Assembly (NCBI GenBank): GCA_012512055.1
Contig: JAAZEW010000106.1
Coordinates: 1-5,004, forward strand
DNA length: 5,004 bases
Source of the DNA: Bacillota bacterium
GTDB taxonomy: Bacteria; Bacillota_G; SHA-98; UBA4971
Direction: 5' to 3'
Below, piece after piece: positions 1-5,004 of the stretch. A program made the position numbers and the translations under genes. How positions within the stretch are numbered: position 1 is the stretch's first letter; every line of letters starts with the position of its first letter. The notes under the pieces were generated by a model. The model worked only from the letters and a program-made list of their open reading frames with translations, ran no database searches and had not been told where the DNA came from.

Positions 1-705
1 CAAGGTTACGCTGTGCAACTGGGAGAACGAGATTGTTCTGTGCAGCGAGGGCATCAGAAACTCATCGAAGAATCACCATCGCCGGTTCTGGACAAGACTA
101 TCAGCCGAGCCATGGCGAATGCAGCTTTACGAGGTGCAGAGGCTGTCGGGTATACGAACGCGGGCACAGTTGAATTCCTTGTTGACTCTGAAGGCAGGCA
201 TTACTTCTTAGAGATGAATGCAAGGATTCAAGTGGAGCACCCGGTAACTGAGTTTGTCACCGGGATTGATATTGTGAAAGCCCAGTTCATAGTAGCTTCT
301 GGCGAACCATTGCCCTTCAGCCAGGGGGATGTGGACATAAAAGGCCATGCCATAGAATGCAGGATATGTGCGGAGGACCCTGAGAGAAGCTTTGTGCCCA
401 CGCCGGGACGAGTGAGCAAACTGATATTGCCCGGCGGGCCATGGGTTAGGGTGGATACCGCCCTTTATCCGGGGTGCTACGTTCCACCCTACTATGATTC
501 ACTGATTGCTAAAGTCGTGGTGTGGGGTAGGACCAGAAATGAAGCCATACTAAGAATGGCAAGGGCTTTGGACGAATTTATAATTGAGGGGATTTCCACG
601 AACCTGGAGTTTCAACGTAAGCTCGTTACAAGCTCAGTATTTCGAGAAGCGAAGATTTACTGCGATAATGATGTTCGGGCCCTGGTTTTCGGGGACGGGC
701 ATTGA
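1..705 (+). CDS. accC: Biotin carboxylase subunit of acetyl-CoA carboxylase, C-terminal half (5' truncated by window edge)
   Basis: AccC carries out ATP-dependent carboxylation of biotin on the carrier protein AccB, the first half-reaction of acetyl-CoA carboxylase in cytosolic fatty-acid synthesis. The frame is open from base 1 to the TGA at 703-705, giving 234 residues. Compared with the roughly 450-residue family, the N-terminal domain and part of the ATP-grasp domain lie outside the window. Visible landmarks, numbered from base 1, are the LGERDCS..R.HQK segment (residues 11-21), the glutamate of VEFL (58), and the catalytic stretch EMNARIQVEHPVTE (71-84). That stretch holds the metal- and biotin-binding Glu71, Asn73 and Arg75. 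The C-terminal biotin-carboxylase domain follows, with GHAIECRICAEDP, PGG..VR and VPPYYDS. One oddity is QRGHQK where the family has QRRHQK, an Arg-to-Gly change beside bicarbonate-contacting residues. The GTG at base 13 is an internal valine codon, not the start. accB would be expected upstream. Family assignment is essentially certain; distinguishing AccC from a pyruvate carboxylase subunit rests on the short C-terminus and on context. Confidence 0.96.
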   Translation, partial: QGYAVQLGERDCSVQRGHQKLIEESPSPVLDKTISRAMANAALRGAEAVGYTNAGTVEFLVDSEGRHYFLEMNARIQVEHPVTEFVTGIDIVKAQFIVASGEPLPFSQGDVDIKGHAIECRICAEDPERSFVPTPGRVSKLILPGGPWVRVDTALYPGCYVPPYYDSLIAKVVVWGRTRNEAILRMARALDEFIIEGISTNLEFQRKLVTSSVFREAKIYCDNDVRALVFGDGH

Positions 706-734
706 TTGCGACTGATAACATGTGCTGATATAAT
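706..734 (+). promoter_or_regulatory. Sigma-A-type promoter with extended -10 for the asp23-ispA transcription unit
   Basis: TTGCGA at 706-711 (four of six matches to TTGACA) is separated by exactly 17 nt from a perfect TATAAT at 729-734. TG at 726-727 in front of it supplies an extended -10. The -35 box begins one base after the accC stop codon. The start of transcription would fall near 741, inside or next to the asp23 ribosome binding site, leaving a leader of only about 10-20 nt. The boxes and spacing are read directly from the sequence; promoter activity is inferred. It would let the asp23-to-ispA genes be transcribed apart from accC. No terminator-like hairpin is visible between accC and asp23, so read-through from accC is also possible. 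Confidence 0.75.
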
Positions 735-740
735 ACACCC

Positions 741-750
741 AGGAGGAGGG
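741..750 (+). promoter_or_regulatory. Strong purine-rich ribosome binding site for asp23
   Basis: AGGAGGAGGG contains two overlapping AGGAGG registers, 741-746 and 744-749. The first lies 5 nt before a GTG at 752 and the second lies 11 nt before the ATG at 761, so the site alone does not settle the start. I favour the ATG. If transcription starts near 741, a GTG start would leave almost no leader, and the three residues gained by the GTG add nothing recognisable. Confidence 0.7.
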
Positions 751-760
751 TGTGAGCGCT

Positions 761-1177
761 ATGCAGCCAGGAGAACTGCGTTACCCTGAGGCTCCTTTAC
801 ACGGAGCACGTGAGGCTCTTGGGACCGTGAAGATCGCAGGCGAGGTAGTCAGCGTAATCGCCGGCCTCGCTGCTACGGAAGTCGAAGGCGTAGCCGGCAT
901 GTCCAGTGGTATTACAGGGGACATCGCCGAGCTGCTTGGACGTCGAAACCTAGCCAAAGGGGTCAAGGTTGAAGTAGGAGAGAGGGAAGCCGCTGTAGAC
1001 CTCTATGTTATTGTGGACTACGGTGTCAGGATCCCTGAAGTCGCGTGGAAAGTACAGCAAAATGTAAAACAGGCTATTGAGAGTATGACCGGCCGTGAAG
1101 TCGTAGAGGTCAATGTCCATGTCCAGGGAGTGAATTTCCTGACACAGGAGAAGAAAGAGGAGCCGAGAGTACGCTAG
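761..1177 (+). CDS. asp23: Asp23/Gls24 family (DUF322) envelope stress response protein
   Basis: This 138-residue protein belongs to the Asp23/DUF322 family, small cytosolic proteins of Gram-positive bacteria named for alkaline shock protein 23. In staphylococci Asp23 is held at the membrane by AmaP, and the next gene here encodes that partner. The sequence shows the full family pattern: GTVKIAGEVVSVIAGLAA near residues 21-38, EVEGVAGMSSG near 40-50, KGVKVEVGE near 66-74, then VDLYVIVDYG, a Val-Gln-Gln amphipathic helix, and MTGREVVEVNVHVQGV near 109-124. The C-terminus (EKKEEPRVR) is charged and probably disordered. There is no signal peptide or membrane segment, as expected for a peripheral cytoplasmic protein. 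The preceding promoter makes it the first gene of its transcription unit. An alternative GTG start at 752 would add three residues. In many Clostridia this gene sits between accC and nusB; its biochemical activity is unknown. Confidence 0.93.
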   Translation: MQPGELRYPEAPLHGAREALGTVKIAGEVVSVIAGLAATEVEGVAGMSSGITGDIAELLGRRNLAKGVKVEVGEREAAVDLYVIVDYGVRIPEVAWKVQQNVKQAIESMTGREVVEVNVHVQGVNFLTQEKKEEPRVR

Positions 1178-1202
1178 CAACACCGGTGAAAGGGGCAGTT
1201 CT

Positions 1203-1748
1203 ATGAGGATACATGACCGGGTCGTTGTATTCATCTCAGCTATACTGCTGCTTGCGGTAGGGATGATTTTTATTGCCATGGCATTCGGGCCTAATCCCAC
1301 CAGTTTCTTTGCACATATCTTTCTTACCCGGCAGTACGGCGGCCTGCGTCCCGCTGTAATCGTTATTTCGATTATTTGTGTAGCAGCAGGCGCGTATTTG
1401 GTGTGGCTTGCTTTCCGAAGCCGAGGGCGAAGGAAGACCGTTGTTCGCGCTACCGGCCTTGGTGAGGTCAGGATTTCGTCATTGGCCATTGAAACCCTGA
1501 TTAAGCGGGGTGCACGTGAAGTCCCGGGCATACAGGATGTTGATACCGTAGTTGACGTTTCAGGGGAAGACATTGAGGTATATGTGTCAGTTGTCGTCAG
1601 TCCTGATGTCTCTATTCCAGGAGTGGCCGAGCAGATTCAAGCCAAGCTTGGGAGATACATCAGTGATACAATCGGAGTGGACGTGTCCAGAGTGACAGTG
1701 CATGTACGCAATGTAGGCCATGACGAGAGGCCCAAGAGGGTAATCTAG
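1203..1748 (+). CDS. amaP: AmaP-like alkaline shock response membrane anchor protein
   Basis: The 181-residue protein has two hydrophobic helices, at about residues 7-28 (VVVFISAILLLAVGMIF...) and 50-70 (PAVIVISIICVAAGAYLVWLA). A basic stretch FRSRGRRK follows, which by the positive-inside rule places the remainder in the cytoplasm. The C-terminal domain, about 85-172, has the Asp23-like fold pattern (GEVRISSLAIETLI, REVPGI, EVYVSVVVSPDVSIPG, IGVDVSRVTVHVRNV) and so is a distant paralogue of the preceding protein. AmaP is known in staphylococci to tether Asp23 to the membrane through this kind of architecture, and the adjacent asp23 supports the same pairing here. The gene follows asp23 by 25 nt. 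An AAAGGGG-type ribosome binding site near 1189-1194 lies about 8 nt before the ATG. Its reading frame is the same as that of the next gene, with only the TAG at 1746-1748 closing it. The family call is firm; the physiological role is inferred. Confidence 0.9.
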   Translation: MRIHDRVVVFISAILLLAVGMIFIAMAFGPNPTSFFAHIFLTRQYGGLRPAVIVISIICVAAGAYLVWLAFRSRGRRKTVVRATGLGEVRISSLAIETLIKRGAREVPGIQDVDTVVDVSGEDIEVYVSVVVSPDVSIPGVAEQIQAKLGRYISDTIGVDVSRVTVHVRNVGHDERPKRVI

Positions 1749-1835
1749 TTACTTTGGACAGACTCTGATGTCGTCTCGGCATCTCCTTGGACAAGGTGGA
1801 AGATGTGGACTGCAAAGGGAAAGAGGTGCAAGTCA

Positions 1836-2075
1836 ATGCGGCCCGGGATGGGAGATTTCTTGCGTGTCGCTCTTGCTAGATATCCGGGAAAGCTAATAGG
1901 GACATTTCTGGGATTAATCGTCGGGCTGGTTATGGTGATTGCAGGCCCTATTGCCGGACTTTACTTGGCTGTTTGCATAGGAGCAGGCTACCTTGCCGGT
2001 AATTACGTGGATCGGGGAAGAAGACATACAAAGGATATTTTCCTGGAAGACTTTCTCCCGCCTGATGAAGGCTGA
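1836..2075 (+). CDS. DUF2273 family small membrane protein
   Basis: This predicted protein of about 79 residues has two closely spaced hydrophobic helices, roughly residues 19-38 (KLIGTFLGLIVGLVMVIAG) and 39-57 (PIAGLYLAVCIGAGYLAGN). A charged tail follows (DRGRRHTK...EDFLPPDEG). The N-terminal RYPGKLIGTFLGL and the central Gly-rich turn match the DUF2273 pattern. These proteins are usually encoded beside Asp23 and AmaP in Bacillota, and their function is unknown. I infer that it belongs to the same membrane-proximal complex or stress module. The start is uncertain. ATG 1836 has AGGTG at 1824-1828, 7 nt upstream, and gives the usual family length. ATG 1803 (11 residues longer, after AAGGTGG at 1793-1799) and ATG 1848 (four shorter) are in the same frame. 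The extra 11 residues, Lys-rich with no family similarity I recognise, argue against the longest form. The TGA at 2073-2075 overlaps an ATG in the nusB frame. Confidence 0.82.
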   Translation: MRPGMGDFLRVALARYPGKLIGTFLGLIVGLVMVIAGPIAGLYLAVCIGAGYLAGNYVDRGRRHTKDIFLEDFLPPDEG

Positions 2076-2092
2076 TGCGGAACTGGGAGGTT

Positions 2093-2099
2093 AGGGGGA
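2093..2099 (+). promoter_or_regulatory. Ribosome binding site that favours a TTG start for nusB
   Basis: AGGGGGA lies 5 nt before the TTG at 2105. It is a better-placed site than the weak AAGG at 2067-2070 in front of the overlapping ATG at 2075, and this is the main sequence reason for choosing TTG. A second purine stretch, GGGAGG at 2085-2090, is 14 nt from the TTG. Confidence 0.5.
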
Positions 2100-2104
2100 T
2101 TACT

Positions 2105-2512
2105 TTGACAAGGAGGGATGCGCGAGAAGCAGCGTTCATTGTGCTTTTTCAAGTAGATGTCGGACGAATGAAACCTGAAACCGCCATTTCGACCACACTA
2201 AGCGACAAGGACGCCGGAAGCCGAAATGTCGATTACATTCACCGTGTCGTTCTTGGAGCCCTCGCGAACCTCGAGTCTATCGACGATACCATTTCCCGCC
2301 TTGCCATCGGTTGGACGTTGGAGCGGATGGGAGCGGTAGACAGGAATCTTCTCAGGCTTGCGGTCTATGAGATACTATTCCTTGACGATATCCCCATAAA
2401 TGTAGCGATAAATGAGGCGGTGACCCTCGCCCGGAAGTTCGGTGATGAGGAGTCATGGAAATTCATAAATGGCATTTTAGGGAAGTTGGCCAGGGAGACG
2501 AAAGAAGACTAG
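2105..2512 (+). CDS. nusB: Transcription antitermination factor NusB
   Basis: NusB pairs with NusE (ribosomal protein S10) on boxA RNA and supports antitermination of rRNA operons. With the TTG start it has 135 residues, normal for the family. The N-terminus then becomes MTRRDAREAAFIVLFQVD, which fits the usual M-x-R-R-x-A-R-E-x-A-F opening and the RNA-binding Arg-rich start. The C-terminal core is clear: DYIHRVVLG near residues 43-51, then W.LERMGAVDRNLLRLAVYEI near 70-90. After it come DDIPINVAINEAVTLARKFG and the closing FINGILGKLA. The alternative is ATG 2075, which overlaps the previous stop as TGATG and adds ten residues with no family counterpart; coupled initiation there cannot be excluded. 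The TAG stop is immediately followed by the xseA ATG. In many relatives folD sits between nusB and xseA; here it does not. The family call is very secure and the start moderately so. Confidence 0.95.
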   Translation: MTRRDAREAAFIVLFQVDVGRMKPETAISTTLSDKDAGSRNVDYIHRVVLGALANLESIDDTISRLAIGWTLERMGAVDRNLLRLAVYEILFLDDIPINVAINEAVTLARKFGDEESWKFINGILGKLARETKED

Positions 2513-3754
2513 ATGCTTGCCGTATACTCTGTGTCTGAAATAGGTAAATACATAAAAGCCCTGGTAGAGAGTGATGACTTTCTTGCCGGTGTCTGGATAA
2601 AAGGTGAGGTCTCCAATTTCACCCTGCATTCATCAGGACATATGTATTTCAGTTTAAAGGATGAGTTCAGCAGGCTGAGATGCGTGATGTTCAGGTCGCA
2701 AAACTCTCGCCTTAAGTTCATTCCTTCCGACGGAATGTCGGTATTCGCATACGGCGCTATAGGGATGTATGAGAGATCCGGCGATGTTCAGCTTTATGTT
2801 GAAGACATGATGCCTTCCGGAACAGGTTCCTTGTATCTGGCTTTCCTTCAGCTCAAGGAGAAACTGGATAAGGAAGGGCTTTTCTCGCCTTCCAGGAAAA
2901 GGGAGATTCCAAGCTTCCCCAAAGTTGTGGCAGTGGTGACTTCTCCCACAGGGGCTGCCGTACGTGACGTAATCACAGTAATCAAGCGGCGCGCGCCCGG
3001 TGTTACCGTTCTTGTCGTCCCTGCGCTGGTTCAAGGTGACGGTGCTCCTGACAGTATTGTGCAGGCTCTTGATTTGGTGAATCGGGCCGGTTTCATCGAT
3101 GTTGTCATTGTCGGACGAGGCGGGGGCTCAATTGAGGAGCTCATGGCATTTAATGATGAGAGGGTCGCACGGGCAATTGCTGCGTCGAGGGTTCCTGTAA
3201 TATCCGCCGTAGGGCATGAGACAGATTTCACTATCGCCGATTTTGTCGCTGACATGCGGGCTGCCACTCCGTCCGCTGCTGCTGAAATAGCTGTACCTGA
3301 CATGAGCGAACTGGGAAAGACCCTTTTTCAGCTCAACTTGCGTCTCACAAGTAGTATTCGGACGGTTGTATCTGACAATAAAGGCAAGCTCCGGTCGCAG
3401 GCCAGGTCGCATGTTTTGAGGTTTCCAATGGAGCTGACGAGAGACCACCGCCTGAGGCTTTGCGTTGCAGGAGATCGTCTTTATGCTTTTGTCAACGGTG
3501 TGCTTTGGAAAAGGCGTGAAGATTTCAGGGCTTTGGCAGGTCAACTTGAGGGCCTAAGCCCTTTAAGGACTCTCGGCCGCGGGTATGGTTTCATTAGAAA
3601 ACTCCCTGAGAAGAGTGTAGTGTGCAGTGTGGGACAGGTTGCGCCTGAAGAAGACTTGGAAGTGGTGCTTCAAGACGGGAGCTTTACGGCTACTGTGAAG
3701 TCTGTGCTTGAGGAGGAGGAGAGCGCGGGTGGAAAAGACAAAAGAGGATATTAG
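2513..3754 (+). CDS. xseA: Exodeoxyribonuclease VII large subunit
   Basis: XseA is the catalytic subunit of exonuclease VII, a cytosolic single-strand-specific nuclease that cuts DNA to oligonucleotides from both ends and works in repair together with several XseB subunits. The protein has 413 residues, in the normal range for Clostridia. Residues 1-100 form the OB-fold DNA-binding domain, opening with VYSVSEIGKYIKALVE and containing KGEVSNFTLHSSGHMYFSLKD. The catalytic domain follows, with TSPTGAAVRDVI (143-154), GRGGGSIEELMAFNDE (201-216) and PVISAVGHETDFTIADFVAD (228-247). RAATPSAAAE at 249-258 carries Ala where the family usually has Pro (RAPTPS). A shortened helical region lies at about 262-345, and the conserved SPLRTLGRGYGFI at 349-361 ends the domain. 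The ATG directly abuts the nusB stop with no clear ribosome binding site, so coupled translation is likely. The last nine codons overlap xseB. A run of Glu codons near residues 400-403 is encoded by the same bases as the xseB ribosome binding site. Confidence 0.97.
   Translation: MLAVYSVSEIGKYIKALVESDDFLAGVWIKGEVSNFTLHSSGHMYFSLKDEFSRLRCVMFRSQNSRLKFIPSDGMSVFAYGAIGMYERSGDVQLYVEDMMPSGTGSLYLAFLQLKEKLDKEGLFSPSRKREIPSFPKVVAVVTSPTGAAVRDVITVIKRRAPGVTVLVVPALVQGDGAPDSIVQALDLVNRAGFIDVVIVGRGGGSIEELMAFNDERVARAIAASRVPVISAVGHETDFTIADFVADMRAATPSAAAEIAVPDMSELGKTLFQLNLRLTSSIRTVVSDNKGKLRSQARSHVLRFPMELTRDHRLRLCVAGDRLYAFVNGVLWKRREDFRALAGQLEGLSPLRTLGRGYGFIRKLPEKSVVCSVGQVAPEEDLEVVLQDGSFTATVKSVLEEEESAGGKDKRGY
3711..3722 (+). 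promoter_or_regulatory. xseB ribosome binding site embedded in the xseA coding sequence
   Basis: The tract AGGAGGAGGAGA includes AGGAGG at 3714-3719, 9 nt before the GTG at 3729, so it fixes the xseB start. The same bases encode consecutive glutamates in xseA. An upstream TTG at 3708, in the xseB frame, lies before this tract and would have no ribosome binding site of its own. Confidence 0.75.
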
Positions 3755-3974
3755 TTTTGAAGAAGCCATGAAGCAACTGGAGGAAATGGTAGACTCCTTA
3801 GAATCAGGAGCTCTCGGGCTTGAGGAATCCCTTGAGGCATTCGAAAAAGGGATGTCTCTTGTAAGAATATGCCAAAAAAAGCTGGAGAACGCTGAAACCA
3901 GAATCGCTCAGCTCATTGAAACAAAAGACGGAAAGCTTGTCACAGAATCATTTCGGGTTGGGGACGAGCCGTAG
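3729..3974 (+). CDS. xseB: Exodeoxyribonuclease VII small subunit
   Basis: XseB is the small, helical, non-catalytic subunit that assembles in several copies on XseA to form exonuclease VII. The predicted protein has 81 residues, matching the usual 70-85. It shows the family pattern: ISFEEAMKQLEEMVDSLESG (residues 9-28), then LGLEESLEAFEKGMSL (29-44) and CQKKLENAETRIAQL (49-63), an amphipathic helical hairpin with coiled-coil character. I chose the GTG at 3729 because a strong AGGAGG tract lies 9 nt upstream. A longer form from TTG 3708 would add only Arg-rich residues encoded by that tract. The gene overlaps the end of xseA by 26 nt in another frame, which suits coordinated production of a small subunit needed in excess. 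Its TAG stop shares a base with the GTG start of ispA. Confidence 0.94.
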   Translation: MEKTKEDISFEEAMKQLEEMVDSLESGALGLEESLEAFEKGMSLVRICQKKLENAETRIAQLIETKDGKLVTESFRVGDEP

Positions 3975-4846
3975 TGGAGAAGACTGTAAATGATTTGAAA
4001 TTGATGATAGACACAGCGCTGGATGCTGCCATCCCTTCATCCGATACACACCCTGAACTGCTTCACAAAGCCATGAGATACGGGGTATTTCCAGGCGGTA
4101 AGAGGATCCGTCCGCTCCTTGTGTTGTCCACTGCGATGATGGTGGAAAGGGTGAGGCGCGGAGACTCGGCGCGCCTCAGGCAAATACTTGAGCGAGGCAT
4201 TCCACCTGCAGTTGCCATTGAGCTAATGCATTCATACTCTCTTATCCATGATGATTTGCCGTCTATGGACAATGATGACTTTCGGCGAGGGCTACCTACC
4301 GTTCATAAGGCTTTCGGGGAGGCGGAAGCGATCCTCGCAGGGGATGCCTTGCTCTCTCTTGCGTTTGAAGTAGTCTCGAAAGAGGAAGCCTATGAACTAA
4401 TGGGCTCTCTGACTTCAGTTAAGATCGCATACGAACTGGCGTCAGCATCAGGAAGCCTTGGTATGGTCGGTGGACAGGTTATGGATATCTCTCCGGTTCA
4501 CTGTGATATCGGAGTGGAGTACACCGAAAAAATGAGCGATCTGAAAACCGGTGCCCTGATGAAGGCTGCAATCAGATGTGGCGCAATCGTGGCGGGTGCA
4601 AGCAGCAATGAGTTGAAAATTCTCACGCGTTTTGGGGAATTGTTCGGGCGTGCGTTTCAAGTTCGAGATGATATCTTGGACTTCCACGAGGAAGGCCTTT
4701 TGACATTCTCCCGAGTGTTAGGGGTAGAAAAGGCAGAATTGTATTGCTCCAGTCTTTTCTCTTCCGCTATTGACATTCTAAAACCTTATGAGAAGCAAGC
4801 GGAAGAACTCCTTTGGCTTACCACGGGGGCTATCGGGTTTGGTTGA
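3974..4846 (+). CDS. ispA: Farnesyl diphosphate synthase (type II polyprenyl synthetase), with a shortened region after the second Asp-rich motif
   Basis: IspA condenses dimethylallyl and isopentenyl diphosphates to geranyl and farnesyl diphosphate in the cytosol, feeding undecaprenyl and quinone side-chain synthesis. The 290-residue protein shows GGKRIRPLL (41-49), a first Asp-rich motif DDLPSMD (93-99) and FRRG (103-106). It also has GGQVMD (166-171), KTGALMKAA (191-199) and a second Asp-rich motif DDILD (232-236). Tyr88, five residues before the first motif, and the two extra residues inside that motif are features of bacterial type II FPP synthases. Two things are odd. The loop after DDILD, which normally carries the GK...GxD...GK segment with two diphosphate-binding lysines, is about 14 residues short: only FHEEGLL separates DDILD from TFSRVLG. 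The C-terminus ends GAIGFG instead of the usual basic tail. About ten extra residues precede the first motif. The frame is intact, so this is not a simple frameshift. The GTG start overlaps the xseB stop as TAGTG. The family is certain; full activity is not. Confidence 0.93.
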   Translation: MEKTVNDLKLMIDTALDAAIPSSDTHPELLHKAMRYGVFPGGKRIRPLLVLSTAMMVERVRRGDSARLRQILERGIPPAVAIELMHSYSLIHDDLPSMDNDDFRRGLPTVHKAFGEAEAILAGDALLSLAFEVVSKEEAYELMGSLTSVKIAYELASASGSLGMVGGQVMDISPVHCDIGVEYTEKMSDLKTGALMKAAIRCGAIVAGASSNELKILTRFGELFGRAFQVRDDILDFHEEGLLTFSRVLGVEKAELYCSSLFSSAIDILKPYEKQAEELLWLTTGAIGFG

Positions 4847-4871
4847 TGGCAAATTTCGCATATGATATAAT
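4843..4871 (+). promoter_or_regulatory. Sigma-A-type promoter with extended -10, upstream of the putative OLE RNA
   Basis: TTGATG at 4843-4848 (four of six matches to TTGACA, and overlapping the ispA TGA stop) is followed after exactly 17 nt by a perfect TATAAT at 4866-4871. TG at 4863-4864 makes it an extended -10. Transcription should start near 4878. The nine bases TGATATAAT are identical to those of the promoter after accC, and the spacer length is the same. The boxes are seen directly; activity is inferred. It would give the non-coding region downstream its own transcription in addition to read-through from the operon. Confidence 0.72.
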
Positions 4872-4877
4872 CAAGTT

Positions 4878-5004
4878 CATCAGGGTAGGTGGTGCAGTAT
4901 TCTAGTCAGCGCCTCCATCTTTGAAGGCGGGCCTAAAAATCCGTCAAGGGCACATCGATGAAGTCCCTGGTGCCGGCTGCCGACGCCCAGTTGGGGGTCG
5001 GTGC
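4878..5004 (+). ncRNA. ole: Putative OLE RNA (ornate, large, extremophilic), 5' portion, truncated by the window edge
   Basis: OLE is an RNA of roughly 600 nt found mainly in extremophilic and anaerobic Bacillota. It forms a membrane-associated ribonucleoprotein with OapA and other proteins, and its loss affects tolerance of short-chain alcohols, cold and magnesium. The call rests first on position: OLE genes lie just downstream of ispA in a cluster with accC, DUF322, nusB, xseA and xseB, exactly as here. Second, no coding sequence fits: a Dxs or TlyA N-terminus is absent and the frames are broken. Third, there are compact hairpins. CGCCT 4910-4914 pairs with AGGCG 4925-4929. GGCAC 4949-4953 pairs with GTGCC 4970-4974. 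CCGAC 4980-4984 pairs with GTCGG 4997-5001, with CCC/GGG stacked inside it. The 5' end is estimated from the promoter and the 3' end lies outside. My recollection of the conserved OLE 5' sequence agrees in general character but could not be checked by alignment. Confidence 0.8.

Follow-up and report, generated by a model that had tools for sequence, protein, structure and literature searches.

The 5′ segment of an OLE RNA gene downstream of ispA in an uncultured class of Bacillota

What is encoded in the bases that follow ispA at the end of the window, the whole 5,004-nt stretch of DNA analysed here? A reading made from the sequence alone, referred to below as the sequence-only reading, had proposed that they form the 5′ end of OLE, described in section 3 of PMC12265935 as an abundant RNA of ~600 nt in a protein complex, and had called for a search with the Rfam OLE covariance model. 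When this search was run on the window a single match exceeded the curated cut-offs. This was RF01071 (OLE) at 4873–5004 on the forward strand, with a score of 126.1 bits (E 7.5e-34) against a curated gathering cut-off of 50 bits. The match covers model positions 1–133 of 616 and is stopped only by the end of the window, and a permissive scan of 4700–5004 gave no other Rfam family at E up to 1. On covariance-model grounds, the last 132 bases of the window are a bona fide 5′ segment of OLE RNA, and the proposal was borne out. It is highly probable that 4873–5004 constitute the first fifth of a full-length OLE gene of an uncultured Bacillota, with the functional steps carried over from other species. 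The segment is a further example of an already known RNA class, genuine but expected, from a lineage that was probably already within the 2024 GTDB survey. For the window's contig, the rest of the OLE RNA and oapA are known from relatives only. The features of the window are collected in Table 1.

Table 1. Positions of the features discussed in the text, numbered from the first base of the window.
Feature	Position	Strand	Basis or remark
nusB, conserved neighbour	2075–2512	+	
xseA, exonuclease VII large subunit, conserved neighbour	2513–3754	+	
xseB, exonuclease VII small subunit, conserved neighbour	3708–3974	+	
ispA, polyprenyl synthetase, 290 aa, without the GK motif and loop after the second DDxxD	3974–4846	+	
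Predicted sigma-A type ole promoter	4843–4871	+	−35 TTGATG 4843–4848, 17-nt spacer, TG-extended −10 TATAAT 4866–4871
ispA stop codon TGA inside the −35 box	4844–4846	+	Same overlap in 13/17 class loci
OLE RNA 5′ part, model positions 1–133 of 616	4873–5004	+	126.1 bits against 50; ungapped identity 131/132 to L004 and 130/132 to L002
P1 5′ strand, GGGUAGGUGGUG	4883–4894	+	3′ partner outside the window; pairing computed in 44 loci
P4 hairpin with conserved A-rich loop at ~4932–4939	4926–4945	+	6 pairs, 100% of cells paired, 4 pairs invariant
Palindrome CATCGATG in the P4a region	4953–4960	+	Sequence; third base variable among relatives, palindrome not strictly kept
J4a/5 and P5 5′ strand, putative 5′ half of the OapC-bound kink-turn region	4957–4969	+	Position inferred; alignment conservation; PMC9723947 section 5
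P5.1 hairpin, 15 model pairs, loop GCCCA at 4985–4989	4970–5004	+	6/15 pairs with changes on both sides; 95.5% of cells paired

The description of the segment as non-coding also held, in that no forward-strand ORF of at least 40 aa is listed after the end of ispA at 4846 and the relatives have no conserved frame. Open frames do occur on the opposite strand, one of 40 aa at 4880–5002 of the window and one of 167 aa antisense to OLE in the related locus L001 (8895–9398, minus strand). The latter prompted us to consider an antisense protein over OLE, which was rejected as the frames are inconsistent among relatives. With 100 base shuffles per locus, antisense stop-to-stop frames over OLE passed the 95% level of the shuffles at 5/17 class loci and at 1/12 others, and sense frames did so at 1/17 and 3/12 respectively; one of the 12 others, L059, yielded no sequence. 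We read these frame counts as indicating that no conserved gene lies over OLE.

Upstream of the segment the window holds accC, Asp23, nusB, xseA, xseB and ispA; dxs, which completes the known OLE context, was seen in the relatives only. The gene order given for the locus in the sequence-only reading was confirmed, except that its list lacked the AmaP-like and DUF2273 genes between Asp23 (DUF322) and nusB. In the 13 family loci the order is identical, running accC, Asp23, AmaP, DUF2273, nusB, xseA, xseB, ispA, OLE, oapA, dxs. The order ispA, OLE, oapA, dxs is found in 17/17 class loci, the four non-family loci being short and showing just this part. The Asp23, AmaP-like and DUF2273 genes, at 752–2075, make up a small cell-envelope/alkaline-shock set before nusB, which is present in 13/13 family loci.

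A single contig of 2,238 bases is the source of P0001, an IspA 99% identical to the window's. The sole locus returned for IspA was L001 on contig DGZL01000163.1 of Firmicutes bacterium UBA4981, where IspA is 82% identical. This locus carries a complete OLE at 8888–9524 (637 nt, model positions 1–616, 487.8 bits), followed by a 212-aa protein (oapA) that scores 27.9 bits for CNNM against a cut-off of 28.4, and then by dxs, tlyA, nadK and argR. By our reading a further ORF of the locus is recN. In L001 oapA (9540–10178) starts with TTG, 15 nt past the OLE match, and at its other end it runs into the listed dxs ORF, which starts at 10144. Because L001 continues into a full OLE, oapA and dxs, and because this order is found in 17/17 class loci, a dxs or tlyA gene starting directly after 5004 of the window's contig is very unlikely. 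OLE itself was found in 13/13 family genomes and in 17/17 class genomes (445–499 bits, positions 1–616) and, with stricter filters, in 182 of the 249 genomes of a phylum sample; in each survey it was found in none of 14 control genomes.

The claim that the segment is preceded by its own promoter agrees with a predicted TTGATG-17-TATAAT. In a search of 305 bases with 10 of 12 positions matching, this one was found against 0.2 expected. The pattern TTG-17-TATAAT is kept in 18/18 sequences (the window and 17 class loci), with the sequence of the spacer itself changing. The overlap of the ispA stop codon with the −35 box is missing in L008, L055, L056 and L057. The Rfam match begins at 4873, and a start ~7 bases past the −10 box would lie at ~4878, which is where the segment began in the sequence-only reading. 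Among the loci outside the class, the best pair has an exact TATAAT in 20 of the 29 with upstream sequence, a raw count to which we attach no weight. In Halalkalibacterium halodurans the OLE cluster is reported to be transcribed as a single polycistronic RNA (PMC12265935 section 3), so that a predicted promoter of its own in this class is a modest addition. A fixed-distance promoter whose −35 box takes in the ispA stop codon, a feature of the class here, is not mentioned for full-length OLE RNA in the sections of the papers covered. Among the papers listed in our literature search, and in the sections covered of PMC10898510 and PMC12054373, nothing on an OLE promoter, a transcription start or an isoprenoid link was seen, and we do not claim that these are absent from print.

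The segment lies codirectionally between ispA and oapA with a promoter in front, which would also suit a 5′ leader or riboswitch-like regulator of oapA and dxs rather than a free-standing RNA, and the 15 nt that separate oapA from the OLE match in L001 mean that some transcripts may carry both. We nevertheless consider a leader very improbable. In the relatives the match extends over all 616 positions of the RNA, helix P1 joins the two ends of that RNA, no second Rfam family was detected in the region, and OLE is described as an abundant RNA within a protein complex, as noted above. Pairing of P1 was computed in 44 of 47 loci. The window is not in this set, nor are L059 (no 5′ flank), L087 (no anchor) and L081 (anchor misplaced). 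Across the 44 loci P1 is 92.2% paired. Double-change cells number 102, where shuffles average 27.5 and never exceed 42; counted by pairs, 9 show a double change, and the shuffle maximum is 9 as well. For the 17 class loci alone there are 10 double-change cells (shuffle maximum 8) in 4 pairs (shuffle maximum 5). We took the register that paired best, shifting two loci by one base, and such double-change counts are inflated by the relatedness of the loci. In the structure line of the Rfam OLE model the first 53 and last 21 columns are unpaired, so that P1 is unscored there, yet it pairs in the relatives.

Since the window contains just the first 133 of the 616 positions, one could also imagine a decayed or truncated OLE remnant keeping the 5′ part only. 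Compared without gaps, however, the 132-nt segment is nearly the same as two intact copies, in L002 (which is on the same contig as L001) and in L004 (Table 1), while over the last 300 nt of ispA before the −35 box the identity to the window is ~80%, namely 241/300 and 243/300 respectively. In both, the OLE segment is better conserved than the adjoining ispA coding DNA. The other class loci have 104–127 of the 132 positions identical, and L003 only 85, owing to an insertion. With 17/17 class genomes matching positions 1–616 as well, a remnant is in our judgement very improbable too.

The sequence-only reading also held that the segment is structured, and had pointed to three hairpins. Folded as a single sequence the segment gives −51.1 kcal/mol with a z of −1.83, and 10/200 shuffles were equally good; this is not unusual and by itself is weak evidence. 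Because this fold is unremarkable, the hairpins alone are not evidence. What stands above chance is the covariance-model score and the covariation, and through these the segment is indeed structured. The P4 and P5.1 hairpins are supported. Two further hairpins of the predicted fold, at segment residues 8–52 and 75–96, are absent from the Rfam structure and the first of them would occupy the P1 strand. Covariation was followed in an alignment (A1) of the window with 46 of the 47 fetched OLE loci, L059 being omitted as its contig begins inside OLE. Over the 47 rows, window included, 96.8% of the P4 and P5.1 cells are paired, and changes on both sides occur in 7 pairs and 23 cells. Not one of 500 shuffles equalled the observed value in any of the five measures, and slid versions of the structure pair at 29–51%. 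One P5.1 model pair is unpaired in 24/46 distinct rows, among them the window, which has G-G. By these counts P1, P4 and P5.1 covary, though for P1 not every measure beats the shuffles. The unremarkable fold would agree with hairpins that arose by chance in an ordinary 3′ untranslated region of ispA, an explanation already refuted by the E-value of the OLE match, the compensatory changes and a conservation above that of the adjacent coding DNA, and to which we give practically no weight.

The window retains the L4 loop, the P4a region, J4a/5 and P5.1. In published cryo-EM models the A-rich loop of P4 is a dimer contact (PMC12265935 section 4; PMC12286853 section 5). From the published location of P4a (PMC12265935 section 6) it is possible that the palindrome CATCGATG is a candidate docking site for OapA. 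A pattern search for kissing of the P5.1 and P6.1 loops, which hit a wrong place in several rows, gave a mixed picture, with GCCCC accompanied by AAGGGC in 3 rows but AAGGGC found together with GCCCA in 2.

The relatives were also searched for the protein partners of OLE. Using tblastn with the L001 OapA, a match after OLE was found in 17/17 class loci and in 30/30 loci from elsewhere in the phylum, these being the best-scoring 30 of the 182 phylum loci, with E 1.5e-24 or better. OapB was sought beside infA, where the usual gene order places it. In G001 this place is taken by a protein of 98 aa, which in the PDB matches OLE-associated protein B (7k9b, E 6.6e-8) and nothing else; a homologue is found at 16 of the 17 class infA loci, that of the query counted, with none at the infA locus of L105 (G015). 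In NCBIfam OapA is unnamed and OapB gave only an L14e match below the cut-off; the PDB comparison was used for OapB instead. The L7Ae family, to which OapC/YbxF belongs, has one member in each of the 17 class genomes, which by family alone could be YbxF or YlxQ. Ribosomal protein bS21 is present in 16/17, with none found in G005. A CNNM search returned one protein in each of 11 class genomes, over the Pfam cut-off in 2 and below it in 9, and none in 6. The coordinates place each of the 11 immediately after OLE, so that these are OapA itself. Up to E 0.001 the class genomes, 17 in all, gave no MpfA-type or CNNM protein besides OapA. MpfA/CNNM magnesium transporters are the proposed protein counterpart of the OLE particle, and this search result for the OLE-bearing class fits the published anticorrelation of MpfA and OLE, as given in the sections of PMC11332333 covered.

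Compared with full-length OLE of H. halodurans and Clostridium acetobutylicum, the window shares the sequence and structure of positions 1–133, the A-rich L4 and P5.1, and its relatives share P1, the place before oapA and the genes for OapB, an L7Ae-family protein and bS21. One difference is in P5, where a pair that is U-A in 28/29 aligned outside loci is C-G throughout the class, as judged by eye, the window carrying the C side. OLE variants 1 and 2 of the TANB77 and RF39 clades (PMC11332333 section 5) have the conserved core in common with the window. As far as that section describes them, these variants have P7 and P8 short or missing and are largely without OapB and OapC, whereas the relatives of the window match the full 1–616 and have OapB and an L7Ae-family protein.

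In the sections covered of PMC12265935, PMC9723947, PMC12286853 and PMC12054373, OLE dimerises through A-A pairs of L4 and kissing loops, OapA holds it at the membrane, OapC binds a kink-turn by J4a/5, and the RNA supports tolerance of stress and Mg2+. By analogy, the sigma-A promoter overlapping the end of ispA would give a ~630-nt transcript from ~4878, besides any upstream read-through. This RNA would close on itself through P1 and pair with a second copy through the A-rich loops of P4 and the loops of P5.1/P6.1 and P9. OapA, the product of the next gene, would keep it at the membrane, and OapB, OapC (at the kink-turn of J4a/5) and bS21 would bind it. The membrane particle so formed may help against stress and metal-ion imbalance, replacing an MpfA-type transporter. 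Protein binding and stress function are here transferred from other species, chiefly H. halodurans.

The neighbouring IspA is itself altered. After the second DDxxD the window protein reads DDILDFHEEGLLTFSRVLG, the usual GK...D...K loop being missing. This loop normally holds a lysine that contacts the allylic diphosphate; our literature search on this lysine of IspA returned nothing. In a count scripted for GK, the motif is missing in 17/17 readable class IspA sequences (16 loci and the window) and present in 24/24 OLE-linked IspAs outside the class, with six outside loci lacking a recognisable IspA upstream and the L054 fragment uncounted. Most class members have the stretch deleted, and L055 and the L054 fragment carry an unrelated stretch instead. 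The aspartates of both Asp-rich motifs are invariant in 41 aligned rows. The AlphaFold model of the window IspA has a pLDDT of 91.9 and resembles solved synthases with TM-scores (by query) of 0.81–0.88 among the 50 matches listed, and in NCBIfam the protein scores 258.5 bits for FPP synthase, under the cut-off of 275. Given the confident model and its match to solved synthases, the window IspA is most likely an active but altered synthase.

The IspA of the class is the sole PF00348 protein, and so the sole trans-prenyl synthase, found in G001–G005 and G007, six of the seven genomes G001–G007. G006 has two such matches, G008–G013 have two to four and G014–G017 three or four, all counted in draft genomes of unstated completeness. 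A cis-prenyltransferase (PF01255), an enzyme that requires an allylic primer such as FPP, is present in 17/17 class genomes. The loss of GK is probably one change in one lineage and is therefore statistically uninformative about OLE. That ispA and ole of this class form one evolutionary unit, with the activity of IspA depending on or reporting to the OLE particle, we regard as very unlikely.

OLE ranks with the largest and best-conserved RNAs of bacteria. The segment adds an OLE sequence from an uncultured class in which OLE is present in 17/17 genomes examined, and the survey of this class also yields a conserved predicted promoter, covariation of P1, and the partner genes of OLE without an MpfA-type protein. 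The loop-less IspA encoded next to OLE is a concrete oddity that lends itself to testing, and a dependence of its activity on the OLE particle, if true, would tie OLE RNA directly to isoprenoid synthesis.
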